Assembly: GCF_028368935.1 (NCBI RefSeq)
Contig: NZ_JAQNDK010000004.1
Span: 1,736,001-1,800,000 of the forward strand
Direction: 5' to 3'
DNA from: Sorangium aterium
GTDB lineage: Bacteria > Myxococcota_A > Polyangia > Polyangiales > Polyangiaceae
Length of the DNA stretch: 64,000 nt
Positions 1 to 64,000 of this stretch are shown here, piece by piece. Position numbers and translations under genes: made by a program. Numbering within the stretch: position 1 is the stretch's first letter; every line of letters starts with the position of its first letter. The notes under the pieces are model-generated. The model was not told where the DNA came from. It saw only the letters and a list, made by a program, of their open reading frames with translations, and ran no database searches.

Positions 1-65
1 GGCCGCGCTTGTCGTTGCTGCGCAGCATCGCGGTGGAAGGCGCGCGCACGTGCGCCGCGCGCACC

Positions 66-1883
66 CTAACGAAGCAGGTAGTAGCCGGCGATGGTAACGC
101 ACGCGACGGCGCTCACGATCATCAAGATCACCAGCCACTGCGGCGCGCCGTCGGTCGGGATCATGATCGGCTCGTCGCCCTGGACGGGCGCGCGGGCGTT
201 GCGCTCGTCCAGCGCGTCGTCGGCCGGCAGCGGCGAGGCGACGTGGTCGTAGTCGTCCCCGTCGTCGTCCACGTCGCTGTCGGCGCTGCTGCTGAGCCAC
301 GACTTCGGCGAGGGGGGGCGCTGCGAGATCTTCTTCTCGTCGAGCTCCTTCACCTTGCGCGCCGGCTCGGACGCGGCGGCGTTCTGCGCCAGGAGGTGCT
401 CGGGCAGCGCGTACTTCTGGTAGCGGAGGTCCTCGATGTCCTCGAGCTCCGGCGGCGCGAGCCCGTCGCCGTCGAACTTCGCGACCACCACCGTGATGTT
501 GTCGTGCCCGCCGGCCTGGTTGGCCCGATCCGTCAGCACCTTGCAGGCCTCGATCGGATCGTCGACGGTCCGCAGCACCTCGCGGATCTCCTCGTTCCGC
601 ACCATGCCCGAGAGCCCGTCGGAACAGAGCATCAGCGTGTCGCCCCGCCTGAGCTCCACGAAGGTGAGGTCGACCTGCACCGAGTCCGCGGTGCCGAGCG
701 CCTGGAGGATGATGTTGTTGTGCTCGAAGGTCTCGGCCTCCTCCTCGGTGAGCTGGCCCGCCTCGATGAGCTGGTTCACGAGCGACTGGTCGCGCGTCAC
801 CTGCACGAGCCGATCGCCGCGGAGGACGTACGCGCGGCTGTCGCCGACCTGCCCGAGGAACAGGTGATCGTCCATGAGCGCGGCGATGGTCGAGGTGGTC
901 CCCATCCCTCGCCGGGTCCGATCGAGCTTCGCCTCGCTGAAGATCCGGAGGCCCGCCGCCTCGATCGACTGCACCAGCCGCGCCGCGAGCTCGTCGTGGT
1001 TCTCCGGGGGACCGGCGGCGCTCATCCGCTGGTAGATGATGTCGACCGCGAGCTGGCTCGCGACCTCGCCGGCCGCGGCGCCGCCCATGCCGTCGCACAC
1101 GCCGAGCAGGGCGCCCCGCTCGCCGACGACCTGGTAGCGGTCCATCTCCATCAGGCCGCGGCTCGCGTTCGTGAGATCCGCGACGATGAAGTTGTCCTCG
1201 TTGTGCTCGCGGACCTGGCCCACGTCGGTGCGGCCGAACAGCCGCAGCACGACCTCGGGGCGGCGCGGCTCGTCGGGCGGTGTCGCCGCGCCGTCCATGC
1301 CGTCGGGGCGCTGCCCGCCCTCGTCCGGCTCGCCGGCTCCCGGCGCCTCGCCCGCGAAGCGCCCGGCCGCGCCGCCGCCATGGGCGGCCTCCGCGGCGGG
1401 GGTCTCGTCGAACGCGCCGTCGTACGACGCAGCCGCGAGCGAGGCGTGCGCTTGAGCGGCTGCCGGCGGCGCGTCGGGGGTCACCGCGTCTCCGAGGTCG
1501 TCCGACCGGGTCGTGCTTCCATCCGCGTCTTCCTCGCGTGACCCGCCCGCGGTGAGCCGCACCCGCGGCGGTGGAGGGAGCTTCCGCCCGACCTTCTCCG
1601 GGCTCGATGCGCTGGGCGCCTTCACGGGCTTCACGGCGATGCCAGCCTTCTGCGCGGCGTTCGCGGCCGGACGCGTCTTGGGCGGCGGGGGCTTCCAGTT
1701 CACGGGCTTGCCTGCTTCCACAGACCCCGCCTTGCCGGGCTCGAGCGACGCGGCGCCGTGCGGGGAGTCATGAAGCGCCTTGCCGGCGTGGCTGCTCGAG
1801 TCGGTTCCTGCCGAGGCTGCGCCGGGGAGCCCCTCGACTTCCAGCGCCTCGGTCGGCGTTTCGCGGACGGTCTGGTCGCTCAT
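66..1883 (-). CDS. PP2C-type Ser/Thr protein phosphatase with C-terminal membrane anchor
   Basis: This 605-residue protein should remove phosphate from Ser/Thr residues of kinase targets using two metal ions. The first ~210 residues are Pro/Ala/Glu-rich and probably disordered. The PP2C domain (about 214-468) shows the family motifs in order: VGQVREHNEDNF, GVCDGMGGAAAGE, RRGMGTTSTIAAL, GQVGDSRAY, LCSDGLSGM and GGHDNITVVV, so the metal-binding aspartates look intact. A single hydrophobic helix ends the protein (WLVILMIVSAVACVTIAGYYLL), which makes it tail-anchored with the catalytic domain in the cytoplasm. Its ATG overlaps the stop of the upstream FHA gene (ATGA), so the two are translationally coupled. 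The role is probably to counterbalance Hanks-type kinases; the specific substrate is unknown. Confidence 0.93.
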   Translation of the reverse strand: MSDQTVRETPTEALEVEGLPGAASAGTDSSSHAGKALHDSPHGAASLEPGKAGSVEAGKPVNWKPPPPKTRPAANAAQKAGIAVKPVKAPSASSPEKVGRKLPPPPRVRLTAGGSREEDADGSTTRSDDLGDAVTPDAPPAAAQAHASLAAASYDGAFDETPAAEAAHGGGAAGRFAGEAPGAGEPDEGGQRPDGMDGAATPPDEPRRPEVVLRLFGRTDVGQVREHNEDNFIVADLTNASRGLMEMDRYQVVGERGALLGVCDGMGGAAAGEVASQLAVDIIYQRMSAAGPPENHDELAARLVQSIEAAGLRIFSEAKLDRTRRGMGTTSTIAALMDDHLFLGQVGDSRAYVLRGDRLVQVTRDQSLVNQLIEAGQLTEEEAETFEHNNIILQALGTADSVQVDLTFVELRRGDTLMLCSDGLSGMVRNEEIREVLRTVDDPIEACKVLTDRANQAGGHDNITVVVAKFDGDGLAPPELEDIEDLRYQKYALPEHLLAQNAAASEPARKVKELDEKKISQRPPSPKSWLSSSADSDVDDDGDDYDHVASPLPADDALDERNARAPVQGDEPIMIPTDGAPQWLVILMIVSAVACVTIAGYYLLR

Positions 1884-3880
1884 CGGGTGAGATCCACGCG
1901 GAACAGGTGCTGCCCGATGCGCACGAAGTCGCGATCGAGGAGGCTGACGTCCTCGCGGATGGCGACGTAGGTCCCGTTCGACGAGTCCAGGTCGCTGAGC
2001 GTGAACTCCCCCGTGGCCGGGTTCCTCCGGATGGCGGCGTGGCGTCGCGAGAGGAACGGATCGGCCGTGAATACGATGTCTCCCGTCTCCCGTCCGATCA
2101 CCGTCTCATCCCGGTAGAGGTGGTACACGTCCCGCATCACGCCCTCCACCGTCCGCTGGCAGAGTCTCGCCCGGCGGTGGATGGCGGGCGAGCCAAACAG
2201 CAACGTTCCATGCTGGATGGCATGGCCGAGGCCTCGCTCGCCGTCGTTCACGGTCTGAAACTGTAACACCTCGAGGCCCAGGAGGAGCAAGTCGCCATCT
2301 CGGAGGGCGTGCGTCTTCCGGATGCGAAGGTAGATGCGGTTGACGCTGCCCAGGTCACGGAGAACCCAGGACCCTTCCTGCGGAATGATCCGCGCGTGCC
2401 GCGGCGAGACGTACTGGTCGTCCTCCAGGAGGATCTCCCCCTCGGTGCGGCCGATGTCGATCTGCGGGCCGGCGAGGGGGAAGCTCTTTCCCTCGGTCCC
2501 GTCTTCGACGATCACGATGAGCTTGCCCTCGGGCGCTCGGGTCGGCTGGGTGTCAGCCCGGGTCGGCTGGGTGTCAGCCGGAACCCACGCCGGCGGGCGA
2601 GCCGAGAGGGACGCGCGCAGCGGAGCGAGCGGCTGCTGGGAGGGCGGAGGCGCGCTGCCCGTCTCGGTCGAGAGCGGCCCGGCGGGCTCGGCAGCATGCG
2701 GGGGCCGATGCGGGTCGCGCCGGGCGTCCGGGGCGAGCGCGGGCGCTGGCTGCGGGCGGTCGGTGGCGGGTCTGGCGGGGCGCTCGGAGGCGGGCCGCTC
2801 GCCTTCGAGGGGCGCGCCGCAGTACTTGCAGAACCGCGTGCCCGCCAGGCACTGACCGCGACAGCGCGCGCACTCGACCGGCGGGACGGGCGCCCGCTGC
2901 GAGGACGCGATGTCGACGACCGGCGAGCCGACGATCTTGTCGGCGCTGCTCCCGCTGGCCGCGGGCGGGGGCAGCCGCGCCGGGGGCAGGGCGACCGGTG
3001 GCAGCGGGGGCGGAGGCGGCCTGGCCGGCGCGCCGCCCCGTTGCTGCGCGTCTCCGGCGCCGGAGCGCTCGTCGCGGGCCGCCGGCGGCGCGGCCTCCGC
3101 CGGAGTTGCGTGCCGGGGCGTGACGTGCGTGACGTGCGTGACGTGCGTGACGTCGTCGAGACCTCGCGCGGTCGTCCCGATCTCCTCGTGCGGCGGGGGC
3201 GCCATGTACGGCGCGCCAGGGGAGAGCGCGGCGCCTGGCTCGCCGCGCTCTCCCCTGGCGCGCTTCGACACCTGGCTCACCGGCTGTGGAGCGCCCGCCG
3301 CCGCTCCGCCATCCTTCCTGTTCAGCGGCGCGCCGCACGTCACGCAGAAGCGGTAGCCCGGAGGGTTCTCCCCGCTGCAGTTCGGGCAGGAGAGCCCCAG
3401 GATCGCGTCGGTGATCGAGGGCGTCGCGGGAGGCGCGGGCGCGTCGCCCCGCTCGGTGACCTTCGGCGCTTGCAGGGCTGGCACCATCTGGATCGCGCTG
3501 TCCAGCGCGCCGGCAGCCGGCGTCGCGGCGCCCTCGCGCGCCGGGCGCGATGCGCCCTCCGCGCGGCCGTGCGCCGCCGGCATCGCCGGTTCCGTCCTCG
3601 CCGAGTTGAGCGGGCTGAAGGAGAACACGGGCGCCTCCGGGCGAAGGCGCCCCGGCGCGCCGCGAGGCCCCGGCGGCCTGGCGACCGCGCGGGCGTCGTT
3701 CGCGGGCGGCGGCGTCTCGGCCTGTGCAGGCGCGGGCAGGGCCGGGAGCGACACCTGCGGCAAGCCGCTCGGCGGCGTCGGCGGGACGACCCGCGCCTCT
3801 CGAGCCTTCAGCCGCCGACCGCAATCCTGACAGAACGTCAGATCGCCAGCGTTGTCGCGACCGCACACATCGCAGATCAC
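1880..3880 (-). CDS. Triple zinc-ribbon, double FHA-domain protein
   Basis: About 666 residues from the GTG at 3880. That start places a zinc ribbon (ICDVCGRDNAGDLTFCQDCG) at the very N-terminus. Two more CxxC...CxxC ribbons follow near residues 162-180 (CPNCSGENPPGYRFCVTCG) and 331-350 (CARCRGQCLAGTRFCKYCG), separated by long Pro/Ala linkers. Two FHA domains fill the C-terminal third (about 450-540 and 585-666). The second has the phosphothreonine-binding signature GRE...LSRRHA...DSSNGTY, and the first has GRTEGE...SPRHA. It is probably an adaptor that docks phosphorylated partners, matching the coupled PP2C gene downstream. The open frame continues upstream without a credible start, and a TTG 13 codons earlier is an alternative. 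Two short in-frame tandem repeats (2540-2581, 3121-3153) and a perfect inverted repeat (3211-3263) lie in the linkers. Confidence 0.86.
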   Translation of the reverse strand: MICDVCGRDNAGDLTFCQDCGRRLKAREARVVPPTPPSGLPQVSLPALPAPAQAETPPPANDARAVARPPGPRGAPGRLRPEAPVFSFSPLNSARTEPAMPAAHGRAEGASRPAREGAATPAAGALDSAIQMVPALQAPKVTERGDAPAPPATPSITDAILGLSCPNCSGENPPGYRFCVTCGAPLNRKDGGAAAGAPQPVSQVSKRARGERGEPGAALSPGAPYMAPPPHEEIGTTARGLDDVTHVTHVTHVTPRHATPAEAAPPAARDERSGAGDAQQRGGAPARPPPPPLPPVALPPARLPPPAASGSSADKIVGSPVVDIASSQRAPVPPVECARCRGQCLAGTRFCKYCGAPLEGERPASERPARPATDRPQPAPALAPDARRDPHRPPHAAEPAGPLSTETGSAPPPSQQPLAPLRASLSARPPAWVPADTQPTRADTQPTRAPEGKLIVIVEDGTEGKSFPLAGPQIDIGRTEGEILLEDDQYVSPRHARIIPQEGSWVLRDLGSVNRIYLRIRKTHALRDGDLLLLGLEVLQFQTVNDGERGLGHAIQHGTLLFGSPAIHRRARLCQRTVEGVMRDVYHLYRDETVIGRETGDIVFTADPFLSRRHAAIRRNPATGEFTLSDLDSSNGTYVAIREDVSLLDRDFVRIGQHLFRVDLTR
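2540..2581. repeat. 21-bp in-frame tandem duplication in FHA gene linker
   Basis: Two nearly identical 21-bp units encode a repeated ADTQPTR peptide just before the first FHA domain. The unit length is a multiple of three, so the frame is kept. It is probably a linker-length polymorphism caused by replication slippage. Confidence 0.8.
3121..3153. repeat. 9-bp tandem repeat encoding Thr-His-Val
   Basis: Three exact copies of TGACGTGCG plus a partial fourth, read on the minus strand as VTHVTHVTHVT within the Pro-rich linker of the FHA protein. The frame is maintained, so this is a coding microsatellite. Confidence 0.8.
3211..3263. repeat. Perfect 23-bp inverted repeat inside a coding sequence
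   Basis: Positions 3211-3233 are the exact reverse complement of 3241-3263, with a 7-nt loop. The repeat lies between the second zinc ribbon and the FHA domains and would fold into a very stable mRNA hairpin inside the open reading frame. It does not resemble a terminator (no T-run) and encodes linker residues. Confidence 0.9.
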
Positions 3881-3954
3881 GCTGCCGAGGGGACCGCGGA
3901 GCGACGGTCGAGTCAAGTAGCCGGTGCGTTCTCTCGAGCGGACAGGGGAACCGC

Positions 3955-4797
3955 TCAGCGCCGGCCGACCTCGGTCCGCACCTCGAGGAGGAGCTCGAAG
4001 CCGACGAATTGCGCGATGGCGGTGGCCCGCTGGTAGTTCGCCGTGTCCCTCCAGCCAGCGAGCAGCACCGGCCGGTACACGCAGCTGACGCCGAGCACCG
4101 CGCGGCGCGAGACCTCCAGCTCGACCCCGACGCCGCCGAAGATGAGCGCGCCGCCCGTCTCGACGCCCCACTCGTTCCCGTAGGCGACGCCGCCGATCCC
4201 GGCGGAAAAGTACGGAGCCGCCCGGTAGCCGATGTCCGGCAGGTACCTCATCTCGGCCCGCAGCTGCTGGAAGATTCCAAGCCGGTAGAGGTTGCTCGAG
4301 TCCATCTTGGTGAACTGGTACGCGCCGCCGAAGTACCAGGGGCCCGGCGAGCGGTATCCGCCGCGGATCGCGAGCCCGCCTCCGCTGCCCAGGATGCACG
4401 CGTAGAGGGGCCCCGAGCGCGGGCATGCAGCGCCCGGATCGAGGCTCATCTCTGCCACGAGGGCGACGCCGTACTGCACGTACTCGACGTGCAGCGGCGG
4501 CGGTCGGGAGGCGAGCTCGACGCGCGGCTTGACGGCGAGCGATGGCTCCTGTTCGGCGGCGGTCTCGTCCCCCGCCGCGTGGAGCGGCGCGCTCCCGGCG
4601 GGCGGGGCGCGGCCGTCCTCGGCCCCTTCGCCCGGGCCTCCTCCCGTCCGGCCGCCGGCGGGAGCGCCTGGCGCGGCGCCGTGGAGGGCGCCCTCGGCCT
4701 GGGGGTGCGGAGGCGCGGCCCGCGCTGTCAAGGACAGCAGGGCGCCGGCCGCGATGATCGCGGCCGAGAGCGCGCCGGGCGGAGATCGCAAACGCAC
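3955..4797 (-). CDS. Exported beta-barrel-like outer-membrane protein
   Basis: I chose the GTG at 4797 (280 residues). It gives an Arg-containing N-terminus followed by a hydrophobic stretch (LSAAIIAAGALLSLTARAAP) typical of a Sec signal peptide; the open frame reaches 5052 but the extra N-terminus is Pro/Arg-rich and non-signal-like. After a Pro/Gly/Ala linker, the mature part has alternating Gly/aromatic strands (GYRSPGPWYFGGAYQF, YFSAGIGGVAYGNEWG, GGALIFGGVGVELEV), which suggests a small outer-membrane barrel. I do not recognise a specific family. It precedes the FHA and PP2C genes by 74 bp on the same strand and may share their operon. Confidence 0.6.
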   Translation of the reverse strand: MRLRSPPGALSAAIIAAGALLSLTARAAPPHPQAEGALHGAAPGAPAGGRTGGGPGEGAEDGRAPPAGSAPLHAAGDETAAEQEPSLAVKPRVELASRPPPLHVEYVQYGVALVAEMSLDPGAACPRSGPLYACILGSGGGLAIRGGYRSPGPWYFGGAYQFTKMDSSNLYRLGIFQQLRAEMRYLPDIGYRAAPYFSAGIGGVAYGNEWGVETGGALIFGGVGVELEVSRRAVLGVSCVYRPVLLAGWRDTANYQRATAIAQFVGFELLLEVRTEVGRR

Positions 4798-5050
4798 GAG
4801 TTGTTTGAGATACGCGAGAGATCTGCCGCCGGCAACGCTCCTCCGCCGCGCGGGCGCTGGAGGCGTGCCCGCGCCGACCTCCGACGTGGGCGAGCGCGTG
4901 GCCGCCTGGGGCAGCTCCGCGCCCCGCGGCGTCCTGGCCGCGCCCCCAGGAAAAGACGCGATGGAGGGGGGAGGCGAGCGGTCTCTTGAAGCTCGACACC
5001 ATACGCCGCTTGACGGCAGCTGCGAGGGTCGCCTAAACGAAGCCACCTTC

Positions 5051-5443
5051 ATGGAGATTCACCTCGACAAGCGTGCCGTAAAGCAGATCCGCCTCTCTGC
5101 GGCGGATGCCGTTGAGGAAGGCGACACCGAAGCGCTGCGCGAGGACGTCCTCGAGGCGTTCTCGGAGGAGCAGGTCGAAGAGATCGAGCGTCGTCTGGAC
5201 AGCGGTGATTTTTTTGAGTTCTTGACCGACGTGCTCGACGAGTGGGGGGGCGACGACGTGGACGAGCTCTTCGAGCTCCTCGAGACCCAGCTCGGCGACA
5301 TCGGCATCGATCTGAAGTACGAGCCGCGCGAGGACGACGACGACCTCGATGAGGCCGACGACGAGGACCTCGCCGACGACGAGGACGAAGACGACGAAGA
5401 CGACGACGCCGAGCTGGAGCCCGCGGACGACGAGGACGACTGA
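5051..5443 (+). CDS. Small highly acidic protein, function unknown
   Basis: 130 residues from the ATG at 5051, which sits exactly opposite the first codon of the longest minus-strand reading. Residues 1-90 look folded and helical (DVLEAFSEEQVEEIERRLDS, FLTDVLDEWGGDDVDELFEL). The last ~40 residues are almost entirely Asp/Glu, ending ELEPADDEDD. No enzymatic motif is visible. Acidic tails of this kind occur in chaperone-like or nucleic-acid-mimic proteins, but nothing here decides between them. A longer in-frame ORF starting at 4529 is antisense to the neighbouring gene and was not used. Confidence 0.7.
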   Translation: MEIHLDKRAVKQIRLSAADAVEEGDTEALREDVLEAFSEEQVEEIERRLDSGDFFEFLTDVLDEWGGDDVDELFELLETQLGDIGIDLKYEPREDDDDLDEADDEDLADDEDEDDEDDDAELEPADDEDD

Positions 5444-5463
5444 GCGCGGCGACCGCGCCGCGC
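5444..5463. terminator. Hairpin between convergent genes
   Basis: A perfect 8-bp stem (GCGCGGCG / CGCCGCGC) with a 4-nt loop begins immediately after the stop of the acidic-protein gene and before the end of the convergent TPR gene. There is no T-run. It is a plausible bidirectional terminator of the kind common at very high G+C. Confidence 0.5.
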
Positions 5464-5475
5464 GGCGTCCCCGCG

Positions 5476-6585
5476 TCAAGGGTCCTTCCGTTCGTCGAGC
5501 TCGCGGAGGATGTAGTCCGCGCACGGGCGAGGCGCCGCCGGGAGCGACGGACATATCGCGTGCGCGCAGCGCGCGTAGCGTGATTCTGGGAGCTCCCGGG
5601 CGATCCGGGCTGCGGTGGCGCACGCCTCCTTGCTCCGGCCATCCTCGCGCCACAGCTTCGCCTCGGCCCAGAGCGCGTCGTCGCGCAGGATGGACGCGGG
5701 GTGGTCCGTATAGAGCTTGTGCAGCTCGCGGCGCGCGGCCGCGCGATCGCCGAGCGCGTCGCGGTAGAGGCGCGCGATCTCGAGCTGCGCGTCGTCGAAC
5801 TTCCCGCGGTCGTAGCTGCCGGTGACGGCCGGCTCGCGCGCGGAGAGCATCTCCCTCAGGTAGCCGATGGCCTCCTCGGGGCGTCCGAGGGACGCGGCGA
5901 GCTCCGCCGCGTGGAACAGGGCGTCGTCCGTCAAGCTGCCGACGGGGTACGGGTGCGCGCGCGCGGCGGCGACGAGCGCGCGCAGCGCGGCCTCGCGATC
6001 GCCGCTCCGCTCCAGGAGGAGCGCGGTGTGGTAGGCGACGTCCTGATCGAGCTCCGTCCCGCGGAGCGCGGGGCCGCGCTGCCGCAGCCACGCGAGCGCG
6101 CCCGCCGCGCCGGCGCGCTCCTCTTCGCGCCGGATGAGCCGCTTCAGCGCGTTGCGCGCGAGCCCGTGCGACGGGTGGCGGAGCGTCGCCGTCAGCAGCA
6201 TCGCGTAGCCCGCGTCCGCGTCGCCGTGCTCGATCGCGAGATCGGCGAGCTCGAACTCCGCGCGCTCCGAGCGCGGCCCGCGCGGCGAGTCGGCGAGCAG
6301 CCGCTCGTACGACGCGCGCGCCTCGCCCCAGGACTCCTCACGCTCGAACGAGCGCGCCTGCATGAGGCGCGCCTCGTCGCGGTCCTTCACGCGCAGCGCC
6401 TGCGACGCGGCGTCGTCGAACGAGCGGGCCGCCTCGCGGTAGCGCCCCGCGTGGTAGGCGCGCTCGCCGGCGGTCATCGCGGCGAGGTAGGCGTCGCCGA
6501 GCGCCGGCGCGCACGCAGGGCCGAGCAGCGCGGCGATCGCGAGGGCGATCGCCGGCGCGGGGGCGTTCGTGCGGGGGCCGCTCAT
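5476..6585 (-). CDS. Exported TPR/tetratricopeptide-like protein
   Basis: 369 residues from the ATG at 6585, which overlaps the stop of the threonine aldolase gene (ATGA). The N-terminus is a signal-like segment ([18 protein letters not shown]) with a cysteine, possibly a non-canonical lipobox. The rest is a run of helical repeats of TPR type, for example [40 protein letters not shown] and [17 protein letters not shown], as in outer-membrane assembly-like or scaffold lipoproteins. The C-terminus carries several cysteines ([19 protein letters not shown]). Its role is probably protein-protein interaction in the periplasm. The link to threonine aldolase is positional only. Confidence 0.78.
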
Positions 6586-7664
6586 GCGCGCGCGCCCTCG
6601 GCGCCGCGATCGCGCGGCTGCGCCAGCACCTCGGCGAGCGCCTCGGCGAGGGCGCTCGCCGCGGGCGCGACCTGCTCCGGCGCGAGATCGAGGTGGGTCA
6701 CGGCGCGGACGGCGCTCCGGCCCGTCGCCCCCACGAGCACGCCGCGCCGCCGCGCGGCCTCGACGAGCCGCTCGGCCGGGATGCCGGGCGTCTCGATGTA
6801 GAGGATGTTCGTCTCGGGCTCCTCGATCGTCGCGGGCGCCGCCGCGTGAAGCGCCGCCGCGCGCATCGCCCGCGCGATGGCGCGCGCGGCCTCGTGGTCC
6901 TCGGCGATGCGGCCCTGGTGGTGCGCGAGCGCGTACAGGGCGGCGGCCGCGAGCACGCCGGCCTGCCGCATGCCGCCGCCGAGCATCTTCCGGAAGCGCA
7001 GCGCGGCGCGGAGCACGTCGGCGCTGCCGCACAGCGCGGAGCCGACGGGCGCGCCGAGGCCCTTCGAGAAGCAGACGCTCACCGTGTCGAACGGCGCGGC
7101 GAGCTCGGCGGGCGTCCGGCCGGCGGCGACCGCCGCGTTCCAGAGGCGCGCCCCGTCGAGGTGCAGCGCGAGCCCGTGCGCGCGCGCGACCGACGCGATG
7201 GCGAGCACGTCCTCCTGCGGAAAGACCCGGCCGCCTGCGCGGTTGTGGGTGTTCTCGATCGCGACGAGGCTCGTGCGCGGGAGGTAGTACTGCGGCGGCT
7301 TGATCGCGTCCTCGACGTCGGCCGCCGTGAACAGGCCGCCGCGCCCGGCGAAGGCGAACTGCACGCCGCTCCAGGCGGGGGCGGCGCCGCTCTCGTAGAA
7401 CGCGCAGTGCGCGCCCTCGCCCACGATCACCTCGTCGCCGCGCTGGGTGTGGCAGAGGAGCGCGATCTGGTTGCCCATCGTCCCGCTCGGCACGAACAGC
7501 GCGGCCTCCTTGCCCGTGAGCTCCGCGACGCGCTCCTCGAGCGCCCGCACGGTGGGGTCCTCCCGGTACACGTCGTCGCCGACCTCGGCCGCGGCCATGG
7601 CGGCGCGCATGGCCGCGGTCGGTCGGGTCACGGTGTCGGAGCGGAGATCGATCGTCGCTTGCAT
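6582..7664 (-). CDS. ltaE: Low-specificity L-threonine aldolase
   Basis: 360 residues, the normal length for this fold-type I PLP enzyme, which cleaves L-threonine or L-allo-threonine to glycine and acetaldehyde in the cytoplasm. Diagnostic segments are the N-terminal [12 protein letters not shown], the cofactor-binding region [13 protein letters not shown], the aspartate motif [11 protein letters not shown] that pairs with the PLP pyridine nitrogen, and the Schiff-base lysine in [14 protein letters not shown] (about Lys201). The ATG at 7664 matches the family start. The stop overlaps the downstream TPR gene. Confidence 0.95.
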
Positions 7665-7719
7665 CCTGGAACCTCGGCTGTCGGCGTCGGCCGACGTTGT
7701 AGCACCGCGCCGCGCCCCT

Positions 7720-9294
7720 CTACGCGGGGCTCGCCGCCGCGAGCCGCGGGAACCGCTCGGCCATCCGCCACGCGATGCGCGTCGCCATCGCCATGATCGG
7801 CACCTGGGAGTTCACGCCGATGCTCGTGGGGAGGATCGAGCCGTCGGCGACGAAGAGCCCCGGCAGCGCGAAGCACTCGCCGCTCTGATCGACGATCCCG
7901 CGCCGCGGATCGTTCGCCACCCGCGCGCTCCCGAGCGGGTGGAACGCCATGCACTCGATGCGGCGCGCGTCGATCGGAGCGCGCTCGGCGGCGCGCGCGG
8001 CGTCCATCGACGTGACCGGCGGCGCGCCGAGCAGCGCGGTGTAGACCTCGCGCGCGCCGGCGGCGAGCGCCATCTCGCTGAGGATCGTGATGGAACGGCG
8101 GAGCCGCGCGAGGTCCCGCGGCGCCATCGCGTAAGAGACGAGCGGCTCCCGGCCGGGGCCGGGGCGGACGCGGCCGCCGCCCTCGTCGTGGATCATGGCG
8201 CCGAAGACGGCGCAGCGCGACAGCGCGGAGGCCCGCCGCCGCAGCGCGGGCCCGACGCCTGGCAGGCCCGCCGCGAGCACGTTCACCGCCGAGTAGACGC
8301 CGACGAGCTTGATCCCCTCGGCGTCGAAGTGGTCGGAGTAGACGCTCTGGAGCGCGCCGTCCCAGCCGTTCAGCGCGTCGTCGAACCGCGCGACCACGCG
8401 CACCGCGGGGTGCAGCGTCACGCCGTCGCCGAGCCCGGAGCTCGCCCCGAACGCGCCCGTCGCGCGGAGGAGCAGCGGCGTGTGCAGCGTGCCGCACGCG
8501 GCGACCACGGCCTTCGCGCGCACCCGGAAGCGGCGCGGCGGGGCGCCGGGCTCGCCGCCGAGCAGCCTCCCCTCGACGCCGACGGCGCGCCCGCGCTTCA
8601 CGGCGATCCGCTCGACCAGCGCGTCGGCGACCACGCGCGCGCCTCGCGCGGTCGCCGACGGCAGGTAGGCGACGTCGACCGAGCGCTTCGCCCCGGCGGG
8701 GCAGGTGAAGTTGCACCGGCCGTTGCCCTCGCACGCGCCGCCGGTGTTGCGGCGGAGCGGGCGCATCGGGATGCCGAGCCGCCTCGCGCCCTCGACGAGC
8801 CGCGCCGTCGAGGCGGAGCGCAGCGCCTCGGGGACCTCGCGGACCTCCAGCCGCTGCTCGACGCTCTCGTACGCCGCCTCGAGGGCGCGCTCCGAGAGCG
8901 CGTCGAGGCCGAGGTCGCGCGTCCATCGCGCGTGGACGCTGCCCGGGATGCGGAAGCAGACCCCGCCGGTCACCACCGACGATCCGCCGACGGCGCGCCC
9001 CAGGGTGAGCGAGATCATCGGCGTCTGGCCGACGCCGAGCGCGGTGAACAGCCCGGCCTCGCGGAACAGCCGCCGCACCGACTCGCTGGGCTTCCAGCGC
9101 TGGTAGTCGTCAGGGCGAACGTGGGGGCCCTCCTCCAGCACGATCACGCGCCGCCCCGCCTCGGCGAGCAGCGCCGCGACGACCGCGCCGCCGGCGCCGG
9201 AGCCGACCACGACGACGTCGCAGGGCTCGTCGAACCCCGCCGGCAGGTCGCGCCCGCTGACGATCGGCTCGCTCGACGCGATGCCGCCGTTCAC
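7720..9294 (-). CDS. GMC-family FAD-dependent oxidoreductase
   Basis: 524 residues from the GTG at 9294, which overlaps the stop of the upstream gene (GTGA). The Rossmann FAD motif is [20 protein letters not shown] with the ribose-binding acidic residue in VIVLEEG. The second GMC signature region is [19 protein letters not shown]. The C-terminal catalytic region reads [15 protein letters not shown] and [20 protein letters not shown], with His and Asn in the usual catalytic places. A cysteine motif ([17 protein letters not shown]) is of the kind seen in the long-chain alcohol/sterol oxidase-like branch. It probably oxidises an alcohol or sterol-like substrate; the identity is not deducible. 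Confidence 0.9.
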
Positions 9295-9812
9295 GCGCGG
9301 CCCCCGGCGCCGAGCCCGGGCAGCCTGCGCCGCGCCGCGGTGCTCTCGCGGTCGAAGCCCGTCAGCGCGAGCTCCGCGCCCTCCTCGAAGGCGGCCATGC
9401 ACATCGGCACCTTGAAGGCGAGGAGCAGCATCGCGAGGAGCCCGGAGCGGCTCGACTCGAGCGCCTCCAGGTACGCGAGCCGCCGGCCGAGCGAGAGCCG
9501 GCTCATCCGGCCGAAGGCGCCGATCACGAAGGGCGGCAAGAGCTCGAGGCAGACGGCCAGCAGCCCGAAAGCGCGCCGGGTCTCGGGGGTGCCGTGCTCG
9601 AGCGAGAGATCCAGCGCGGCGACCGCGCGCTCGCACACCTCGGCGCCCGGCGGGGCGAGCTCCCCGCGCTCGTCCTCGTCGCAGAGCATCGCCTCGGCGG
9701 CGGCCCACGCGATGCGTCGCGCCCACGGCGAGAGCCCGCGCCCGCCACGCTCCCACAGCTCGACCCCTCGCGCGGCGCGCTCGGGCGCGCTCCTTCCCCC
9801 GTCCTCGTGCAT
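9291..9812 (-). CDS. Hypothetical small protein coupled to GMC oxidoreductase
   Basis: 173 residues with an Arg-rich N-terminal third (WARRIAWAAAEAMLCDEDE), a helical core, and a hydrophobic segment near residues 130-150 (SGLLAMLLLAFKVPMCMAAF). The stop overlaps the GTG of the GMC oxidoreductase, so the two products are very probably made in equal amounts. Some FAD dehydrogenases of this superfamily carry a small helper subunit that guides export or electron transfer. That is the best guess here, from context rather than a recognised domain. Confidence 0.65.
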   Translation of the reverse strand: MHEDGGRSAPERAARGVELWERGGRGLSPWARRIAWAAAEAMLCDEDERGELAPPGAEVCERAVAALDLSLEHGTPETRRAFGLLAVCLELLPPFVIGAFGRMSRLSLGRRLAYLEALESSRSGLLAMLLLAFKVPMCMAAFEEGAELALTGFDRESTAARRRLPGLGAGGRA

Positions 9813-10091
9813 GGCCGCGAGAGCCTAGCCCGGATCGACGCAGCGCCGAGGCCCAAGGCGGCGCGCGGCGTGGTCGGGTGATCCCGGGCGCTTGGCCCGG
9901 CCACGCGGATGGGCTGTTCGCGTGGCATTGCAGAACGACATCCTGACGGTCCGCTGAAGGCGCGCGCCGTGTCGCGTCGAGCGCGGCGCCGCGGCGCGTA
10001 GATCGCTCTTCGCGGACGCGCGTGGGCTGGCTGTCCGCCGCGGATCCGGTTCTGGTATTGAGCAGTGCGGCCGGGGGAGCACGGAGGAACC

Positions 10092-11687
10092 ATGGCGGAG
10101 CGATCGCTGCAGCACCGGGATCCCGAGAGCAAGGATGACGAGACGCTGAGGAGAGAGGCGCGCGTGCACCTCGCGAGCGAGCCGGCGCTGCAGCTCGTGG
10201 CCGAGCTGATCGCGCGGCTGCGCGAGCTCGATCTGCCGTGGTGGACGCCGGTCAAGCTGCGCGAGCAGTTCGGCGCGGTCGAGCGGATGGGCTGGTTCCG
10301 CGAGCGGAGCGACGTACGCCAGCAGATCACGACGTCCCTCACCGGCCTCTCGCCCAAGGCCGCCCGCCGCAAGACGCCCGACTTCCAGGGCGCGCTCATC
10401 GACTCCGTCATCGACGAGAGCGACATCACCCCGCGCGCGTTCGAGGACGCGTTCGATCCGCGCGATCTCGCGGTGTACGGCCCGGCCGGCGGCTACTGGC
10501 AGTTCTTCCGGGACTCGGTGCCGTGGGATCAGGACACGCCGCAGCTCCAGGAGATCGTCGCGTGGCTGCTCAAGGCGCTGCTCGCGGATCGCAGCCCGTT
10601 CGAGGGCATCGGCAGGACGCCGATCCTGACGCCGTGGGACGTGCGCACGGCGATCGACGGTCGGCTGTGGCAGACCCGCATCCCGCTCGAAATCCGCGTC
10701 GCCATCGACAACGCGCGGCTCAAGCAGGAGCGCGAGCGCCCGGGCGTGCCGTTCCACGCCGACGGTGAGCTCGCGATCGCCGGGCCGGACGTCATCGCCG
10801 CGAACATCCCGCCGCGCGACATCCTCCCCGTTGTGCAGCTCGCGCAGAAGGCGATGCGCTTCGATGGGCCGCGGGCCGCCACGCCGAAGGCGGCGGCGCC
10901 GGTGGAGCTCTCGTCCGGCCGCGGCGGCGCGCCCGCTGCCGCGCCACCGGGCGGCGCGGCGTCCGCATCGGCGCCGGGGGCCTCTGCTCCCGTCCCATCC
11001 AACGGCGGTCCCGTGTCGAAGCCGGCGGTGTCGGCGTCCGGCGGGCCGGTGTCGGCGCCGGCCCCCGTGTCGTCCGGCGGCGGGCCCGTGTCGGCGCCTG
11101 CCTCCGGCTCGCCCGGCGGCGCGCCCGACGCGGGTCAGGCCGGCAAGGCCGCGAGCGCCGCGCCCTCCGGGGCGTCCGGCTCGCCGCCGGGGGGCCTCGC
11201 GGCGTCGGTGAGCAGCCCGCCGGCCGGCTCCCCCGCGGGGCCGAAGGCCGGCGGCAGCGTCACGCCGCCGAGCGCGATCGCGGCCAGGCCGCCCGCCGCT
11301 GCGGGCGCCGCCGCGGCGTCGGTGTCGCTGCAGGGGGGTGAGCCGTCGCGCAGCAGGCTCCCGAGCGACCCTGGCACCTCGTCGGCCCGCGCATCGACGC
11401 CGCCCCCTCCGGCGGTGCGCGCATCGACGCCGCCCGCGCCCCCGGCGGTGCGCGCATCGACGCCGCCCGCGCCCCCAGCGGTGCGCGCATCGACGCCGCC
11501 TGCGCCGGGCGCCTCGCCGGCCGGGGCCAAGGTCGAGTCGCTCGACGACCTCGAAGAGGAGGAAGACGACGACGGCGGAGAAGGCGGCGCACCCGAGAGC
11601 GAGCGCACGAATCCGTGGGCGACGTCGGGCGACGGGAAATCCAAGGACGACCTCGACGACATCGGCGACGTCGAGTCGGTGAAGTAG
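10092..11687 (+). CDS. Hypothetical protein with repetitive Pro/Ala/Ser linker and acidic tail
   Basis: 531 residues from the ATG at 10092, preceded by a good Shine-Dalgarno (GGAGGAAC). Residues 1-260 look folded (HLASEPALQLVAELIARLRE, WWTPVKLREQFGAVERMGWF, DPRDLAVYGPAGGYWQFFRD) but match no family I know. Residues ~270-480 are low-complexity Ala/Pro/Gly/Ser, including a 33-bp tandem repeat, and the tail is acidic (DLEEEEDDDGGEGG) ending DIGDVESVK. The layout suggests a cytoplasmic scaffold. It is monocistronic, with 280 bp of gene-free DNA upstream. Confidence 0.72.
   Translation: MAERSLQHRDPESKDDETLRREARVHLASEPALQLVAELIARLRELDLPWWTPVKLREQFGAVERMGWFRERSDVRQQITTSLTGLSPKAARRKTPDFQGALIDSVIDESDITPRAFEDAFDPRDLAVYGPAGGYWQFFRDSVPWDQDTPQLQEIVAWLLKALLADRSPFEGIGRTPILTPWDVRTAIDGRLWQTRIPLEIRVAIDNARLKQERERPGVPFHADGELAIAGPDVIAANIPPRDILPVVQLAQKAMRFDGPRAATPKAAAPVELSSGRGGAPAAAPPGGAASASAPGASAPVPSNGGPVSKPAVSASGGPVSAPAPVSSGGGPVSAPASGSPGGAPDAGQAGKAASAAPSGASGSPPGGLAASVSSPPAGSPAGPKAGGSVTPPSAIAARPPAAAGAAAASVSLQGGEPSRSRLPSDPGTSSARASTPPPPAVRASTPPAPPAVRASTPPAPPAVRASTPPAPGASPAGAKVESLDDLEEEEDDDGGEGGAPESERTNPWATSGDGKSKDDLDDIGDVESVK
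11388..11513. repeat. 33-bp in-frame tandem repeat
   Basis: Units starting at 11415, 11448 and 11481 are near-identical 33-bp copies encoding VRASTPPAPPA, preceded by a partial unit. The frame is preserved; this is a linker minisatellite. Confidence 0.85.
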
Positions 11688-12023
11688 GGCCGCCGGAGCG
11701 CGAAGCGCCGTCCGCGAGTGGATGGCGCGCCGCTCCGCACCCGCTGGGCGCGCCGCTCTGCAGCTGGGCGCGCCGCTCCGCACCAGCCGGGCGCGCCGCT
11801 CCGTCATGGAGCCGCGCTGCCCGCGGCGATCTTCATGCTTCTTCACACACGCTCCTGAACATCCTTCACACGCGCTGCGCAGCTTCGAGGTGTCCCGGAG
11901 CCGCGCGTCTGCGGCTCCGGTCGTTGCTGCCCGGGGCGGCGCCCGCGTTCGGACGAGCCGAAGCCGCGCGCACATGCCCCGTGCACGGATCGACGGCGGA
12001 GACGCTCACGGAGGGTACTCATC
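11688..12023. other. Intergenic region with four GGCGCGCCGCTC repeats
   Basis: 336 bp without a convincing gene. Copies of GGCGCGCCGCTC start at 11724, 11747, 11767 and 11790 (spacing 23, 20, 23). They could be slippage products or binding sites. Further downstream nothing stands out before the Spy/CpxP-like gene; no promoter consensus is clear. Confidence 0.55.
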
Positions 12024-12566
12024 ATGTTCGGATTCGTGGTTGGAACGGCCTGTCTGATAGGCCTCTTCATGACGCTGAAGCGCGGCTACAGGGGTGACTG
12101 CGGTGCGCCCTGGGGCGCTGGGCCGCGCTTCTTCGGGCGGCGCGGCTTCGGGGGGCACGGCTTCCGCCGTCGCTTCTTCCTGTCCTTCCTCTTCGATCGG
12201 CTCGGCACCACGCCGACGCAGGAGAAGGTCATCGTCGCGGCCATCGACGAGCTCCGCTCCGCCGCAGAGGCCCAGCGGAGCGAGATCCGCGGCACGCGCG
12301 CGGACGTCGCTGCGGCGATGCGGAGCCCGAGCTTCGACGAGACGCGCCTCGGCGAGCTCTTCGCGCGCCACGACACGGCCATCGAGTCGCTGCGCAAGGC
12401 CGCGGTCGGCGCGCTCGCGAAGGTCCACGCCGTGCTCGAGGACCGCCAGCGCGAGCAACTCGCCGATCTCATCGAGATCGGGCCGGCCGCGTTCCGCGAC
12501 ATGTGGTCCGGCAGGGCCGGGTGGCGCGGCGACGATCCCTACAGGACCCACGGCCGGTGGGCGTGA
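12024..12566 (+). CDS. Spy/CpxP-like periplasmic stress sensor/chaperone
   Basis: 180 residues. The N-terminus carries one hydrophobic helix (FGFVVGTACLIGLFMTLKRG), then a Gly/Arg/Phe-rich segment, then a helical region of the Spy/CpxP/heavy-metal-sensor type (TPTQEKVIVAAIDELRSAAE, DETRLGELFARHDTAIESL, LEDRQREQLADLIEIG). In this family the helical part binds unfolded protein or metal in the periplasm and holds the partner kinase inactive. It is the first gene of a plus-strand set with a small protein, an OmpR-type regulator and a CpxA-like kinase, which supports that role. The helix appears membrane-retained rather than cleaved. Confidence 0.75.
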   Translation: MFGFVVGTACLIGLFMTLKRGYRGDCGAPWGAGPRFFGRRGFGGHGFRRRFFLSFLFDRLGTTPTQEKVIVAAIDELRSAAEAQRSEIRGTRADVAAAMRSPSFDETRLGELFARHDTAIESLRKAAVGALAKVHAVLEDRQREQLADLIEIGPAAFRDMWSGRAGWRGDDPYRTHGRWA

Positions 12567-12574
12567 AGGAGACG

Positions 12575-12811
12575 ATGATGCGACGCCAGATCACCATCGC
12601 GCTGCTCGCGCTCGGCACCGTCGCCGGCTTCGCCTCCGGCTTCTCCTCGCTGCGCTGCCGGGCGGAGGCCCGCCGCGACGCCTTCCAGCGCCACGTTGCG
12701 TCCATCTGCGTGGACGCCGCGCGGGAGGCCGAGCGCTCCTGGCCGCGGAGCGCCCCGCGCGCGGCCCACGCGCCCGCGGCGGCCGACCCCGACACCGGCG
12801 CCGGTCCCTGA
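12575..12811 (+). CDS. Small exported or membrane protein in Cpx-like module
   Basis: 78 residues from the ATG at 12575, with AAGGAG a few bases upstream and only 8 bp after the previous stop. One N-terminal hydrophobic stretch (ITIALLALGTVAGFASGFSS) is followed by a short Arg/Ala-rich polar part with two cysteines. No family is recognised. Its placement between the CpxP-like protein and the response regulator suggests an accessory of the signalling module. Confidence 0.6.
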   Translation: MMRRQITIALLALGTVAGFASGFSSLRCRAEARRDAFQRHVASICVDAAREAERSWPRSAPRAAHAPAAADPDTGAGP

Positions 12812-12869
12812 GCTATACAAGGGGTGAGCGGCGGCCGGTCGCCGCCGCACCTGCCCCCCGGGTCCTTCC

Positions 12870-13556
12870 ATGGCGCTGCGGCTCCTGCTCATCGACGACG
12901 ACACACGGCTCCACGCCTTGCTCGCGAGCTACCTCGAGCAGAACGGGTTCGCGGTGACCGTCGCGTGCGACGGCGCGCGCGGCCTGGCGGCGCTCGCCGC
13001 GGGCACCTTCGACGCCGTCCTGCTCGACGTGATGATGCCGGGCATGGACGGCATCGAGGTCGTCCGCCGCATCCGGCAGAAGAGCTCGATGCCGATCCTC
13101 ATGCTCACCGCCCGCGGCGACGAGGCCGATCGCGTGGTCGGCCTCGAGATCGGCGCCGACGACTACATCGCGAAGCCCTTCAGCCCGCGCGAGCTGCTCG
13201 CGCGCCTCCGCGCGGTGCTCCGGCGGGCCACGCCCGACGCCGCCGGCGAGCGGATCGTGGCCGGCGACATCGCCATCGACGTGCCCGGCCGCGTCGTCAC
13301 CGTCTCGGGCAAGCCCGCCGATCTCACCGGCATCGAGTTCGACATCCTCGTCGCCCTCGCGCGGCGCGCCGGCCGCGTCGTCGCCCGCGAGGCGCTCCTC
13401 GAGGAGGCCGGCCGCGGCGACGTCAACGTCGGCGGGCGGACGGTCGACGTGCACATCTCGCACCTGCGGCAGAAGCTGTCCGACGACCCGAGGTCGCCGA
13501 GGCTCATCAAGACGGTGCGCGGCGTCGGCTACGTGCTCGCCAAGGACCGCGTGTGA
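12870..13556 (+). CDS. OmpR/PhoB-family response regulator (CpxR-like)
   Basis: 228 residues. The receiver domain spans about 1-120, with the acidic pocket LLIDDDT, phosphoacceptor Asp53 in AVLLDVMMPGMDG, the conserved Thr in MLTARG, and Lys in YIAKPFSPREL. The winged-helix DNA-binding domain (about 130-225) has the recognition pattern RTVDVHISHLRQKL and ends with the wing motif TVRGVGYVL. It is a transcription factor phosphorylated by the kinase encoded in the next, overlapping gene. Targets are probably this locus and envelope-stress genes. Confidence 0.95.
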   Translation: MALRLLLIDDDTRLHALLASYLEQNGFAVTVACDGARGLAALAAGTFDAVLLDVMMPGMDGIEVVRRIRQKSSMPILMLTARGDEADRVVGLEIGADDYIAKPFSPRELLARLRAVLRRATPDAAGERIVAGDIAIDVPGRVVTVSGKPADLTGIEFDILVALARRAGRVVAREALLEEAGRGDVNVGGRTVDVHISHLRQKLSDDPRSPRLIKTVRGVGYVLAKDRV

Positions 13557-14995
13557 GGAGGCGGTACCGATCCTGGCTCTACGAGAACGGGCGCAAGGTC
13601 TCGATCGGCCGCTTCCTGAGCGCGCGGCTGCACCGCCGGCTCTTCATGTGGTTCGGCGCGACCATCCTGATCACCGCGCTCGCCGCGGTCGCCACGATGG
13701 GGGCCATCGATCGCGTCGGCAACTCCGGCTGGCGGCGCGAGCACGCCCGCGCCCAGTCGTTCGTGGCCCACGAGTTCGAGCGGGTATGGGCCGATCCCGC
13801 GGCCCGAGACGCCCTCGCCCGCGGGTTCGCCGAGGATCTCGAGATCGACCTGGAGCTCATCGACGCGACAGGGCGGCGGCTCGCGAGGTACGGCCAGCCC
13901 TGCCGGGCGCAGACCCTGGTCTCCCCGGTCCGCGACGAAGCGGGGCCGCTCGGCTCCGTGCTCCTCTGCCCCGCGCGCGGCCGCTCCGGCGGGTCGCTCC
14001 GGTTCGCCCTGCCGCTGCTCGCCGTGGCCATCGTCATGTGGGGGGCCTCCGGCCTCATCGCGCGCCGCCTCGCCCGCCCGCTCGTCGATCTGGCCCACGT
14101 CGCCCACGAGATCGGCGCCGGCAAGCTGTCGAGCCGGGTCCGGCTCGACTGCCACGGGCAGCAGGGCGAGGTCGGGATCGTCGCCGAGGCGGTCAACGAC
14201 ATGGCCGCGCGCATCGAGCGCCAGCTCGCCGACCAGAGAGAGCTCCTCGCCGCCGTGTCGCACGAGCTCCGCACGCCGCTCGCCCGCATCCGCCTGCTGA
14301 CGGAGATGGCTCGCGAGGGCAACGGACCGAGCGCCTGCGTGCTCGACGACCTCGACCGCGAGGTCATGGAGATCGACGCGCTCGTCGGCGACCTCCTGGC
14401 CAGCTCGCGCCTCGATTTCGCGGCCCTCACCGTGACCCGCCTCGACCCGGCCGAGGCCGGGATCCGCGCCCTGGAGCGCGCCGGGCTGGATCCGACGCTG
14501 CTGGAGGTCGTCGAGGGGACGCCGGCGTTCCAGGTGGACGCGACGCTGCTGGCGCGCGCCCTCGCCAACTTGCTGGAGAACGCGCGCGCGCACGCCGGCG
14601 GGGCCGAGCGGTTGAGGGTCCGTCCCGGCGGCCAGCGTAGCGTCGTCTTCGAGGTCGAGGACCGCGGGCCCGGGTTCGCGGAGGGGGAGGAGACGCGCAT
14701 CTTCGAGCCGTTCTTCCGGCGCGAGCGGGCGGCGGGCGGCGAGAGCGGCGCCGAGCGCGGCTCGCTCGGCCTCGGCCTGGCGCTGTGCAAGCGCATCGCG
14801 GAGGCGCACGGGGGCCGCGCGTTCGCCGAGCGCCGCGAGGGCGGCGGGGCGCGCATCGGCATCGAGCTCGCGCTGCGTCCGCCGACCAGCGCCGCGCGCC
14901 CACAGCGACGCGACAGGGAAGCAACCGGAGCAGGCGCAGGCGGAGCAAACCTGGCGGGCCGAGCAGACACGGACGCCCGCCCTCGCCGCGCGTAG
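13553..14995 (+). CDS. Membrane sensor histidine kinase (CpxA-like)
   Basis: 480 residues from the GTG at 13553, overlapping the regulator stop (GTGA). Order: first membrane helix (FMWFGATILITALAAVAT), a short periplasmic sensor of ~110 residues, second helix (FALPLLAVAIVMWGASGLIA), HAMP, then HisKA with the phosphorylated His237 in AAVSHELRTPLARIR. The HATPase domain has the N box LANLLENARAHAG, G1 EDRGPGFAEG, F box FEPFFRRE and G2 SLGLGLALCKRIAEAHGG. All catalytic boxes are present. It pairs with the upstream regulator and probably senses envelope stress through the Spy/CpxP-like protein. Confidence 0.95.
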   Translation: MRRRYRSWLYENGRKVSIGRFLSARLHRRLFMWFGATILITALAAVATMGAIDRVGNSGWRREHARAQSFVAHEFERVWADPAARDALARGFAEDLEIDLELIDATGRRLARYGQPCRAQTLVSPVRDEAGPLGSVLLCPARGRSGGSLRFALPLLAVAIVMWGASGLIARRLARPLVDLAHVAHEIGAGKLSSRVRLDCHGQQGEVGIVAEAVNDMAARIERQLADQRELLAAVSHELRTPLARIRLLTEMAREGNGPSACVLDDLDREVMEIDALVGDLLASSRLDFAALTVTRLDPAEAGIRALERAGLDPTLLEVVEGTPAFQVDATLLARALANLLENARAHAGGAERLRVRPGGQRSVVFEVEDRGPGFAEGEETRIFEPFFRRERAAGGESGAERGSLGLGLALCKRIAEAHGGRAFAERREGGGARIGIELALRPPTSAARPQRRDREATGAGAGGANLAGRADTDARPRRA

Positions 14996-15050
14996 CGTTC
15001 CCGCTTGACCGCGCGATGGGGCGGGTGCAACGCTCCCCGTGCTCGCGACC

Positions 15051-15425
15051 ATGCGAATCCTCCTCTGCGAAGATCAGGACGCGATCCGGCGCATGATCGA
15101 GGCGCTGGTCGGAGCGAGTGGTCACGAGGTGATCGGCGTGGGCACCGGCCGCGAGGCGGTGGAGCGCGCCCTGACCGAGCCCTTCGACGTGCTGCTGCTC
15201 GACCTGATGCTGCCCGGGAGCATGGATGGCTTCGAGGTCTGCGAGCGCCTCCGCGCGCACCCGGGCACCTCCAGCCTCCCCATCCTCGTGATCAGCGCCC
15301 TCGACGATCACGAGGCGCGCGCCCGCGCCTTGAAGCTCGGCGCGACCGCCTACTACGCCAAGCCGTTCCGGCCCCTCGAGCTCCTGGAGCACATCGGCGG
15401 GCTCAAGGCCGCGCGGCGCGCCTGA
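15051..15425 (+). CDS. Single-domain response regulator
   Basis: 124 residues, only a receiver domain: acidic pair in ILLCEDQDAIRRM, phosphoacceptor Asp51 in LLLDLMLPG, and Lys in YYAKPFRPLELLEHIGG. There is no output domain, so it acts by protein contact or as a phosphate shuttle. The start could be the GTG at 15039; the ATG at 15051 gives the typical receiver N-terminus. It lies 55 bp after the kinase gene on the same strand and may be co-transcribed. Confidence 0.9.
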   Translation: MRILLCEDQDAIRRMIEALVGASGHEVIGVGTGREAVERALTEPFDVLLLDLMLPGSMDGFEVCERLRAHPGTSSLPILVISALDDHEARARALKLGATAYYAKPFRPLELLEHIGGLKAARRA

Positions 15426-15527
15426 AGCGGCGGCCCCGCCTCGACGGGAGCCGTCCGGCGCGACGCGCGACGCGCGACGTAACGGAGCGCTGGAAGATGG
15501 CGCCCGTTTTGACTACACCCGGCCGTC

Positions 15528-16682
15528 ATGGACACTCGGTGGCGCTGGGTCATGGCTTCGACGCTCGCGGCGGTCGCCCTCTCGGGGCTCGCGGGCTGCG
15601 AGGGGGAAAAGAGCAAGGCGCAGGTCGCCGCCGACGCCGGCGCGCTCGACGCCGGCCCGGCGCTGCCCGTCGTCGGCGGCAAGCTCGGCGCGGAGCTCGC
15701 GGAGGCGGCGTCGGGCAGCACCGAGAAGCAGGGGCCAGCGGCGGGCGGCCCGGCGGATGGACCGCCGGAGAGCGGCGTGTTCTCGGCGTCCGACGCGGCC
15801 GCCGCGCTCCCGAAGGACGTGCCTTACAAGATCGAGGTCATCAGCGACGGCAGCGAGCCGCGGACCAGGCTCGCCGCGAAGCCCGACCCGAAATCCGAGC
15901 AGAAGCTCGACATCACGCTCGGGCTGCGCCTCGGCGGACCGCAGGGGCTGCCGAACCTGGAGCTCGGCGTGAGCTTCAAGGCGGAGAAGCCGGCGGACGC
16001 GCCCAAGGAGGGCGCGGCCGCGCCCGCGGCGAGCGCGGCTCCGACGAAGGTGATCGCGAAGATCGCGTCGGCGACGCTCGCCTCGATGTCGGTCGGCGGC
16101 CCGCCGAAGCAGCTCTCGGACGCGCTCGCGAGGCTGAAGGGGAGCGCGCTGCGGTACGAGCTCTCGCCGGCGAACGTGGTCAGTAACCTCCAGCTCGAGC
16201 TCTCCAAGGACGCCGATCCAGGGCTCCAGCCGCTGATCGGCGCGCTCGGGGAGGCCATCGCGCTCCTCACGCCGCCGCTCCCGGACAAGCCCGTCGGCGC
16301 AGGCGCCTACTGGATGGTCACCGATCGCGTGGTGGCGTCGGGCGCGCAGCTGCCCGTGCTGCGGTACCGGGTCTTCAAGATCGAGAAGGTGGAGGGAGGC
16401 GCCGTCTCGCTCAGCGTGGACACGCGCCAGTACGCGGAAGGGGCCGACCTCAAGCTGCCGGGCCCGAACGGGGAGATCACGATGACCATCGACCGGCTCG
16501 ACTCCTCGGGCAAGGGCACGCTCACCTGGTCGCCGTCGAGCTTCGCGCCAGGCGTGGCCGACGCCTCGCAGCGGCTCCAGGCATTGCTTGTGCCGCCCGG
16601 CGCCACCGCCCAGCAGGCCGCGCAGCGCAGCGTGGCCCAGGTGGAGCTCTCCGCGAAGTTCGCACCGCCGGCAGCGCCGTAG
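15528..16682 (+). CDS. Lipoprotein of unknown function
   Basis: 384 residues with a clear lipoprotein signal (WRWVMASTLAAVALSGLAGC, acylated Cys24). The mature N-terminus is Ala/Gly-rich (~80 residues), followed by a folded, Ser/Leu/Lys-rich domain with regular alternating strands (ALRYELSPANVVSNLQLEL, ITMTIDRLDSSGKGTLTW). No catalytic motif is visible and no family is recognised. It is probably periplasmic-face or outer-membrane associated. Confidence 0.78.
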   Translation: MDTRWRWVMASTLAAVALSGLAGCEGEKSKAQVAADAGALDAGPALPVVGGKLGAELAEAASGSTEKQGPAAGGPADGPPESGVFSASDAAAALPKDVPYKIEVISDGSEPRTRLAAKPDPKSEQKLDITLGLRLGGPQGLPNLELGVSFKAEKPADAPKEGAAAPAASAAPTKVIAKIASATLASMSVGGPPKQLSDALARLKGSALRYELSPANVVSNLQLELSKDADPGLQPLIGALGEAIALLTPPLPDKPVGAGAYWMVTDRVVASGAQLPVLRYRVFKIEKVEGGAVSLSVDTRQYAEGADLKLPGPNGEITMTIDRLDSSGKGTLTWSPSSFAPGVADASQRLQALLVPPGATAQQAAQRSVAQVELSAKFAPPAAP

Positions 16683-17049
16683 CGCCGGTCCGCTGGGCGA
16701 GGGCGGCAGCTCTCGCCAGCGCCACGCCCTGCCGCCCGGGGCACACGGAGCGGCTCTCGCGCATCGGGCGGTGTGAGCGCATCGCCCTGGCGGCTGTGCA
16801 CTAAGGTGCGGGCGTTCGCGCCTGCATCTCCCGCCGCGCAGCCGTGCCGCCTTCCAGGACGCAGGTGTGCGTCCCGGTCGCTGCCCGCGAGCCATGGAAA
16901 CCATGGCAGCCGCGACCAACCCTGGAGCGGCGCCGCGGTGCAGGGGGTGTTGGCTAATCCCGTGCATGAGCGCCCGTGCGGGGAGGCGTGACGGCTGTCC
17001 GACCCGGCTGCCAGAAGCGGGTGAGCAGACCGAGCCACGGTGCAGACGC
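16683..17049. other. Intergenic region with two small hairpins
   Basis: 367 bp. Positions 16692-16720 form a stem with one bulge (GCTGGGCGAG / CTCGCCAGC), a possible terminator for the lipoprotein gene. Positions 16891-16907 are a perfect palindrome (GCCATGG AAA CCATGGC), a possible operator. No other gene is supported. Confidence 0.4.
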
Positions 17050-17526
17050 ATGGCGTACGGGTGCGAGCGGAACATGCGCGGGTGCAGCCTCGAGGCCTAC
17101 ATCGAGGAGCCGGGCCTCACGGAAGGGCAGCGCCGGCGGCTGCGGCTGTTCCAGACGGTGGAGGAGGCCGTGAGCCGTCGCGTGGAGCGGCTGTGCACGT
17201 CCAGCGAGATCGAGGTGACGGACGCGGCGATCCTCGTCGTGTCCCCCGCCGCGCGCCGGGCGTTGTTCCGGATCGACGCGCGGGGCAGCGCGGAGGCGCC
17301 GGGCGCGAGCGTCATCGTCGACCATCGAGCGCGGCTCCACGAGTTCCTGCACGCCGTGCTGCCGCCCATGGACGAGGCGCCGTTCGATCCGTACGTCGAC
17401 CTGCTCGCGCCGTCTCCGCCCCAGTGCGTCCGCGTGCTCATCGTGGACGAGGACTCGCTCACGGTCCTGAATTACGGCGCGTTCGTCGTTGTGAACCTCG
17501 ACCGCAGGGAGATGCCGAAGGCCTAG
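17050..17526 (+). CDS. Hypothetical protein
   Basis: 158 residues from the ATG at 17050; ATG 17074 is an alternative. It contains an N-terminal helical part (RLRLFQTVEEAVSRRVERLC) and a mixed alpha/beta part (VTDAAILVVSPAARRALFRI, CVRVLIVDEDSLTVLNYGAF). The pattern is protein-like, but I recognise no family and see no signal peptide or membrane helix. It converges with the TPR/PEGA-like gene, leaving only 15 bp between the two stops. Confidence 0.6.
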   Translation: MAYGCERNMRGCSLEAYIEEPGLTEGQRRRLRLFQTVEEAVSRRVERLCTSSEIEVTDAAILVVSPAARRALFRIDARGSAEAPGASVIVDHRARLHEFLHAVLPPMDEAPFDPYVDLLAPSPPQCVRVLIVDEDSLTVLNYGAFVVVNLDRREMPKA

Positions 17527-17541
17527 CTCCCGTATCGGAGA

Positions 17542-18567
17542 TCAGAAGCGCACGGTGAGGCGGAACGGGTCGAGGGCGGCGCGCGGCGGGGGCTGCTTGC
17601 GCGGGGCGCCGGCGGGATCGCGGTCGAAGATCATCACGAGCACGCCGACGCCCGCCGCGAGGAGGCCGGCGCCCACGACGATGTCGCCCGCGAGCGCCTG
17701 GGCGCGCGCGGCGTCGGCGGCGTCCCCGTCCCGCGTCGGCGCGTCCGACGCGCTCGCGACCCCGAGCAGCCCGATGGCCGCGCCGGCCGCCGCGGTGGTC
17801 AGGCCGCCGGCGAGCAGCACGATCGGCACCACGTGGCTCTGCGCAGCGTCGGGCGCGGAGCTCGGCGGGGCGCCGCGCAGGACCGGTCTGGCCGGAGCGC
17901 CGCTCGCTGGAGCGCTCGCCGGAGCGCTCGTCGAGGACACCCGCGGCCCGGCGGGCGCTGCCGGCGGGACGACCTCGCGCTCGAGGCTCAGCACGACGAC
18001 GGCTCGGCTCCCCGGCGCCGCCGCGACGCTCCGCTCCGCCTCGCGGTAGCCCGGCGCGCTCGCGGTCACCGTGTGATCCCCCGGGTTGACCGGGCGCGGG
18101 CGATCGAGCGCCGCCGCGGGCACCACGACGCCGTCGATCTTCACCTCGAGGCCGGCGGCGTCGCCCGGGGAGAGCCGCAGCTCGAGCGCCGCCACCTTGC
18201 GCTCGAGCTCCTGGATCGCCTGCCGCGCGAGCTTCTCGTAGCCCTTCGTCGCCTGCGCGGAAGGCTCGACGAGGAACGCGCGGAAGTTCTCGAGCGCCTC
18301 GACGAGCTGCCCCGTCTGCTGCTGGGCCACCCCGAGGCTGTAGAGGGTGATCGGCGCGCGCTTGATCGCGAGCGAGCGCTCGTACCGCTCCCGCGCCTGC
18401 TCCCAGCGGCCCTGCCTGGCGAGCTCGGAGGCCTCGATGAAGATCTCGCGCGCGACGGCGACGTCGGCCGCGCTCTGGGCCGCGGCGGGCGCGGGCGCGC
18501 CGAGCATCGCGGCCGCGACGAGGAGCGCCAGGACGCCCGAGAGCGCGCGCGTCCGCCGCGGCGTCAC
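17542..18567 (-). CDS. Exported TPR/PEGA-like protein with C-terminal membrane helices
   Basis: 341 residues from the GTG at 18567, overlapping the stop of the Cys-rich lipoprotein gene (GTGA). It has a signal peptide (SGVLALLVAAAMLGAPAPAA), then TPR-like helices (FIEASELARQGRWEQARERY, LYSLGVAQQQTGQLVEALEN), a beta domain resembling PEGA (VKIDGVVVPAAALDRPRPVN, TVTASAPGYREAERSVAA), a Pro/Ala/Ser linker, and two hydrophobic helices (VVPIVLLAGGLTTAAAGAAI, GDIVVGAGLLAAGVGVLVMI). Myxobacteria commonly place such proteins beside kinase/lipoprotein pairs, as here. The molecular role is unknown. Confidence 0.8.
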   Translation of the reverse strand: MTPRRTRALSGVLALLVAAAMLGAPAPAAAQSAADVAVAREIFIEASELARQGRWEQARERYERSLAIKRAPITLYSLGVAQQQTGQLVEALENFRAFLVEPSAQATKGYEKLARQAIQELERKVAALELRLSPGDAAGLEVKIDGVVVPAAALDRPRPVNPGDHTVTASAPGYREAERSVAAAPGSRAVVVLSLEREVVPPAAPAGPRVSSTSAPASAPASGAPARPVLRGAPPSSAPDAAQSHVVPIVLLAGGLTTAAAGAAIGLLGVASASDAPTRDGDAADAARAQALAGDIVVGAGLLAAGVGVLVMIFDRDPAGAPRKQPPPRAALDPFRLTVRF

Positions 18568-21182
18568 GGCCTGAACCGCTCCCCCTCGGGCACCAGCGAG
18601 GGCCCGTCGAGCCCGGACCACAAGATCAGCTCGGTCCCCGTCCACACGCCCACGCCGAAGGTGTGCTGCTTGCTCGCGGCCGACATGCTCGCTCCCCACG
18701 CTGCCATCATCGGATCGTACAGCTTCCCGTCTCGCCTGAACGTCAGGCCGCTCCGCCCGCCGGCGATGAGGGCGTGCGCGCCGGTCCACCCGGTCCAGCC
18801 GGTGCGCCGCTCGGCGCGGCTGCGATCCGAGGGGGCGCCCTTGTCGTCGATCCCGCGCCACGCGTCGGCCGCCGGATCGTAGATCGCGCCGCTCTTGCGG
18901 GCGTTGCCGTCCTGGTCCTGCCCGCCCCAGACGAGGAGCCGATCGCCCATCCAGACCGCGAACGCATCGGTCCTCGGGCTCGGCGCGTCGGCGCTGGGCA
19001 GCGATCGCCACCCGTCGGTCGTGGGGTTGTAGGCGTACCCCTCGTTCGTTGTCGCGTCGCCGGCTCGCCCGCCGAAGACGTAGAGCTCCGTGCCCGACCA
19101 GGCCCACGCGACGCCCTCGCGCGCGGGGGCCGCGCCGGCGCTGGAGGCCGGCGTCCATGCGTCGGCGACCGGGTTGTAGAGCCCGCCGCCGGCCACCGGA
19201 GCGCCGCCCGCGGAGCCGCCCCAGATCAGGAGGCGCGTGCCGGTCCACACGCCGATCGGCATCCGCCGCGCCGCGGGGGCGTTCGTGGTGCTCATCGCGC
19301 GCCATGTCCGCGCCGCTGGGTCGTACACGCCGCCGGTGGACAGGCCGAACAAGCTCGTGAACGAGCCGCCGCCCCAGACGAGCACCCGGGAGCCCGTCCA
19401 CGCCGCGGCCGCGAGCACGCGCGGCGAGGGGGCGCCCTCGTTGCCCAGCGTCGACCACGTGTCGCGCGCCGGATCGTAGAGCGCCCCGTCGCCCACGTCC
19501 CCGGCCGACGTGCGGCCGCCCCACAGGAAGAGCGCGCTCCCGATCCAGGTCGCCGCGGCCATCTGCCGCGGCGCGGGCGCGCCGAGCCTCGTCATCGGGG
19601 CCCACTCGGGCGTGCACTTGCCGGTGCGGCACTCGCGCCCGCTCAGGCAGGCGTTCCCGCACGCGCCGCAGTGCTCGGCCGAGCCCAGGCTGACGCACTT
19701 GCCATCGCAGGCCACGAGGCCGCCTCCGCACGGCGCGATGCAGGCGCCGCCGGAGCAGATGTCGCCCCCGCTGCAGTCCGCGCTTGTGCAGCACTGGCGG
19801 CACGCGACGAGGCTGCAGCACTGCTCTCCGTCGGCGCAGCCCGTGCTCTTGCACCTCGCGCCGCCGTCTTCGCACACGTCGGCGGTGCAGCCGTCGCCGT
19901 CCGAGCAGTCCTCGTCCGAGCAGCAGGCGCGGCAGGCCGCGCCGCAGTCGTGCGGCGTGAGCGCCCCGCACGCGCACGCGCCGGAGGCGCACACGGCGCC
20001 CGGCTTGCAGGCGGTGGCGCACGCGCCGCAGTGCCGCGGGTCCCTCGTGAGATCGGACTCGCAGCCCGGGGCGACCGGGTCGCAGTCGGCGAAGCCCTCG
20101 TCGCACACCAGCTCGCCTCGGTCGCAGCGCTGGTGCGGCCCCGCGGCGACGCCGCACGCGCCGCAGTGGAACGGGCTGACCTGCGTGTCGACGCACGAGG
20201 CGTCGCACGCGGCGAGGCCGGGGGCGCAGCCGGCGGCGCACGCCGCGCCGTCGCAGTAGGCCTTGTCCGGCGCGCACCGCACGTCGCACGCTCCGCAGGT
20301 CGTCGGGTCGATGCCGATCGCCTCGCAGCCAGGCGCGCCGTCGCAGTCGAGGCGCCCGCTCGCGCAGGCGCAGCCGCTGCGGCCATCGCAGATCATGCCG
20401 GCCGCGCACGCATCCCCGCAGCTCCGGCAGTCCGCCTCTGTCCCGAGCGTGGCCTCGCAGCCGTCGTCGGGCGCGCCGTTGCAGTCGGCGTATCCCGGAG
20501 CGCACCCGCACACGCCGGCCTGACACGCCATGTTCGGCCCGCAGGTGACGCCGCAGGCGCCGCAGTTCGCGGGATCCGAGGAGCCGTCGATCTCGCACCC
20601 CGTGTCGTGGAGGTTGTCGCAGTCGAGGAGCGGCGGCGCGCAGGCGCACTGCCCCGCGTCGCAGATGGCGCCCGAGGGGCAACGGAGCGAGCAACCGCCG
20701 CAGCGCTCGGGATCGCTCGTGAGATCGACCTCGCAGCCGTTGGTGACGACGTTCCCGTCGCAGTTGTCGAAGCCGAAGACGCACTCGGACGAGCAGTGGC
20801 CGCCCACGCAGAGGGTGTTCGGGCACGCCGCGCCGCACGCGCCGCAGTGCGAGGGATCGTTCAGCACGCTGGTGCACGACCCGCCGCAGCACGACTCCCC
20901 GTCGCCGCACGCGTTGCCGCAGGCGCCGCAGTGCTCCCGGTCCGTGTCCAGCGCGACGCACGTACCGCCGCAGCAGGCGCCGTCCGGGCAGTCGGGCGCG
21001 CAGCCGCCGCCCGTCGAGGTCGCGTCCTGGCCGCCCTCGGAGGGTTTGTCGGAGAGGGCGCTCTCCGCGAGCAGCGAGCAGGCGCCGGTGAGCACGGCCA
21101 GCGCGAGCAGCAGCGGCCAGCGCGCGCCGGCCGTGGACCTTCCATGTCGCGCCTCGCGCGCGGGGCTTTCCTGGGAAGACAT
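18564..21182 (-). CDS. Cys-rich surface lipoprotein with Kelch-like repeats
   Basis: 872 residues from the ATG at 21182. It has a lipoprotein signal (LLLALAVLTGACSLL). Residues ~50-480 hold about a dozen repeats of the CGACG...C type, each with 4-6 cysteines (for example HCGACGNACGDGESCCGGSC, ERCGGCSLRCPSGAICDAG), probably a disulphide-rich stalk. Residues ~485-872 contain six to seven Kelch/galactose-oxidase-like blades, each with WTG..L.WGG and YDP...W elements (LFLWGGRTSAGDVGDGALYD, ELYVFGGRAGDATTNEGYAY). It is probably displayed on the outer surface as an adhesive or binding protein. It is flanked 7 bp upstream by a Ser/Thr kinase and overlaps the PEGA-like gene downstream. Confidence 0.88.
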   Translation of the reverse strand: MSSQESPAREARHGRSTAGARWPLLLALAVLTGACSLLAESALSDKPSEGGQDATSTGGGCAPDCPDGACCGGTCVALDTDREHCGACGNACGDGESCCGGSCTSVLNDPSHCGACGAACPNTLCVGGHCSSECVFGFDNCDGNVVTNGCEVDLTSDPERCGGCSLRCPSGAICDAGQCACAPPLLDCDNLHDTGCEIDGSSDPANCGACGVTCGPNMACQAGVCGCAPGYADCNGAPDDGCEATLGTEADCRSCGDACAAGMICDGRSGCACASGRLDCDGAPGCEAIGIDPTTCGACDVRCAPDKAYCDGAACAAGCAPGLAACDASCVDTQVSPFHCGACGVAAGPHQRCDRGELVCDEGFADCDPVAPGCESDLTRDPRHCGACATACKPGAVCASGACACGALTPHDCGAACRACCSDEDCSDGDGCTADVCEDGGARCKSTGCADGEQCCSLVACRQCCTSADCSGGDICSGGACIAPCGGGLVACDGKCVSLGSAEHCGACGNACLSGRECRTGKCTPEWAPMTRLGAPAPRQMAAATWIGSALFLWGGRTSAGDVGDGALYDPARDTWSTLGNEGAPSPRVLAAAAWTGSRVLVWGGGSFTSLFGLSTGGVYDPAARTWRAMSTTNAPAARRMPIGVWTGTRLLIWGGSAGGAPVAGGGLYNPVADAWTPASSAGAAPAREGVAWAWSGTELYVFGGRAGDATTNEGYAYNPTTDGWRSLPSADAPSPRTDAFAVWMGDRLLVWGGQDQDGNARKSGAIYDPAADAWRGIDDKGAPSDRSRAERRTGWTGWTGAHALIAGGRSGLTFRRDGKLYDPMMAAWGASMSAASKQHTFGVGVWTGTELILWSGLDGPSLVPEGERFRP

Positions 21183-21189
21183 CGCGACG

Positions 21190-22854
<1,665 letters not shown>

Positions 22855-22994
22855 GGAGCGATCGCAGTCTAACTTTGCTGGCCTCCCACAGCCATGGTCT
22901 CGCGCACCCGTCTGTCGTTGCCTGCCCGCGCGCCGCTGCCTGCCCGCGCGCCGGCGCGCCGGCGGCGCAGGGTCAGCGCGTGATCCGTGCATGA

Positions 22995-24026
22995 TCAGCG
23001 TACGATTCCGCAGGGATGCGCGCGCTCGCCGCGGGTGCACACATCGTGCGACGCGCGCCGGGCGCGGGCGGGGCGATGGCCGGACTTGTGCTCCACGAGG
23101 ATCTTCACCCGCGGGCCGATGCGCACGGGGAGCGGGCCTGCGTGCTCGTGCACGTCGCCGTCGCAGACGTAGTGGACGACGCCCGACCTGGCCTCGAGCA
23201 CCGCGCGCCGGGCGATCTTCTCGAACGTGTGCGCCTCGCCCATCGGCCGCGCTCGCCAGATGTCGGGCAGCTTCCTGACGAAGCCGAGCGCGGAGGTGTG
23301 GATGCCCAGCATGTGGAAGCTCTCCGGGCGCTCGTCGTGGCGGTGGAACGGGCGGAACCCGAGGCCGATCTGGTCCACCGTGCCGGCGGCCACGGCGAGG
23401 TAGTCGCGGTCCGGGAACGCCGAGCCGTCCTCGAAGTGGACGCGGCCCTGCCAGCGCGCGGCGACCTGGGTGCCCGTGTTGAGGAGCACCGCGGCGCTCG
23501 CGCGGGCGAGGACCTTCGCGGCCCAGAGCGCGCTCCGCTCCTCGCTGCGGTTGTACTCGGCGATGAAGCCGTGGACGCAGCCGGTGCCGAAGATGAAGCC
23601 GTAGTGGGCGCCGATCTGCATCACGTGGCGCTCGACCCAGCGCAGCGGGTCCCGGCCGCGATCGGTGTAGCGGGCGATGAGCCCCGCGAGCAGGCCGTCG
23701 GGGCGCCCGCGGGGGACGCCCACGGCGTTGGCCACGGTGTTCATCGTCCCGCCGCGCAGGAAGGCGATCGGCGGCAGCGGCTCGTTCTCGTAGACGTCGA
23801 GGAAGCCGGTGATGGTGACGTGGTTCGTGCCGTCTCCCCCGGAGATGCCGAGCACGTCGATGGAGAGCTTCCTGAAGTCCTCCGCGATGCGGGCGAGGTC
23901 CTCGCGGGAGCGCGCGGCGCGGACGACGCCGTGGTCGCCGAGCGCGCGCGCGAGCCGGACCGCCGCGCGGGGATCGCTCAGGTTCTGGCGCGAGCGGGGG
24001 TTGATGATGACGCCGATGCCGCCCAT
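22995..24026 (-). CDS. Diacylglycerol kinase-family lipid kinase
   Basis: 343 residues. The catalytic nucleotide-binding motif GISGGDGTNH (residues ~60-69) and FLRGGTMNTVANAVG match the DAGK/sphingosine-kinase/YegS fold, starting from the typical GVIINPRSR. It probably phosphorylates a lipid at the inner membrane. The last ~30 residues are Arg/His-rich and may be unstructured. Its ATG directly abuts the TAG of the secreted hydrolase gene, with no gap, so the two are co-expressed. Confidence 0.87.
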   Translation of the reverse strand: MGGIGVIINPRSRQNLSDPRAAVRLARALGDHGVVRAARSREDLARIAEDFRKLSIDVLGISGGDGTNHVTITGFLDVYENEPLPPIAFLRGGTMNTVANAVGVPRGRPDGLLAGLIARYTDRGRDPLRWVERHVMQIGAHYGFIFGTGCVHGFIAEYNRSEERSALWAAKVLARASAAVLLNTGTQVAARWQGRVHFEDGSAFPDRDYLAVAAGTVDQIGLGFRPFHRHDERPESFHMLGIHTSALGFVRKLPDIWRARPMGEAHTFEKIARRAVLEARSGVVHYVCDGDVHEHAGPLPVRIGPRVKILVEHKSGHRPARARRASHDVCTRGERAHPCGIVR

Positions 24027-25244
24027 CTAGCGCCGGCCTCGCGGCGACTTCCACCGCGGGTTGAGGTGGATCCGCACGACGTCCGCCATCAGGCCGATGT
24101 GGGCGCAGTGATCGGGCTTGTCGTCGCCGGTGTACCCGCGGACGTGGAAATCGCCGCGGTCGAAGCGCTGGATCATGTCGAGGCCGAGCACGTCGGCGCG
24201 GGAGGAGCCCCTCGGCTTGCCCCGCAGCTGCTGCACGATGAAGTTCGCCGTCTCCGCCGTCGACGCGTAGCCGGGCGGCAGGATGGAGGAGTGGCTCATG
24301 AACATGAACGCCTCGCCCGCCGCGGCGCGCCTCGCGAACGCGATGAACGGCTCGATCTGCGCGACCTTGAGCTTGTGCTGCTGCTCGTCGGCGTACCCGG
24401 CGTGGAGCGAGTCGAGCAGCACGAGGGCGTCGACCCGCTTGCCGGCCGGCTGCCGCAGGATCTGCTCGATCGCGCCGTAGCCGGCGCTCCACGACGACAG
24501 GCCGAGCTTGCGGATGTAGGCCTTCTTCTTGCCGGTCTTCTTCGCGACGGCGCGCTCGATGCTGTCGAGCAGGTTCTCGAAGACGTACGGCGCCGAGAAC
24601 GCGCTCGAGTACGCGCCGGAGCCGATGCCGAGATCGATGCCGACGAGGACGGCGCCCTCGGCGGTCTTCACGAACTCCTTCCGGAGCGCCTCGTGGCCGT
24701 GGAAGTGGATGATGACGTCGAAGCCGCCGCGCTTCGTGACCCCGCCCCGGTGGGGCATGATCATCTGCCCGATCGAGGGCGCGCGGGACCACGGGTCGTA
24801 GACGCCCCAGCCCGGATCGGGCGTCATGCACGGGTTGATGTCCCCGCGGCGCTTCTTGGAGGGGGCGGCGCGGCTGCTCGTCGCCCCGGGCCTGTCGCGC
24901 CGCGCCGCGCTGCGCTGGCCAGCGTCCGAGGCCGCGCCGCCGGCGCCACCCGCGCCGGCAGCGCCGCCCGACGGCGCGCCGGCGCCGGCTGCCCCGTCCG
25001 TCGGGGGCGCGCTGCCCGCCGCCGGAGGGCTGTCGGCCTGCGGCGCTACGGCCGGAGGCGCATCGGCCTGCAGCGCGGCGGTGTGCGTCGCGGGCGGAGC
25101 GTCGTCGGCCTGCGGCGCGGCGGCCTTCGGAGCGGCCGTGTCCTGCGCCGCTGCAGGGGGCGCGGCGAGCCACCAGGTGGCGGCGAGCAGCGAGAGGAGC
25201 GCCCATCGCCCGGACGGCCGGCGAGCCTGCAGGGGGTGTCTCAT
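24027..25244 (-). CDS. Secreted alpha/beta-hydrolase-like protein
   Basis: 405 residues with a signal peptide (WALLSLLAATWWLAAPPAAA), an Ala/Pro/Gly linker to about residue 125, then a hydrolase-like domain. It has an oxyanion-type strand FDVIIHFHGHEALRKE, a nucleophile elbow LSSWSAGYGAIEQ (Ser-x-Ser-x-Gly), an Asp in VLLDSLHAGYAD, and a C-terminal His candidate in KPDHCAHIGLMAD. The first position of the usual GxSxG is serine, so activity is likely but not certain. The neighbouring lipid-kinase gene hints at a lipid or ester substrate. Confidence 0.72.
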   Translation of the reverse strand: MRHPLQARRPSGRWALLSLLAATWWLAAPPAAAQDTAAPKAAAPQADDAPPATHTAALQADAPPAVAPQADSPPAAGSAPPTDGAAGAGAPSGGAAGAGGAGGAASDAGQRSAARRDRPGATSSRAAPSKKRRGDINPCMTPDPGWGVYDPWSRAPSIGQMIMPHRGGVTKRGGFDVIIHFHGHEALRKEFVKTAEGAVLVGIDLGIGSGAYSSAFSAPYVFENLLDSIERAVAKKTGKKKAYIRKLGLSSWSAGYGAIEQILRQPAGKRVDALVLLDSLHAGYADEQQHKLKVAQIEPFIAFARRAAAGEAFMFMSHSSILPPGYASTAETANFIVQQLRGKPRGSSRADVLGLDMIQRFDRGDFHVRGYTGDDKPDHCAHIGLMADVVRIHLNPRWKSPRGRR

Positions 25245-25400
25245 GTCGGGAGCGCCTCCATTCCATGGAACGGCGTGCGGATCGAGCGCTCGGTGCAGGG
25301 CCGCCGCCGCTGTGTGTTCGCGGCGACACCCCGCGGGAGTTCCGTGGCCGTGCAGGGGGCAGGCGCGCCCCCCGCGCCGGCCGGCGTCACGCTGCCGGCG

Positions 25401-26681
25401 TCATCCTGGCGGCGGCTTCCCCTGGGTGAGGGCGGCGCCCGCGTCGGCGGCGGCGAGGATGCGCTCCTCAGCCTGGGAGGCGAGCTTCTCGACCGCCGCC
25501 GCGGCGTCGGTGGGGGGCAGCGAGCGCAGGAACTGGATGAACTCGAGCTCGAGGCCGGGCTTCACGCCGCTCAGGACGAGCACGATGGGGATGGCCGGCT
25601 TCTCGACCTCGGCGAGCTCCGTGGTGCGGGCGCGCCAGCGGCCCGCGCCGAGGGCGAGGCGGAAGGCCCACTGCGCGCCGAGGCCGATGAGGAGGCCCGC
25701 CATGACGCCGGCGACGAACAGGTCGGCGTCCCGCGGGGCGAGGAGGGCCGCGGAGAACCCGCCGATGGCCGCGCCGATCACGAGGCCGGGCTCGCCGCTG
25801 TTGTGCGCCGCGGCGGTCTTCAGGATCTCCGCGGCCTGCATGCCTGGGCGCCCGCTGCGGACCGCGTCGCGCAGCGGGAGCAGCGTCGCGAGGCGGCGCA
25901 TCGAGGCGGCCCGCACGCCCAGGTAGCTGATGAAGAGGGCGCAGACCGTCAGCCCGACGCCGACGCTCACGGCCACGCGCCGCGAGAAGACGCCCTGGGG
26001 CAGCGCCTCGCGGACCATCGCGGTGAGCGCGCGCTCCCGGTCGCGCTCCGCGCTCGCCTTGAACGCGGCTTCGGCGTCCTTCGTGGCCTGCGCGACCTTG
26101 TCGGCCGGGATGTCGCCGAGGAGCGAGAGCAGCTGCTTCGCCGCCTCGAACTGCTCGGCCTCCGCGGCGCCGGGCGGCGTGATCGCGGCCGCCTTGACGA
26201 TGGCCTCCCAGGCGGGGATGGCGCTCACCCGAGCCCCGAGGAGCGCCTCGGTCGCCTCGCGGCAGCCCGCCAGGGTCTTGGCCTGCTTGTAGAGCGGCTG
26301 GGCCGAGGCCCACGCGCCCTGCTTGTCCGGCTCCTTGGGCTTCGGCGGCGGCGGCGCGTTGCGCGGCGCGCGCCCCTTCGTGGTCGTCGCCGGCGGCGGC
26401 GGCGCGGGGGGCGCCTGGCCCGGGTCGGGCATGCGCGCCGATTTCGCGGCCGCCTTGAACAGGTCGATCTCGACGATCAGCTTCTCGCCGGCGAGGGCGC
26501 ACGCCCGCGCGGGCGCGACGCGGGCCTCGGACTCCTCGGCCTGGCGCCGCGCGCCCGGGTCGGGGATGAGCCTGCCCTCGACGGTGACGAGCCGCAGGAC
26601 CGCCACGGCGATGCACAGGACGAGGATGGCCGAGGCGATGAAGGTGGCGCGGACCTCCTCGCGCCGGGTGTACTCGTTCAC
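25401..26681 (-). CDS. Multi-helix membrane protein, function unknown
   Basis: 426 residues from the GTG at 26681, with GGGAG at good spacing. Membrane helices: N-terminal (ATFIASAILVLCIAVAVLRL), central (AVSVGVGLTVCALFISYLGV), and a hairpin-like region (GLVIGAAIGGFSAALLAPRD, FVAGVMAGLLIGLGAQWAFR). Between the first and second is a ~190-residue domain with a Pro-rich segment and helices (ACALAGEKLIVEIDLFKAAA). No enzyme motif is seen. Possibly a sensor or scaffold of the inner membrane. Confidence 0.7.
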   Translation of the reverse strand: MNEYTRREEVRATFIASAILVLCIAVAVLRLVTVEGRLIPDPGARRQAEESEARVAPARACALAGEKLIVEIDLFKAAAKSARMPDPGQAPPAPPPPATTTKGRAPRNAPPPPKPKEPDKQGAWASAQPLYKQAKTLAGCREATEALLGARVSAIPAWEAIVKAAAITPPGAAEAEQFEAAKQLLSLLGDIPADKVAQATKDAEAAFKASAERDRERALTAMVREALPQGVFSRRVAVSVGVGLTVCALFISYLGVRAASMRRLATLLPLRDAVRSGRPGMQAAEILKTAAAHNSGEPGLVIGAAIGGFSAALLAPRDADLFVAGVMAGLLIGLGAQWAFRLALGAGRWRARTTELAEVEKPAIPIVLVLSGVKPGLELEFIQFLRSLPPTDAAAAVEKLASQAEERILAAADAGAALTQGKPPPG

Positions 26682-27037
26682 GCTGGCTCCCTCGGAAAGA
26701 CCGGAGATGGGCAAGGCGCCGGCCGGGTCGGCGCGAGGTCGGCGCGCGCGAGCGCGGCCGCACGGCCGGAGCGGCACGAAGCGCCACGATCGGCGTCGCC
26801 GCCGTGACGGCAGGGGGACACCGAGGGAGCGTGAGCCCGTCGCATGCAGTTCACCGTTTAAACCAGATGCCGGACCGATACCACAGCGTCGCTCGCGATG
26901 GAGTCCGCTGCGTCCTCGCCGCCTCACGGCGTCGCGGCCTCACGGCGTCGTGCTTGCTTCCGCCGTCGGGCGCGGCGGTCGGGCGTCCCGGAAGTTGCTC
27001 CGTCCCGGGGCGCATCGTGTAAGGGTGCGGAGAAGGC
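26682..27037. other. Divergent promoter region
   Basis: 356 bp between the membrane-protein gene (minus) and the AmpG-like gene (plus). A direct repeat CCTCACGGCGTCG occurs twice near 26921-26950. No recognisable promoter boxes and no gene. Confidence 0.4.
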
Positions 27038-28381
27038 GTGGAGGCTGCCGTTACATCCCACAAGCCCGTCGAGCCCGCGGTCCCGGCGCGCGCCGCGCTG
27101 CCCGAGCAGGGAGCGGAGCCGCCGAGGCGTGGCGCCTCCTCGGAGGCGCCCGGCGAGGCCGCGTCGTCCGGCGTGGCGGCGGCGCCCGACGCCGCGGCGG
27201 GCGGGGCGGGCCGGGGCCTGTGGATCTCGTCGACCTACTTTGCCGAGGGCCTGCCCTACGCGATCGCGCACAAGGTGGCGGGGGAGTTCTTCACGGCGGC
27301 GGGGGCGAGCCTGGAGATCATCGGGCTGACGTCGCTCTACGGGCTCCCGTGGAACCTCAAGTTCCTCTGGAGCCCGCTGGTCGACCTCCACGGCAGCCCG
27401 CGGCGCTGGCTCGTCGGGGCCGAGATCGCGCTCGTCGCGATCGTCCTCGGGCTCGCCGCGGCGGCGCACAGCGGCGCGATCTGGCTCGTGGCGGCGCTGT
27501 TCGGGGCGGTCGCCGTCGCCGCGGCGACGCACGACATCGCGGTCGACGGCTTCTACCTGCAGGCGCTCGACAAGGACGCGCAGGCGGCGTTCTCCGGGCT
27601 GCGGGTCGGCGCGTACCGGCTCGCGCTGCTCGCGGGCGCGCTCCTGGTGGCGTTCGCGGGCTGGGCGTCCTTTGGCGCGGCGTTCGGCGTCGCGGCAGGC
27701 GGGCTCGCGCTGCTCGCGATCGCGCACGCCGCGGGGCTTCCGCGCCCGGCCGCGACGCCCGGAGCCGGCGCCGCGCCAGGAGCGACCGGGCTGCGGCGCT
27801 ACGTCGAGCCGTTCCGTGCGTACCTCCGGCAGCCGAAGATCGCGTCGAGCCTGGCGTTCATCCTCTGCTACCGGGCAGGCGACGCGCTCATGTTCGCGAT
27901 GTCGTCGCCGCTGCTGAAGAGCCTCGGCCTCGACACGGCGGCGCGCGGCAACGTGGGCGGGGTCGGGACGGTCGCCTCGATCGCCGGCTCGATCCTCGGC
28001 GGGGTGATCATCAAGCGGTGGGGGCTCTCGCGGACCATCTTCCCGATCGCGCTCGTGCAGAGCTCGGCGATCCTGCTGTACGTGGCGCTCGCGTGGGCGC
28101 GGCCGGCGCTCCCGTGGCTCGTCGCGCTCGTCACGCTCGAGCAGCTCGCCGCCGGCGTCGGGACGGCGGTGCTCGCGGTGTTCCTCATGCGGCGCTGCGT
28201 GGACGGGTACAAGTCGTCGCACTTCGCGATCGGGTCGGCGCTCATGTCGGTCTCCGCGACGTTCGCCGGCAGCCTGAGCGGCTACCTGGCCGCCAGCGTG
28301 GGGTTCACCGCGTTCTTCGCGATCGCGTTCGCGGCGTCGATCCCGGGGGTCGTCCTGTCGCGCCTGGTGCCGCGCGAGTAG
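27038..28381 (+). CDS. AmpG/PAT-family MFS transporter
   Basis: 447 residues from the GTG at 27038. The first ~58 are Ala/Pro-rich and cytoplasmic. Twelve or so hydrophobic helices follow. Family signatures are YFAEGLPYAIAHK in helix 1, GLPWNLKFLWSPLVD, and ATHDIAVDGFYLQALD in helix 4, typical of AmpG muropeptide permeases and related acetyl-CoA/PAT transporters. It probably imports anhydromuropeptides for wall recycling, but the substrate is not provable from sequence. A large inverted repeat lies directly downstream. Confidence 0.85.
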   Translation: MEAAVTSHKPVEPAVPARAALPEQGAEPPRRGASSEAPGEAASSGVAAAPDAAAGGAGRGLWISSTYFAEGLPYAIAHKVAGEFFTAAGASLEIIGLTSLYGLPWNLKFLWSPLVDLHGSPRRWLVGAEIALVAIVLGLAAAAHSGAIWLVAALFGAVAVAAATHDIAVDGFYLQALDKDAQAAFSGLRVGAYRLALLAGALLVAFAGWASFGAAFGVAAGGLALLAIAHAAGLPRPAATPGAGAAPGATGLRRYVEPFRAYLRQPKIASSLAFILCYRAGDALMFAMSSPLLKSLGLDTAARGNVGGVGTVASIAGSILGGVIIKRWGLSRTIFPIALVQSSAILLYVALAWARPALPWLVALVTLEQLAAGVGTAVLAVFLMRRCVDGYKSSHFAIGSALMSVSATFAGSLSGYLAASVGFTAFFAIAFAASIPGVVLSRLVPRE

Positions 28382-28403
28382 TTACCGCGGGTCGGAACCC
28401 CGC

Positions 28404-28536
28404 CAGGGATCTGCCTCGCGAGCGGAGAGAGTTCAACGCAAAGGCGCCAGGGCGCAAAGACGCAAAAATGCACATTTGTTTTTTTGCGCCTTCGCGCCTT
28501 TGCGTCTTTGCGTTGAACTCTCTGGCCGGATCCCTG
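28404..28536. repeat. Large intergenic inverted repeat (CAAAGACGCAAAG type)
   Basis: Arms 28426-28443 and 28506-28523 are perfect 18-bp reverse complements (AGAGAGTTCAACGCAAAG). Inside are further complementary GCGCAAAGACGCAAA tracts around an AT-rich loop, and outside are matching CAGGGATC/GATCCCTG boxes (28404-28411, 28529-28536). Its local G+C is far below the neighbours. It lies between two co-directional genes and could fold into a long hairpin. It resembles a dispersed non-coding repeat more than a simple terminator. Confidence 0.8.
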
Positions 28537-28590
28537 TCCGGACCTCCGCCGGGTGGAACCAGGTAGATCGGACTCGTCCGCGCGATCCCG

Positions 28591-29379
28591 ATGCAAGAGC
28601 CCACGTCCGCCTTCTCCGAGCCGAAGGCGCGCGCCGACCGCGCGCTGAGCCTGGTCTCCCTCGGCCTCCTGGCGCTCCAGGCCGCGCTCGACGCGCCCGC
28701 GTTCCCGAAGGCGACGCTCGCCGCCGCCGCGGCCGCGGCCCTCGTGGCGCTGCTCGCGGCCCGCGTGGCGCAGGGCCCGGCGCGCGCCGTCGCGGCGCTC
28801 GTGGCGTGCATCGTGGTGGCGATGCGCCTCGGCGTCGTCTGGCAGCTCGCCATGGTCCTTGCGCTCGCGGCCTACGCCGGCCTCTCGCGGCTCGCGCCCG
28901 CGCTGCGTCCGCCCGAGGGCTGGCGCGCGGCCGGCGGGCTCCCGAAGCGCTGGACGGCGCTCGTCGGCGGCGTCACGCCGGTCGCGCTCGTCGGGTGGCT
29001 CGCGTTCGCCCGGCCCGACCTCCGCGACATCACCGGCTCGGAGCTGCTCCAGGTGTCGACGCCGGTGCTCATCGCGGGAGGCGCGGTCTTCGCCGTGCTG
29101 AACGCCACGCTGGAGGAGGTGATCTGGCGCGGCGTGCTCCAGCCCAGCCTCGCGGCGGCGTGGGGCGCGCGCGTCGCGGTGGTCCTGCAGGCCGCCTCGT
29201 TCGGCGCGCAGCACGCGCACGGGTTCCCGCGGGGGCTGCTCGGCGTCTTCCTGGCGGGCAGCTGGGCCGTGATGCTGGGCCTCCTGCGGCAGCGCTCCCG
29301 CGGGCTCCTCGCGCCCGTGCTCGCGCACATCGTCGCGGACGCGACGATCGCCGCCCTGGTGATCGGCATGCTCCGCTGA
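28591..29379 (+). CDS. CPBP-family intramembrane metalloprotease
   Basis: 262 residues with about seven to eight hydrophobic helices. The three CPBP/Abi motifs are present: EExxxR in TLEEVIWRGVL (Glu175-Glu176, Arg180), FxxxH in SFGAQHAHGFPRG, and the C-terminal HxxxD/N in LAHIVADATIA. This is the CAAX-prenyl-protease-like family, which cleaves membrane substrates and in bacteria is often linked to peptide maturation or immunity. The stop lies 5 bp from the convergent PLD gene. Confidence 0.88.
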   Translation: MQEPTSAFSEPKARADRALSLVSLGLLALQAALDAPAFPKATLAAAAAAALVALLAARVAQGPARAVAALVACIVVAMRLGVVWQLAMVLALAAYAGLSRLAPALRPPEGWRAAGGLPKRWTALVGGVTPVALVGWLAFARPDLRDITGSELLQVSTPVLIAGGAVFAVLNATLEEVIWRGVLQPSLAAAWGARVAVVLQAASFGAQHAHGFPRGLLGVFLAGSWAVMLGLLRQRSRGLLAPVLAHIVADATIAALVIGMLR

Positions 29380-29384
29380 GCGCG

Positions 29385-30812
29385 TCAGGGCCGGAGGCCG
29401 AGCAGCTCGAACGCGCCCAGCAGCGCCGAGCGCGTCCACGACCCCGGGCCGCTCGACGTGCGCCGCGAGGCGGGCAGCTCCCAGAGCCGCTCGAAGTGCG
29501 CAGCGAACGCGGCCACGAAGGCCGGATCGCGGGTCTCGAGGTCGGTCTCGATCCAGGCGCGCGAGAACGAGTTGGGCGTGAAGTTGGCCTGGCCGCCCAC
29601 GAGCATCGGCCGAGCGCCCAGCCGCGCCGCGGTCTTGAGGTGCATCATCGCCCCGCCGCGCGAGTCGTGCACGCGCAGCGCGAAGCGGTCGGGCCACCGC
29701 GCCTCGGCCTCGATCGCGCGGGTGATCCCGTGGTGGTTGACCAGGTTGCGGATGAGCCACGCGGCCGCTGGGGGCAGCGGGAGCGCGTCGATGGAGTCGA
29801 TCAGCACGCGCACCCGGGCGCCGCGCGCCGCCGCGCGCTCGAGCGCATCGAGCACCGGCAGGTCCGAGAGGTACGTCGTCGCGACGAGGAGCTCGTCGCC
29901 CGCCGCCGCGCCGTCGAACAGCTCCGTGAGGCGCGCGCGGATCGCCTCGTGCTCGACGAGCGCGCACGTCTCGTCGCCCGCGACGGTGAGCGCGCCGGGC
30001 GGGGGGAGGGGGACGCGCAGGCCGCCGGCGTACCCCGGCACCGGCGCGAGCGTTGGCGTCGGGGAGGCGACCTCCGTCCCGGGATCGTCGGGCCCGCGCG
30101 CGGCGTGCGAGGCGCGCGCGGCGCCTGCGACGAGCGCGTGGAGCGCGGCGCGGCCCTCGTCGCCGATCGCCTGCGGGAGGGTGAGCGCCTCGTCGATCGC
30201 CGCCATCGCGACGCGCCAGAGCCGGCGGGCCACGGCGCCCGTGAGCCAGAACAGGTTCTCGTGCCAGTCGAACGCCGCGTCGATGAAGTTGTGCGACGTG
30301 ATCGCGCCGGCGCGCCCGCCGTCGATCACCAGGTTCTTCCGGTGGTCCTCGACGTTGTGCAGCACCTGCCAGCGGTTCTGGTGCTCGACCCAGTCCTCGA
30401 TCGCGACGCGCGCGTGGTCGAGGTGGAAGTTCATCCGGGGCAGGAGCCGGCGGCGCCGGTCGAACCGCGCGCCGAACAGGCAGGCGTTCAGCACGAGGAC
30501 GCCCGCGTCCGCGAGGCGCCTCCGCACGAGCGCGCCGCGGCGGCGCGTCAGGGCGGGGTTCGCGGGCGTGTTGCTGTCCAGGATCACCACGACGGTCGCG
30601 TCGGGACGCGCGCGCTTCTTGGCGATCAGCCAGTCGGCGACCGTGTCGGCGTAGGGGAACGCGCCCGGGCGCGGCAGCAGCGTCGTCTGGTCGCCGTTCG
30701 CCGCGAAGAGGTACATCTGCAGGACGACGCTCCGCTCGGCGGCCTCGATGAGGTCGCGGCACGCGGAGAGGATGCCGTGGCTGTCGCCGATGTACGCGAG
30801 CCCGGAGCTCAC
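29385..30812 (-). CDS. Phospholipase D-like protein (one intact, one altered HKD site)
   Basis: 475 residues from the GTG at 30812, overlapping the stop of the diiron gene (GTGA). The first active-site motif is HRKNLVIDGG followed by AITSHNF, matching HxK(x)4D and the downstream Ser/Asn. The second is HLKTAARLG...GGQANFTPNSF, where His and Lys remain but the Asp position is replaced, so the second half may be altered. The architecture resembles cardiolipin synthase/PLD-type phosphatidyltransferases without N-terminal membrane helices. It is the last gene of the seven-gene cluster. It could transfer a phosphatidyl group to a small alcohol or act as a phosphodiesterase. Confidence 0.83.
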   Translation of the reverse strand: MSSGLAYIGDSHGILSACRDLIEAAERSVVLQMYLFAANGDQTTLLPRPGAFPYADTVADWLIAKKRARPDATVVVILDSNTPANPALTRRRGALVRRRLADAGVLVLNACLFGARFDRRRRLLPRMNFHLDHARVAIEDWVEHQNRWQVLHNVEDHRKNLVIDGGRAGAITSHNFIDAAFDWHENLFWLTGAVARRLWRVAMAAIDEALTLPQAIGDEGRAALHALVAGAARASHAARGPDDPGTEVASPTPTLAPVPGYAGGLRVPLPPPGALTVAGDETCALVEHEAIRARLTELFDGAAAGDELLVATTYLSDLPVLDALERAAARGARVRVLIDSIDALPLPPAAAWLIRNLVNHHGITRAIEAEARWPDRFALRVHDSRGGAMMHLKTAARLGARPMLVGGQANFTPNSFSRAWIETDLETRDPAFVAAFAAHFERLWELPASRRTSSGPGSWTRSALLGAFELLGLRP

Positions 30813-31774
30813 GCGGCGTCCGCGCGCAGCGCGCGGCGCAGCGCCCAGCAGAGGGGCCGCGCTCCCGCGAGCCCGCGGCCCTCCAGCTTGCGCGTGAAGC
30901 TCTCGGTGCCCCAGCGATCGGACTGCGTCGGGGCGCGCCCGCCGAGCCGCCGCCGCTGCGACGCGTCGAGGCCCAGCTCGCTCCCGGCCGCGGCCACGAG
31001 GCGGCGCCAGGCGTCGCCGACCACGCCGTCGACGTACACGAGGAAGGGCAGCGCGAGGGCCGTCTGGATCGCGGCGAGCCAGCGCGGACAGCGCTCGTTC
31101 AGGTGCAGGAGCACGCGCTCGTCGATGGCGACGTGCGGCGCCTCCTCGCGCGCGTGCAGGGCCATGATCTCGGCGACGAGCGCCGCGCTCTGGTCGGGCC
31201 GGGCCTCGATCGCCCGCGGCACGAAGAGCGTGATCTCCTCGAAGTACCACGCGAGCAGGAAGAAGGTGCCGGCCGGGGCGAGGCGCAGCGCCGCGTCGTC
31301 GCCGCGGCCCCAGCGCAGGAAGCGCGGCGGCGCCGCGTCGGTCGGGTAGAGATCCGGCCGGAGCCTGTGCAGGAGCCGGCGGAACATCTCCGCGTGCGTG
31401 CGCTCCTCGGCGACGAAGCGGGCGATGACGGGCGCGGACAGGTACGGCGCGCGGTGGGCCGACCGCTCGAGGTACCGGATCACGTAGCCCTCGAAGTGGA
31501 TGAACAGCTCGCACGTGAAGCACGCGAACAGCCGGTTGATCGCGACGCGCTGGCGCTCCGTGAGGCCGAGGCCCGCGACGTCCATGTAGTGCGCCTCAGG
31601 GATCACCAGCGCATCGGCCGGGATCGGGCGCGTCCAGTCGATGCGGTCCCAGCGCCGGCGCACCGCCGCGTGCAGCCGGTCCTCGCGCGCGGCGGCCTCT
31701 CCGTCGTGGAGCGGCGTTCGAGGGCTGCCTTCGTGGCCGGGGAGCGCGGGATCGGCGGAGAGCTGGAGGCTCAC
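30809..31774 (-). CDS. AurF-like nonheme diiron oxygenase
   Basis: 321 residues from the GTG at 31774, overlapping the asparagine synthetase stop (GTGA). Candidate ligands are Glu89 (FTCELF), Glu124 and His127 (AEERTHAE), Glu180 (WYFEEIT), and His207, Glu211, His214 (HAREEAPH). Their spacings (35, 3, 27, 4, 3) are the same as those of the seven ligands of p-aminobenzoate N-oxygenase AurF as I recall them. AurF-type enzymes oxidise amines to hydroxylamines or nitro groups. The overlap with an amidotransferase gene and a second diiron-type gene suggests N-oxidation of a pathway intermediate. The substrate is unknown. Confidence 0.82.
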   Translation of the reverse strand: MSLQLSADPALPGHEGSPRTPLHDGEAAAREDRLHAAVRRRWDRIDWTRPIPADALVIPEAHYMDVAGLGLTERQRVAINRLFACFTCELFIHFEGYVIRYLERSAHRAPYLSAPVIARFVAEERTHAEMFRRLLHRLRPDLYPTDAAPPRFLRWGRGDDAALRLAPAGTFFLLAWYFEEITLFVPRAIEARPDQSAALVAEIMALHAREEAPHVAIDERVLLHLNERCPRWLAAIQTALALPFLVYVDGVVGDAWRRLVAAAGSELGLDASQRRRLGGRAPTQSDRWGTESFTRKLEGRGLAGARPLCWALRRALRADAA

Positions 31775-33777
31775 GAGGGGACCGTCCTCTCGATCGACGC
31801 GACCGCGCGCTCGTCTGCGGCCGCGGGCGCCGGGCCGGCCGCGGGCGCCGGCGGCGACCACGCGGGCAGCTCGCACAGCCCGCCGCCGAGGAACAGGTGG
31901 TGCCACAGCTGCGTGGTGACCACGGCGGTGTAGCTCCCGTCGGCGACGATCCGCCGCGGGGCGAGCGCGGGCAGGATCCGCTGGAAGCGCTGCTCGCGCG
32001 CGACCTTCGCGGGCGAGAAATAGCCCGTCTTTCGCAGCGACTCGGGGCTCACGAGCTGCGCGATCCAGCGAGGCTGGGGCCCGAGCGCGCAGAGCGCGTG
32101 GGCCTTGAACATCCCCTTGGGCGGGTCGGCGACGTCACGCGGGAGCACCCGCCGCGCCACCTCGCGCAGGAGCCACTTCTCCCGCAGCCCGCGGAGCTTG
32201 TACAGGGGCGAGAGGCCGCTGGAGAGCTCGACGAAGGCCTCGTCGAGGAACGGGTAGCGGTGCTCCACGCCCGAGCGCATCGCCGCGCGGTCGCCTTTGC
32301 CCACCAGCAGGTGTCCGGCCAGCATCAGCTTGTACTCCACGTAGAGCGACCGATTCAGCGGATCCCAGCGGCGCATCCGCGCTGGCGCGATGTCGAGCTC
32401 GGAGAACGGATCGTGGCCCGCGACGCGCTCGGCCATCGTATCCGAATAGAACAGCCAGCGCGCGCGGGAGAGCGGCTCGTACAGGTCGAGGAGGCTCGGG
32501 CGAACGTCGCCGAAATGGTCCTGGAACGTGGGCGCGGGTGTGCCGGGCGCTGCGAGCTCGGCCAGCGTTCTTCGGATCGCGCGCGGCAAGGCTGCGTGGA
32601 CGCGGGCGAGGCGCTCCATGGCGCGGTGGGTCTTGTGCCAGACGTAGCCGCCCATCGCCTCGTCCGCGCCCTCGCCGGTGAGCACGACCTTGAACCCCCG
32701 GCGCGCGGCGCGCTCGGCCAGCAGGAGCACGCACCCGTCGGCCGTGTCCATCACGGGGCCCTCTGCGGCCTCCACAACACGCGGGAGGGTCTCGAGGATC
32801 TCCGCAGGCGAGGGCACCAGGGTCTCGAGCCGTGCGCCCAGGCGCGCCGCGCTGCGGGTCGCGCGGCGTCGCTCGTCGGGCCCGGCGCCGTCGAAGCCCA
32901 CGGTGAACGACGCGATGGGCGCGTCGCCGCGGGCCTCCCGGGCGAGGCCGAGCACCAGCGTCGAGTCGAGCCCGCCGCTCAGGTACGTCGCCACCGGGCC
33001 GTCGGAGACGAGGCGACGCTGCACGGCGTCGCGCAGGCAGGCGCGCGTCTCCTCGATCAGCGCGTCGAGCGAGGCGACGCGCCGCTCCTCGCCCTGGGCC
33101 GGGAAATCCAGGTCCCAGTAGCGCCGCTGCTCCACCGCGCCGCCCTGCGCGCGGAGGTAGTGCCCGGGCCAGATCGAGCGCACGCCGCGGAAGCACGTCC
33201 GCTGCGTGCCCGCGGCGAACAGCGAGAAGACGTGGTCGATCCCCGCCGGATCGGCCTCGGGGCGCACGAGCCCGCTCGCCAGGATCGCCTTGATCTCCGA
33301 GGCCCAGAGGAGCCAGCCGTCCGCCACCGCGTAGTGGAGCGGGCAGATCCCGATCCGGTCGCGGCCGAGCAGCAGCGTGCGCTCCTCGCGATCCCAGAGC
33401 GCCACGGCGAACTGCCCGCGCGCGCGGGAGAAGGCGCCCTCGCCCGCGTCGAGGTAGAGCCCGGGCCACAGCTCGGTGTCGCACCGCGTGCGCTGCGCGT
33501 GCCCGCGCGCGGCGAGCTCGCGGCGCAGCTCGGCGTGGTTGAACAGCTCGCCGTTGTACGAGACCCACACGCGACCGCTCGCGTCGGCCATCGGCTGGCG
33601 GCCGCCCGCGACGTCGACGATGGCGAGGCGCCGCGTGGCCATGGCGATCCCTGGCGCTGAGAAGGAGGCGCCGTCGTCCGGGCCGCGGTGCCGCACGCTC
33701 GCCGCCATGCGGTCGAGGCGCGCCGGATCGAACGTGCGTCGCCCGGCGAGATCCAGCGCTCCGACGATGCCGCACAT
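31771..33777 (-). CDS. asnB: Glutamine-hydrolysing asparagine synthetase-like amidotransferase
   Basis: 668 residues. The glutaminase domain begins with catalytic Cys2 (MCGIVGAL) and has RHRGPDDG, VSYNGELFNH and CDTELW. The synthetase half has the ATP pyrophosphatase loop YLSGGLDSTLVLG (about 263-275) and the later VVLTGEGADEAMGGY. It uses glutamine nitrogen and ATP to amidate an Asp-like carboxylate; many natural-product clusters reuse this fold for other amide bonds. It is somewhat longer than typical AsnB, with a Pro/Ala-rich C-terminus. It is embedded in a cluster: 9 bp after the diiron-fusion gene and overlapping the AurF-like gene. A dedicated biosynthetic role is therefore likelier than housekeeping asparagine synthesis. 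Confidence 0.93.
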   Translation of the reverse strand: MCGIVGALDLAGRRTFDPARLDRMAASVRHRGPDDGASFSAPGIAMATRRLAIVDVAGGRQPMADASGRVWVSYNGELFNHAELRRELAARGHAQRTRCDTELWPGLYLDAGEGAFSRARGQFAVALWDREERTLLLGRDRIGICPLHYAVADGWLLWASEIKAILASGLVRPEADPAGIDHVFSLFAAGTQRTCFRGVRSIWPGHYLRAQGGAVEQRRYWDLDFPAQGEERRVASLDALIEETRACLRDAVQRRLVSDGPVATYLSGGLDSTLVLGLAREARGDAPIASFTVGFDGAGPDERRRATRSAARLGARLETLVPSPAEILETLPRVVEAAEGPVMDTADGCVLLLAERAARRGFKVVLTGEGADEAMGGYVWHKTHRAMERLARVHAALPRAIRRTLAELAAPGTPAPTFQDHFGDVRPSLLDLYEPLSRARWLFYSDTMAERVAGHDPFSELDIAPARMRRWDPLNRSLYVEYKLMLAGHLLVGKGDRAAMRSGVEHRYPFLDEAFVELSSGLSPLYKLRGLREKWLLREVARRVLPRDVADPPKGMFKAHALCALGPQPRWIAQLVSPESLRKTGYFSPAKVAREQRFQRILPALAPRRIVADGSYTAVVTTQLWHHLFLGGGLCELPAWSPPAPAAGPAPAAADERAVASIERTVPS

Positions 33778-33786
33778 GATCGATCG

Positions 33787-36069
33787 CTACCTCCCCGTGT
33801 CCCCGAGCAGATGTCGCCGGAGCCAGCGCCAGCCGAGCCGTGGGCCGAGGCGCACCGCGACCGCGCGCACGAGCGGCCGGCTCGCGCGCGCGTACGCGGC
33901 GTACCCGCGCCAGATCCGCAGCGTTGCGCGCTCGATCGCGAGCGCGTCGCCGGGCGCCGCGCAGGCGTCCATGAACCGGGTGATGGCCTCGATCGACCAC
34001 GCGGTGTGGCCCGACGCGGCGTTGTCGATGGTGTTGTGCAGGTCGAAGAAGTACGGGTCGATCCGGTGGCGCCGCAGGATCGCGGCGGCCACGGCGTACC
34101 CGCGGCCGATGCCGGCCATCTCGATGGCCAGGTTGAGGCCGAGCAGCTCGGGCCAGAGCTCCATGGACCCTTGCGCGAACGCGAGCCAGAGCACGGGCAT
34201 CGAGAACGCCTGCGGGAGGAGGTCGGGCCGTTCGATGAACGCGCGCGCGTCGCACGGCGGCAGCGTCACGCCTTGCTCCGCGAGCGCCCTGCGCAGCACG
34301 TTGCCGTGGTGCTGGGCGGGCACGCCCGCACCGAGCTCGTCGCGGTAGATCCGGAGCAGGAGCGCCGCGACCGTCGTGCGGAACGCGCCGGGGGCCGTCG
34401 TGCCCTGGAGCCACGCGCCGTCGATCACGGCCGCCGGCGCGAGCTGGGTGAGCAGCCAGACGGCCTCGTCGCGCGTGAGCTCTCGCGCGATGCCCGCGTC
34501 GTCGGTGGGCTGCGTGTGGCCGCGCGCGGGGCGTGGGGCCGCATGCGGTCCCGCCGTGGACTGCGCGTGGGCGTGCCCTTCCTCGAAGATCTGCTCGCGC
34601 AGCCGCGCGTCGACCCAGCGCGAGAGCCCCGCGGCGGACCAGGGCCAGCGCCCATCCGCGGCGAGCCGGGCGGGGGACACCTCGCCGTGCGCCTCTCGCA
34701 GCACCGCCTCGACGTGCGCCTGCGCGAGCTCGCCCGCGTCGCGGTCCACGTCCCCGGGCCCGCGGGCGCAGAGCAGCCGGTGGTACAGCTCCGGCAGGGG
34801 GAGCCCTGCGCGTACCTCCGCGCGAGGGGTGGATCCTCGACGATTCCCGTCGATCGAGGCCCCGTCGTGGTCGTGATCGACGCGCGGCGAGCCGGCGCGC
34901 TCGTCCCCGCCGCGCGATGCGCGGACGGGGGCCGGAGGCTCCGGCGCCTCGATCAGCGCGCGGATCCAGGCGCGCATCACGTCGACCTCGGCGTCGGTGA
35001 ACACGCCGAACATCGGGCCGCCGAACTGCACGGAGCGGGTGACGAGCGGGCTCTCGTCGGGCCTCCCCGGCACGATCCACGGCGAGCGCGCGAGGCGCAG
35101 GAGGATGCCGCGCGCGTCGAGCCGCGCCGGATCGAGCGCGCCGTCCAGCGCCTGTCCGTCGAGCCGGACGCGGCCGTGAAATCCGAACGCGTGGCGCGCC
35201 TTCGCCTCGACGAGCGCCAGCATCGCCTCCCACGCGGACGGCGCCGCGGCGGGCCGGAGCGACGCGAGCCACGCGCGCCGCGCGGCCCAGAGCGACCACG
35301 CGCCGCGCCACACGCGCGGCCAGTCCGGCGCCCCGCCAGCGGCGTGCGCCTCGAGACACCGTCGCGCGAGATCGCGGGCCCGGCGGGCCGTCTCCGCGCC
35401 CTCTGCGTGCTCGGCGAAATACAGGCCGTCGCAGCGCGCGCGCGACGCGGCCCGGCGCACCGCGGCGGGCGGGCCCAGCACCGTGGCCGCCGCGTGGTGG
35501 CCCAGCGCCTCGGGCAGCCTCGCGGCCCCGAGCTGCGCAATGCGGAGCCCCGGGATCGCGAGGGCGAAGTCCGCGTCGGCGAGGCAGACCGAGCGCTCGA
35601 ATGCGGGGCTCCCGAGATCGGGCAGCGCGAGCCCCGCGGCGGCCAGCGCGGCGCCGTACAGGGCGCCGTGGTGCCGCGCCGGGTCGCCCTCGCCGCACTC
35701 CAGACAGAACGCGTCGAGGCAGGCCGCGCCGAGCGCGCTGTCCGCGTGGCGCACGCGCACCGCCGCGGCGAGCCAGCACCCGTCGAGCAGCGCGGTCGGC
35801 GCGTAGCCGAGCAGGACCCGCGCCGGGCCTTCGCCCTCGTCGCCGGGCGCGCCGCATCGCTCGTCCTCGTCGCGGAGCGCGGTCAGGGCCGCAAAGAACG
35901 CCTCGATGCCGTCGGGGGCCGCGGCCTCGAGCGCGGGCTCGCCCGCGAGATCCTCCGGGGCCGGCTCGCCGGCCCGCAGCCTGCGGTAGATCGCGCGCGG
36001 CGACGCGTCCGAGGCGCGCGACCGAGGGCTCGCCGCGCGGTCCGATGCCGGGGTGGGAAGGGCGTTCAT
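33787..36069 (-). CDS. Tandem heme-oxygenase-like diiron (HDO) domain protein
   Basis: 760 residues. The C-terminal half (about 540-700) looks like the iron-containing redox/heme-oxygenase-like superfamily: AAVIDGAWLQG, RDELGAGVPAQHHG (Glu578, His587/588), LAIEMAGIG (Glu650) and FFDLHNTIDNAASGH (His678, Asp682, His688) are candidate ligands. The N-terminal half (about 85-240) repeats the same order (TALLDGCWLAAA, LECGEGDPARHHG, LYFAEHAEGAETA). It keeps the first Glu and the His pair but lacks the later Glu and the Asp/His, so it may be structural. An HD/Asp-His-rich linker (RVDHDHDGAS) joins them. It is probably an O2-using oxidase acting with the AurF-like enzyme. No SD is obvious before the ATG at 36069. 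Confidence 0.75.
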   Translation of the reverse strand: MNALPTPASDRAASPRSRASDASPRAIYRRLRAGEPAPEDLAGEPALEAAAPDGIEAFFAALTALRDEDERCGAPGDEGEGPARVLLGYAPTALLDGCWLAAAVRVRHADSALGAACLDAFCLECGEGDPARHHGALYGAALAAAGLALPDLGSPAFERSVCLADADFALAIPGLRIAQLGAARLPEALGHHAAATVLGPPAAVRRAASRARCDGLYFAEHAEGAETARRARDLARRCLEAHAAGGAPDWPRVWRGAWSLWAARRAWLASLRPAAAPSAWEAMLALVEAKARHAFGFHGRVRLDGQALDGALDPARLDARGILLRLARSPWIVPGRPDESPLVTRSVQFGGPMFGVFTDAEVDVMRAWIRALIEAPEPPAPVRASRGGDERAGSPRVDHDHDGASIDGNRRGSTPRAEVRAGLPLPELYHRLLCARGPGDVDRDAGELAQAHVEAVLREAHGEVSPARLAADGRWPWSAAGLSRWVDARLREQIFEEGHAHAQSTAGPHAAPRPARGHTQPTDDAGIARELTRDEAVWLLTQLAPAAVIDGAWLQGTTAPGAFRTTVAALLLRIYRDELGAGVPAQHHGNVLRRALAEQGVTLPPCDARAFIERPDLLPQAFSMPVLWLAFAQGSMELWPELLGLNLAIEMAGIGRGYAVAAAILRRHRIDPYFFDLHNTIDNAASGHTAWSIEAITRFMDACAAPGDALAIERATLRIWRGYAAYARASRPLVRAVAVRLGPRLGWRWLRRHLLGDTGR

Positions 36070-36158
36070 ACGACCGGACGACGCAGGCTGCCGGCGCCTA
36101 CCCCCATCCGGACGACGTTATGCGTGCGCGCGACCGGCGTCCACACAGCGCACGGATC

Positions 36159-36779
36159 TCACGCGAGCCGCTGCAGGAGCCCCGCGAGCCCGAGCGCCAC
36201 CAGCGTCCACCCGAGGCCGCGCACCAGGCGCCCGTGCCATGCGCCGAGCCGCTCGCGGTAGCGCGCCAGCAAGCGCCCGAGCGTCGCGAACCAGCTCACC
36301 ACGCCCATGGCGGCGCCCACCGCGAGCGCTGCCGCGTGGGGCGGCGCGACCGCGGGCGCGAGGGCAGGGTACGCGCGGAGCACGGCGCACGACGCGATCC
36401 ACGACGCCAGGAACGACGGATTGAAGGCGACGAGGAGGAACCCGGTCAGGAGCGCCGATGTCGCGCGCCCGGACGAGGGCGCCTCCGAGGCGCGCCGAGG
36501 CGCGAGCGCCAGGGCGAGGCCCATCGCCACGACGAGCGCCGCGCCGCCCGCTCGCAGGGCGCGATCGATCGCGGGGTGCGCCTCGAGGACCCACCCGAGC
36601 CCGCGCGCCGCGGCGAGCGCCCAGAGCCCCTCGGCAAAGGCGCCTCCGATGGCGAGCATCAAGACACGCCGGGGCTGCCCCGCGAGCGCCGCGGCCACCA
36701 GCAAGACGGCCAGCGGCCCCGCCGCCGGGATCGATCCGAGATAACCGAGCAGGAACCCCACGACGAGCGCGAGCGCCAT
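36159..36779 (-). CDS. LysE/RhtB-type exporter
   Basis: 206 residues with six hydrophobic helices, the normal size for LysE-superfamily exporters of amino acids and small amine compounds. N-terminal signature-like segment VVGFLLGYLGSIPAAGPLAV, conserved loop LLVAFNPSFLASWIAS. It lies in the same-strand cluster, 89 bp upstream of the diiron-fusion gene. It may export the amino-acid-derived product of that cluster, an inference from context. Confidence 0.8.
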   Translation of the reverse strand: MALALVVGFLLGYLGSIPAAGPLAVLLVAAALAGQPRRVLMLAIGGAFAEGLWALAAARGLGWVLEAHPAIDRALRAGGAALVVAMGLALALAPRRASEAPSSGRATSALLTGFLLVAFNPSFLASWIASCAVLRAYPALAPAVAPPHAAALAVGAAMGVVSWFATLGRLLARYRERLGAWHGRLVRGLGWTLVALGLAGLLQRLA

Positions 36780-36782
36780 GGT

Positions 36783-37949
36783 TCATCCGAAGCGAGGTGT
36801 GCGGCGGTGAGCTGCAAAGGATCGCCCGCGGCGCGCCGCGGGCGATGGGCGCGGGGGCGAGACGCGGTCGTCAGGCGGTTTCAACCCGGTCGTCGCCTTA
36901 ACGCAGCGCCAGCGTGACGCGAGCCCGAGGCTCACCCGCAGATCGTGGACCGCCTGCACATCCAGGGCGGGCGGCAGCAGCCGGTACTCGCCCTCGAGCA
37001 CCGCGGCGATGGGTTGATCGTCGATCGCGGCCAGGATCCTCTCGGCGTGCGCGGCCGAGCGCACAAGGACACGCCAGCGCCCTTCGCTCGTCCAGTGCGG
37101 GACCACGTCGCCTCGACCATCGAAGACCGTCAGCCCGTCGCCGCTCTGGAGGCGCAGCCGCAGCGAGCCTGCGGTCATGGGTGCGATCCGGTGGACCACC
37201 CTCGGCTCACCGAGCGTGCGGCGCGCGGGCGCGGCGTGGGGAGAGGGGGACTCGGCGTAGTAAGCGTCGACATCGTAACGGACCCCGAGCCCGATCTCGA
37301 AGCTGCGGCCCGCCTCGCCCGTGCGCCACGGATCGAGGATCGCCGTGGCGCGCGCCACGCCGAGCCGGACCATCGGCGCCGGCGCTCCGTCGCCCCGGCG
37401 CTGCGGGATCGAGGGGATGCTCACCCGGCCCACCTCGGCTTCCACGCCGATGTCGAAGGGGAAGGGGACCGCGATGGGCGGCGACATCGGCAAGACCACC
37501 CGCGGCGATTCGTCGTGCCGCAGGAACGATGCGCCGTACAGCGCCGCGTCGAGCGCGGGCACGCCGTCGAGCGCGGGCACGCCGTCGAGCGCCTGCCCCG
37601 TCGGAGACACCCGGCCGGCGAGGACGCGGTGATCCGACTGCCAGATCACGCGGCCCGGCCCGGAGCCCGTGACGCTGCGCGCGCGGTAGGACAGGCCCGC
37701 GTCGATCTCGGGCTCGATCTCGATCGCCCCGCCCGCGCCCCGGTGCAGCGCGGACGCGACGCCGAGCCACACCCGGCTCGCCGGGTCGAAGCGCACGCGG
37801 AAGCGCCGGCCTTCCTCGGAAACAGCGGTATCGCCTCCGCCGGCGCGCTCGCTCTCCTCGCGCGCAGGCTCGGCGCGGCCGGCGCGCGGGGAGAGCGCCG
37901 CGGCCGCCGCCATGACGAGCAGCGCGGCGAAGCGGCGCCGAGCCGTCAC
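36783..37949 (-). CDS. Exported protein, paralogue of the upstream gene product
   Basis: 388 residues from the GTG at 37949, overlapping the upstream stop (GTGA). Signal peptide (FAALLVMAAAAALSPRAGRA). The mature part aligns by eye with the upstream product: RRFRVRFDPASRVWLGVAS versus KAFQVKFDLLNRLYLGASW, and ILAAIDDQPIAAVL versus ILLAINDQPISLRL. Alternating hydrophobic strands suggest a barrel or beta-sandwich at the outer membrane. The last ~40 residues are Pro/Arg-rich and unlike the rest. In another frame the segment ends VTLALR-stop at 36898, so a frameshift near 36920 is possible. A tandem 18-bp repeat near 37553-37590 encodes LDGVPA twice. Confidence 0.7.
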   Translation of the reverse strand: MTARRRFAALLVMAAAAALSPRAGRAEPAREESERAGGGDTAVSEEGRRFRVRFDPASRVWLGVASALHRGAGGAIEIEPEIDAGLSYRARSVTGSGPGRVIWQSDHRVLAGRVSPTGQALDGVPALDGVPALDAALYGASFLRHDESPRVVLPMSPPIAVPFPFDIGVEAEVGRVSIPSIPQRRGDGAPAPMVRLGVARATAILDPWRTGEAGRSFEIGLGVRYDVDAYYAESPSPHAAPARRTLGEPRVVHRIAPMTAGSLRLRLQSGDGLTVFDGRGDVVPHWTSEGRWRVLVRSAAHAERILAAIDDQPIAAVLEGEYRLLPPALDVQAVHDLRVSLGLASRWRCVKATTGLKPPDDRVSPPRPSPAARRGRSFAAHRRTPRFG

Positions 37950-39205
37950 GGGTCCTCGAAGACGGGCATCGGTTCGAACACCCGTGGGGGAGCCCAGAAC
38001 GACACCCGCAGGCCCGCGGCGGCCTTGACCTCCACGTCGCGAACGTCGCTGTCGAGGTCGTTGCGGCTCACCCCCATCGCGGCGAGCCGCAGCGAGATCG
38101 GCTGATCGTTGATCGCGAGGAGGATGCCCTCGTAGGCGATCGTGGCCTCGATGCGGTTCATCGCCGCTCCCCTCCCGCTCCCGGCCGCGATGCTCGGGCG
38201 CCGGTAGGTGAACGCGGTCGAGAGCGCGTGGAGGCCGCCCTCGCCGAGGCTGAAGCGCGATTTGATGGCGCCCGTCGGGCCAACGTAAAGAGCGCCGGTG
38301 TCCAGGCCGTCGTCGATCTCCGATCGGTGCTCCCAGTACTCCCCGAGATCGGCGCCCGCCTCGAACCGGACATGGCTGTACATGTCGTTCGACTGCCACG
38401 GATTCCACGCGAGATGGACCTCGCCGAACTCCACGTCGAGCGTGTCCCGGCGCGCGGGAGGGCGGTCGTTCACCGACACCACCCGGAAGCCCCAGCCCAT
38501 CCGCGGCGAGATCGGGTAAAGCCGCGGCTTACCGACGAAGGTGCTGAGCCAGTGGGCCGGCCGCCGGTGCAGGTGCTGGTAATCGTAGCTGAGGAGCACC
38601 CCCGAGAGCTCGAGATCGTCGAACGTCGCCGATCCCTCGAGGATGCGCAGGTCATGGCGGGCGCGGGAGCGCGTCGAGAGCACGCTCACGTGGATGCCGG
38701 CCTCGGCCCTCCCGCGGCCCAGGGGGAAGCTCGCGGGCACGGGGAGCCCGTTGTTGCCATGGAACGTGGGCAGCCAGGACGCGCCCAGGTAAAGCCGGTT
38801 CAGGAGATCGAACTTGACCTGAAATGCCTTGCCGTCGGCCGAGCGTGCGTAGCCCGGCGGCGCCTCGGCGATCGCGGCGACGAGGCGGGCGCCGCGCGCG
38901 GTCAGGGCCCGGTAGGCCGAGGCATCTTCAACCACGTTGCACGGCTGCACCTTGTCGAGCGCGCCGCCGTCGTAGGCCAGGTGATCGGGCGCGATGAGGC
39001 AGCGCTCGCCCTCCGGGCCTGGCTCGCATTGAACGCGCACCGCGCCGCCGTCCGGCGACCGGATGCAGCGAACCGGCTTGTCCCAGGAGAGCTGCGGCGG
39101 CTCGTCGGGGCGAGCGGGCGCGGACCAGAGCATCGCCGCCGATAAGGGGGCGAGCAACGCGTGAATCCGAGGCAGACGTCGTCTCAAAGCACCCTCACGA
39201 GGCAA
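37946..39205 (-). CDS. Exported protein, first of a paralogous tandem pair
   Basis: 419 residues. The likely start is TTG at 39205 with GGAG five bases upstream. Signal-like segment IHALLAPLSAAMLWSAPARP, then a Cys-containing N-terminal region (VRCIRSPDGGAVRVQCEPG, four cysteines), then a strand-rich domain shared with the next gene (FDLLNRLYLGASWLP, ILLAINDQPISLRL, AAAGLRVSFW). Function is unknown; an outer-membrane location is suggested. It is the first gene of the cluster that continues through LysE, the diiron enzymes and PLD. A sigma-54-like sequence lies ~80 bp upstream. Confidence 0.72.
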   Translation of the reverse strand: MPREGALRRRLPRIHALLAPLSAAMLWSAPARPDEPPQLSWDKPVRCIRSPDGGAVRVQCEPGPEGERCLIAPDHLAYDGGALDKVQPCNVVEDASAYRALTARGARLVAAIAEAPPGYARSADGKAFQVKFDLLNRLYLGASWLPTFHGNNGLPVPASFPLGRGRAEAGIHVSVLSTRSRARHDLRILEGSATFDDLELSGVLLSYDYQHLHRRPAHWLSTFVGKPRLYPISPRMGWGFRVVSVNDRPPARRDTLDVEFGEVHLAWNPWQSNDMYSHVRFEAGADLGEYWEHRSEIDDGLDTGALYVGPTGAIKSRFSLGEGGLHALSTAFTYRRPSIAAGSGRGAAMNRIEATIAYEGILLAINDQPISLRLAAMGVSRNDLDSDVRDVEVKAAAGLRVSFWAPPRVFEPMPVFEDP

Positions 39206-39535
39206 AGGAGCTCCAACGCGGCAAAGCCGCCCGCGCTGTACGCGAGCGATTCACCAGGCGCTTTGCGGGCGCCGGCGGCGATAAAGCACGCGTCGTGCCC
39301 TGCCACACGGTGTCGGAGCGCGCGCCGCACATCCGAGAATTCCGAGAATTCCGAACGTTCCGACTTCTTCGAGGGGGCGAGGTGCGAAGCGGTCAGCGCG
39401 GCGACCGCTGCATGGAGAGCAATGCATTACCCAGGCGCGCAGGGTTCTTCACAGCAGGCTACGGGCGCTTCCCCATGGGCGGTCACGGCTCGCGTCGTTG
39501 GACCCGAAGCCGGGCTGCGGGGGCGAGTCGACGTT
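39206..39535. other. Intergenic region upstream of the seven-gene cluster
   Basis: 330 bp between the ATPase gene end and the cluster start, with lower G+C than the surroundings. Besides the sigma-54-like site, a 9-bp direct repeat TCCGAGAAT occurs twice at 39332-39349, followed by two degenerate copies to about 39366, possibly an operator. No gene is supported. Confidence 0.45.
39285..39300 (-). promoter_or_regulatory. Candidate sigma-54-type promoter
   Basis: Read on the minus strand, GGGCACGACGCGTGCT matches the -24/-12 pattern (GGCACG, N4, then TGC) with GG and GC 10 bases apart and two mismatches to consensus. It points toward the cluster starting at 39205. Such matches occur by chance in high-G+C DNA. 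Confidence 0.3.
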
Positions 39536-42097
39536 CTAGCCGGCCTCCGCCCGCGAGATCCACCGGAGCGCCTCGGGCAGGACGTCGGCGACGGCGGCGA
39601 GCGCGTCCTCCCCGCCGATGCGCGCGATGAGGGGCGCGAGCTGTTCCACGCCGCCCCAGCGGCTCAGGGTCGCGACGAGCGTGACCTGCTCGGCTGCGTT
39701 CCCGAGGCTCACGGAGAACAGCTTTGCTGCGTCCGCAAGTGACATCCAGGGTGCGCAGCGCATCACGCTCTCCAGCCCGTCGGTATCTCGATCGTCGTGG
39801 TAGGCAGCGACGGCGCGCGCGGCGAGCGCGGGGCGCGACGGCTCGGGGGCGGCGCGACAGAGCGCCGCGAGGGCCATGATGCGCGCTGCCTCGGAGCCAC
39901 CTCCGCCTGCCCGTTCGGCGATTTCGACGGCAGCATCGAGGCCGAGCACCTGGATGGCTTCGGCTGGGTGTTCGCAGACGAGCTTCGCGGCGACCCATGC
40001 GGGGTCGAGCGCAGCCACCGCCTTGCGCGCGGCTTGCACGAGGGAGCGGCCGCCCTCGGTCGCCGCGGCGCGGAGCAGCGCGCGAGCGCCGTGGATGCCG
40101 CCGCCACAGAGCTCTCGGATGACGTCGAGCGCGCGTCCCGGCGCACCGAGCTCGGCGAACCGCACGGCCAACGCGGCGCCCATTCCCGTCGTCGGATCGT
40201 CAAAGAGCTTCGAGAGCTCAACCAGCCCTAGGAATGGAACAACAGCCGTGGTGCAGGTCTCGTCGTCAAGCCGCTCCGCGTCTGCATCAAAGTCAACGAA
40301 GAACGCATCGAACACCACCCCGACGGCTCTGGCCCGCTCGTCATCGGGCAGCTTCGACAAGAGCGGTGCCAGAGCGTTCGCGCGTGACCTCGGTTCGAGG
40401 GACATCGCTGCGCGAAAGAGGGCGAGCGCCTGCCCCTCCGGCGCGGCGAGCTGCGCGAGCGCACGCCCCGGCTTCGCGCTCACCAGCGCGCGCTCGATGG
40501 CTTGTTGGACCAGCGCTACCGCTTCCGACGGGGGCAGGAAGCTGGCTGCGGTCAGCCACGCGGGCAAGTAGATGTCGGGCCCTTTCTCCGCACGCCATGT
40601 GGCGGAGACCGCCCAGCGCGCGCACATCGCGGCCTCGCTCCCGGATGCAGCACGCGCCGCGGTGAGCAATGCGAGCGCATCTTCCCACCCATCGCCGCGC
40701 CACGCGGCGCCGGTCCGACGTACGACGTCGAGCGCGCGCGCCTCGATGTGTGCGCGCAGCGATGGTGAGGCGTGCGCCGCGAGCGCGAAGAGCGCCACGG
40801 CGAGCGCCCGCTCCGTGTCGTTCCACGCCTCCTTGCCGGGCTCGTCCGCCTCAGGGGGCCACGCGTGGTGCAGCGTCGCGAGCGCGCCCTGCGCCATCGC
40901 GAGCCTCACGAAGCTCGATAGCGCTTCGGACGGGATTCCCATGGCGTCCGCGCCGTCGAGCGGCGCCGTCAGCGTGCGTCGCACGCGCCCCAGCTCCATC
41001 CGGCGCGCGGCGACATCCTCGCGGGAGCGCGGCCAGGCCCACCGCGGGTCGCATAGCCGGAGGAGATCGGCGTGCGGCGCTCCCGACGCGACGAGGTGAT
41101 CGCCGGCATAGCGGCGGAGGTAGACCAGCGCGCGAGATTGGGCGTTGTCGACGCCCTCCCAGGTGCGAACGAGGGCCCGGGCAGCCTCAGCGAACCGTCG
41201 CTCGGCGAGCGCCGCGTGCTCCTGGTTCGCGGCTGCCCAGGCGGCGCGCAAGGCTTCGTGACGAAAGCGAATCCGGTGCCCCTCTTCATGCCATTCGATC
41301 ACCGAATCCAGGGCGTCGCGGCGCGCATCGAGCCACCCGGTCACCTCGGCCACCTGCGCATCGAGGAGCAGAGCCAGCGCGGAGATGTCGAGCGGCGCGA
41401 ACGCGCACGCGAGGAACGCCATGAGCGTCTCCAACCGCGCCGCACCACGCTCGCGAAGCGAGGTCGCGATCGCTTCTACATGGGCGCGTGGGCCTGGGCC
41501 GTCGACCGCCGCCCAGGCGAGCTTGTCGCGGAGAGCTGGATCGATGTCATCGATACGGAACCCGTCGACCGGAATGTACGTCACGCGCTCGGTGCGGAAA
41601 TTGAGGCGCTCTGCCCACCGCTCGGCGACATCGCGCGTGCCGGAGACCGCCACCAGCACACGCGCGGCGGGCCCTGGCTCGTCCAGCACAGAACGGCGCG
41701 GGTTCTCCGGCCAGTCCACGCACGCGTCAGGCGCGATGAGACCGAGCAGGAGCTGCGGCTGCCCGTCGTCGCCGTCCCAGTTCATGACTCGGTTCACGAG
41801 GCTCGTGCGAACGCCGAAGGCATGTTCGCTGAACCCTGTGCCTTCGGGCCACGGACCTGCTGAGAGCCTCGCGAGCGCCTCTTCCTCGAAGGCAGCGCCG
41901 AACACGCGTCCAGCGTGGACGACGAGCTTCAGCGTTCCAGGAGCGGTGATCGAACAGAAAAAGCGTTCGAGAACGGTGCTCTTCCCCGCGCCGGGCGGAC
42001 CGTGGACGATGCATGCCGCCGGGCGGCCCGCATCATACCAGGCCCGCAGCCCTTCGAGCGCTCTGGACTGATCTTTGCCAAAGAACCGTCCTGCCAT
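39536..42097 (-). CDS. STAND-like P-loop ATPase with long alpha-solenoid
   Basis: 853 residues from the ATG at 42097, which has AGGAG six bases upstream (an ATG 11 codons earlier is weaker). The N-terminus is an ATPase: residues 1-20 RFFGKDQSRALEGLRAWY, Walker A CIVHGPPGAGKST (~30-41), and a plausible sensor segment RVLVAVSGTRDVAERW. From ~residue 250 to the end the protein is a continuous series of Ala-rich helices of TPR/HEAT-like type. The order resembles STAND NTPases, which act as switches in signalling and in anti-phage defence, but no effector domain is fused. Divergent from a hypothetical gene with a tandem array between. Confidence 0.75.
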   Translation of the reverse strand: MAGRFFGKDQSRALEGLRAWYDAGRPAACIVHGPPGAGKSTVLERFFCSITAPGTLKLVVHAGRVFGAAFEEEALARLSAGPWPEGTGFSEHAFGVRTSLVNRVMNWDGDDGQPQLLLGLIAPDACVDWPENPRRSVLDEPGPAARVLVAVSGTRDVAERWAERLNFRTERVTYIPVDGFRIDDIDPALRDKLAWAAVDGPGPRAHVEAIATSLRERGAARLETLMAFLACAFAPLDISALALLLDAQVAEVTGWLDARRDALDSVIEWHEEGHRIRFRHEALRAAWAAANQEHAALAERRFAEAARALVRTWEGVDNAQSRALVYLRRYAGDHLVASGAPHADLLRLCDPRWAWPRSREDVAARRMELGRVRRTLTAPLDGADAMGIPSEALSSFVRLAMAQGALATLHHAWPPEADEPGKEAWNDTERALAVALFALAAHASPSLRAHIEARALDVVRRTGAAWRGDGWEDALALLTAARAASGSEAAMCARWAVSATWRAEKGPDIYLPAWLTAASFLPPSEAVALVQQAIERALVSAKPGRALAQLAAPEGQALALFRAAMSLEPRSRANALAPLLSKLPDDERARAVGVVFDAFFVDFDADAERLDDETCTTAVVPFLGLVELSKLFDDPTTGMGAALAVRFAELGAPGRALDVIRELCGGGIHGARALLRAAATEGGRSLVQAARKAVAALDPAWVAAKLVCEHPAEAIQVLGLDAAVEIAERAGGGGSEAARIMALAALCRAAPEPSRPALAARAVAAYHDDRDTDGLESVMRCAPWMSLADAAKLFSVSLGNAAEQVTLVATLSRWGGVEQLAPLIARIGGEDALAAVADVLPEALRWISRAEAG

Positions 42098-42169
42098 CGG
42101 GCTCTCCTGAACATGAGAAAGACTCATCATCTTGGCTTGTACGGGCCGAACTTGCCGCGTTTGTCTCCC

Positions 42170-42326
42170 TCGGGACAGGGCACCCGGCCATCAGGACACG
42201 CAGCTGGCCATCGGGACAGGGTACCCGGTCATCAGGACAGGGCAGCCGGTCATCAGGACAGGGTACCCGGTCATCAGGACAGGGCAGCCGGCCATCAGGA
42301 CACGCAGCCGGCCATCAGGACATCCC
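42170..42326. repeat. 20/21-bp tandem repeat array in a divergent promoter region
   Basis: Seven full units plus a partial one: unit starts at 42170, 42190, 42210, 42231, 42252, 42273, 42294 and 42314. The consensus is ATCAGGACAGGGNANCCGGTC, alternating GGGTACCC and GGGCAGCC forms, with two 20-bp units. The copies are contiguous without spacers, so this is not CRISPR. It sits between the starts of the STAND-like ATPase and the hypothetical gene. The period of about two helical turns would put repeated sites on one DNA face. Confidence 0.92.
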
Positions 42327-42473
42327 ACCCCGACGCTTTCCCCTCCGGTGGACCTCGATCGCGTCCGGATCGTGCGTCTGCTCTGGACAGCGCTTCGAGC
42401 GGACTCATCTTCGCGTCTCCGCGCCGCGCCCGGAGGGGGCGAGGGACGCAGGAGGAGGGGTCGAGCAATCATC

Positions 42474-43337
42474 ATGGCCAAGCAGGGGAAGGACTACGAT
42501 CGCTGGGTCAAGGCCGCCGCCGAGCAGGGGCGGACCGATAACCCGCTGAGTCTGCCGTACGACGTCGCCGTGCGCGAGGCGGTCGCCGCCGCGGCGTTCG
42601 TGAAGAAGTACTGGGAGCCCGACGGCGATCGCCCGGGCCTCAAGCGCGTCAAGAACCGGTTGCCCGCTTCGAGCAGCGACGATCTGGTCTCCATCGTCCA
42701 CGCCGTGCAGGAGGCGCAGACTCGGCTGCTCCTCATCGTCGACCCCGCCGTGGCCGACGTCGGAGAGCGCGCCAGGTTCGTTGTCGATGAGCTCGAGTCG
42801 GCGCTCGAGTTCCTGCTCGACGATGACGTCGACGAGCCCGCCGACGCGCAGCTCGCGCGCATCAAGGAGTTTCACGCGCAGGACGGCCAGCGCTCCAGCG
42901 CCCTCTCCCAGGCGCTCCGCGATTACGCGGGGCTCGCGGCGTCGCTCGAGGAACGCCTGGTCGAGGCAGATGAGGAGTTCGATGTCCGCCTCATCGTCGA
43001 GGCCAGGAAGCTCGCGGAGGACCTGCAACGGCGAGCGCTGGAGACGATCCCCGACGGTGACACCTCGGCCGCCGCGAGCGCGACCCGCAATCAGCTCCTG
43101 CACCTCATGCTCGAGCGCATCGGCGCGATCCGGAAGACGGCGGCGCACGTCTTCCGCCGCCATCCGGAGATCATCCGCGAGGTCACGAGCGCCTACGAGC
43201 GGCGCCGCCGCGCTGCAGCGCGGCGGGAAAAGGCCCGCAAGACCGCAGAGGGCAAGGTGGCCGGCAACCGGCCGGGGGCAGCGCCTCCGCCTCCGCCCGC
43301 GGCGTCCACGGCACCGGCCGGCGCTCAGCCCGCGTAA
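42474..43337 (+). CDS. Hypothetical helical protein
   Basis: 287 residues from the ATG at 42474, with GGAGGAGG about 14 bases upstream. The body is almost entirely helical and charged (VREAVAAAAFVKKYWEP, VVDELESALEFLLDDDVDE, LAASLEERLVEADEEFDVRL), with a basic tail (YERRRRAAARREKARKTAEG) and a Pro/Ala C-terminus. No known domain. It may be a structural or DNA/RNA-associated protein. Its divergent arrangement with the ATPase gene, sharing the repeat array, suggests co-regulation. Confidence 0.75.
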   Translation: MAKQGKDYDRWVKAAAEQGRTDNPLSLPYDVAVREAVAAAAFVKKYWEPDGDRPGLKRVKNRLPASSSDDLVSIVHAVQEAQTRLLLIVDPAVADVGERARFVVDELESALEFLLDDDVDEPADAQLARIKEFHAQDGQRSSALSQALRDYAGLAASLEERLVEADEEFDVRLIVEARKLAEDLQRRALETIPDGDTSAAASATRNQLLHLMLERIGAIRKTAAHVFRRHPEIIREVTSAYERRRRAAARREKARKTAEGKVAGNRPGAAPPPPPAASTAPAGAQPA

Positions 43338-43498
43338 ACCCCACCCTATCCCGTCCGCGTCGCATCGCTCCTTCTGCATCCGTGGTGCGTTCGTCCTTCG
43401 TGACAAACTGACAACCACACCCGTTGGCCGGGCGCGGCTCCGTATCCATGCTCCCGCCCGCTTGCGCTCCGCCCGCGACCGGCGCAACCCTCGGGCTC

Positions 43499-45112
43499 AT
43501 GCAGACCCGCGCGCGTCACCCGCCGCTCCCGCGCTCCACCGGGCCGATCCTGGTCGCCGTGGCCGCGGCCCTCTCTCTGTCCGGGCCGAAGCCCGCACCA
43601 GCAGCTCCGCCCGAGGCCACGTCCTCACCGCCGAAGGCCGCGCCAGCCGCGGCCCCGAAGGCTGCGCCAGCCGCGGCCCCGGCGTCCGCGCCAGCCGCGG
43701 CTCCGAAGGCTGCGCCAGCCTCAGCCCCGGCGCCCGTGCCGGCCGCGGCCCCGGCGCCCGCGCTGGCCGCCGCCCCGGCGTCCGCGCCCACGGCGCCTCA
43801 GTCCGCGGCCTCCCAGGCGCCGAAGCTCGACATCCCGTTCACCAAGTACACCCTCAAGAACGGCCTCACCGTGATCCTCCACGAGGACCACGCGCTGCCG
43901 ATGGTCGCCCTGAACCTGATGGTCAAGGTCGGCTCGCGGTTCGAGGAGCCGGGGCGCACCGGCTTCGCGCACCTGTTCGAGCACCTCATGTTCATGGGCA
44001 CGCGCCGCGTCCCCACGAAGCAGTTCGACGCCTGGATGGAGGCCGAGGGCGGCTGGAACAACGCGTGGACCAGCGAGGACCGGACCGACTACCACGAGGT
44101 GGCGCCCGCCCACGCGCTGCCGCTCCTGCTCTGGCTCGAGGCCGATCGGTTCTCGTCGCTCGCGGACAGCATGGACCTCCCGAAGCTCAACGCGCAGCGC
44201 GACGTCGTGCGGAACGAGCGCCGCCAGACGAGCGAGAACGAGCCCTACGGCAAGGTCGACCTCCTCATGCCCTCGCTGATGTACCCGGAGGGACACCCCT
44301 ACCACCACCCCGTGATCGGCTCGCACGAGGACCTCCAGGCCGCGACCGTCGACGACGTCACGACGTTCTTCCGGCGGTGGTACGTGCCGAACAACGTCTC
44401 CCTCGTCGTCGCCGGCGACTTCGACGCGCAGAAGACGCGCGATCTCATCGAGCGGTTCTTCGGCGGCATCCCGGAGCGGCCCGTCCCCGCGGCGACGACG
44501 CCCGCGCCGGTGAAGCTGAGCGGCGTCGTGCGGAAGACGATCGAGGACAACGTGAACCTCCCCAAGGTGATCATGGCCTGGCACAGCCCCCCGCAGTACG
44601 CGCCGGGCGACGCCGATCTCGACCTCCTCGCCACGGCGCTCGAGCAGGGGAAGGCGAGCCGCCTCTACAAGGCCCTCGTCTACGACAAGCAGCTCGCCCA
44701 GGAGGTGAGCGCCGTGCAGCACTCCGGCGATCTCGGCTCGACGTTCACCGTCGAGGCGATCGCGCGGCCGGGCGTGCCGCTCGAGAAGGTCGAGGCCGCC
44801 ATCGACGCGGAGCTCGCCAAGGTGCGGGACGCGAAGCTGAGCCGCGAGGAGCTCGACCGGGCCAAGAACCAGTACGAGACCGCCTTCGTGACGGCGCTCG
44901 AGTCGGTCGCCGGCCGGGCCTCGATGCTCAACCGGTACGAGACGTCGAAGGGCCAGCCCGGGTTCGTGGAGCAGGATCTGAAGCGCTACCGCGACGCGAC
45001 CGCGGAGTCGCTGCAGGCGTACGCGAAGAGCACCCTGGATCCCGACGCCCGGGTGATCCTGCGGGTCGTGCCGAAGGGCAGCGAAGAGGCGAAGAAGGCG
45101 GTGACGAAATGA
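43499..45112 (+). CDS. M16-family zinc metallopeptidase (active subunit)
   Basis: 537 residues from the ATG at 43499, with an N-terminal hydrophobic export segment (ILVAVAAALSLSGPKPAPA) and an Ala/Pro linker of ~85 residues. The inverted zinc motif HxxEH is FAHLFEHLMFMGT (His158, Glu161, His162) with the distal Glu in VVRNERRQTSENEPYG. Both M16 halves are present, as in PqqL/YmxG-like proteins. It probably degrades peptides in the periplasm. Its stop overlaps the ATG of a second M16 gene (ATGA), as expected for a heterodimeric peptidase. Confidence 0.92.
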   Translation: MQTRARHPPLPRSTGPILVAVAAALSLSGPKPAPAAPPEATSSPPKAAPAAAPKAAPAAAPASAPAAAPKAAPASAPAPVPAAAPAPALAAAPASAPTAPQSAASQAPKLDIPFTKYTLKNGLTVILHEDHALPMVALNLMVKVGSRFEEPGRTGFAHLFEHLMFMGTRRVPTKQFDAWMEAEGGWNNAWTSEDRTDYHEVAPAHALPLLLWLEADRFSSLADSMDLPKLNAQRDVVRNERRQTSENEPYGKVDLLMPSLMYPEGHPYHHPVIGSHEDLQAATVDDVTTFFRRWYVPNNVSLVVAGDFDAQKTRDLIERFFGGIPERPVPAATTPAPVKLSGVVRKTIEDNVNLPKVIMAWHSPPQYAPGDADLDLLATALEQGKASRLYKALVYDKQLAQEVSAVQHSGDLGSTFTVEAIARPGVPLEKVEAAIDAELAKVRDAKLSREELDRAKNQYETAFVTALESVAGRASMLNRYETSKGQPGFVEQDLKRYRDATAESLQAYAKSTLDPDARVILRVVPKGSEEAKKAVTK

Positions 45113-46725
45113 GAGCGACACACGCAGGCGCGATGATCGCGCTGGTCGCCGCGGCCCTCGGCTGCGAGCCGAGGACGCCGGCGCAGTCCGCAGCCCGGGC
45201 GGAGGCGCCACGTCCGAGCGCCCCGCCGGCGGCCGCGAAGCCCGCGGACCCGCTCGGGCCCAGGCCGGAGCTGCCGAAGCCGCAGCCGTTCACGCCGCCG
45301 GCGCCGGTGGTGCTCGACGGGCCGAACGGCTCGAAGGTGTGGCTGCTCGAGCGCCACACGCTGCCGATCGTGTCCGTGGCCATCTCCGTCGCGTCGGGGG
45401 CGGCGGACGATCCGAAGGGCGCGGCGGGGCTCGCGCACATCACCGCGGACATGCTCGACGAGGGCGCGGGGACGCGGAGCGCGGTGGAGCTGTCCAGCGC
45501 GATCAACGACCTCGGCGCGACGCTCTCGGTCGGGGCGCGCGCCGACGGCAGCGTCGCGACGCTCTCCGTGCTGAAGAAGAACTTCGACAAGGCGTTCTCG
45601 CTGCTCGCCGACGTGGTCGCGCGCCCGCGGTTCGAGGCGAAGGAGTGGAAGCGCGTCAGCGAGCTCTGGCAGAACGACCTGAGGAAGCGCGGCGACGACG
45701 CGACGCGGGTCTCGGGGCTGGTCTCGATGGCCGCGCTCCACGGGCCGGGCACGCCGTACGGGCACCCCGTCGACGGCCTGGTCGCGGACGCGAAGTCGAT
45801 CGGCCTCCCGGCCGTGAAGGCGTTCTACAAGGCGGCGTGGCGCCCGGACCGCGCGGTGATCACCGTGGTCGGCGACATCACCCGGGACGAGCTGCAGCAG
45901 GCGCTCTCGCGCGATCTCGGGACCTGGTCGGCGAAGGGCGCCACGGCGAGCGCCGCGCCGGCCACGAAGGGCGCGGCGGCGAGCGCCGCGCAGTCCACGA
46001 AAGGCGCGGCGGGGGCCGCCGCGCCGGCCACGAAGGGCGCGGCGGCAGCGCAGGGCGCGACGGCAGCCGCGCCGGCCTGGAAGCCGCCGCGGCTTGTGCT
46101 CGTCGACCGCCCGGGGGCGCCGCAGTCGGTGATCGCGGCCGTGCGGGAGGGGGTCGCCGCGAGCGATCCTCGGCGGCCGCTGCTCCAGCTCGTCAACTCC
46201 GCGCTCGGCGGCTCGTTCACGTCGCGCTTGAACCAGAACCTGCGCGAGGATCACGGCTGGTCCTACGGCGCCGGCTCGGCGTTCACCGAGACGAGGCAGC
46301 CGGGCGCGTTCGTGGCGCGGGCCTCCGTCGTCACCGAGGCGACCGGACCCGCCCTGAAGGAGATGCTCGCCGAGCTCGCCAAGATGGCCGACTCCGGGCT
46401 GACCCGTGACGAGCTGGCGAAGGTGCAGGCGCAGGACCGCGCGGATCTCGTCTCCGCCTACGAGACAGTGAACCGCACCGCGCAGCGCCTCGGGACGCTG
46501 GCGCGGCTCGAGCTGCCGGAGACGTTCGACGGCGACGCGAGCAAGGCGCGGCAGGGCGCGACGCTGGCGACCCTTGCGGAGCTCGCGAGGGCCGTGGATC
46601 CGAAGGGGGCGACCGTCGTGGTCGTGGGACCGCGGCAGGAGATCCTGCCGCAGCTCCAGGCGATCGGCCTGGGCGAGCCGGAGGCGTGGGACGTCGAGGG
46701 GCAGCCGATCCAGCCGAAGAAATAG
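45109..46725 (+). CDS. M16-family peptidase paralogue, probably non-catalytic subunit (lipoprotein)
   Basis: 538 residues, translationally coupled to the active M16 gene. Lipoprotein-like signal AMIALVAAALGCEP. The zinc site is degenerate: the aligned segment reads GLAHITADMLDEGAG, lacking HxxEH. It retains the substrate-binding Arg/Tyr segment GGSFTSRLNQNLREDHGWSYGAG of the C-terminal domain. The active and inactive partners probably form the M16B closed chamber. A ~15-residue repeat of TKGAAAS/TKGAAGA type lies in the central linker (~290-320). Confidence 0.9.
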   Translation: MRATHAGAMIALVAAALGCEPRTPAQSAARAEAPRPSAPPAAAKPADPLGPRPELPKPQPFTPPAPVVLDGPNGSKVWLLERHTLPIVSVAISVASGAADDPKGAAGLAHITADMLDEGAGTRSAVELSSAINDLGATLSVGARADGSVATLSVLKKNFDKAFSLLADVVARPRFEAKEWKRVSELWQNDLRKRGDDATRVSGLVSMAALHGPGTPYGHPVDGLVADAKSIGLPAVKAFYKAAWRPDRAVITVVGDITRDELQQALSRDLGTWSAKGATASAAPATKGAAASAAQSTKGAAGAAAPATKGAAAAQGATAAAPAWKPPRLVLVDRPGAPQSVIAAVREGVAASDPRRPLLQLVNSALGGSFTSRLNQNLREDHGWSYGAGSAFTETRQPGAFVARASVVTEATGPALKEMLAELAKMADSGLTRDELAKVQAQDRADLVSAYETVNRTAQRLGTLARLELPETFDGDASKARQGATLATLAELARAVDPKGATVVVVGPRQEILPQLQAIGLGEPEAWDVEGQPIQPKK

Positions 46726-46752
46726 CCCCGAGCGGCGCGCGTCCTCGCCGGG

Positions 46753-46786
46753 CGCTCCTCCCGCCGCGCGGGCAGCGGGAGGAGCG
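46753..46786. terminator. 12-bp stem hairpin between convergent genes
   Basis: CGCTCCTCCCGC (46753-46764) and GCGGGAGGAGCG (46775-46786) are perfect complements with a 10-nt loop, between the M16 gene (+) and a lipoprotein gene (-). No T-run, but position and stability fit a bidirectional terminator. Confidence 0.6.
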
Positions 46787-46800
46787 TCAGGATCGCGCCC

Positions 46801-47427
46801 TCAGGGCGCGGTCGGCTTGAAGTCGATCGGGTTGCTGGGCGCGCCCTCGTGCAGGACGCCGTCGCCGAACCAGTAGACGAAGCGGGGCTCCGGCGCCCCG
46901 TCGAGGTGGGCCTCCAAGCGGACGACGGCGCCCGGGGTGGTGGCAAACGTCATCGCGTCGATGTCCGAGCCGGTCTCGGCGTGGAAATACGCGACGCCGA
47001 TGTCCACGAGGCGCGTCTCGTCCGTCTTTTCGATCTCGATCCCCGCGAGGTCGATGAGCTCGGACGACGTGTCGACCGAGGCATAGAGATCGAAGCTGCA
47101 GACGACCTTGGAGGTGTTGGTGTCGCAGGTCGTCCAGAGCGTCCACGTCCCGCCCGCCGTGTACTCGACGAAGATGCCGACGCCCTCGCCCGGCTCGGTG
47201 CTCAGGGTGGCGTCCGTGTCGACGGCGACGCGCCGCACGTCGTCCGCGGGCGGCGGGGGAACGCTGCCGTCGTCGCCGTCGTCCCAGTCATCGTGGACAT
47301 GATGGCCATCATGGTCGCCGTCCTCGTCGACGATGATGCAACCGGCCGAGGCGAGGGGCGCGGCGACGAGAAGGAACGACCACAGCCCCAGTGAACGACG
47401 CTTCACAAAGTCAGCGGAAAGAGTCAT
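46801..47427 (-). CDS. Lipoprotein of unknown function
   Basis: 208 residues from the ATG at 47427, preceded by AGGAGAAG. The signal ends in a lipobox (SFLLVAAPLASAGC). Then comes an Asp/His-rich segment (DEDGDHDGHHVHDDWDDGDD) that could bind metal, followed by a strand-rich domain (VGIFVEYTAGGTWTLWTTCD, VVCSFDLYASVD, VVRLEAHLDG) with two cysteines, possibly a disulphide. No family is recognised. It may be in an operon with the next gene upstream (45 bp). Confidence 0.75.
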   Translation of the reverse strand: MTLSADFVKRRSLGLWSFLLVAAPLASAGCIIVDEDGDHDGHHVHDDWDDGDDGSVPPPPADDVRRVAVDTDATLSTEPGEGVGIFVEYTAGGTWTLWTTCDTNTSKVVCSFDLYASVDTSSELIDLAGIEIEKTDETRLVDIGVAYFHAETGSDIDAMTFATTPGAVVRLEAHLDGAPEPRFVYWFGDGVLHEGAPSNPIDFKPTAP

Positions 47428-47472
47428 CGGATCTTCTCCTGCTCGTGGACGTCGCAAGACGTGGACCAAGCG

Positions 47473-48930
47473 CTACCTCGACCGCGGGCGACCGGACGCC
47501 GGCGCCGTCTTCCCCGGAGCCGGGCCCGACGGGAGGTGGATCCTGGGGCGCGGCGGCGACGACGGCGCGCTCGGGAGCGCGCGCGGCTTCGCGATCGGCT
47601 GCGGCGCCTGCGTCGCCTGCGGCAGCGGCCGCGGCGCGGTGGCCGACGGCGATCGGTGCGGGAGGTCGCGCGTGGCGGCCGGCGTGCCGACGGGGCGCGG
47701 CGCCGGGGAGGCCGGCGTCTCCGGGGCCGGGAGGGGCGACGCCGGCGTGACCGCCGGCCGCCAGGGCCGGTGGGATGGGCTCGCGCCGCTGCGGTGCAGC
47801 GCGCCCGCGTCGGACACGCCCCGCGCCGGGAGGCCCGGCCTGGCGACCGGGGCCGGAGCGTCGCCGTCGGGCGTCCCCCGCGGGTGCAGCGGCGTGCGCA
47901 GCGCGGGCGCCGCGCGACGGTCGTCGCCTGCGGGCGACGCCGGACGGCGCGCCGGCGGGGCCGCGTGGCGTGCGCTCGGCGTCGTGCTCCTGCGGGCGTA
48001 AGCGAGGGCGCGAGGATCCGGCCTGTCGCGGTGCCTCGGCGCGGCCGAGGAGGGGACGCCGGCCTCCGCGAGCGACGGCGAGGCCGGCCGGTAGCCGCCA
48101 GGACGGATGCCGTGGGACGGGCTCGAGCGGCCCGCGCCCCCATCGCCGCCCGGGCGGATGTCGGCGCGCCCGGGCCTGCTCGCGGTGGGCCGCGCCGGCC
48201 TGTAGGTGTGCGAGTGCGCGGCGATGCGCCGGACGACCTCGCGATCGCGGATGACGTGCGTGTGGACGTGGCGGTGGAAGACGTGCGTCGTCGGGCAGAA
48301 GACGTACGCGGCAGGGGGGACGGTCCACAGCGAGACCGCGACGCCGCTGCTCCAGGTGTAGGTCGGCGGCATCGGGGCCCAGCCGACGTAGCCGGCGTCA
48401 CCGACGCGCCAGACGACCCACGCCGGGGCGTACGTTCGCCCCGGGATCCAGGCCCAGCCGTGGGAGGAGATCCAGACCCAGCGGCCATAGTGGAAGGGGA
48501 TGTGGCCCCACGTGTAGTCGCTGACCCAGAGCCACTCGCCGTCGTCGGTCAGCGCCCAGTGGCCCGCTGTCTGGTAGGGCGCGAAATCGGCGCCGACCAC
48601 GACCGCGGAGGGCACCCAGACCGTGCCGTAGCTCGGGTCGTCGACCCAGGTGCCGTACGCGGCGAGCGGCTGCTGGAACTCGACGAGGGCGCTCGGGTCG
48701 GTGTCTTCGTACTCGTCCGCGTCGATCTGCGCCTGCGCGCTCACGCGGACATCGACCTGGACCGGCGCGGCCTCGGCGGGCTGGGCGGCGGCGCTCGCGG
48801 GCGCGGCGATGAGCGCGGCGAGCAGCGGCAGGGCGCCGCCGAGCCGGCGGAGCCGGGCCCCGGGGATGCCCGGCGCCGCGGGGGCAGGGCGCGAGGGGGA
48901 AGCGGACAGCGGGAGAGGCATCGGCAGCAT
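47473..48930 (-). CDS. Exported Trp/Tyr-rich (DUF6600-like) protein
   Basis: 485 residues, with AAGGAC before the ATG. Signal peptide (LLAALIAAPASAAAQ). The domain at about 85-210 has repeated W/Y/G motifs: YGTWVDDPSYGTVWVPS, GEWLWVSDYTWGHIPFHYG, WVWISSHGWAWIPG and GYVGWAPMPPTYTW. This matches the DUF6600 pattern of exported proteobacterial proteins. The C-terminal ~250 residues are Arg/Pro/Ala-rich and disordered. The role is unknown; an envelope location is likely. Confidence 0.78.
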   Translation of the reverse strand: MLPMPLPLSASPSRPAPAAPGIPGARLRRLGGALPLLAALIAAPASAAAQPAEAAPVQVDVRVSAQAQIDADEYEDTDPSALVEFQQPLAAYGTWVDDPSYGTVWVPSAVVVGADFAPYQTAGHWALTDDGEWLWVSDYTWGHIPFHYGRWVWISSHGWAWIPGRTYAPAWVVWRVGDAGYVGWAPMPPTYTWSSGVAVSLWTVPPAAYVFCPTTHVFHRHVHTHVIRDREVVRRIAAHSHTYRPARPTASRPGRADIRPGGDGGAGRSSPSHGIRPGGYRPASPSLAEAGVPSSAAPRHRDRPDPRALAYARRSTTPSARHAAPPARRPASPAGDDRRAAPALRTPLHPRGTPDGDAPAPVARPGLPARGVSDAGALHRSGASPSHRPWRPAVTPASPLPAPETPASPAPRPVGTPAATRDLPHRSPSATAPRPLPQATQAPQPIAKPRALPSAPSSPPRPRIHLPSGPAPGKTAPASGRPRSR

Positions 48931-49077
48931 GATGGGTCCTTCTGGAAGGGGGTGCCAGGGAGAGGTCGGGCTGGCCTCGGGCGCCCTCGGATCTCTTCAG
49001 ACGTCCCTGCGCGCTCGACGTTGCACATTGCAGGCCACGTTCCGGAGCGCCGCGCTGGCGTGTCATGCGCCGCTGCG

Positions 49078-49120
49078 CCCGACCGAGGTTGAGGCACGGG
49101 AACCCGACCGAGGTTGAGGC
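49078..49120. repeat. Direct repeat in intergenic region
   Basis: Two copies of CCCGACCGAGGTTGAGGC (49078-49095 and 49103-49120), 25-bp period, just past the stop of the translocase-fusion gene. Function unknown. Confidence 0.7.
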
Positions 49121-49131
49121 GTCGGCGCTCC

Positions 49132-52100
49132 TCAATCGAGGTCGCTGTCGTCGAGCGCCGGCGTCTCGTCCCCCGGGGGCGGCGCTCTCCCGGGCAGCGC
49201 CGGCGGCTTCGGAAGGAGCGACAGCCGCGCGTGGGCGTCGGCCAGCTTGCGGTCGGCCTCGCGCAGGCGCCGGTTCAGCACCCGGATCACGGCGTCCGCG
49301 ATCTCGGCCGTCTCCCGCACCGCCTCGTGGAAATCCTCGGCGGAGACCCGGAGCAGCTCCGCGTCCTCGGTCACCACCGCGGTCGAGGCCCTCGGCTCGC
49401 TGTCGAAGAGCGACATCTCGCCGAACACGTCGTTCGCGCCGAGGCGCGCGATCTCGCGGCCGTCCAGGGTGAGGCTCACCTCGCCCGAGATGATCGAGTA
49501 GAGCGCGCCGCCCGGCTCGCCCTGGCGGAAGATGACGTCGCCCCGGACCAGCGACACCACGAGCGAGCCGCGCGCCAGCGCCACCAGATCGTCGCCGGCC
49601 ACGCGGGAGAAGAGCGGAACGCGCTGGAGGAACAGGACCTTCTCGATCGTCGTGTACATCTCGTCCTCGGGGTCGATGCCGGTGCCGCCGGTGACCGTCC
49701 AGTATCGTGCGTAACGGGCCACCGCGGGATCCTCGTCGGCCCGCAGGGCGTCCAGGCGCTCGCGGGCGCCCGGCGGCGACGTGACGGCGACCGCGATGGC
49801 GGCCGCCTCGCGGACCAGCGGGTCCGGATCGTAGGTCGCGGCGAGCGCGTCCCCGGCGGCGCCGGAGATGGAGCTCCGGGCGACGGCATCGAGCGCGAGC
49901 GCGGCGCTGTAGGGGTCGCCGCGCACGATCTCGTGGCGGATCCAGGAGATGACCCCGGCCTCCAGCGGCGCGGGCCTCCGGGGGAACGCGGCCGACAGCT
50001 CGAGCAGGCGCTCGACGAGGGAGACGAGGCGCTCGCGCAGCGGGCGGTCGAGGAGCGACTCCAGCACCTCGAACGCGTTGGCCCGCAGCGCGGGATCCGG
50101 GCCGAAGACGTGGGTGCGCACGAGGGCGACGACCTCGCGCGGGTAGGCGAGCTCGCACAGCCGGAGCACGCGGATGAGCCCCTTCCGCAGCCGGCGGAGC
50201 AGGTGCTGATCGAGCAGCGCGCCGGCGACGCGCGGGCGCACCGCGATGTACGCCTCGCGCGTGCGGACGTGCTCCACCGTCTCGTCGTCGATGCAGGCGC
50301 GGATCGCGCGGAGAGGCGCCGGCGGCGCGCGCAGCGCGAGGCGCAGGCGCGACGCCGACGCGAGCACCTTCTGGCGGAGGGCCTCGTTCGGGTGGTCGAT
50401 CCGGGCGAGCAGCACGTCGAGCGCGTCGTGGCTGCAGAGCCGCGCGAGCACCCGCGGGATCGCGAGCCGCACGGCCCGCGGGGTGCCGTCGTCACCGAGG
50501 CGCGCCGCGAGCTCCGGGATGGCGTCGTCGCCGAGCGCCTCGATGGCCCGGGCCGCGGCGGGCGCGAGGGCGCGCTCGGCGAGCGCGTCCGCGAGCAGGG
50601 GGAGCAGGCGCGGGTCGGCGACGCTCGACGACGAGCGCACGGCCGCGCGCCGCACCGCGGGGTCGGGATCGCCGATGAGCCGCGCGAGCGCGCGCTGGAG
50701 CGTCGCGTGGCCGACCAGGCCGAGGATCCGGGCGGCGGCGACGCGATCGCGGGGCGACGGGCTGTCGAGCAGCGCGCGCAGCCGCGGCGCGCCCTCGAGC
50801 ATGCCGTCGAGGCCGCAGTAGCGCAGGAGCGCGGCGATCGCGGCGGCCCGGAGCTCCTCGCCGCCGTCCGCGTCCGCGGCGTCGCTCTCCCGCGCGAGCG
50901 CGAGCAGCTCGTCGTGCGCGTCCTCCCGCAGCAGCGCGGCGAGCGCGGCGACGGCGGCGACGCGGACGTCGGTGTTCCGGTCGTGGATCGCCGCGCGCGC
51001 GATGCTGGCGCCCTCCTCGTGCTCGAGCTCGGCCGCGAGGCGCACCGCGAGCGCGCGCACCCTGGCCGAGCCGTGGCGCGCCAGCGCGGGCACGGCCTCG
51101 CGCACGAGGGGCGGGTCGAGCTGCTGGAGCTGCTCGACCGCGAAGAGCACCTGCATCATGGCGCGGCTGTAGAGCGCCTCCTTGAGGATCGCGCGCGTCT
51201 GGGGGCCGTACGCGACGCTGTCCGGCTCGATCTGGCGGCGCATCAAGGTCCGGCGCATGGCGTCGAAGTAGCCGCGCCGCACGAGCGGGAGGAGGGCGAT
51301 GGCGGCGACGCAGAGCGGGAGGGAGTAGACGCCGATCCACGCGGCCTCCTCGACGAGCGCGGGGCCCGTCGCGGCGGTGGGCGCCACGGCGAGCAGGATC
51401 AGCGCGCCGAGCCCGTAGCCGAGGGGCTTGGCGATCGTGGAGACGAGCGTCCTCACCCGCTCCCGCAGCGCCGGCTGGAACGGGAAGAACAAGAGCTGCA
51501 TCGTCGCGTCGTAGATCGTGAGCTGCAGCGCGTTGTCGCTCAGCTTGAGGATCGCGCCCCAGGCGAGCGACGGCGCCGCGAGCAGCGCGACGGTGCTGGC
51601 GGTGAACGCGGCCGGCATGGCGAGCAGCCCGCCGAGCACGCCGTGGCGCCGGAGGACCAGGGGGGTCGCGACGAGCTGCACGAGGAGGCCGACCACGCCG
51701 ATGGCGCCATAGAGGAACCCCATGAACCGGGTGAGCTCGTCGACGTGGGGGTAGGCCGTGAGGGCGATCGCCTTGAACTGGTAGTCGCCGATCGTGAGGA
51801 CCGTGAAGAGGAGGAAGGTCAGGAGCGCGACGGTGAGGGCGTAGCGCGATCGCCACACTTCCAGGCGCGGAAGGCGGGCCTGGATGAGCGCTTCGTCGCC
51901 GGACGGCGGTCGCCCGAGCGGGTGGCGCCGCGCGAGCGCGGTCGTGAGCGCGGCCATGGCGAGGAGCGCCGCGATGAGCACGAACAGGAGGTTCTCGGTG
52001 CCGATCCACCGGACGACGGCGCCCGTCGCGAAGCCGCAGGCGACGGTGCCGACGACGCGCCCGCTGCCGATCAGGCCGAAGAGGCGCTTGGCGCTGCGCG

Positions 52101-52692
52101 GATCGTGCAGGTCCTGGGCGACGGCCCAGACGAGGACGGCGGTGAAGTTCGCGATGATCTCGGACCAGATGTAGAAGACGAGGATCGCGGCGCGCACCTC
52201 CTGGCCGATGAGGACGCGCAGCAGGGCGAACGTGACGGCGCCGAAGAGGGCGAAGGCGACGCACAGCTGGGCGCGCGGCAGGCGGCGGGCGACGCGGTCG
52301 TATGCGAGCGCGGCGACGGCGGAGGCGGCGCCGTACACGATCCACATCGGCGCGATCCAGGTGACGGGGAACCTGGTGAGGAAGAGCGCGTCGCGCGCGG
52401 AGCGGCCGACGACGAAGAGGAGGGCGGCGAGGAAGAGCAGGCAGAAGAGCAGCGCGGTCCGGTGCAGCTCGACGCGGGTGAGCGGGACGCCGAGGACGGC
52501 GGTGTCGGCGTCGGGGGCGGCGCCGCTCGGCGGCAGCCGGCTGGGCCGGATCGAGGTCGGGCGCACCGACGGGGTGGCCCCGGACGCGAGGGACGCGGGC
52601 GCGCCTTCCGGGCGCGCGCTGGGCTGGCCGGGCTGCCCAGCGCGCGCCGGCTCCGGCGCCGTGGCGCGCTCCTTCGCGCTCGGCCCTGCCAT
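49132..52692 (-). CDS. ATP/ADP-translocase-like carrier fused to HEAT repeats and cyclic-nucleotide-binding domain
   Basis: About 1186 residues from the ATG at 52692; an in-frame start at 52791 is possible. After a disordered N-terminus there are about twelve membrane helices (about 75-470) with features of the NTT/MFS-like ATP-ADP carriers (LFVVGRSARDALFLTRFPV, GSGRVVGTVACGFATG, DYQFKAIALTAYPHVDE). Residues ~500-1000 are HEAT-like helical repeats (ALARHGSARVRALAVRLAAE, ALARLIGDPDPAVRRAAV). The C-terminus (~1020-1140) is a cNMP-binding fold (DVIFRQGEPGGALYSIISGE, GANDVFGEMSLFDSEPRAST). Membrane transport may be gated by a nucleotide ligand and by partner binding. Whether ATP is really the substrate is unproven. 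Confidence 0.85.
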   Translation of the reverse strand: MAGPSAKERATAPEPARAGQPGQPSARPEGAPASLASGATPSVRPTSIRPSRLPPSGAAPDADTAVLGVPLTRVELHRTALLFCLLFLAALLFVVGRSARDALFLTRFPVTWIAPMWIVYGAASAVAALAYDRVARRLPRAQLCVAFALFGAVTFALLRVLIGQEVRAAILVFYIWSEIIANFTAVLVWAVAQDLHDPRSAKRLFGLIGSGRVVGTVACGFATGAVVRWIGTENLLFVLIAALLAMAALTTALARRHPLGRPPSGDEALIQARLPRLEVWRSRYALTVALLTFLLFTVLTIGDYQFKAIALTAYPHVDELTRFMGFLYGAIGVVGLLVQLVATPLVLRRHGVLGGLLAMPAAFTASTVALLAAPSLAWGAILKLSDNALQLTIYDATMQLLFFPFQPALRERVRTLVSTIAKPLGYGLGALILLAVAPTAATGPALVEEAAWIGVYSLPLCVAAIALLPLVRRGYFDAMRRTLMRRQIEPDSVAYGPQTRAILKEALYSRAMMQVLFAVEQLQQLDPPLVREAVPALARHGSARVRALAVRLAAELEHEEGASIARAAIHDRNTDVRVAAVAALAALLREDAHDELLALARESDAADADGGEELRAAAIAALLRYCGLDGMLEGAPRLRALLDSPSPRDRVAAARILGLVGHATLQRALARLIGDPDPAVRRAAVRSSSSVADPRLLPLLADALAERALAPAAARAIEALGDDAIPELAARLGDDGTPRAVRLAIPRVLARLCSHDALDVLLARIDHPNEALRQKVLASASRLRLALRAPPAPLRAIRACIDDETVEHVRTREAYIAVRPRVAGALLDQHLLRRLRKGLIRVLRLCELAYPREVVALVRTHVFGPDPALRANAFEVLESLLDRPLRERLVSLVERLLELSAAFPRRPAPLEAGVISWIRHEIVRGDPYSAALALDAVARSSISGAAGDALAATYDPDPLVREAAAIAVAVTSPPGARERLDALRADEDPAVARYARYWTVTGGTGIDPEDEMYTTIEKVLFLQRVPLFSRVAGDDLVALARGSLVVSLVRGDVIFRQGEPGGALYSIISGEVSLTLDGREIARLGANDVFGEMSLFDSEPRASTAVVTEDAELLRVSAEDFHEAVRETAEIADAVIRVLNRRLREADRKLADAHARLSLLPKPPALPGRAPPPGDETPALDDSDLD

Positions 52693-53075
52693 CGAGCCCG
52701 GCTCCGGAGGAACGGCGTCGGTCGAGTCCACGCGCCTCAAGCTAGCCGAGCTCCCTCGAAGAGCGCGTGTTTCGGGCCACGCAGCGCGCACGTCGACCCA
52801 TGGCGCCGCGCGGCGGTTCGCTCACCCTGCTGCTCCGCGGCGCCGATGCCAACTTGTCAGGAACGGACGGCGAGCATGGCCAGCTCGTCATGCAGCGCGC
52901 CTCCGAGGTGAGCGTCGAGGACGCCTCCAAGGACGCCTCCGACGGGACCGCAGGGGCCTCCGAGGGCGCGTTCGACGCGGTCTCCGGCGTGGGCGCACGA
53001 CCGGTTTCCCCGCCGTTCGAAGGGCTGTGCGAGGCATTTGCGGCGTGGTACGAGCTGTGCTGAAAGGACGCGCCC
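52693..53075. other. Divergent promoter region with an uncertain small ORF
   Basis: 383 bp between divergent genes. A plus-strand ORF (52800-53063, 87 residues, ...VMQRASEVSVEDASKDASDG...) ends 12 bp before the next gene, but it has no convincing ribosome-binding site and an unremarkable composition. I do not call it as a gene. Confidence 0.35.
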
Positions 53076-54305
53076 ATGGACACGACAAGGTATCTCGTGC
53101 GGCCCCGGCCGCGAGGGCGGCGGCACCTCCCCCGGCTCTGCGCGGTGGCCCTCGCGGCGGCGGCGCTCGCCGGAGGCGCGCGACAGGCCGGCGCGACGGT
53201 GACCATCAGCACCGACGTGAAGCGCACCGAGCTGCAGCGGTCGGACGCGCAGTACCCGCTCTGGATCAGCCGCGAGGACTGCCTGACGAACAACGATCTC
53301 GAGTTCACGCTCACGCTGAGCGGGTTCTCGACGAGCGATACGCTCGCCATCTGGGTCAGCGAGTCGCTGGACTGCCTTGCGTATTCGAACCGCGACACCG
53401 GCACGCGGTGCAAGGAGGTGTCGGCCCAGTCCAACCTGGATGCCACGATGGTCGTCAAGGTGTCGGCGAAGGCGGTCGCCGAGGCCCTCGGCGCGGAAGG
53501 CTGCGACAGCACGCGGGCCAGCACCGGCGCGGTCCCCCTGAACATCTATTTTCTGCGGCTCGAATCCTCGGACCAGGACAATCCGGATTCCGCCAAGTGG
53601 GATACCACCAAGATGGACCTCCAGGGCCCGAAGCCGCCGACCGGCGTGGTGGCGCACCCCGGAGATGGTCGTCTCCTCGTCGACTACACGCAGAACGAGG
53701 ACGAGGACGTGCAGGGCTACTACCTCTATTGCGATGATGGGGGGCAATCCGCTGCTGCGTCGAGCGGGGCAGGGGGATCCGGCAGCGGCGGCGGAGCCGC
53801 TGGAGGAGGCGACGGGGCAGGGGGAGCCGGCGGTGGCGCAGCGAGCGGCGGCGGCGCAACGAGCGGCGGCGGCGCAACGAGCGGCGGCAGCTCCGGCTGC
53901 CAGTCGTCGCTCCTGGTGTCGGGGGAGATCCCGGACTCCAAGTACCAGTGCGGCAGCGTGGGGAGGGCCAGCCGCGGCGAGGCCACGAAGGGCGTCGTCA
54001 ACGGCAAGTCGTATGTCGTCGGCGTCGCGGCCTATGACCAGGTCGGGAATGCCGGGCCGCTGTCGGCGCTCTCCTGTGCGACCGCGACCGACGTCGACGG
54101 GTTCTTCGAGCAGTACCGGGACGCCGGCGGGCAAGCCGGCGGGGGCTTTTGCAGCATCGAAGGGCCGGTGGGGGCGGGCCGGTGGGCCGCCGCGCCGCTC
54201 GCCGCCGTCGCGGCCGGCGCGGCGCTCGGGTTGTGGCGCAGGAGCCGTCGTCGTCGACGCCACGCACACGCGCACGCGCGTTCCTTCACGCAGGAGAGCG
54301 AATGA
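53076..54305 (+). CDS. MYXO-CTERM-anchored exported protein (MXAN_2561-like)
   Basis: 409 residues. Signal peptide (LCAVALAAAALAGGARQAGA), then a strand-rich domain with paired cysteines (DAQYPLWISREDCLTNND, DTLAIWVSESLDCLAYSN), a fibronectin-III-like segment (PPTGVVAHPGDGRLLVDYTQ) interrupted by a ~50-residue Gly/Ser/Ala linker, and DQVGNAGPLSALSC. The C-terminus has the MYXO-CTERM pattern: Cys in GGGFCSIEG, a hydrophobic helix, and a cluster RRSRRRRRH. Such tails direct processing and surface anchoring in myxobacteria. It precedes, with an ATGA overlap, a beta-barrel gene of the kind (MXAN_2562-type) it is normally paired with, as I recall these families. Confidence 0.88.
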   Translation: MDTTRYLVRPRPRGRRHLPRLCAVALAAAALAGGARQAGATVTISTDVKRTELQRSDAQYPLWISREDCLTNNDLEFTLTLSGFSTSDTLAIWVSESLDCLAYSNRDTGTRCKEVSAQSNLDATMVVKVSAKAVAEALGAEGCDSTRASTGAVPLNIYFLRLESSDQDNPDSAKWDTTKMDLQGPKPPTGVVAHPGDGRLLVDYTQNEDEDVQGYYLYCDDGGQSAAASSGAGGSGSGGGAAGGGDGAGGAGGGAASGGGATSGGGATSGGSSGCQSSLLVSGEIPDSKYQCGSVGRASRGEATKGVVNGKSYVVGVAAYDQVGNAGPLSALSCATATDVDGFFEQYRDAGGQAGGGFCSIEGPVGAGRWAAAPLAAVAAGAALGLWRRSRRRRRHAHAHARSFTQESE

Positions 54306-55096
54306 TCTGTCATCTCCGTCATCAGCTGGTCGCCGGCCTCGCCGGCGGCGCGGCGCTCCTCGCCGCCTCCGTGGCCGGCGCGCAAACGAGCCACGGGGTG
54401 GGCGACTGGCGGCAGCACGATCGGTCGAGGATCCAGCGGGAGGAGCGCTATGCGTCTCCTCAGAGCTTCGCGTTCGAGCTCCGCTTCGCCCCGTACTCTC
54501 CCCAGGTCGACGAGGAGTTCTCCGGCGCGGGCCCCTACGGGAAGACCTTCGGCGACGGCCAGAATTTCTATTTCGGGGTCGAGGTCGACTGGCTGCCGCT
54601 CCGGATCCCGTACGTCGGCGCGATCGGCCCAGGGCTCGGCTGGGGGTACACGTCGGCGTCGGCGAAGGCCTTCGTGGCGGGCAGCGACGACAGGGCCGAG
54701 GCAGAGGAGACCTCGCTCACCATCATGCCGATGCACCTGTCGGCCGTCCTCCGCGCCGACGAGCTGATGCGCAAGACGGGCGTCCCGATCGTGCCTTACG
54801 CGAAGGTGGGCCTGGGGATGGGGTTATGGACCACGACGTCGGGCCCCGGCACGCCGAAGCCCGATGGCGTCCGGGGCGAGGGCATCACGTGGGGCACGCA
54901 CCTCGCGCTCGGCGGGATGCTCGCGCTCAACTGGCTGGACCTCCGCTCGGCCTCCCAGCTCGATGAGACGACGGGCATCAACCACACGTACCTGTTCGGC
55001 GAGTGGATGTTCGCGAACCTCGACGGGCTAGGCTCGCGCCCGCAGATGCACGTCGGCACCTCGACGTGGGTCCTGGGGCTGGCCTTCGACATGTGA
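54302..55096 (+). CDS. Outer-membrane beta-barrel protein (MXAN_2562-like)
   Basis: 264 residues from the ATG at 54302, overlapping the previous stop, with CAGGAGAG just upstream. Signal peptide (AGLAGGAALLAASVAGAQ). Short amphipathic strands with Gly and aromatics (FAFELRFAPYSPQVDEEFSG, GPGLGWGYTSASAKAFVAGS, VPYAKVGLGMGLWTTTSGP, TYLFGEWMFANLDGLG) and a C-terminal strand ending in WVLGLAFDM. It probably forms a pore or anchor for its coupled MYXO-CTERM partner. Confidence 0.86.
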   Translation: MICHLRHQLVAGLAGGAALLAASVAGAQTSHGVGDWRQHDRSRIQREERYASPQSFAFELRFAPYSPQVDEEFSGAGPYGKTFGDGQNFYFGVEVDWLPLRIPYVGAIGPGLGWGYTSASAKAFVAGSDDRAEAEETSLTIMPMHLSAVLRADELMRKTGVPIVPYAKVGLGMGLWTTTSGPGTPKPDGVRGEGITWGTHLALGGMLALNWLDLRSASQLDETTGINHTYLFGEWMFANLDGLGSRPQMHVGTSTWVLGLAFDM

Positions 55097-55101
55097 GGCG
55101 C

Positions 55102-55128
55102 GGCGCCGCGTGATCGGCGCGCGGCGCC
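55102..55128. terminator. 9-bp stem hairpin between convergent genes
   Basis: GGCGCCGCG (55102-55110) pairs perfectly with CGCGGCGCC (55120-55128), loop of 9 nt, between the barrel gene and the PDZ-like gene. No T-run; plausible bidirectional terminator. Confidence 0.5.
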
Positions 55129-55138
55129 CGCACGCGCT

Positions 55139-55729
55139 TCACGGCGCGCTGCCGTCGAGCGGCGCGCCGCCGTCGTCTTCCTCGATCACCGTCGTTCCCC
55201 GCGGCCGGGAGGTCGTCGGGCGGCGCGGGGGGCTGTCGCTCGCGAAGGCCTCGACGGTCTCCTTGGACGGGGCCCCGAAGATGGGCACGACGAGCTCGCG
55301 CGCGGCGCCCTCGCGCTCGTACGCGATCTTGAGCTCGCTGGCGCTGGCCAGGGCGCGATAGGCAGCGAACAGGTCGTCCGGGCGCTCCAGGGTCGAGCCG
55401 TTGACCTGGGTGACGACGTCGCCGGTCTTGAGCTCGATGCTGCTCCAGTCCGCGGGCAGCGCGAGGATCTTCCAGCCGATGAACGCGCCCGCCCGGACGA
55501 CCTCCTCGACCGGCACGCGCCGAAGGATCCAGGGCGGCCCCTGCATCAGCACCCGGTCGACGTCGGCGCGGGCGAGCTGCCCGGCGGGCGCCGCCTGCCT
55601 GGACGGCGCCGCGCTGTGCGCGCGCGGCGCCGGAGCCGCTGCCGGGGCGGCCGTCTGCGGCCCGCCGCACCCTGCGAGGAGGGGCAAGGAGAGGCATGCG
55701 CCGAGCAGGAGTCTTACGGGCGTCGACAT
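55139..55729 (-). CDS. PDZ-like lipoprotein
   Basis: 196 residues from the ATG at 55729 (an earlier ATG gives 208). Lipobox LSLPLLAGCGG. After an Ala/Pro linker, a PDZ-like fold resembling the C-terminal domain of GspC-type secretion proteins: ELKTGDVVTQVNGSTLERPD and a second strand ELKIAYEREGAARELVVPIF. It is probably a periplasmic binding domain that docks to another envelope protein. The C-terminal tail is acidic and disordered. Confidence 0.75.
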   Translation of the reverse strand: MSTPVRLLLGACLSLPLLAGCGGPQTAAPAAAPAPRAHSAAPSRQAAPAGQLARADVDRVLMQGPPWILRRVPVEEVVRAGAFIGWKILALPADWSSIELKTGDVVTQVNGSTLERPDDLFAAYRALASASELKIAYEREGAARELVVPIFGAPSKETVEAFASDSPPRRPTTSRPRGTTVIEEDDGGAPLDGSAP

Positions 55730-55897
55730 CGGCGGGACTATGCGCAGCGGACCCGAGGAGGCCAAGTTCGATGCGCGGCGGGTGCGTGCCGGGGGCGATG
55801 GGGACGCGCGCAGCGGTCGAGCTGAGCCGCAGGGCCGGGGCCATGGGGCTCAGCTCGACCGCCGGGCTCGCTAGGGGGCGAGGATTGTCGGAGAGGG

Positions 55898-55971
55898 TCG
55901 GGGAGGCGGGATTTGAACCCGCGACAACGAGCACCCAAAGCTCGTGCACTACCGGACTGTGCGACTCCCCG
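55898..55971 (-). tRNA. tRNA-Pro (anticodon UGG)
   Basis: On the minus strand the cloverleaf is complete: acceptor CGGGGAG/CTCCCCG, D stem GCAC/GTGC, anticodon stem CGAGC/GCTCG with loop TTTGGGT (anticodon TGG), T stem GCGGG/CCCGC with TTCAAAT loop, discriminator A. 74 nt; CCA is not encoded (ACCC follows). It lies alone between protein genes. Confidence 0.97.
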
Positions 55972-56155
55972 GGCAGAGCGCGTCCGCGAGCGGGACCATA
56001 GACGAGGCGCCCTGCCGGGGCAAGACAGGTCGCATCGGTGATCGAGCACGTCGAGCGCGCCGCGCTTCCGGCGTCGGCGAGGCGCCGACCGCGCGGCGCC
56101 TGCGTGGCTTTTCGGGTGCGTCGCCGCGTGAAAGGCGCTGAAATGAGAGCGCAGT

Positions 56156-56563
56156 ATGAGCGGGACGGTAGCGTCGCTGTCGGTCCATCACCTCGCCGTG
56201 GTCGTGCGCGACCTGGCGCGGGCCGAGGCGTTCTACGCGGGCGTCCTCGGATTGCCGGTGGTGCGGCGCTGGACGGACGACGCCGGAGCGCCGCGGTCGG
56301 TGTGGCTCGATCTCGGGGGCGGCGCCTTTCTGGCCGTGGAGCGGGCGGGGGCCGCCGGGCCGACGCGCGCCGACGAGGCGCCCGGCTGGCACTGCGTCGC
56401 CCTCGGGATCGCGCCGTCCGAGCGGGAGGCGTGGCGTCGCCGGCTGGCCGCGGGGGGCGTGGTCGTCGAGCGGGAGAGCGCCTACACGATGTACGCGCGC
56501 GATCCCGACGGGAACCTTGTGGCGCTCAGCCACTACCCGCACCCGCAGGCGGGGCCGGGCTGA
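56156..56563 (+). CDS. VOC/glyoxalase-superfamily protein
   Basis: 135 residues, the normal length for a single VOC module of two babab units. Visible features: HHLAVVVRDLARAEAFYAGV at the N-terminus with the first metal His, ADEAPGWHCVALGI with a second His/Cys region, and the C-terminal YARDPDGNLVALSHYP. Members are metal-dependent isomerases, dioxygenases or resistance proteins. The substrate is unknown. Downstream of tRNA-Pro, single gene. Confidence 0.85.
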   Translation: MSGTVASLSVHHLAVVVRDLARAEAFYAGVLGLPVVRRWTDDAGAPRSVWLDLGGGAFLAVERAGAAGPTRADEAPGWHCVALGIAPSEREAWRRRLAAGGVVVERESAYTMYARDPDGNLVALSHYPHPQAGPG

Positions 56564-56696
56564 TGGCGCGGGCCGTGTGCAGCGCGCGTGGAGCGCCGTG
56601 GTGGGATGATGGAAGGTCGGGCAGCGCGACAGAGAGCTGGAAGCTGCTCGAGGGCCTGCGCGTCGAAGAGGAACGAACGAGCCGGAGGGTTTCGAG

Positions 56697-57752
56697 ATGC
56701 CGCGTTCAACGTCCGATTCCATGTCGCCTGATGTTCCCGTGTCGCTCGTGCTCCCCTGCGGGGCGATCGGGCTTGTGGGGGGCTGGCTCACGGCCGACGT
56801 TCTCGAGATGGATGAGCTCGTGCCCCGCTTCCTGCTCGCGGGCGTGACCCCGATCGTCGCGGCGCTGCTGGGCCACTACCTGACGCCGCGGATCGGAGGG
56901 GTCCGGGGCGATGGCGCGATGGCGCTGGGCGCGGGCGAGGCGCCGGTGGACGGCGCGCCGTGGGTGGACGCGCCGTGGGTGGGCGCGCCGGGGAAGTGGA
57001 CCCGGCGAGGGCCGTTCATGGCGGGCATGCTGGCGCTGTGGGCCATCGTGGTGGCCGGCGTCGTGAACGGGATGACCATCGGGCTCGTGGCGGGGCCGGC
57101 GGGGATGATCGTCGGCGCGGCGTTCGGCGCCGTGTTCGCGCTGCCGTTCGTTCCGGCGCTCGCGGTGGTGCTGAGCGCGGCGAACCGCGTCGGGCGGGCG
57201 CGCGCCGGATCGACCGTGGCGCGCTCGGATAGGCGGGCGGTGTGGGCGGCGACGGCGGCGGTGACCGCGGTGGCCCTGCAGCTGGGGTCGGGGCTGCCCG
57301 GGGCGGCGGCGCCCGACCTGGAGCGCCTCGTGGCGGCGATGGGGTTCGCCGTGGTGGCGGGGCTGTGCATGGTCGACGCGGTGGCGATGGCGAGGGTGCT
57401 GAAGCTGCCGCGGGAGCGGAGCGGGGCGGGGGACGAGGTCGCGGAGCGGATCGCAGCCGAGATCGAGGCGGGAGCGACGGGTGCGATGGCGGCGGGGGGA
57501 GGGGACGGCGGGGCGGGGAGCGCTGCGCGGGCCGGGGGGAAGGGGACGGGGGAGAGGATCGATCTCGGCCTCGGGGACGAGGTGCAGGTCGAGGTGGTGA
57601 GGCCGACCCATGCCTACCGGGGGGCGGAGCAGATCGCCCGGGTGGTGTGGGGGGACCGCGAGCGCGCCGTGGCGGCGCTGCGGGCAGGGCTGATGCGGGG
57701 CGCGGCCGCGCTGGCGATCGGGGCGGCGCTCTGGGGCGAGGTGTGGAGGTGA
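56697..57752 (+). CDS. Multi-helix membrane protein, function unknown
   Basis: 351 residues. Hydrophobic helices near residues 15-35, 42-62, 108-130, 133-155, 175-195, 207-225 and 330-348; for example LALWAIVVAGVVNGMTIGLV and GMIVGAAFGAVFALPFVPAL. A short repeat APWVDAPWVGAPG sits in the second loop. No catalytic or transporter motif is recognised. The stop is followed by the 66/69-bp tandem duplication. Confidence 0.65.
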   Translation: MPRSTSDSMSPDVPVSLVLPCGAIGLVGGWLTADVLEMDELVPRFLLAGVTPIVAALLGHYLTPRIGGVRGDGAMALGAGEAPVDGAPWVDAPWVGAPGKWTRRGPFMAGMLALWAIVVAGVVNGMTIGLVAGPAGMIVGAAFGAVFALPFVPALAVVLSAANRVGRARAGSTVARSDRRAVWAATAAVTAVALQLGSGLPGAAAPDLERLVAAMGFAVVAGLCMVDAVAMARVLKLPRERSGAGDEVAERIAAEIEAGATGAMAAGGGDGGAGSAARAGGKGTGERIDLGLGDEVQVEVVRPTHAYRGAEQIARVVWGDRERAVAALRAGLMRGAAALAIGAALWGEVWR

Positions 57753-57756
57753 TCGA

Positions 57757-57891
57757 GGCGCGCGGAGAGCGGCCGGTGGGAGATCGCGGGCTGACGGCCG
57801 GCAGAGGAGCGTCGGCCGCTGGGGCGCGCGGAGAGCGGCGGCCGGTGGGAGAGCGCGGGCTGGCGGCCGGCAGAGGAGCGTCGGCCGGTGA
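57757..57891. repeat. 66/69-bp tandem duplication
   Basis: Copy 1 (57757-57822) and copy 2 (57823-57891) are about 90% alike, differing mainly by one extra CGG triplet. Unit lengths are multiples of three and an open frame (GTG near 57743 to 57943) runs through both, but no gene is convincing there. Confidence 0.75.
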
Positions 57892-57995
57892 GGCGCGGCG
57901 GAAGAGCGGGCTGGACGAGGGCGTGGCTGGGGATCTGGCTTGATGCGTGAGGCGAGGTGTGCCAGGGTCCGGCGCCCGTAGCGGCTGTTGCCCCT

Positions 57996-58068
57996 GCCCC
58001 CGTAGCTCAGTGGATAGAGCAGCGGTTTCCTAAACCGAAGGTCGCAAGTTCAATTCTTGCCGGGGGTG
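57996..58068 (+). tRNA. tRNA-Arg (anticodon CCU)
   Basis: Cloverleaf: acceptor GCCCCCG/CGGGGGT (one G-T pair), D arm GCTC...GAGC, anticodon loop TTCCTAA with anticodon CCT, T arm GCAAG/CTTGC with TTCAATT, discriminator G. 73 nt; CCA not encoded. The 3' end borders a decayed integrase, typical for tRNA-targeting elements. Confidence 0.97.
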
Positions 58069-58139
58069 CCGAAGGATTTCGGGCACTTACGAGAGCCAGC
58101 CCAGATGTCATGGGCTGATCGATCGGCCCATACGCCGGG

Positions 58140-58260
58140 CGCCCGATGGGTCTCCCTTGCCGCTGCGTCGCGGGCGGAGTCTGCGGGATGGGCGTAGCGC
58201 TGCGTGACGCTGGCGTCGGGGTGGCCCGAGGAGCTCCTCGACCTCCTCCAGCGTCCGGCG
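58140..58260 (-). pseudogene. Tyrosine-recombinase (integrase) C-terminal remnant, frameshifted
   Basis: Translated on the minus strand, one frame gives TLEEVEELLG and the next gives GHPDASVTQRYAHPADSA. Joined, they match the family's conserved C-terminal segment LLGH.....T.RYAH, where His and Tyr are catalytic. A one-base frameshift at the LLGH junction (about 58226) separates the frames, and the upstream catalytic domains are missing. It is a broken integrase directly downstream of tRNA-Arg, oriented toward it. Confidence 0.75.
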
Positions 58261-58361
58261 GCGCCCGCGCCTTCCGGGAGGCGCTCCCGCAGAGGCACGA
58301 GCCGGGCGAAACGGACCGTCAACGTGAGGGGCGGCGCCCGGTTCGCGACGGCAGGTAGCGC

Positions 58362-59600
58362 TCACACGGTGGGCGCAAAGGGATCGAACTCGGCACCCGG
58401 ATCGGCGATCATCGACGCTCGCATATAGTTGATCGGCGAGTGGTGGCCCCACGAAAATGGCAGGCGTAGCCAGCTGACGGGGAGCACATCCTGCGTCAAC
58501 CAGGCCGCGATGCCGATGATGTTGCTGACGCCGGCCGTTATCGCCCTACGCGCCGGCTTGTCCCGCAGCGCCCATCCTGTTTCGGTTGAGTGGTACTCTC
58601 GTCCGATGTGTTCGAATCGCCCCATGGTAATGGGTGGAAGGCGAGGTACGATGTCCCTCTCGTAAATATGGCGGAACAGGATCGTGCCGATGCTGTCCTT
58701 GTGCTCGCGGGCAAATGTGGAATCGCCGACCATCGGTTGTCCGTAAGTGTAAATGCCACGGACGGTAGGGCCGAATTGCGTGCTGAAATCATCGTCTCGA
58801 TGAAGTATCGCGCCAGCGAGAACCGCCAGAGCTCCCCCCAGGCTGTGCCCCGTGATGTAAATCGCAGGCGGCTTCTTTTCGGGCAAAATTAGTATGGGTG
58901 GCTCGTTTGGAATGATGGGGTCGTTGATGGCTGGGGCAGGCGATCCCTCGGCTGCGGCGGATGGCTCTTCTGCTGTACCTGTGGGTTCCCCGCTCGGGAA
59001 CTCATGCGGCGTCGTGTCTCCGCAGGACTTTAGCCATATTCGCTTCTGGTACTCGAGCTCTTCGCAGACGGATCTCCTTTCGGCGACGGCAATGAGCAAC
59101 GGCCTGAGTACAGGCCAGATCGCCCGGATGGCGCGGTGAAAGCCACCGTGAACTTCTCCAGCGGAGAGGAAGGACTCTCTTCGAGCGGTTGCGTCGGTGA
59201 GCCAGTTGATCGGGCCACGGATCTTTGTTCCTCGGAAGGAGATGATCGCGGTGTCCCTGAATTGGCTTTGCAGGATGAACGCTGAAGTGTCGACGAACAG
59301 TGCGTCATTCGTGAATGTGATGGAAACGCAGTTGTTGTTCTTCAGGCCGTGGTTTGCCATCGCGTACGCATATGTACTGATGTCCGAGTATGTCCATGAT
59401 GACGCGAAAGCAAGAAGTTCGGCGATCTTGCGATCGTAGAATCCTCTTCTGGTCATTGTTAAGTGCTGTGTCATGGTCTGAAAGAATCCCGTGCCTGCTG
59501 TTACTCGTAGGCCTTTTAGTTCCTTGTGTGTTGTGGAGGTTGGTTTGTCTATTCTTGTGGGTATGTAATTCCCTGCGGCGTGAATGCTTTCAAAGATCAT
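58362..59600 (-). CDS. Class 3 lipase-family hydrolase
   Basis: 412 residues, ATG with GGAG six bases upstream. The lipase nucleophile elbow IYITGHSLGGALAV (Ser253), the oxyanion-type region AIISFRGTKIRGPINWLTD, an Asp candidate in YERDIVPRLPP, and a His candidate near the C-terminus (GHHSPINYMRASM). An insertion rich in Pro/Glu/Ala (~195-240) precedes the nucleophile. No signal peptide is obvious. Codon use and G+C are clearly lower than in the neighbours, and the gene lies beside the tRNA-Arg/integrase remnant, so it was probably acquired horizontally. Confidence 0.85.
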   Translation of the reverse strand: MIFESIHAAGNYIPTRIDKPTSTTHKELKGLRVTAGTGFFQTMTQHLTMTRRGFYDRKIAELLAFASSWTYSDISTYAYAMANHGLKNNNCVSITFTNDALFVDTSAFILQSQFRDTAIISFRGTKIRGPINWLTDATARRESFLSAGEVHGGFHRAIRAIWPVLRPLLIAVAERRSVCEELEYQKRIWLKSCGDTTPHEFPSGEPTGTAEEPSAAAEGSPAPAINDPIIPNEPPILILPEKKPPAIYITGHSLGGALAVLAGAILHRDDDFSTQFGPTVRGIYTYGQPMVGDSTFAREHKDSIGTILFRHIYERDIVPRLPPITMGRFEHIGREYHSTETGWALRDKPARRAITAGVSNIIGIAAWLTQDVLPVSWLRLPFSWGHHSPINYMRASMIADPGAEFDPFAPTV

Positions 59601-60193
59601 TTGTTTCTCCGTTGTTTGTGGGTGTTGTGATTGCGAGCGTCGGTATGTCGGGGTCTGGCTATGAAGATCGCCTTGGCGGGTCGAGGTGCCGAGCGACGCC
59701 GTGTTGAATCTGTGTGGCGTGAGGCCACGCGTCGATCCCCGCCCAGCTCAAGGGAGCGCCGCCCTGGTCCGGGAAGTAATTCGGAATGGCTTCAGGAAAG
59801 GGGCGATACGGCGGCGCACCTGGAGGCGCGACATTTCATGCAATTCTCGCCAGTTCACCGCTGGGGCCGAGGTGGCGGCAGTCTCATTTCTGATGGATCG
59901 CGCTCGCACCGCAGCACGGCGAACACCGGCGATCGAATGGTGGCTGGCGGGTCCGGGATGATGCGCTGCGAGGCGATGGGCCTTGTCCGGCGCGCCTTGC
60001 GGTCGGAGGAACTCGGGCTCACGCGCGCCCCGTCTGCGCCCGCGGCCGGCGGCACGTCGACGCCCCACCAGGCCGCGGCGGGCCGACCGAGGCACCGCAA
60101 CGGGCTCGGCCGTGCGTCGGTCGCCCGCGCTTGCCTGAAGCTCGCGTGCTGGTGCGTTCTTTGCTGAAAGCCGGCTCTCCCGGAGGACATGTC
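59601..60193. other. Gene-free low-to-mid G+C region
   Basis: 593 bp. The first ~100 bp are clearly AT-richer, as in the lipase gene; from about 59690 the composition returns to the chromosomal level, which probably marks the element edge. Open frames here are short and atypical. No tRNA-end repeat (attR) was found by eye. It contains the promoter of the catalase gene but no recognisable OxyR or sigma motif. Confidence 0.5.
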
Positions 60194-62722
60194 ATGACCG
60201 ATCGCAAAGACCCCGCGAAGCCGTCGTCCAGAGAGTCGGCGCCGACCGAAAAGGGCGCGGGCAGCGCGAAACAATCGATGGGCGGCCCGTCGGCGAAGCC
60301 GCGGGCGGCACGGACGAAACGCAGCCTTCTCGAGCGCGCGGCGACCGCGCTCGGCAGCGGGACGAGCAGCGATGACGCCGCTGTCCGCAACGCCGCGGCA
60401 GCCGACCGCCTCGACGCGAAGGTCGACGCCACGGAAGCGCTCGTCGCTGCGATCCCCGAGAACGTGAACAAGAGCGCCGAGTACGCGCTACGCGGCAAAA
60501 TGCCACAGCCGCCGCAGGGTGCCACGGCGAAGCCCGAGAACCTCGACGCGACAGCGAGCACGATCACCGAGAGCAACGAGTCCGAGAAGAACGGCGCCAA
60601 GGCGGCGCCGGGCGAAAACCCGAACCAGGGACCTCTGCAGAAGCATCGGGTCGACTCGCTCGGTCGGGCGCTGACGACGAACCAGGGCGTGCCCGTCGGC
60701 GACAACCAGAACTCCCTTCGCGCGGGGCTGCGCGGCCCGACGCTGCTCGAGGACTTCATCCTGCGCGAGAAGATCACCCACTTCGATCACGAGCGCATCC
60801 CCGAGCGCGTCGTGCACGCCCGCGGCTCGGGCGCGCACGGCTACTTCGAGTGCACCGAAGACATCACCTCGCTCACCAAGGCCGCGCCGTTCGCCAAGGT
60901 CGGCAAGCGGACGCCTGTCTTCGTGCGCTTCTCGACCGTGGCGGGCGAGCGCGGGAGCGCCGACACGGTGCGCGACGTGCGCGGCTTCGCCGTGAAGTTC
61001 TACACAGAAGAGGGCAACTGGGATCTCGTCGGCAACAACATCCCCGTCTTCTTCATCCAGGACGCGATGAAGTTCCCGGACGTGGTGCACGCCGTCAAAC
61101 CCGAGCCGCACCACCAGATGCCGCAGGCGTCGAGCGCGCACGACACCTTCTGGGACTTCATCTCGCTCATGCCCGAGTCGATGCACATGGTCCTGTGGCA
61201 GATGAGCGATCGGGCGATCCCGCGCAGCTTCCGGACGATGCAGGGCTTCGGCGTGCACACCTTCCGGCTCGTCAACGCGGCCGGCGAGGCGACGCTTGTG
61301 AAGTTCCACTGGACACCCATGCTCGGCACGCACTCGCTCGACTGGGACGAGGCGGTGAAGATCGCGGGCGCCGACCCCGACTTCCACCGGCGCGATCTCT
61401 GGGAGGCCATCGAGGGCGGCGCGTTCCCCGAGTACCTCCTGCAGATCCAGACGTTCACGGAGGCCGAGGCCGAGCGGTGGAGCTTCGACGTGCTCGACGC
61501 GACCAAGATCGTGCCGGAGGAGCTCGCGCCCCTGCGCACCGTCGGGCGGCTCGTCCTGAACCGCAACCCCGACAACTTCTTCGCCGAGACCGAGCAGGTC
61601 GCGTTCTGCACGCAGCACATCGTGCCCGGCATCGACTTCACGAACGACCCGCTGCTCCAGGGGCGCAACTTCTCGTACCTCGACACGCAGCTCACGCGCC
61701 TCGGCGGGCCGAACTTCCACGAGATCCCGATCAACGCGCCGGTCGCCGAGGTGCACAACAACCAGCGCGACGGGTTCCACCGCCAGGCGATCAACCGAGG
61801 CCGCGTGAACTATGAACCCAACTCGCTCGCCGGCGGCTGCCCCTTCCAGGCCGGCGCGCGCGGCTTCGCCACGGTCGCCGAGCGGCTCCTGGCGCAGCAG
61901 GCCGCCACCGAGCCGAGCAAGCTGCGCGCGAAGCCCGAGAAGTTCGCGGACCATTACACGCAGGCGCGCCTCTTCTGGGCGAGCCAGACGCCCGTCGAGC
62001 GCGCGCACATCGCGCGCGCCTTCCGCTTCGAGCTGACGCGCGTGCAGACGCAGGCCATCCGCGAGCGCATGGTCCGGATGCTGCGGAACGTGGACGAGGG
62101 GCTGGCCGCGCGCGTCGCGGCCGACCTCGGCATGCCGCTCCCCGAGCCGCTCTCGATGGTGGCGCCGCCCATCAAGAACCCCGAGGTCGCGGCGTCGCCG
62201 GCCCTGTCGCTGTTCGCCCGCCCCGGCGATGGCCGCATCCTCGGCCGCCGCGTCGCGCTCCTCGTCGCCGACGGCGTGAGCGGGGCGGCGGCGAGCGCGC
62301 TCTACGACGCGCTGCTCCTGGCGGGCGCGGTGCCCCGCTACGTCGGCGCGCGGCTCGGGGTGGTGCGCACCGCCGAGGGCGACGAGCTGCCGGTCGAGGT
62401 CACGATCGAGGCGGCGCCGAGCGTCCTCTTCGACGCCGCGGCGCTGCCGCCCGGCGGGGGCGCGGCGGCGCTGGCGCGCGACGGGCTCGCGGTCGAGTTC
62501 GTCCAGCTCCAGTACCGCCACTGCAAGCCCCTGCTCGTGCCGGCGTCGGCCGCGCCGCTCGCCGAGGCCGCGGGCGTGAGGGCCGCGGCGGCCGCCTCGG
62601 ACGCCGATCCGGGCCTGCTCGTCCTGCCGGACGACGCGGTGGCCGGCGCGGCGCCGGCGTTCATCAAGGCGATCGCCATGCACCGCGCGTGGCAGCGCCA
62701 GACCGAGCCGCCGGCGGTCTGA
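60194..62722 (+). CDS. katE: Large-subunit (clade 2) catalase
   Basis: 842 residues from the ATG at 60194, with GGAGG eight bases upstream. It degrades hydrogen peroxide in the cytoplasm. An Ala/Ser/Asn-rich N-terminal extension of ~165 residues precedes the core. Core features: [19 protein letters not shown], the catalytic His208 in [13 protein letters not shown], Asn in [12 protein letters not shown], and the proximal heme ligand Tyr495 in [14 protein letters not shown]. The C-terminal ~170 residues form the flavodoxin/glutamine-amidotransferase-like domain typical of HPII ([40 protein letters not shown]), without the amidotransferase Cys in its usual place. Confidence 0.96.
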
Positions 62723-62729
62723 CCGACCT

Positions 62730-62745
62730 GCCCCGCCAGCGGGGC
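62730..62745. terminator. Short hairpin after catalase
   Basis: GCCCCG CCAG CGGGGC is a perfect 6-bp stem immediately after the stop, repeated in part downstream. It lies between convergent genes. Weak evidence on its own. Confidence 0.35.
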
Positions 62746-62832
62746 GGCGCGCCAGCGGGGCGACGCTCCGCTGGGCGCGGCGGGCGCCGGGGAGAGCTTC
62801 AGTTCAGCCGGCGGGTGCCGATGAGCTCCTGC

Positions 62833-64000
62833 TCAGCGCTCCTCGACCACGACGTCGACGTCGCCCTCGACCCGCAGCACGTCGACCTCGACCGCGTCGC
62901 CCCGCTTTCTCCGGAACTCCAGATCGACGCGGCCGTCCGCCACGGCCAGCCCGCGCAGCGTGGCGCGGCGAACGAGCCGGGGTAGGACCGGACGAACGAC
63001 GCGCAGGCGCCGCTCGAAGCCCTCGGGCTCGAGCCCGAGGAGCGAGGCGAGCATGTACGGGACGGCCCCGGCGGCCCACGCCTGCGGGTGACACGCGACG
63101 GGGTAGCGGACCGGAGCGCCGTGCTCGCCGCGCGGGAAGCCGCAGAAGAGCTCTGGCAGTCGGTACATTCGATAATTCATGGCGGCCCTCACGATGCCGC
63201 CGAACACGGTGCGCGCCTCGTTGTCGAGGCCGTAGCGGCGCAGCCCGGCGACGATCAGCGCGTTGTCGTGGGGCCACACGGTCCCGCGGTGATACGACAT
63301 CGGATTGTAGGCCTTCTCGTCCGCCGCGAGCGTGCGGATGCCCCAGCCCGAATACATGCTCTCCGACAGCAGGCGCTCCGCGCATGTCCGCGCCCTGGAC
63401 GGGTCGGCGATGCCCGCCCACAGCGCGTGTCCGGCGTTGGACGAGCACACAGCGGCGCGGCGGCCGCCGTCCACGAGCGCCAGCGCGTACACCCCTCGCT
63501 CCGGGAGCCAGAAATCCCGCTCGAAGCGCTCCTTCAGGTCCGCGGCCTCGCGCCGGAGCCGCGCGGCCGTCTCCGCCTCGCCCGCGCGCTCGAACAGATC
63601 GGCAAGCCCCGACTTGGCGAGGTACACATACGCCTGCACCTCGACGAGCGCGATCGGCGGCTCCGCGATCTGCCCCTCTTCGTTGACGATCGCGTCGCCG
63701 GAGTCCTTCCATCCCTGGTTGACGAGGCCCGATTTCGAGGTCGAGTCATAAGCCAGGTAGCCGTTGATCTCCGGGTGAGCCTCGGGGCTCGACAGCCACC
63801 CGAGCGCCGCGTCGACGTTCTCCCTGAGCTCGTGGAAGACGTCGAGTCGACCTGTCCACGCCGCGTGCCGTGAGATGAGGATCAGGAACAGAGCGGTCGT
63901 GTCGACGCTCCCGTAATACGGTGTCTGGGGGATCTCGCCGACCCGCGCGAGCTCGCCGACCCGGAGCTCGTGCAGGATCTTGCCCGGCTGCTCGTCGCGC
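62833..64000 (-). CDS. Glycogen-debranching / amylo-1,6-glucosidase-like protein (partial, 5' end beyond window)
   Basis: The open frame runs from the window edge to the stop at 62833, giving the last ~388 residues. Family features on the minus strand: PQTPYYGSVDTTALFL, GYLAYDSTSKSGLVNQGWKD, a helical barrel with VEVQAYVYLAKSGLADLF, and later YNPMSYHRGTVWPHDNALIV with the conserved Trp/Pro/His near the active site. This is the alpha/alpha-toroid fold of glycogen debranching enzymes (GH133/amylo-alpha-1,6-glucosidase type). The C-terminal strand ends VEVDVLRVEGDVDVVVEER. The N-terminus is outside the window. Confidence 0.88.
   Translation of the reverse strand, partial: RDEQPGKILHELRVGELARVGEIPQTPYYGSVDTTALFLILISRHAAWTGRLDVFHELRENVDAALGWLSSPEAHPEINGYLAYDSTSKSGLVNQGWKDSGDAIVNEEGQIAEPPIALVEVQAYVYLAKSGLADLFERAGEAETAARLRREAADLKERFERDFWLPERGVYALALVDGGRRAAVCSSNAGHALWAGIADPSRARTCAERLLSESMYSGWGIRTLAADEKAYNPMSYHRGTVWPHDNALIVAGLRRYGLDNEARTVFGGIVRAAMNYRMYRLPELFCGFPRGEHGAPVRYPVACHPQAWAAGAVPYMLASLLGLEPEGFERRLRVVRPVLPRLVRRATLRGLAVADGRVDLEFRRKRGDAVEVDVLRVEGDVDVVVEER

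Follow-up and report, generated by a model that had tools for sequence, protein, structure and literature searches.

We found that four adjacent genes of Sorangium aterium, encoding a tandem haem-oxygenase-like diiron (HDO) protein, an AsnB-like amidotransferase, an AurF-family oxygenase and a PLD-like protein, form a rare, conserved gene set that probably builds an N-oxidised small molecule. Since AurF together with AsnB is a known hydroxamate route, these genes are best read as an operon dedicated to N-oxygenation. We tentatively favour an accessory biosynthetic operon whose small-molecule product carries oxidised nitrogen, with a hydroxamate or a related N-hydroxy amide as the likeliest candidate. 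The firmest link of this core is the one between the AurF-like and PLD-like genes, and the partnership of a PLD protein with an AurF-type oxygenase is the new element of the operon.

Gene order and conservation of the core

As listed in Table 1, seven genes lie on the minus strand at 29385-39205 of the window, the whole stretch of 64,000 nucleotides that was analysed, and the longest frames at the locus have high third-position GC. Overlaps of 4 bp join g1 to g2, g5 to g6 and g6 to g7, and the remaining gaps measure 3 bp (g2-g3), 89 bp (g3-g4) and 9 bp (g4-g5). These gene calls bore out a preliminary description of the locus as seven same-strand genes with 4-bp overlaps or short gaps, and family matches upheld the enzyme identities given there (LysE, tandem HDO, AsnB, AurF-type and PLD-like). 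In a genus comparison that asked whether the operon is inserted between conserved genes, P0011 had several copies in relatives, and a close counterpart of P0009 was not found in them.

Table 1 Genes of the operon, with window coordinates
Gene	Coordinates	Strand	Length	Assignment
g1	37946..39205	-	419 aa from TTG; other starts possible	exported protein, family not assigned
g2	36783..37949	-	388 aa	exported protein; possible distant paralogue of g1
g3	36159..36779	-	206 aa	LysE-family exporter, PF01810
g4	33787..36069	-	760 aa	tandem HDO; Haem_oxygenas_2 PF14518, two stretches
g5	31771..33777	-	668 aa	AsnB-like class-II glutamine amidotransferase; Asn_synthase + GATase_7
g6	30809..31774	-	321 aa	AurF-family diiron oxygenase, PF11583
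g7	29385..30812	-	475 aa	PLD-superfamily protein, PLDc_2 PF13091

The order HDO-AsnB-AurF-PLD was kept in three genomes of the same class and another family (G406, G455 and G581), with identities of 41-48% for HDO, 61-67% for AsnB, 50-54% for AurF and 51-57% for PLD. A further genome, G105, kept AsnB-AurF-PLD on a contig that begins inside AsnB, so that an AsnB of the g5 clade adjoined an AurF-like gene in all five genomes where it was seen (the window strain, G406, G455, G581 and G105). Recurrence elsewhere at 41-67% identity makes this order more than a chance arrangement. Conserved order in distant genomes was thus supported for the four core genes g4-g7.

An AurF profile search of 317 genomes of the class gave matches in 10, of which 8 were strong. 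The results showed a PLD gene directly after the AurF gene in 7 of the 8 strong genomes, and the eighth locus ends at a contig edge. Conversely, all 7 strong PLD matches fell in strong-AurF genomes, adjacent to the AurF gene, and this adjacency spans three families of the class. A 4-bp overlap joins the two genes in the window, in G105, in G541 and in G542, whereas they stand 9 to 25 bp apart, without overlap, in the f14 genomes. The pair count excludes the weak AurF matches in G370 and G464 (best E 3e-9 and 1e-8), round which the fetched stretches gave no PLD match; weak PLD matches in 31 genomes (E 1e-6 to 1e-3) were set aside too, as general PLD superfamily. For 2 of the 7 genomes with the pair, the fetched stretches round it gave no HDO or AsnB match, and the AurF reaction may therefore be independent of an AsnB of the g5 type.

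A profile search of genome contigs with the AurF alignment returned three loci, those of G406, G455 and G581, and one with HDO alone returned none. The plasmid collection held no match for g6 or g7 and 495 records for g5, the best among the matches listed being about 40% identical; no AurF gene was annotated beside the plasmid AsnB in two neighbourhoods of the 30 listed. PHROGs gave no match for g4, g6 or g7.

The upstream genes behaved as a module outside the conserved core. In 5 of 5 fetched relatives g2 followed g1 and the pair stood apart from the rest of the operon, with no match to g4-g7 there, and no LysE match to g3 stood beside the core in the other core-bearing genomes, which makes g3 a loosely attached gene. 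These results did not support the view that all seven genes are one functional unit. Both g1 and g2 are exported proteins, as first described, with no match to any Pfam or NCBIfam family; the paralogy claimed for them was weakly supported, by a BLASTP match of E 0.002 over 24 residues and a profile comparison with a probability of 27% (E 7e-4).

The two oxygenase-type proteins

The assignment of g6 was examined by family profiles and ligand positions. The protein scored 43.4 bits against PF11583 (cut-off 29.6), and all 7 AurF homologues matched this family at E up to 0.01, the G406 homologue falling just below the cut-off with 28.1 bits and one homologue also weakly matching PF10118 Metal_hydrol. 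AurF has seven metal ligands in the pattern E, ExxH, E, HxxxExxH; residues E89, E124, H127, E179, E180, H207, E211 and H214 of g6 were invariant in 7/7. Family match and ligand positions point to an AurF-family diiron oxygenase with predicted N-oxygenation activity. A weak structural model (pLDDT 63) aligned with AurF 2jcd at Z 10.8 (rmsd 4.6, 233 residues aligned); with the same model an aldehyde deformylating oxygenase reached Z 12.2, the best ferritin-like matches exceeded AurF by no more than 1.4, and the comparison thus gives AurF no distinct place among these folds. No usable match came from a sequence search of solved structures with the AurF-like profile.

In g4, residues D550, E578, H588, E650, H678, D682 and H688 of the C-terminal domain were invariant in all 12 proteins compared, which take in five of the 28 plasmid HDO records. 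These residues would make up a full candidate HDO ligand set, each presumably binding metal; a review gives the set of the superfamily as 3 His and 3-4 carboxylates. The N-terminal domain of the window protein keeps D96, E124 and H134 and lacks counterparts of E650, D682 and H688. In the alignment of 12 proteins, two sequences retain E124 and two retain H134, and one row has a gap at this point. Judged by these residues, only the C-terminal domain has a full candidate ligand set and the N-terminal site is incomplete. The preliminary count of two diiron oxygenases therefore stood for g6 and only in part for g4, with one site intact and one incomplete.

Structural comparison of the modelled N-terminal domain of g4 gave Z 21.4 for RohS, 20.4 for HrmI and 18.7 for SznF, followed by CADD (16.6), FlcD (15.5), UndA (14.2) and BesC (13.4); these scores re-examine Foldseek matches (best E 0.02) and concern mainly residues 14-276. 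In the model, this domain is thus nearest to the N-oxygenase HDOs RohS, HrmI and SznF, which g4 also resembles in the 3 His and 4 carboxylate invariants of its C-terminal domain. It differs from them in having two HDO domains in one chain, one with an incomplete site, and a linker with H298 in 12/12 and E361 in 11/12. The model of the C-terminal domain had pLDDT mostly below 50, and the HDO profile found no usable match among solved-structure sequences.

Plasmids of Agrobacterium vitis, Sinorhizobium and Streptomyces carry tandem-HDO genes related to g4, and in A. vitis this gene is followed by one of the LysE family. The annotated plasmid neighbours differ from AsnB, AurF and PLD, and include a SidA-type N-oxygenase, a carbamoyltransferase, KAS III, an acyl-CoA dehydrogenase and adenylation enzymes (records H2, H3 and H4, which carry no gene annotation, contributed no neighbour names). 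Some tandem-HDO relatives have a SidA or Lys/Orn N-oxygenase, or an NRPS, in the same locus.

Proposed chemistry and alternative readings

In the N-oxygenation operon that we favour, g6 would hydroxylate the amide nitrogen of glutamine, the reaction of TsnB7, or of an amide produced by g5, and g5 would use ATP to activate a carboxylate and couple it with hydroxylamine or ammonia. A second O2-dependent oxidation would fall to the C-terminal HDO domain of g4, with the incomplete N-terminal domain in a structural role, and g7 would make, exchange or break a phosphodiester, possibly to lipid, on the AurF product. The core has no gene for making the acid scaffold, and the LysE-type exporter gene lies just upstream of it in the window strain.

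The sequence of g5 was that of an AsnB-type class-II amidotransferase, its N-terminal nucleophile C2 and the SGGLDS ATP motif (S267-S272) being invariant in 3/3 aligned. With a profile that includes g5, this protein scored 1325 bits and the next AsnB copy of the genome 337, and by this measure it is unlike the other copies. An assignment as hydroxyamidotransferase through the trichostatin enzyme TsnB9 (7ylz) was dropped, since the same-genome paralogue scored higher than g5 (201.4 versus 181.7 bits; one paralogue served as control and a second, L099, was left out). This apparent lack of special affinity for TsnB9, and the score of 394 bits against the ordinary asparagine synthase model TIGR01536 (cut-off 267), argue against a firm hydroxamate claim. 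Both also fit a simpler sequence of events, to which we give about half the weight of our preferred reading, in which the AsnB-like enzyme makes a plain amide with glutamine-derived ammonia and the AurF-like enzyme hydroxylates it, hydroxylamine transfer being unneeded. Direct oxidation of the amide nitrogen was the route held likelier by the authors for matlystatin and actinonin, whose clusters have AurF and AsnB without a TsnB6 homologue, although AurF-PLD pairs with no AsnB match nearby argue against it. The two routes use the same genes and are therefore inseparable by sequence alone.

The constancy of the AurF-PLD pair suggested two other readings. It is possible, though rather doubtful, that the PLD enzyme is the standing partner of AurF and that the N-hydroxylated product is moved onto or off a phosphodiester; the hydroxamate or N-hydroxy compound would then be linked to a lipid or nucleotide, with the tandem HDO and AsnB performing further steps. 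Unlikely in our estimate is a lipid-modifying unit in which AurF and PLD N-oxidise a phospholipid head group, or join phosphatidyl to an N-hydroxylated amine or alcohol, the head group being supplied by HDO and AsnB. For such a unit speak the most widely kept linkage of the core, with its 4-bp overlap, and the HxK present in both halves of g7. Lipid-head-group transfer by g7, as proposed in the preliminary description, may occur. The first HxK(x)4D motif of the g7 family is complete in 7/7; against the lipid unit, the second is an HxK without the usual D in all 6 of the 7 proteins that extend to it, the pair is spaced apart in f14, and lipid-synthesis genes are not linked. PLD-fold proteins moreover have many functions, as the weak matches of g7 to mitochondrial cardiolipin hydrolase (E 0.07) and DISARM DrmC (25.9 bits, cut-off 133) illustrate. 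We found no PLD-like enzyme beside such oxygenases in the open-licence papers searched.

It is improbable that the HDO-like and AurF-like enzymes act on an amino acid in a route of the mgo/pvf/ham type, towards an N-N or N-oxide product such as a diazeniumdiolate or pyrazine N-oxide. In the mgo operon, needed for mangotoxin, the haem-oxygenase-like MgoB and the AurF-like MgoC stand together, PvfB is a diiron N-oxygenase and HamA has been solved as a haem-oxygenase-like enzyme; however, mgo and pvf carry an NRPS, absent from the operon genes here, which have AsnB and PLD instead, and mangotoxin is still made by an mgoB mutant. Hydroxylamine formation for its own sake, as by DnfA/B/C of Alcaligenes, is the least probable: DnfA belongs to the AurF family, and glutamine is reportedly hydroxylated by DnfAB preparations to a hydroxamate that DnfC then hydrolyses, but DnfC is a class-I GATase (PF00117) as opposed to the class-II g5 with its synthase domain, and the description consulted names no HDO or PLD for the dnf cluster.

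Relation to hydroxamate pathways

Hydroxamates arise through AurF and AsnB in the biosynthesis of trichostatin and benzohydroxamic acid, and the two enzymes are proposed to act likewise for actinonin and matlystatin. The operon resembles TsnB6/TsnB7/TsnB9 (trichostatin A) and SaAmOx-AS/SaAmOx/SaHAT (benzohydroxamic acid) in having an AurF-family oxygenase near an AsnB-like enzyme, and differs in adding a tandem HDO and a PLD-like gene, with no further gene in the core. With ActI/ActJ (actinonin) and MatA/MatC (matlystatin) it shares the AurF-like N-oxygenase and AsnB-like enzyme; the warhead genes of those clusters are absent from the core, which again adds HDO and PLD. The initial suggestion of amidation with N-oxidation was supported as a general idea, that of amide or hydroxylamine transfer plus oxidation of nitrogen, with precedents in TsnB7/TsnB9 and, as proposals, in ActI/ActJ and MatA/MatC.

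Hydroxamates, whose metal-binding group is exploited in drugs, are known to come from AurF and AsnB pairs, and the tandem HDO and the PLD gene following AurF point to chemistry that the open-licence papers searched did not describe. The operon offers four co-expressible genes, the prediction that 15N from an amide would appear in an N-O product, and a delimited group of genomes for comparison.

Gene layout and the exported pair

The preliminary description placed seven genes in the window (g1-g7), and all of them were recovered at the same positions and on the minus strand. Four-bp overlaps join g1-g2, g5-g6 and g6-g7, and gaps of 3, 89 and 9 bp follow g2, g3 and g4, respectively. The Pfam search matched g3 to LysE, g4 to Haem_oxygenas_2 over two stretches, g5 to Asn_synthase and GATase_7, g6 to AurF and g7 to PLDc_2, and found no family for the exported proteins g1 and g2. 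The source genome is 13.5 Mb, with a GC content of about 75% in the window region.

The seven genes had been proposed to form one unit, and this held only for g4-g7, whose order is kept elsewhere. Homologues of g1 (55-60% identity) were found in six other genomes among 115 searched. In all five of these that were fetched, g2 directly followed g1, and no homologue of LysE, the haem-oxygenase-like diiron oxygenase (HDO), AsnB, AurF or the phospholipase D-like protein (PLD) was matched near the pair in stretches of 12 to 19.5 kb. Because the pair stands without LysE or core matches in these relatives, g1-g2 is an independent module. LysE was also unmatched beside the core in the compared genomes G406, G455, G581 and G105.

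Elsewhere in the window, a P-loop NTPase-like protein was matched in four of six relatives searched, several having more than one copy. G+C drops to 0.60 directly downstream of a tRNA-Arg gene, and this boundary is a possible integration site.

Coordinates of the features discussed
Feature	Stretch	Positions
g1-g7	window	29385-39205
g4 (domain linker at residues 298-372)	window	33787-36069
P-loop NTPase-like protein, 864 aa	window	39536-42130
tRNA-Arg gene	window	57996-58070
Low-G+C region	window	58001-60000
Genes upstream of G406 core	L012	12522-18091
Distant second tandem-HDO gene, G406	L014	8846-10738
HDO-LysE-carbamoyltransferase genes, A. vitis plasmid	L037	7254-11728
Unannotated genes	L040	8119-12781

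Distribution of the core and of the AurF-PLD pair

The four-enzyme core g4-g7 is real and conserved. A gene-order search in genomes of the class showed that HDO-AsnB-AurF-PLD recurs in G406, G455 and G581, which have 58-59% GC and belong to a family other than the window's; in G581 the PLD gene is broken by a contig end, with its tail on another contig. G105, from the window's family, carries AsnB-AurF-PLD on a contig beginning within AsnB, and no HDO was matched in its assembly (84% complete). Full-length HDO homologues occurred in 4 of 317 genomes, the same four with the complete core, and partial or distant matches in five more.

The AurF profile matched 10 of the 317 class genomes, eight at E < 1e-59, and the PLD profile matched 38, only seven at E < 1e-60. 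These seven are all among the eight, with AurF and PLD genes adjacent; in the eighth (G543) the contig stops within AurF. The two genes share 4 bp in the window and in G105, G541 and G542; in the f14 genomes 9 to 25 bp separate them. No HDO or AsnB was matched beside the couplet in the stretches fetched from G541 and G542, the latter ending 0.8 kb past PLD. Five further genomes in the list belong to the window's genus, and none gave an AurF or PLD match. The core is therefore rare and accessory, and its divergence indicates that it is old.

Upstream of the G406 core lie genes for a TonB-dependent receptor, a fatty-acid hydroxylase and imelysin domain protein, and a DUF4856 protein, which look like metal uptake. 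The distant second tandem-HDO gene of G406 shares a contig with this core.

The tandem HDO protein

The two halves of g4 are related (profile comparison, probability 98%, E 2e-13). The comparison of 12 HDO proteins took in all four operon copies, three more distant copies from G162, G167 and G406, and five proteins out of 28 plasmid records (A. vitis, S. lavendulae, A. baumannii, Photobacterium, S. meliloti). Across all 12, the C-terminal domain has seven invariant His/carboxylate positions. In the N-terminal domain, D96, E124 and H134 (window g4 numbering) are kept in the window and G581, but the remaining two operon copies lack E124 and H134. None of the four operon N-terminal domains carries an acid at the position of E650, and that of the window has no counterpart of D682 or H688. 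The predicted N-terminal model was closest to RohS, HrmI and SznF. In the linker between the two HDO domains, which is reminiscent of cytochrome-c-like tails without CxxCH, H298 is present in 12/12 relatives and E361 in 11/12.

According to a review, the usual ligand set is 3H/3C, and SznF, AurF and CmlI, which are N-oxygenases, have 3H/4C (PMC13108848). The three His and four carboxylates of the C-terminal domain, its putative metal-binding residues, are compatible with 3H/4C. A report on DtpC, an HDO-like protein of A. baumannii, found E143, H153 and H232 to be needed (PMC13232832), and E143/H153 have the same spacing of ten as E578/H588 of g4.

Relatives of g4 share their loci with a SidA-type N-oxygenase in A. 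vitis, a Lys/Orn N-oxygenase in G162, and a TauD-like gene and an NRPS in G167. On the A. vitis plasmid, the tandem-HDO gene is directly followed by annotated LysE-family and carbamoyltransferase genes, and gene starts suggest a similar arrangement in the unannotated stretch L040. This arrangement is possibly a separate natural-product locus type.

Partner enzymes and reading of the core

On an AsnB profile, complete operon copies scored 1177-1410 bits, against 565 for the partial copy of G105 and 337 for the next one in the window genome; this lead is partly by construction, because three of the scored copies built the profile, the G581 copy (1177 bits) being outside it. The best match of g5 among solved structures was trichostatin hydroxyamidotransferase (7ylz, 181.7 bits). 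It was rejected as a specific mark of g5, since a control AsnB paralogue elsewhere in the window genome scored 201.4 bits with the same entry. g5 also exceeds the cut-off of TIGR01536, the ordinary asparagine synthase model.

Seven AurF-like sequences, lined up on the AurF ligands, were invariant at all ligand-pattern positions. The low-confidence predicted model of g6 fits ferritin-like diiron proteins generally. All seven PLD-like sequences have an intact first HxK(x)4D motif, and the second is HxK without the aspartate in all six sequences reaching it.

Published work describes AurF-like and AsnB-like pairs acting in hydroxamate formation (PMC11160463, PMC13418202, PMC5719088), and N-oxygenases of the AurF-like or diiron type in pvf and mgo, the latter also containing an HDO-like gene, with mangotoxin still made by an mgoB mutant (PMC10194917, PMC3298696). 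In the open-licence literature we found no paper joining a phospholipase D with such genes. The tandem HDO and the PLD-like enzyme are the unusual partners in the core, for which the best reading is a hydroxamate-type biosynthetic operon for N-oxygenation with a putative product and a putative PLD step.
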